Assembly (NCBI GenBank): GCA_946479725.1
Contig: CAMLHB010000078.1
Span: 1 to 9,197 of the forward strand
DNA: 9,197 nt
Source of the DNA: an uncultured Actinomycetes bacterium
Lineage (GTDB): Bacteria; Actinomycetota; Thermoleophilia; Solirubrobacterales; 70-9
Direction of reading: 5' to 3'
Positions 1-9,197 of this stretch are shown here, piece by piece. Numbering within the stretch: position 1 is the first letter of the stretch; the number at the start of each line of letters is the position of its first letter. The translations under genes and the position numbers were made by a program. The notes beneath the pieces were generated by a model that did not search any database, had not been told where the DNA came from, and worked only from the letters and a program-made list of their open reading frames with translations.

Positions 1-3
1 CCC

Positions 4-21
4 GCCCCCCGCGCTGGGGGC
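4..21 (+). terminator. Possible weak terminator hairpin of an upstream gene
   Basis: GCCCCC (4-9) can pair with GGGGGC (16-21) around a 6-nt loop, followed by the short T-rich stretch TTGTATG. It could end a gene lying left of the window. The stem is only 6 bp and the T tract is poor, so this is a weak call. Confidence 0.25.
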
Positions 22-46
22 TTGTATGCGCCGCGTCCGTACACGT

Positions 47-62
47 CCCCCCCCCCCCCCCC
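47..62. repeat. Homopolymer run of 16 C
   Basis: Sixteen consecutive C lie at 47-62 and are followed directly by four G, about 75 bp before the ribH start. Runs this long are prone to replication slippage and to sequencing error, so the true length may differ. No function is claimed. Confidence 0.9.
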
Positions 63-64
63 GG

Positions 65-103
65 GGTGCGATTTAGCCCCCTCGCGCGGGTAAATGTCGC
101 ACC
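65..103 (+). promoter_or_regulatory. Hairpin in the leader just upstream of ribH
   Basis: GGTGCGA (65-71) is complementary to TCGCACC (97-103). The stem can continue with TTTA (72-75) against TAAA (91-94) across a 2-nt bulge, and CCC (77-79) against GGG (88-90). It ends about 20 nt before the ribH Shine-Dalgarno sequence, so it could shape the 5' untranslated RNA or mark an operator. It is far too short to be an FMN riboswitch. The structure is seen in the sequence; the role is inference. Confidence 0.35.
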
Positions 104-135
104 GCCGCTGTGAGTTTGTGAGAGAGGAGCGAGCG

Positions 136-609
136 ATGAACGAGAAATCACCCAGCGAGAACCGCCACGTCGCCTTCGTCCAATCCTGCTGGCACAAGGA
201 CCTGGTCGACCAGATCAAGAAGGGGTTCGCGGCCGAGCTGGCCGAGCTCGGCACTCCAGAGCACAACATTGACTATTTCGAGGTGACCGGTGCCTTCGAG
301 ATCCCCCTCTACGCCCGCCGCCTGGCCGAAAGCGGCACCTACGACGCGATCGTCGCCGCCGGTCTCGTGGTCGACGGTGGTATCTACCGCCACGAGTTCG
401 TCGCCGAAGCCGTGATCGGCGGCCTCATGCAGGTCCAGCTCGAGACCGACGTCCCGGTCCTCTCCGCCGTCCTCACCCCCCACCACTTCCACGAGCACGA
501 GACCCACCGCGGCTTCTTCTTCGACCACCTGGAGACGAAGGGCACCGAGGCGGCCCGCGCCTGCGCCCACACGATCAACTCGCTCGAGCAGCTACCCACC
601 AGCGCCTAG
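136..609 (+). CDS. ribH: 6,7-dimethyl-8-ribityllumazine synthase, type II (RibH2-like)
   Basis: This cytosolic enzyme condenses 5-amino-6-ribitylaminouracil with 3,4-dihydroxy-2-butanone 4-phosphate, the penultimate step of riboflavin synthesis. The 157-residue protein keeps the family landmarks: a substrate-binding Trp/His pair near residues 19-20, GAFEIP (52-57), the GGIYRHEF segment with the likely catalytic His86, and the His-rich stretch LTPHHFHEH (113-121). The RHEF motif and the HHFHEH segment mark the type II group known from Brucella and Mesorhizobium, whose members form decamers rather than 60-mer shells. ATG 136 is chosen because GAGAGGAG lies 7-8 nt upstream; an in-frame ATG at 94 falls inside the leader hairpin and lacks a ribosome site. 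No other riboflavin gene is adjacent, so it stands alone. It converges on the next gene. Confidence 0.93.
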   Translation: MNEKSPSENRHVAFVQSCWHKDLVDQIKKGFAAELAELGTPEHNIDYFEVTGAFEIPLYARRLAESGTYDAIVAAGLVVDGGIYRHEFVAEAVIGGLMQVQLETDVPVLSAVLTPHHFHEHETHRGFFFDHLETKGTEAARACAHTINSLEQLPTSA

Positions 610-645
610 CGGACCCGGAAGCCGGCGAGGGCGACGGCCGGCGAT

Positions 646-686
646 GCACTCTGTCTGGCGCCCCCATCGAGGCGCCAGACAGATGC
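646..686. terminator. Strong bidirectional terminator hairpin between convergent genes
   Basis: TCTGTCTGGCGCC (650-662) pairs perfectly with GGCGCCAGACAGA (671-683) around an 8-nt loop. The stem extends by GCA (646-648) against TGC (684-686) across a one-base bulge. It lies 37 nt after the ribH stop and immediately after the stop of the minus-strand fibronectin-like gene. On the plus strand TTCTTAT follows; there is no clear T run on the minus strand. Position and stem strength make shared termination the best reading. Confidence 0.8.
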
Positions 687-689
687 TTC

Positions 690-2168
690 TTATCGAGCTT
701 CCTTCCCTACAAGCGAGAATTTGCCGGAGACCGACTCGGCAACGGGGCAACCCGAACCGCCTTTGACGACTTCCGTTTTACCTGACAGCGTCGGTTCGAC
801 GAGGTAGAACGGACTTTCGCTCCCGCTCAACTTCAAGGTGTATTCGCATTCTGCCAATTTCGATTCGACGATATAGGTGGTCAGTTTCAAGGTGAACTTG
901 CTGACTTGTGCATACCCTTTCCCGGCTTCGTCGTGGCTGAAGTCGATCGTGATCCCCGACGTCGGAATCGAATAGGCGATCGTGTAGCCCGGTTTCCATA
1001 TGCATTTCCCGCCGGAGGTCTGCATTTTCGTGCTGGTCACGCCCTCGACCGCTCCCGGATTTTCGTTTACAGCGCCGATGAAGGCCGTTTCGGCGCAGGA
1101 ATGCGGGCCGGATTCGGGATCGGTGAAGGTGAAATTGGTGCTCTTTAGTTCCAGAGCTGCACCCAGTTTGAGCGCTTCGCCCCCGCCTTTGTTGACGAGG
1201 GTATCGGTCCAATTCGTCGTGACCGTCTGATCGAAGCTGGCGTGTGTGCCATACAGGTTTTCAGCGATTAGGCGATAGTGGTAGACCGTGTTTGGTTTGA
1301 GTCCGGAGATCGGTTCGCTGACCGGAACGGTGAGGAAGAGATTGGCTTCCTTCACTGGCGTTTTGGAGCCATAGGACGTGGTGGTTCCATATTCGAACCA
1401 GTATTTTGAGGTCATTTTGACGCTGGCGTTCAGCGTCGCCCCTGTGTGGGAAATTTCCGATGCAGGCAGCATTTCGAACGTGGGATGGTTGGAGCTGGTG
1501 AAGGAGGTCTCGGTGCTTGAGACTTTCCCGCTCGCGTTGGTCGCGCTGACTCGCCAGTAGTATTTCGTGCCCGGTGTTAACCCGGTGATGTTGTATTCGA
1601 CGGAGACAGGTTCGTAGCCGCTGCCCGCAGATTCCGCCGGGACCGGTACCACGTTGGTATATGAGCCAGAAACCTTTCCGTATTCGAACTGATAGGTCGT
1701 GCTCTGCCCGTTCGGATCCACTGAAGCTTTCAAGATGGCCGATTCGCCGGTTTTGGTTTCCGGCGTGGCGCTCAGACCGCTAACCGCAGGTGCCCCGACC
1801 GTGTTGAAGGTGAGGTCAGTCCCCTGGCCCGTGCCCGAGGGGTTTTTAGCCACGATCCGGAAGTGGTAGACCGTGTTCGCACTCAGCCCGGTAATTTCTT
1901 TGCTCGTTTCGAGCAGGGTTGAACCGGAGCCGAGGTTGACTTCGGCGGTTTTGGACCCGTAGCTCGTCGTCGTCCCGTATTCGAAATAGGCCGTGGTTTC
2001 TCCCCCATTGGGGTTTACCGTCCCCCTTAGGGTCGCCGTTTTTTCGCCGACCGGCGATGCAGGCAGGGTTTCCACGGCAGGGGACAGCGCCAATGCCGCG
2101 GAGGCGTTGATGCCAACGGCACAGGCGCAGACGGCGAGCAACGTCGCCAAGAGCGCAAAGCGTCTCAT
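690..2168 (-). CDS. Secreted protein with three fibronectin-III-like repeats and a cysteine-containing C-terminal domain
   Basis: The 492-residue protein begins with a Sec-type signal peptide (MRR, a hydrophobic stretch, then cleavage plausibly after an ALA near residue 28). Three beta-sandwich repeats follow at about 29-124, 125-226 and 227-318. Each carries an (F)EYG strand and a GL(S/T/K)xxTxYxxR strand, the fibronectin-III signature; FEYGTTTSYGSKT is repeated almost exactly near residues 62-74 and 258-270. The last 170 residues form a separate domain with four cysteines (358, 389, 441, 474), enough for two disulfides outside the cell. Proteins of this style are frequent in Solirubrobacterales and are presumed surface or matrix proteins; the ligand is unknown. 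ATG 2168 has a good ribosome site, GGGAG 9 nt upstream. The gene is unusually A+T-rich for this window: 841-900 has 25 G/C of 60, against 46 of 60 at 3841-3900. Confidence 0.85.
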   Translation of the reverse strand: MRRFALLATLLAVCACAVGINASAALALSPAVETLPASPVGEKTATLRGTVNPNGGETTAYFEYGTTTSYGSKTAEVNLGSGSTLLETSKEITGLSANTVYHFRIVAKNPSGTGQGTDLTFNTVGAPAVSGLSATPETKTGESAILKASVDPNGQSTTYQFEYGKVSGSYTNVVPVPAESAGSGYEPVSVEYNITGLTPGTKYYWRVSATNASGKVSSTETSFTSSNHPTFEMLPASEISHTGATLNASVKMTSKYWFEYGTTTSYGSKTPVKEANLFLTVPVSEPISGLKPNTVYHYRLIAENLYGTHASFDQTVTTNWTDTLVNKGGGEALKLGAALELKSTNFTFTDPESGPHSCAETAFIGAVNENPGAVEGVTSTKMQTSGGKCIWKPGYTIAYSIPTSGITIDFSHDEAGKGYAQVSKFTLKLTTYIVESKLAECEYTLKLSGSESPFYLVEPTLSGKTEVVKGGSGCPVAESVSGKFSLVGKEAR

Positions 2169-2174
2169 TTGGAT

Positions 2175-2224
2175 GTTCTCCCTTCGCAAGTTCTCCCGCA
2201 AACTTGCTGATTGATCAGGAGAAC
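2175..2224 (-). promoter_or_regulatory. Repeat-rich leader/operator region of the fibronectin-like gene
   Basis: Three kinds of symmetry crowd into the 50 bp upstream of the start at 2168. GCAAGTT (2186-2192) is inverted as AACTTGC (2201-2207). CTGAT-TG-ATCAG (2207-2218) is a perfect 12-bp palindrome. GGGAGAAC, read on the minus strand, occurs twice as a direct repeat 15 bp apart (2190-2197 and 2175-2182), with GGAGAAC once more on the plus strand at 2218-2224. The copy nearest the gene is its ribosome site. The others may be protein-binding sites or RNA structure; no regulator is identified. Confidence 0.45.
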
Positions 2225-2238
2225 CTAGGCACCAAGAA

Positions 2239-2259
2239 ACTGGGGTGTCAATCCCCAGT
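2239..2259 (-). terminator. Rho-independent terminator of the cupin-MaoC operon
   Basis: On the minus strand ACTGGGG pairs with CCCCAGT around a 7-nt loop, and the stem is followed by TTTCTTGG. It begins 24 nt after the stop of the MaoC gene and lies before the fibronectin-like gene, which is read in the same direction, so it should insulate the two units. A second small stem (TGGC 2259-2262 with GCCA 2268-2271) lies between the hydratase stop and this hairpin. Confidence 0.65.
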
Positions 2260-2283
2260 GGCTGGACGCCAGTTAATCGAGTG

Positions 2284-2757
2284 CTACTCAGGCGTCGCCA
2301 TCACCCGCGTCACCGAGTCGCCGACAAAGCAGGGCTTGTCGGCGCCCTCGACCTCGAGGGTGAAGCGGGTGATGACCTCGTACCAGCCGCCGCCCTTCTC
2401 CTCGACCGAGACGACCTCGGCTTTGGCGCGGATCTTGGAGTCGACCGGTACGGGGGCGGGGAAGCGGATCTTGTTCCAGCCGTAGTTGACGCCGAGGGCG
2501 AAGCCGGTGGAGCTGATCAGCTCGGTGCGGAAGCCGTCGACGGTGGCGAGGGTGAGGTTGCCGTGGGCGATCGTGGCGCCGTATGGGCTCTCGGTCTTCG
2601 CCCGCTCAGGGTCGACGTGGATCCACTGGTGGTCGCCGGAGAGCTCGGCGAAAGCGTCGATGTCGGCCTGGGTGATCGTCCGCCACTCGCTCGGCCCGAC
2701 CTCCTGGCCGACCAGGGACTCCATCCCCTCCACCCCGTTCACCTCTGCGGCTGGCAT
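2284..2757 (-). CDS. MaoC-family (R)-specific enoyl-CoA hydratase
   Basis: This predicted cytosolic hot-dog-fold enzyme should hydrate trans-2-enoyl-CoA to (R)-3-hydroxyacyl-CoA in fatty-acid turnover. The hydratase-2 motif is intact: LSGDHQWIHVDPERA near residues 39-53 carries the catalytic Asp42 and His47, and TIAHG (62-66) supplies the usual glycine loop. The segments GDHQWIHVDPERA, NYGxNKIRFPAPVPV and VEGADKP closely resemble the mycobacterial single-hot-dog hydratase Rv0130 (HtdZ), recalled from memory rather than aligned here. At 157 residues the length is normal. ATG 2757 has no obvious ribosome site; a second ATG at residue 12 is preceded by GGAGGGG but very closely, so the start is uncertain. 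It lies 20 nt downstream of the cupin gene, probably as the second gene of that operon. The acyl-chain preference cannot be read from the sequence. Confidence 0.88.
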   Translation of the reverse strand: MPAAEVNGVEGMESLVGQEVGPSEWRTITQADIDAFAELSGDHQWIHVDPERAKTESPYGATIAHGNLTLATVDGFRTELISSTGFALGVNYGWNKIRFPAPVPVDSKIRAKAEVVSVEEKGGGWYEVITRFTLEVEGADKPCFVGDSVTRVMATPE

Positions 2758-2777
2758 CGGCGCGCAGTCTATCCGCG

Positions 2778-3167
2778 TCAGTCGGTCCAGAACTCGTGGT
2801 CGAGAGAGCCATCGCCGTCCTTGCGGGGCCCGAAGACGATCACCTCGAGGCCGTCGTCGCCGGCTTCGAAGGCGCGCGTCACCTCCGGCGAGACCCGGAT
2901 CGCGTCCAGGGTCTCCACCTCGATGATCTCGTCGTCGAGCTTGAAGAGGCCGTCGCCGCGGACGACCACGTAGACCTCCTCCGCGTCCTCGTGCTTGTGG
3001 CCGAACGGCTGGCGCTTGTTCGGCTTCAGGCGGTGGAAGCTGAAGCCGGTGTCCTCGGTCTCGAGGTCGCCCTTGGCGAAGCGGGCCTCCATCGCGTCCC
3101 CGTGGCCGAAGTCCTCGGCTGAGTTCTTGACCTCTTCCAGCTTCTTGTGAGTGAAGGGATTGCGCAT
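2778..3167 (-). CDS. Small single-domain cupin protein
   Basis: A 129-residue protein with one conserved beta-barrel. The first cupin motif is clear: GHKHEDAEEVYVVVRG (56-71) gives His57, His59 and Glu63 as metal ligands. In the second motif, RVSPEVTRAFEAG (91-103), the usual fourth ligand histidine appears to be Arg98, so metal binding may be altered or absent. Small cupins of this type act as isomerases, dioxygenases or sugar- and ligand-binding modules; the reaction is not predictable here. The N-terminal 40 residues are charged, with no signal peptide, so it is probably cytosolic. ATG 3167 is supported by AAAGGA a few nt upstream. It is the first gene of the unit shared with the MaoC hydratase and is divergent from the flavoprotein gene. 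Confidence 0.82.
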   Translation of the reverse strand: MRNPFTHKKLEEVKNSAEDFGHGDAMEARFAKGDLETEDTGFSFHRLKPNKRQPFGHKHEDAEEVYVVVRGDGLFKLDDEIIEVETLDAIRVSPEVTRAFEAGDDGLEVIVFGPRKDGDGSLDHEFWTD

Positions 3168-3225
3168 GGTGTCCTTTCGGTCGCTGACTTCAGGGCAGCC
3201 TACCCGCGGACAGTAGCCTTGATGC
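3168..3225. promoter_or_regulatory. Divergent promoter region with a likely leaderless start for the flavoprotein gene
   Basis: This 58-bp gap separates the cupin gene (-) from the flavoprotein gene (+). On the plus strand TAGCCT (3214-3219) matches the actinobacterial -10 consensus TANNNT and lies exactly 6 nt before GTG 3226, the spacing expected if transcription starts at or next to the start codon. No Shine-Dalgarno sequence precedes that GTG, which fits a leaderless mRNA. On the minus strand TAGGCT (3202-3197) could serve the cupin gene. No convincing -35 box was seen for either. Inference from pattern only. Confidence 0.45.
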
Positions 3226-4809
3226 GTGGCCGGTCCAGTCAGTCGCGTGCTCTCCAGCAGCCAGCTGGCGACGCTTGCCGAGTACGGGGAGGAGCGCAGC
3301 GCCGAGGTCGGCGAGAAGCTGTTCGAGATCGGCGACGAGACCTACCCCTTCATCGCGATCCGCGAGGGCGAGGCGGCGGTGCTCGACGGGACCGGGAACG
3401 AGATCGTCCGCCACGGCGCCTCCGGGTTCCTCGGCGAGATGAACCTGCTCTCCGGCCAGACGGTCTTCCTCACCGCGATCGTCACCAAGCCGATGCGCTA
3501 CATCGCGGTCGAGCGGGAAGCGCTGCGGAAGCTGCTGCGTGAGGACGCGCCGCTGTCCGACATCCTCCTCTCCGCCTTTGTCCAACGGCGCGAACTGCTG
3601 CAGCAGCGGCAGGGGGTCGGCGTCGAGATCGTCGGCCCGCGCGATTCGGCGGCGACTCGGCAGCTGGTCGACTTCGCGAAACGGCAGCGGCTGCCCTTCA
3701 GCTGGACCGACACCGCCGATGACGCCGAGGCGGCGCGGACGCTCGACGGCCTGGAGGCGAATGAGATCCCGTTGGTGCGGCTACCGGGCGGGGCCGAGCT
3801 GCGGGCGCCGAGCGATGGCAAGCTCTCGCGGGCGCTCGGCATCGGCCTCGAGCTGCAGCCGCGCGAGGAGGTCGACCTGCTGGTGCTCGGCGGCGGGCCG
3901 GCCGGCCTCGGCGCGGCGGTCTACGGGGCCTCGGAGGGTCTCGACACGCTCGTGGTCGAGAGCACCGTGCTGGGCGGGCAGGCCGGGACCTCGCGGCGGA
4001 TCGAGAACTACCTCGGCTTCCCGGCAGGGATCACCGGCTCGGAGCTGACCAGCCGAGCCGTCACCCAGGCGCGCAAGTTCAACGCCCGCACGGCGACGCC
4101 CTATCGCGCGCAGGCGCTGGAGCCGGGCGACGGACACCACCTGGTCCGACTTGAGGAGGGGAACGAGATCTCCGCCCGGGCGGTGGTGATCGCGACCGGC
4201 GCCGAATACCGGAAACTGCCGGTCGCCGACCTCGAGGAGTACGAGGGGCTCAGCATCTTTTACGCAGCCGGTCCGCCCGAGGCCCAGATCTGCGGCGGCC
4301 AGCGGGTCGGCGTCGTCGGCGGCGGCAACTCCGCCGCCCAGGCCGCCGTCTGGCTCGCCCGCGGGGGCGCCCTGGTGACGCTGCTGCACCGCCGCGCCGA
4401 TCTCGCCGAGACGATGTCGGCCTACCTGCTCGACGAGCTCGACCGCTTCGGCGTCAGCGTCCGCGACCGCAGCGAAATCGCCGAACTGCACGGCAGCGAA
4501 GGCAGGCTCGAGGCGGTGAGCCTCACCGACGGTACCCGCCTCCCCTACTCGTTCCTCTTCCTCTTCCTCGGCGCTTCGCCCTGCACCGAGTGGCTCGGCG
4601 AGGTCGTCGATCGCGACGAGAAGGGCTTCATCCGCACCGGTTCGGAAATCGGCGCCGAGGGGCTACTCGAAACCAGCGTCCCCCGCGTCTACGCCGCCGG
4701 CGACGTCCGCGCCGGCTCGATCAAGCGCTGCGCGATCGCCGTCGGCGAGGGCGCCGCGGTCGTCCGCTTCGTCCACGAGCAGCTGACGCCGAGCCCGGTC
4801 AAAGGCTGA
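3226..4809 (+). CDS. Three-part flavoprotein: cyclic-nucleotide-binding-like, thioredoxin-like and thioredoxin-reductase-like domains
   Basis: The 527-residue protein has a CRP-like beta-roll at about 5-115, a thioredoxin/glutaredoxin-like domain at about 130-208, and a two-dinucleotide-fold reductase core from about 215. The FAD motif GGGPAGLGA (222-230), the NADPH motif VVGGGNSA (363-370) and the C-terminal FAD motif AAGDVRAGSIKR (490-501) are intact, so it should bind FAD and NADPH. Three signature residues are missing. The reductase CxxC is replaced by AAGP near 347-350. The thioredoxin-like domain has SAAT (141-144) where CxxC would sit. The phosphate-binding cassette (GFLGEMNLLSGQTVFLTA, 67-84) lacks the arginine that holds the cyclic phosphate. 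Related CxxC-less fusions are, from memory, known in bacteria, with unclear electron acceptors. GTG 3226 fits a leaderless start. Its 3' end overlaps the cpdA-like gene by 11 bp. Confidence 0.85.
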   Translation: MAGPVSRVLSSSQLATLAEYGEERSAEVGEKLFEIGDETYPFIAIREGEAAVLDGTGNEIVRHGASGFLGEMNLLSGQTVFLTAIVTKPMRYIAVEREALRKLLREDAPLSDILLSAFVQRRELLQQRQGVGVEIVGPRDSAATRQLVDFAKRQRLPFSWTDTADDAEAARTLDGLEANEIPLVRLPGGAELRAPSDGKLSRALGIGLELQPREEVDLLVLGGGPAGLGAAVYGASEGLDTLVVESTVLGGQAGTSRRIENYLGFPAGITGSELTSRAVTQARKFNARTATPYRAQALEPGDGHHLVRLEEGNEISARAVVIATGAEYRKLPVADLEEYEGLSIFYAAGPPEAQICGGQRVGVVGGGNSAAQAAVWLARGGALVTLLHRRADLAETMSAYLLDELDRFGVSVRDRSEIAELHGSEGRLEAVSLTDGTRLPYSFLFLFLGASPCTEWLGEVVDRDEKGFIRTGSEIGAEGLLETSVPRVYAAGDVRAGSIKRCAIAVGEGAAVVRFVHEQLTPSPVKG

Positions 4810-5584
4810 ACGGCACCGACTCGGCCTGAGAGTAGAGCTCGCCCTCGCGCAGGGCGTGGATCGCGAACCCCGGGCTGTCCACCACCTGGTACTCGTCGCC
4901 CTGTTCGAAGTCCGGACGCACCTGCCAGTAGGTGCTGGGTGCGGCGAAGACCGGGCGCCCGGCCAGAGTTGAGGCGGCGACCCGGTGCAGGTGGCCGCCG
5001 ACGATTCCCAGGAGCTGCGGATGATCGGCGATCACGTCCCCCAGCGCTCGGCGCTGCGAGGCCGAGAGGTTGATCGCGTCCCACTCGGCGATCCCGGTCG
5101 AGAGCGGCGGATGGTGCAGCGCCAGCAGGGTCGGCGCCTCAGGCTCAGCGGCGAGGGCCTGGTCCAGCCAGCGCAGCTGCTCGGAGGGAAAGTCGCCGGG
5201 ATCCTGCCCGGGGACGATCGAGTCGAAGGCGATGAGGCGCAGCTCACCGACTCGCGCCGAATAGTTGACCGGCTCGTCACCGCCACCGGGCAGCCCGAAC
5301 GCCTCGCGCAACTGGCGGCGGTCGTCGTGATTGCCGGGAATCACGTGCAGCGGGACCTCGAGCCGCGCTAGCATCTCCCGCGCCACTTGATACCCCCCGG
5401 CGGCACCATCGTCAGTCAGGTCACCCGACACCAGCACCGCATCCGGCCGGTTCGGCAGCGAGCGCACCGCCTCGAGCACCGCTTCAAGTCGGGGAATCGG
5501 GTCGAGCCCGTTCTCGTTACCCCCGATGTGGAGGTCGCTGAGTTGGACCAGAAGGACCGGGTCGGTCATCGCCCGCGACATCAT
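4799..5584 (-). CDS. cpdA: CpdA-type class III 3',5'-cyclic nucleotide phosphodiesterase
   Basis: A metallophosphoesterase expected to hydrolyse cAMP, or another cyclic nucleotide, in the cytosol using two metal ions. Counting from the inner ATG at 5569, the calcineurin-type motifs appear in order: SDLH (11-14), SGDL (48-51), PGNHDD (78-83), LALHHPP (149-155) and GGHLHR (191-196). The later APSTYWQVRP segment resembles the ATPSTCVQFKP stretch of E. coli CpdA. At 256-261 residues it has family length. The start is uncertain: ATG 5584 and ATG 5569 are both in frame and neither has a good ribosome site, while the family normally begins only about 10 residues before the DxH motif, favouring 5569. 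The 5' end lies inside the shortened antitoxin gene, so translation is probably coupled. The 3' end overlaps a gene with a cyclic-nucleotide-binding-like domain. The true substrate is unproven. Confidence 0.82.
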   Translation of the reverse strand: MMSRAMTDPVLLVQLSDLHIGGNENGLDPIPRLEAVLEAVRSLPNRPDAVLVSGDLTDDGAAGGYQVAREMLARLEVPLHVIPGNHDDRRQLREAFGLPGGGDEPVNYSARVGELRLIAFDSIVPGQDPGDFPSEQLRWLDQALAAEPEAPTLLALHHPPLSTGIAEWDAINLSASQRRALGDVIADHPQLLGIVGGHLHRVAASTLAGRPVFAAPSTYWQVRPDFEQGDEYQVVDSPGFAIHALREGELYSQAESVPFSL

Positions 5585-5735
5585 GTTCTAGAGGAGGAAT
5601 CGCCACAGCCTTCCCCTGCCGGATCAGCTCCTCGACGTCCCATCCTTCCTCCGCCTTCCGAACGATCTTCTCGATCAACTCGTCGGTGATCGGCTCACCC
5701 TTGATGGTTTCTCCATAGGTCCGCTTCGGCTCCAT
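5517..5735 (-). CDS. Shortened CopG/RHH-type antitoxin-like protein
   Basis: The first 45 residues, with RTYGETIKGEPITDELIE followed by an acidic helix ending EEGWDVEELIRQGK, match the N-terminal part of a common actinobacterial ribbon-helix-helix antitoxin type (pattern GxPITDELxExLxxxAExGYDVxxL). In that family a DNA-binding RHH segment normally follows a short RPPLG-like linker. Here the reading frame instead runs through IPPLE into Pro/Gly/Arg-rich sequence that overlaps the start of the cpdA-like gene, and stops. The RHH domain therefore appears lost. ATG 5735 is preferred because AGGGA lies 6 nt upstream; ATG 5741, which overlaps the toxin stop as ATGA, has that AGGGA directly abutting. 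It may still neutralise the toxin through its N-terminal part, but operator binding is doubtful. The family match is from memory. Confidence 0.6.
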   Translation of the reverse strand: MEPKRTYGETIKGEPITDELIEKIVRKAEEGWDVEELIRQGKAVAIPPLEHDVAGDDRPGPSGPTQRPPHRG

Positions 5736-5737
5736 AG

Positions 5738-5998
5738 TCATTCCCTGGGTAGCAGGCTTGCATATTTTCTTCTCATCTTCATCGCATGAACCGCGATGAC
5801 AGATCCATCCGGTTGAGGGATCGCAACCACCTCTAGCATCGTTCCGTCTCGTGCCGCTCCCAGGAACAGCCGAGAGCCGTCATCTTCATCGACCTCTCTC
5901 ATCGGGTGTCGCAGCGCGTGGGCGATATCCAACCTTGTGATGCCGTGCTTCAAGGCGCTGACGTGTACCCGCCGCATCTTCACGACGCGGAAGGTCAT
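5738..5998 (-). CDS. BrnT-like toxin of a type II toxin-antitoxin pair
   Basis: An 86-residue basic protein with KHGIT (17-21), ALRHP (28-32), a central RLFLGAARDGTMLEVVAI strand pair and VHAMKMRRKY (70-79). This order (KHG helix, xxHP turn, beta strands, C-terminal RxKY) resembles BrnT-like ribonuclease toxins, and close relatives ending HAMxMRxKYxxLLP accompany small antitoxins in actinobacteria. Toxin-before-antitoxin order is also typical of brnTA. Its start overlaps the stop of the peptidoglycan-hydrolase gene as ATGA, and its stop abuts the antitoxin, so all three should share one mRNA. A second ATG at residue 8 (5977) would give a family-typical N-terminus. The local sequence is less G+C-rich than the genes on either side, hinting at acquisition. 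RNase activity is inferred and catalytic residues cannot be assigned. Confidence 0.62.
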   Translation of the reverse strand: MTFRVVKMRRVHVSALKHGITRLDIAHALRHPMREVDEDDGSRLFLGAARDGTMLEVVAIPQPDGSVIAVHAMKMRRKYASLLPRE

Positions 5999-7332
5999 GC
6001 CACCAGGCGGACTTCGAAGCTCGGCATCGCGATCGCGCCGGCGCCGCCGATCAGGGCGAGGATGCGGGTTACGTAGGCCTGGGTCTCGGGATAGGGCGGG
6101 ATGCAGTGGCAGGCTTCGACCGGGGCGGGGCCGGCGTTGTAGGCGGCGAGGGCGAGTTCGGGGGAGCCGAACTGGCGCAGGAGGTCGGACATCAGATGCG
6201 CCTCGGCGTCGATCGCGGCGACCGGGTCGTAGGGGTTGGTGAGGCCGTAGGCGGCTGCGGTCGAGGGCATGAACTGGGCGATCCCCTGGGCGCCGGCGGG
6301 CGAGCCGACGTCGGGGTCGAAGCCGGACTCGGCCATCAGCTGCCCCGCCATCAGCGCCGACGGCACGTGCCAGCGGGCGGCGGAGCGGAGGATTGGCTCG
6401 CGGTAGCGGGCAGGGACGAAGGAGGGAAGGCTGGTCGAGGAGGCCGCGAAAGCGGTCCCTCCCCCGCCCTCGGTCACCGCTTTACCCTCCGGTGAACACG
6501 GCGCCGGGCCGGCGTCGAAGCCGTAGTGCCAAGCCTCCCACGAGTAGCGCTGGGTGAAGCCGAAGCGGCTGGCGTTACCCGCCAGCCAGCCGTAGGCGGA
6601 CGAGGGGCCGAGGTCGAGCTCGGTCGCGCAGCGATGCAGCGAGTGGCCGGGCGGAGCGACCCAGGTGGGGTCGGGATGGGCGGCGAAGAGCTCGGCCTGT
6701 TCGGCGTCGGAGCGGAAGCCGGAGACGACCGTCAGGGTCACCCGGTCGGCACGGGCGGTGGCGGCCATCCGGTCATACGCGGCAGCCACGTCCGGGCGCA
6801 TCCCCTCGCCGTCGCGGTAGACCAGCGGACCGCCGTAGCCGCCACCGGTCGCCATCGCGGTCGCGCCCGATCCGGTCCCGCCGTAAGGGGTACCGGCTTC
6901 GGCCTCGGCGGATGCCTCGACCTTCTGGCCGTCGCCTTCGCGCAGCCGAGCGACCACCGACGCCTTCGCCCGCACCGGCGCGAACGTTTCGGCGTCGGGG
7001 AAGTCGAGCTGGACCAGCGCCGGGTCCACCCCGTTCGATCGCGCCGCCGCGAGGGCCGCCGCCCGCGCCCGCGCCAGATAGAGGGACTTCTCGAGGTGTT
7101 CGGGATTCGGTCGCCCGTCCTGAAGTCGAGGTGGCGCCAGCAACCGCGCGAGGTCGTCCCGCATCGAGCGCACCGCCGAGATCGCGATCAGGTCGGCGGC
7201 GCGCTGAGCCCGCCCCTTGCCGGTGACGGCGCCGGCGATCGCCACCAGCGCCAGCGCCGCCGCGAGCAGGGCGAGGGAGCCGCCGAGGGCGAGGATCAGC
7301 GCCTGACCCGACTCGCTGCGGATCCGCCTCAT
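5995..7332 (-). CDS. Membrane-anchored TadG-like / VanY-type peptidase / lytic transglycosylase fusion
   Basis: A 445-residue protein with three parts. Residues 6-55 form a TadG-like N-terminus: SESGQALIL, one long hydrophobic helix (about 11-36), then AQRAADLIAISA. Residues about 170-275 are an M15 (VanY/DacB) D,D-peptidase: SGFRSDAEQ (204-212), HSLHRCATELD with Zn ligands His233 and Asp240, and SWEAWHYGF with Glu266 and His269. Residues about 305-430 are an SLT transglycosylase: AESGFDP with catalytic Glu335, GAQGIAQFMPSTA (347-359) and ALAAYNAGP (394-402). Both active sites look intact, so the enzyme should cut stem peptides and glycan strands outside the membrane. The M15 and SLT parts carry extra cysteines (235, 279, 408, 410). 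ATG 7332 overlaps the previous stop as ATGA; more upstream starts would lie inside that gene. A role in opening the wall for pilin-like subunits is inference. Confidence 0.87.
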   Translation of the reverse strand: MRRIRSESGQALILALGGSLALLAAALALVAIAGAVTGKGRAQRAADLIAISAVRSMRDDLARLLAPPRLQDGRPNPEHLEKSLYLARARAAALAAARSNGVDPALVQLDFPDAETFAPVRAKASVVARLREGDGQKVEASAEAEAGTPYGGTGSGATAMATGGGYGGPLVYRDGEGMRPDVAAAYDRMAATARADRVTLTVVSGFRSDAEQAELFAAHPDPTWVAPPGHSLHRCATELDLGPSSAYGWLAGNASRFGFTQRYSWEAWHYGFDAGPAPCSPEGKAVTEGGGGTAFAASSTSLPSFVPARYREPILRSAARWHVPSALMAGQLMAESGFDPDVGSPAGAQGIAQFMPSTAAAYGLTNPYDPVAAIDAEAHLMSDLLRQFGSPELALAAYNAGPAPVEACHCIPPYPETQAYVTRILALIGGAGAIAMPSFEVRLVA

Positions 7333-7997
7333 CGCCCGGGTCCGCAGAGGCGGCGCACGAGCCGCTCCGGAAGGCCGCCGGGAGCGCTGGCAGGCAGGAC
7401 TCCGAAGAGAGCCCGCCGCTCGGCGATCCAGCTGAGGCGACACTTCAACACCCCGACGGGGAGTTCCCGGTCGAGCAGGTCCCGCGCGACCAGCGCCACC
7501 AAGGAGCGGTCTCTCATCAGGTCCGCGCGCAGCAGAACACCCCTCGGTTGCAGCCCGGCAGCGGCCAGCCCTGCTTGCAGCAGATGCGGCGGCAGGTGCA
7601 GCACCGTCAGCCCGTCGCGCGCGACCGTCGCCGCGGCTGCGGCCGCCTCCAGGCCTTCATTCTCACCAGCGACCGCCAGATGGCAGACCTGGCCCCGCGC
7701 GGCGACCCGCTCCTCAGGCAGCTGCGCGGCCAGGCGCTCCTCCAGCTTCTGCGCCGCCGCCGAGGCGAGCAGGGTCGGCCGCGGCGCCCTCCCACCAACG
7801 TCGATCAGGAGCGTCGCCGCGTCGACATCGGCGCGGGCGCAGGCAAGCGCCGCCGCCGCGCCGCGGGAACCCTCGGCCTCGCCGACCGCTGTGACGGCGA
7901 GGACGCGTCCCTTCGCCAGCGGGTTGACAAAGCTCAGCGTCCGCTCCGGCGGTTGGTCGTCGAGGACCGCCGGTCGCGGCGGGCTCAGGAGGCTCAT
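7329..7997 (-). CDS. Unknown 222-residue protein, possible degenerate ParA/TadZ-like fold
   Basis: I do not recognise a family. ATG 7997 overlaps the stop of the broken TadE-like gene (ATGA) and has GAGG about 8 nt upstream. The stop overlaps the next start, again as ATGA. There is no signal peptide or membrane helix. The pattern is reminiscent of MinD/ParA-type proteins: a strand, VTAVGEAEGSRG (35-46) where a P-loop would sit, a helix, ATLLIDVGG (61-69) resembling the Walker-A-prime/LLIDxD strand, and later TVLHLPP and GVLLRADLMRDR strand-turn pieces. No lysine is present in the would-be P-loop, so ATP binding is unlikely. Tad clusters often include a TadZ/CpaE protein of this fold, which would fit the context, but this is speculation. 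It is Ala/Leu/Arg-rich, so weak similarity could be compositional. Confidence 0.7.
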   Translation of the reverse strand: MSLLSPPRPAVLDDQPPERTLSFVNPLAKGRVLAVTAVGEAEGSRGAAAALACARADVDAATLLIDVGGRAPRPTLLASAAAQKLEERLAAQLPEERVAARGQVCHLAVAGENEGLEAAAAAATVARDGLTVLHLPPHLLQAGLAAAGLQPRGVLLRADLMRDRSLVALVARDLLDRELPVGVLKCRLSWIAERRALFGVLPASAPGGLPERLVRRLCGPGR

Positions 7998-8276
7998 CGA
8001 GACCGCCTCGCCGCCGCCGCACTGCTGACCGTGAGACGGTCGGAGAGGGCGTCGATCGGCGAGGGCGGACGCAGGCGCACCGAGACCCGATCCCCCTCGA
8101 CGGACACCGCGACGTCGTCCTTCGCCCACCCCGGCGCTGGCGCTCGCCTCGGCGGCGCCGTCGGCAAGCGTCATCGCGTAGCCGGCCACCAATAGCTGCA
8201 GCGCCACCAGGGCCGCCAGCAACAGCGCCGGCAGCGCCGCGACCAGCTCGACCGTCGCCTGACCGCGCTCAGCCAT
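7994..8276 (-). pseudogene. TadE-like pseudopilin gene with a frameshift
   Basis: The first 48 codons read as a pseudopilin: MAERGQATVELVA, with Gly5 before the cleavage point and Glu10 at +5, then a hydrophobic helix and YAMTLADGAAEASA. GGAGG lies 6 nt before ATG 8276, and the start overlaps the previous gene by 8 bp. The frame then drifts into Arg/Gly-rich sequence. One base over, a convincing TadE-type C-terminus appears: PGWAKDDVAVSVEGDRVSV, starting near 8134 and stopping at 7994-7996, where ATGA joins it to the next gene. The 283-bp span is 3n+1. Compared with the intact neighbour TadE-like protein, about 14 residues are also missing between the helix and the C-terminal strands. The likely cause is a small deletion with frame loss near 8120-8150, unless this is an assembly error or a real +1 frameshift. 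Confidence 0.7.
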
Positions 8277-8622
8277 CGGCCGCCTCCAGATCGCTGCCGG
8301 CCCCCAGCCGCAGGCGCGGCAGCGAAGGGATCAGCCGCGGCACCTCGACCTGGACCTCGACCCCGTCCTCGTCGTGGACCCTTACCCCCGAGCGCAGCGA
8401 CGGCGGGAGCGCCGAGCGGGCCGCCTCGGAAGCGTCCCCGCCGACCAGCGTCGCCCGCGCCCCCGCCCGCGCGGCCACGCTGGCCGACCAGAGCGCCTGG
8501 CCGGCCAGCGCGATCTGCGCCGCCACCAGGAACGCCAGCAGCAGGAAGGGGACTGCCGCGACCAGCTCGACCGACGCGGTCCCCTCCTCCCCGTGCGCTG
8601 CTTTCCCGGCCCCTGGCGACAT
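8269..8622 (-). CDS. TadE-like pseudopilin
   Basis: A 117-residue protein with a short N-terminus, then GEEGTASVELVAAVPFLLLA. Gly14 precedes the likely prepilin-peptidase cleavage and Glu19 is at +5, as in Flp/TadE pseudopilins. A single hydrophobic helix (about 20-40) leads to AARAGARATL and a beta-rich C-terminus (GVEVQVEVPRLIPSLPRL), the standard TadE layout. Such proteins are minor pilin-like subunits of Tad/type IVc pili or related secretion machines in the cytoplasmic membrane. ATG 8622 is preferred; its ribosome site is weak (TTGGG). In-frame codons upstream read out of the intergenic inverted repeats and are unlikely to be used. It is the first gene of the minus-strand chain and overlaps the next by 8 bp (ATGGCTGA). 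Confidence 0.85.
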   Translation of the reverse strand: MSPGAGKAAHGEEGTASVELVAAVPFLLLAFLVAAQIALAGQALWSASVAARAGARATLVGGDASEAARSALPPSLRSGVRVHDEDGVEVQVEVPRLIPSLPRLRLGAGSDLEAADG

Positions 8623-8712
8623 GGCCCAACCGTGCCGAGATAAAGCGCACCCGTGGTGCGCAGATCGCAAAATTTTCGCCTCGACTTAGAGGCGGATTCG
8701 TAAACTGAGGAC
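8623..8712. promoter_or_regulatory. Divergent promoter/operator region with two inverted repeats
   Basis: This 90-bp gap drives the Tad-like chain leftward and a small membrane protein rightward. GCGCACC (8645-8651) and GGTGCGC (8655-8661) form a perfect inverted repeat with a 3-nt gap. CGCCTC (8677-8682) and GAGGCG (8689-8694) form another with a 6-nt gap. Between them is AAAATTTT (8669-8676), an A+T island in G+C-rich DNA. On the plus strand TAAACT (8701-8706) fits TANNNT and ends exactly 6 nt before ATG 8713, suggesting a leaderless start, although GAGGA directly before the ATG could be a close Shine-Dalgarno. Leftward, TTTATC near 8638-8643 is a possible -10. The regulator is unknown. Confidence 0.5.
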
Positions 8713-9066
8713 ATGCGAGCCGCTCGCAACGCCGCGATCATCATGCTGCTGGCCCTGCCTATCGCCTTCCTGCCACGCGGCGACAACTTCGCCGAAGCGC
8801 TGCTGACCGCGCTGACGATGGGCCTCCTCGCCGGGATCGCCTGGATGCTCTACACCTTCAGCCGCGAAAACCAGCTGACCCTGGCGACGCTGACCGAGGG
8901 CCGCCGGGCGATCCTCTACGGCTCCCTGGGCCTGATCGCCCTGCTGATCGCCGGCAGCGACAAGATGTTCTCGACCGGCGGCGGCACCCTCCTCTGGATC
9001 ATCCTCCTAGCCGCCGCCGTGGCCGGCATCTGGCAGGTCTGGATGAAGGCAAATTCCCTTAGCTGA
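8713..9066 (+). CDS. Small integral membrane protein of unknown function (four predicted helices)
   Basis: A 117-residue protein not recognised as a named family. Hydrophobic segments at about 7-20, 29-49, 66-82 and 92-109 suggest four membrane helices. Short polar loops include PRGDN after helix 1, SRENQLTLATLTEGRR between helices 2 and 3, and SDKMFSTGGG between 3 and 4. The basic N-terminus (MRAARN) favours a cytoplasmic N-end. ATG 8713 lies 6 nt after a TANNNT box. The reading frame on its right edge may be an AtpZ/AtpI-like membrane protein, so this gene could belong to the lead-in of an ATP synthase operon, but that rests on a 25-residue fragment. It is real by codon style and hydrophobic pattern; its function is open. 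Confidence 0.75.
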   Translation: MRAARNAAIIMLLALPIAFLPRGDNFAEALLTALTMGLLAGIAWMLYTFSRENQLTLATLTEGRRAILYGSLGLIALLIAGSDKMFSTGGGTLLWIILLAAAVAGIWQVWMKANSLS

Positions 9067-9197
9067 CCAACGAGGAGGACCGGGGGAGGGCCTGCCGGAC
9101 CCTCCCCGCTGTTGTCCGGCAGGGCTACGACCCGAAGAGCGATTTCGCGCCGCTCGGCCTGGCGGCCGGCTTCTCCTACACGCTGGTCGGGGGCACG
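9063..9197 (+). CDS. Partial reading frame at the window edge, possibly AtpZ/AtpI-like
   Basis: After an in-frame TAG at 9060-9062, the frame stays open to the window end. From 9123 it reads GYDPKSDFAPLGLAAGFSYT then LVGGT, which looks like the short polar lead and start of the first membrane helix of AtpZ/ATP synthase protein I-like proteins. No ATG, GTG or TTG occurs in this frame; only CTG codons do (9063, 9159). Either the protein starts at an unusual codon, a base is wrong in the G+C-rich hairpin region, or the coding look is chance. The left boundary is therefore only the limit of the open frame. Confidence 0.35.
   Translation, partial: MTNEEDRGRACRTLPAVVRQGYDPKSDFAPLGLAAGFSYTLVGGT
9083..9123 (+). 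promoter_or_regulatory. Two overlapping, mutually exclusive hairpins (attenuator-like)
   Basis: GGGGAGGG (9083-9090) pairs with CCCTCCCC (9100-9107) around CCTGCCGGA. That same loop plus the next base, CCTGCCGGAC (9091-9100), is perfectly complementary to GTCCGGCAGG (9114-9123). Only one stem can form at a time. The first could act as a terminator after the membrane-protein gene, although no T run follows; the second would then be the competing structure. It lies just upstream of, or within, the next reading frame. Confidence 0.5.

Follow-up and report, generated by a model that had tools for sequence, protein, structure and literature searches.

How a pilus-type machine may deal with the thick wall of its own cell is the question raised by a locus of a soil actinobacterium, in which one predicted membrane protein combines a TadG-like head with two enzymes of the wall-cutting kind. 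The locus lies in a window of 9,197 nucleotides (the whole stretch of DNA that was analysed). About one third of the sampled Thermoleophilia genomes encode a TadG-like protein with two such enzymes, so that the encounter of a Tad machine with a thick wall becomes directly testable. TadE, TadF and TadG (CpaJ, CpaK and CpaL) are predicted in one tip complex, TadG being a backbone with a variable C-terminal module, according to the accessible parts of PMC12075869, PMC12607857 and PMC13170226, and the accessible part of PMC12307814 presents the Tad pilus without any reported peptidoglycan hydrolase or lytic transglycosylase. LytF of Streptococcus sanguinis, a peptidoglycan hydrolase, is reported to promote type IV pilus extrusion in a monoderm (accessible part of PMC13192262); it is a separate secreted enzyme for the competence pilus, whereas the protein described here is a pilin-fused, predicted dual enzyme. 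No description of a fused TadG-VanY-SLT architecture was found in the accessible portions of the open-licence literature, and those of PMC8325347, which mentions Conexibacter woesei and pili, do not touch on the gene.

Domain organization and predicted structure

The TGVS gene (for TadG-VanY-SLT protein) occupies positions 5995..7332 of the minus strand, from an ATG at 7332 to a stop at 5995, and encodes 445 amino acids; the plus-strand frame over 5995-7332 is something else and contains an internal stop. A preliminary description had placed a three-part protein here, and its coordinates and domains were confirmed, with the gene on the minus strand. A chance open frame on a GC-rich minus strand was excluded by full-length homologues, the best 120 of 7481 database matches all carrying both VanY and SLT. 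Among the matches listed, the closest named relatives belonged to Solirubrobacterales, an order of class Thermoleophilia. Database names for such proteins give the two enzyme domains and leave out the Tad part.

Pfam, conservation and structure matches delimited a VanY-type (M15B) peptidase domain at residues 166-274 (6511..6837, minus strand) and an SLT lytic transglycosylase domain at residues 305-430 (6043..6420, minus strand). Both Pfam families scored above their curated cut-offs in the window protein (VanY at 177-270, E 1.2e-12; SLT at 314-406, E 2.5e-18) and were found at E <= 0.01 in 81/81 and 80/81 family members, respectively. Residues 1-150 (6883..7332, minus strand) were assigned to a TadG/Rv3654c-like pilin-like domain on family profiles and an AlphaFold2 model. 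The TadG-type N-terminal helix of the preliminary description held for the family, where PF13400 (Tad) was matched in 53 of 81 members (best E 2.6e-8) and TIGR03816 (Rv3654c family TadE-like) in 61 of 81 (best E 1.2e-8), each at E <= 0.01. The window protein alone bore it out less well: Pfam gave no PF13400 match, and TIGR03816 matched residues 7-58 at E 7.3e-4, below its cut-off. Relatives devoid of the TadG part were not seen: the family model matched from position 6 or earlier in 82 of 84 distinct loci, and the two others are truncated by a contig start (L017) or split over two frames with the N-terminal part matched separately (L098).

The AlphaFold2 model, obtained from an 81-row alignment, had a mean pLDDT of 87.6 and a pTM of 0.64. 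It predicted a helix of 59 residues (7-65), a second one at 82-99 and, from 107 to 147, a region with strands, followed by two enzyme folds, and this predicted order of N-terminal elements resembles that of a type IV pilin more than an anchor helix alone. A structure search with the whole model returned no separate match for the pilin-like part, a result that is uninformative because the enzyme domains fill the match list. Three basic residues precede one strongly hydrophobic stretch (12-30), with no second comparable stretch in the sequence. The hydrophobic helix carries G9-Q-A at its start and, unlike in the neighbouring TadE pair, has no Glu at +5.

TGVS shares with TadG/CpaL/KilN, the large minor pilins of Tad pili, an N-terminal Tad (PF13400) domain, a predicted pilin-like order of elements, TadE-like neighbours and a modular C-terminus (accessible parts of PMC12075869 and PMC12607857). 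It differs from them by its C-terminal VanY and SLT domains in place of vWA or another module, by an unlinked TadABC and, in most genomes, by the lack of a recognisable Flp. TIGR03816 and NF041390, which represent the TadE-like Rv3654c/Rv3655c families known from Actinobacteria, were the best-named matches of the TGVS N-terminus and of its neighbours; unlike TGVS, the TIGR03816 model, with 109 positions, has no room for an enzyme domain.

Conservation of the catalytic residues

The M15 zinc residues and Glu266, noted earlier as intact in the window, were invariant in the alignment of 84 distinct loci (84/84); their codons lie on the minus strand at 6634-6636 (H233), 6613-6615 (D240), 6535-6537 (E266) and 6526-6528 (H269). 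Glu335, at the SLT catalytic position (codon 6328-6330, minus strand), was likewise present as first noted, and was kept in 81 of 83 distinct loci, row L097 having no residue there. A lack of conservation of catalytic residues across homologues was thus not seen, and an earlier alignment of 25 sequences (the window, six database proteins and 18 loci) had given the same picture. The lowest pairwise identity among the 84 loci was 37%, so that this conservation reflects more than recent ancestry. Two diverged members, L094 and L096, display Gly at the SLT catalytic position and retain the VanY residues.

The M15B VanY signature reads S-x-H-x-x-G-x-A-x-D. In TGVS it becomes S-x-H-R-x-x-T-E-L-D, with A, G or S at position 236 of the family and Glu, not Ala, at position 238; Glu238 (window 6619-6621) is invariant and stands beside the zinc site. 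VanYB, a closest solved relative, has SEHQLGLAVD at this motif, with Ala where TGVS has Glu238. As far as the alignment tells, the invariant Glu238 is an unexplained mark of the TGVS family. Structure comparison matched the enzyme folds with VanYB/BaLdcB (M15B) and with SLT-type transglycosylases. Compared with the VanYB D,D-carboxypeptidase and the BaLdcB L,D-carboxypeptidase, TGVS is set apart by Glu238 in HRxxTELD and by the position of its VanY domain, which has a pilin-like domain on one side and the SLT domain on the other. Fold and catalytic Glu are shared with the lytic transglycosylases of the SLT type (Slt70, MltF, Slt of P. aeruginosa); TGVS has N-terminal pilin-like and VanY domains where these enzymes have other domains.

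Exposed enzymes of this kind could also damage the walls of other cells that are touched, comparable to the Kil Tad pili of Myxococcus with their other tip modules. Such antagonism would be in line with the killing that Tad pilus tip modules can serve (accessible part of PMC12075869) and with the phage tail-lysin families that match the SLT part. It seems hardly credible here, as the enzyme parts are strongly conserved within one class, whereas weapons would be expected to be diverse, and no immunity-like neighbour was noticed by eye in the gene lists.

Two further candidates were rejected. A prophage or phage lysin could be proposed from the tail-lysin matches of the SLT part; the Tad domain at the N-terminus, a neighbourhood that recurs and the distribution speak against this origin. 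As for a defence system, four window proteins gave no PADLOC match.

TadE genes and protein M upstream of TGVS

Three minus-strand genes precede TGVS in the window. TadE1, a TadE/Rv3655c-like minor pilin of 117 aa (8269..8622, a longer start being possible to 8670), has the prepilin-type start G|TASVE and matched NF041390 at E 1.1e-4, below cut-off. TadE2, a TadE-like minor pilin (7998..8276), has the prepilin-type start G|QATVE. The third, M (7329..7997, about 222 aa), displays a MinD/ParA-like predicted fold without P-loop and overlaps the TGVS start by ATGA. The gene order TadE-TadE-(M)-TGVS recurred across loci.

A recurrent linkage to TadE-like genes, which the preliminary description had offered as a check, was found: among loci with at least 1.4 kb of upstream sequence, such genes lay just upstream of TGVS on the same strand in 72 of 78 (two genes in 70/78, clean profile), four further loci with too little flank being left out. 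Controls gave none, whether downstream (0/77), upstream on the other strand (0/78) or downstream on the other strand (0/77). When the scan was limited to the 60 loci that gave no profile seed, 54 had TadE and 52 had two genes. The six loci without upstream TadE were L061 and L067 (3.2 kb scanned), L055, L057 and L034 (1.5 kb) and L010 (1.8 kb). Thirty-three upstream TadE-like proteins with G-xxxx-E prepilin-type starts were aligned, of which 23 matched NF041390 and 19 Pfam TadE at E <= 0.01; PF07811 by itself gave TadE above cut-off in 2/9 genomes.

A genome-wide profile search of 18 chosen TGVS genomes (150 of the first candidates scored in 10 of them) yielded 36 strong TadE matches (E <= 1.5e-9), two per genome and all within about 3 kb of the TGVS gene, and five weak matches away from the TGVS locus. 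The Tad-domain search in 18 TGVS genomes (in two of them, among the candidates scored) gave 19 matches in 16 genomes. Ten were above cut-off, all of them TGVS; the nine below it were five TGVS, three elsewhere in G026 and one elsewhere in G254. Judged by these profiles, TGVS is the only clear TadG in the 18 TGVS genomes searched, among the matches listed.

The window TadE2 is 47 nt shorter than the L001 gene, so that it leaves its own frame and enters that of M, forming one 315-aa ORF with it, and L001 and L011 have two genes; the disruption could stem from a fault of the assembly or from a genuine loss. M itself shared an open frame with the TGVS N-terminus in 17 of the 35 loci where it was found. 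As to a P-loop in M, GK[ST] occurred in 0/32 and a looser K[GS]G pattern in two (L003, L052).

These features bear on the placement of TGVS. The preliminary description had it held at the membrane by a pilin-like helix; because this helix is predicted to be part of a complete pilin-like domain, there is a second option besides membrane retention, namely a place at the tip of a short filament. In the second case a processed TGVS would cap a short TadE-based filament, and the motor would drive the enzymes drill-like into the wall. GspK, the tip pseudopilin of the T2SS, is likewise without Glu5. The pilin-like AlphaFold2 model, the adjoining TadE genes with G-xxxx-E starts and the literature, in which TadE/F/G are predicted to form the tip and TadG to be its backbone, bearing a C-terminal module (accessible parts of PMC12075869 and PMC12607857), all point the same way. 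We nevertheless hold a tip position to be unlikely, since the fusion of M in about half of the loci would give TGVS a leader of a length unusual in prepilins that are cleaved, and since TGVS has no Glu5. Between a membrane anchor and a protein moved outward on a TadE pseudopilus, the model and the neighbours favour the pilin role and the M fusion favours the anchor.

Distribution and a second Tad locus

Genomes were searched one by one for TGVS in a class sample (299) and a phylum sample (396). A long match (E <= 1.2e-80; some cut by contig ends) was obtained in 104 of the 299 class-sample genomes, about one third. In the phylum sample, 19 genomes matched nearly the whole model and in two more (G034, G032) the match spanned about three quarters of its length; the class sample already contained all 21, and no long match was found outside Thermoleophilia among these 396 genomes. 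Matches to the SLT part only were seen in the newly drawn G361, G382, G452, G504 and G558, and in G063.

A locus separate from TGVS encodes TadA, TadB, TadC and a CpaB/RcpC-like SAF protein, together with a response regulator and a protein resembling kinases (TadB, TadC and RcpC/SAF beside TadA were Pfam-checked in L021, and elsewhere recognised by eye). The TadABC-CpaB genes were absent from the window and did not lie beside TGVS in the relatives looked at. TadA was matched (E <= 1e-20) in 184/299 class-sample genomes, that is in 88 of the 104 with TGVS versus 96 of the 195 without, leaving 16 with TGVS only and 99 with neither (genome completeness unstated); the association has a Fisher p of about 1e-9, which ignores kinship. 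A long TGVS match was present in 54 of the 60 genomes that scored highest for TadA, and a partial one in 3.

Should the TadG part be a signal anchor only, TGVS would serve general wall turnover and its TadE neighbours would be incidental. The unlinked TadABC locus, the 16 TGVS genomes without a TadA match and the two loci (L061, L067) without nearby TadE speak for such an uncoupled enzyme. Its chances are slim in our opinion, given TadE in 72/78 loci with strong matches nowhere else in 18 genomes (among candidates scored), a whole predicted pilin-like domain instead of a helix, and the association of TGVS with the best-scoring TadA genes.

Parts of the Tad pilus system found with TGVS were TadA, TadB, TadC, CpaB/RcpC and a prepilin peptidase. 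The latter was present in 14/14 genomes, as a single gene in 13 and as two in G130. A second, PilB-like ATPase was also found in 6/9 genomes (T2SSE matches > 430 bits). Since PilB-like ATPases co-occur and the peptidase lies on the PilB contig in several genomes (G001, G003, G005), TadE and prepilin peptidase are not assignable to TadABC by presence alone.

Of 17 fetched loci with sequence beyond TadC, 14 had mraZ within about 4 kb of the TadABC locus, mostly with mraW and ftsI adjoining. MraZ was Pfam-checked in L021, L124 and L131, and MraW and FtsI in L124; the others, including L132, were identified by motif or by eye. The exceptions were L122 and L123, which have a classical Flp-TadE-TadG cluster there instead, and L126. 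The link of a pilus motor locus to the division and wall cluster is unexplained. By eye, L021-L025, L124, L125 and L127-L133 show a TadABC-CpaB operon near mraZ-mraW-ftsI, often with rho at the other side.

The Flp major pilin

PF04964 (Flp) was matched at E <= 0.001 in 72 of 299 class-sample genomes, 23 of them above the curated cut-off. Among TadA genomes, Flp was found in 4/88 with TGVS versus 65/96 without; no recognisable Flp (PF04964) was thus present in 84 of 88 genomes with both TGVS and TadA, compared with 31 of 96 with TadA only. The four Flp-positive TGVS genomes (G073, G085, G095, G186) have two TadA matches each, and in G095 and G186 Flp lies within an extra classical cluster. With PF04964, two Flp genes from classical loci in the same class scored 8e-15; many other matches fell below its cut-off, which limits the reach of the model. 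DUF4244, the Rv3656c-type pilin family, was above cut-off in 0/18 genomes, with one weak match in G192.

In L126, a 98-aa ORF without Pfam match follows TadC, and its hydrophobic stretch begins G-SATADY. This ORF leaves room for a diverged pilin. As most TGVS genomes have no recognisable Flp, naming the machine a pilus is unproven. Among 22 class genomes chosen for TadA without TGVS, 21 had a Tad domain above cut-off. Eight TadG proteins from non-TGVS genomes were scanned; none carried VanY or SLT, and one carried vWA.

A proposed Tad machine with its own wall-cutter

We consider it rather probable that TGVS is the TadG-type large minor pilin of a reduced, mostly Flp-poor Tad machine, and that it carries this machine's own dual wall-cutter. 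The computed basis consists of the families, the catalytic residues, the gene order, a TadE/TadG set that has no clear counterpart elsewhere in the genomes sampled, and a separate TadABC-CpaB locus. That relatives keep the TGVS design beside pilin genes suggests that a machine of the pilus type may come with a wall-cutter of its own. TGVS would be held in the membrane, the N-terminus on the inner side and both enzyme domains on the outer one, and would assemble with two TadE proteins on the TadABC platform. VanY, with a predicted activity on peptide stems, and SLT, with one on glycan strands, would make an opening in the peptidoglycan of the same cell at the machine's site of action, thereby standing in for the separate hydrolases of other envelope machines.

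Counting against TGVS as the TadG of a Tad machine are the unlinked TadABC, the absence of a TadA match in 16/104 genomes and of TadE at L061 and L067, and the PilB-like ATPases; further points are the SLT Glu lost in 2/83 loci, the departure of the M15 motif at position 238, the disrupted TadE2 of the window and the missing Glu at +5. The pilus-like assembly with a wall-cutting enzyme of its own, as put forward in the preliminary description, stands as to TadE linkage and conserved catalytic residues, and is weakened by TadABC-CpaB at a second locus and by a mostly unrecognised Flp.

A bolder view, for which the lack of Flp and the vicinity of mraZ/ftsI leave room, is that of a motor that serves wall remodelling rather than a pilus. 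As a tentative possibility, with the balance against it, TadABC near mraZ, mraW and ftsI would drive a TadE pseudopilus with a pseudo-MinD/TadZ-like partner and position the TadG two-enzyme wall cutter, its job in a large Thermoleophilia group not being pilus-making. Such a machine would be a pilus apparatus that has become a device for the controlled cutting of peptidoglycan and that might act where the cell divides. If so, a type IV pilus motor would work without the usual major pilin.

Other flanking genes

A hydrophobic protein of 117 aa (8713..9066, plus strand), without Pfam match above cut-off, had a relative no more than 4.5 kb upstream of TGVS in 44 of the 48 loci whose upstream sequence reached 3 kb; ten loci gave seeds. 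Downstream of TGVS (5517-5998, minus strand), a DUF4258-like 86-aa ORF, below cut-off, shares the four nucleotides ATGA with the end of TGVS, and a 74-aa ORF comes next. Matches to both were obtained in L001 only, among 20 loci; our guess is a small toxin-antitoxin-like pair. Short genes of VapBC/Phd-type appearance were noticed by eye between M and TGVS in L006, L010 and L034. Finally, positions 3226-4809 (plus strand) encode a cNMP-binding domain fused to a pyridine-nucleotide-disulphide-oxidoreductase-like flavoprotein, and relatives of it lie downstream of TGVS in several loci.
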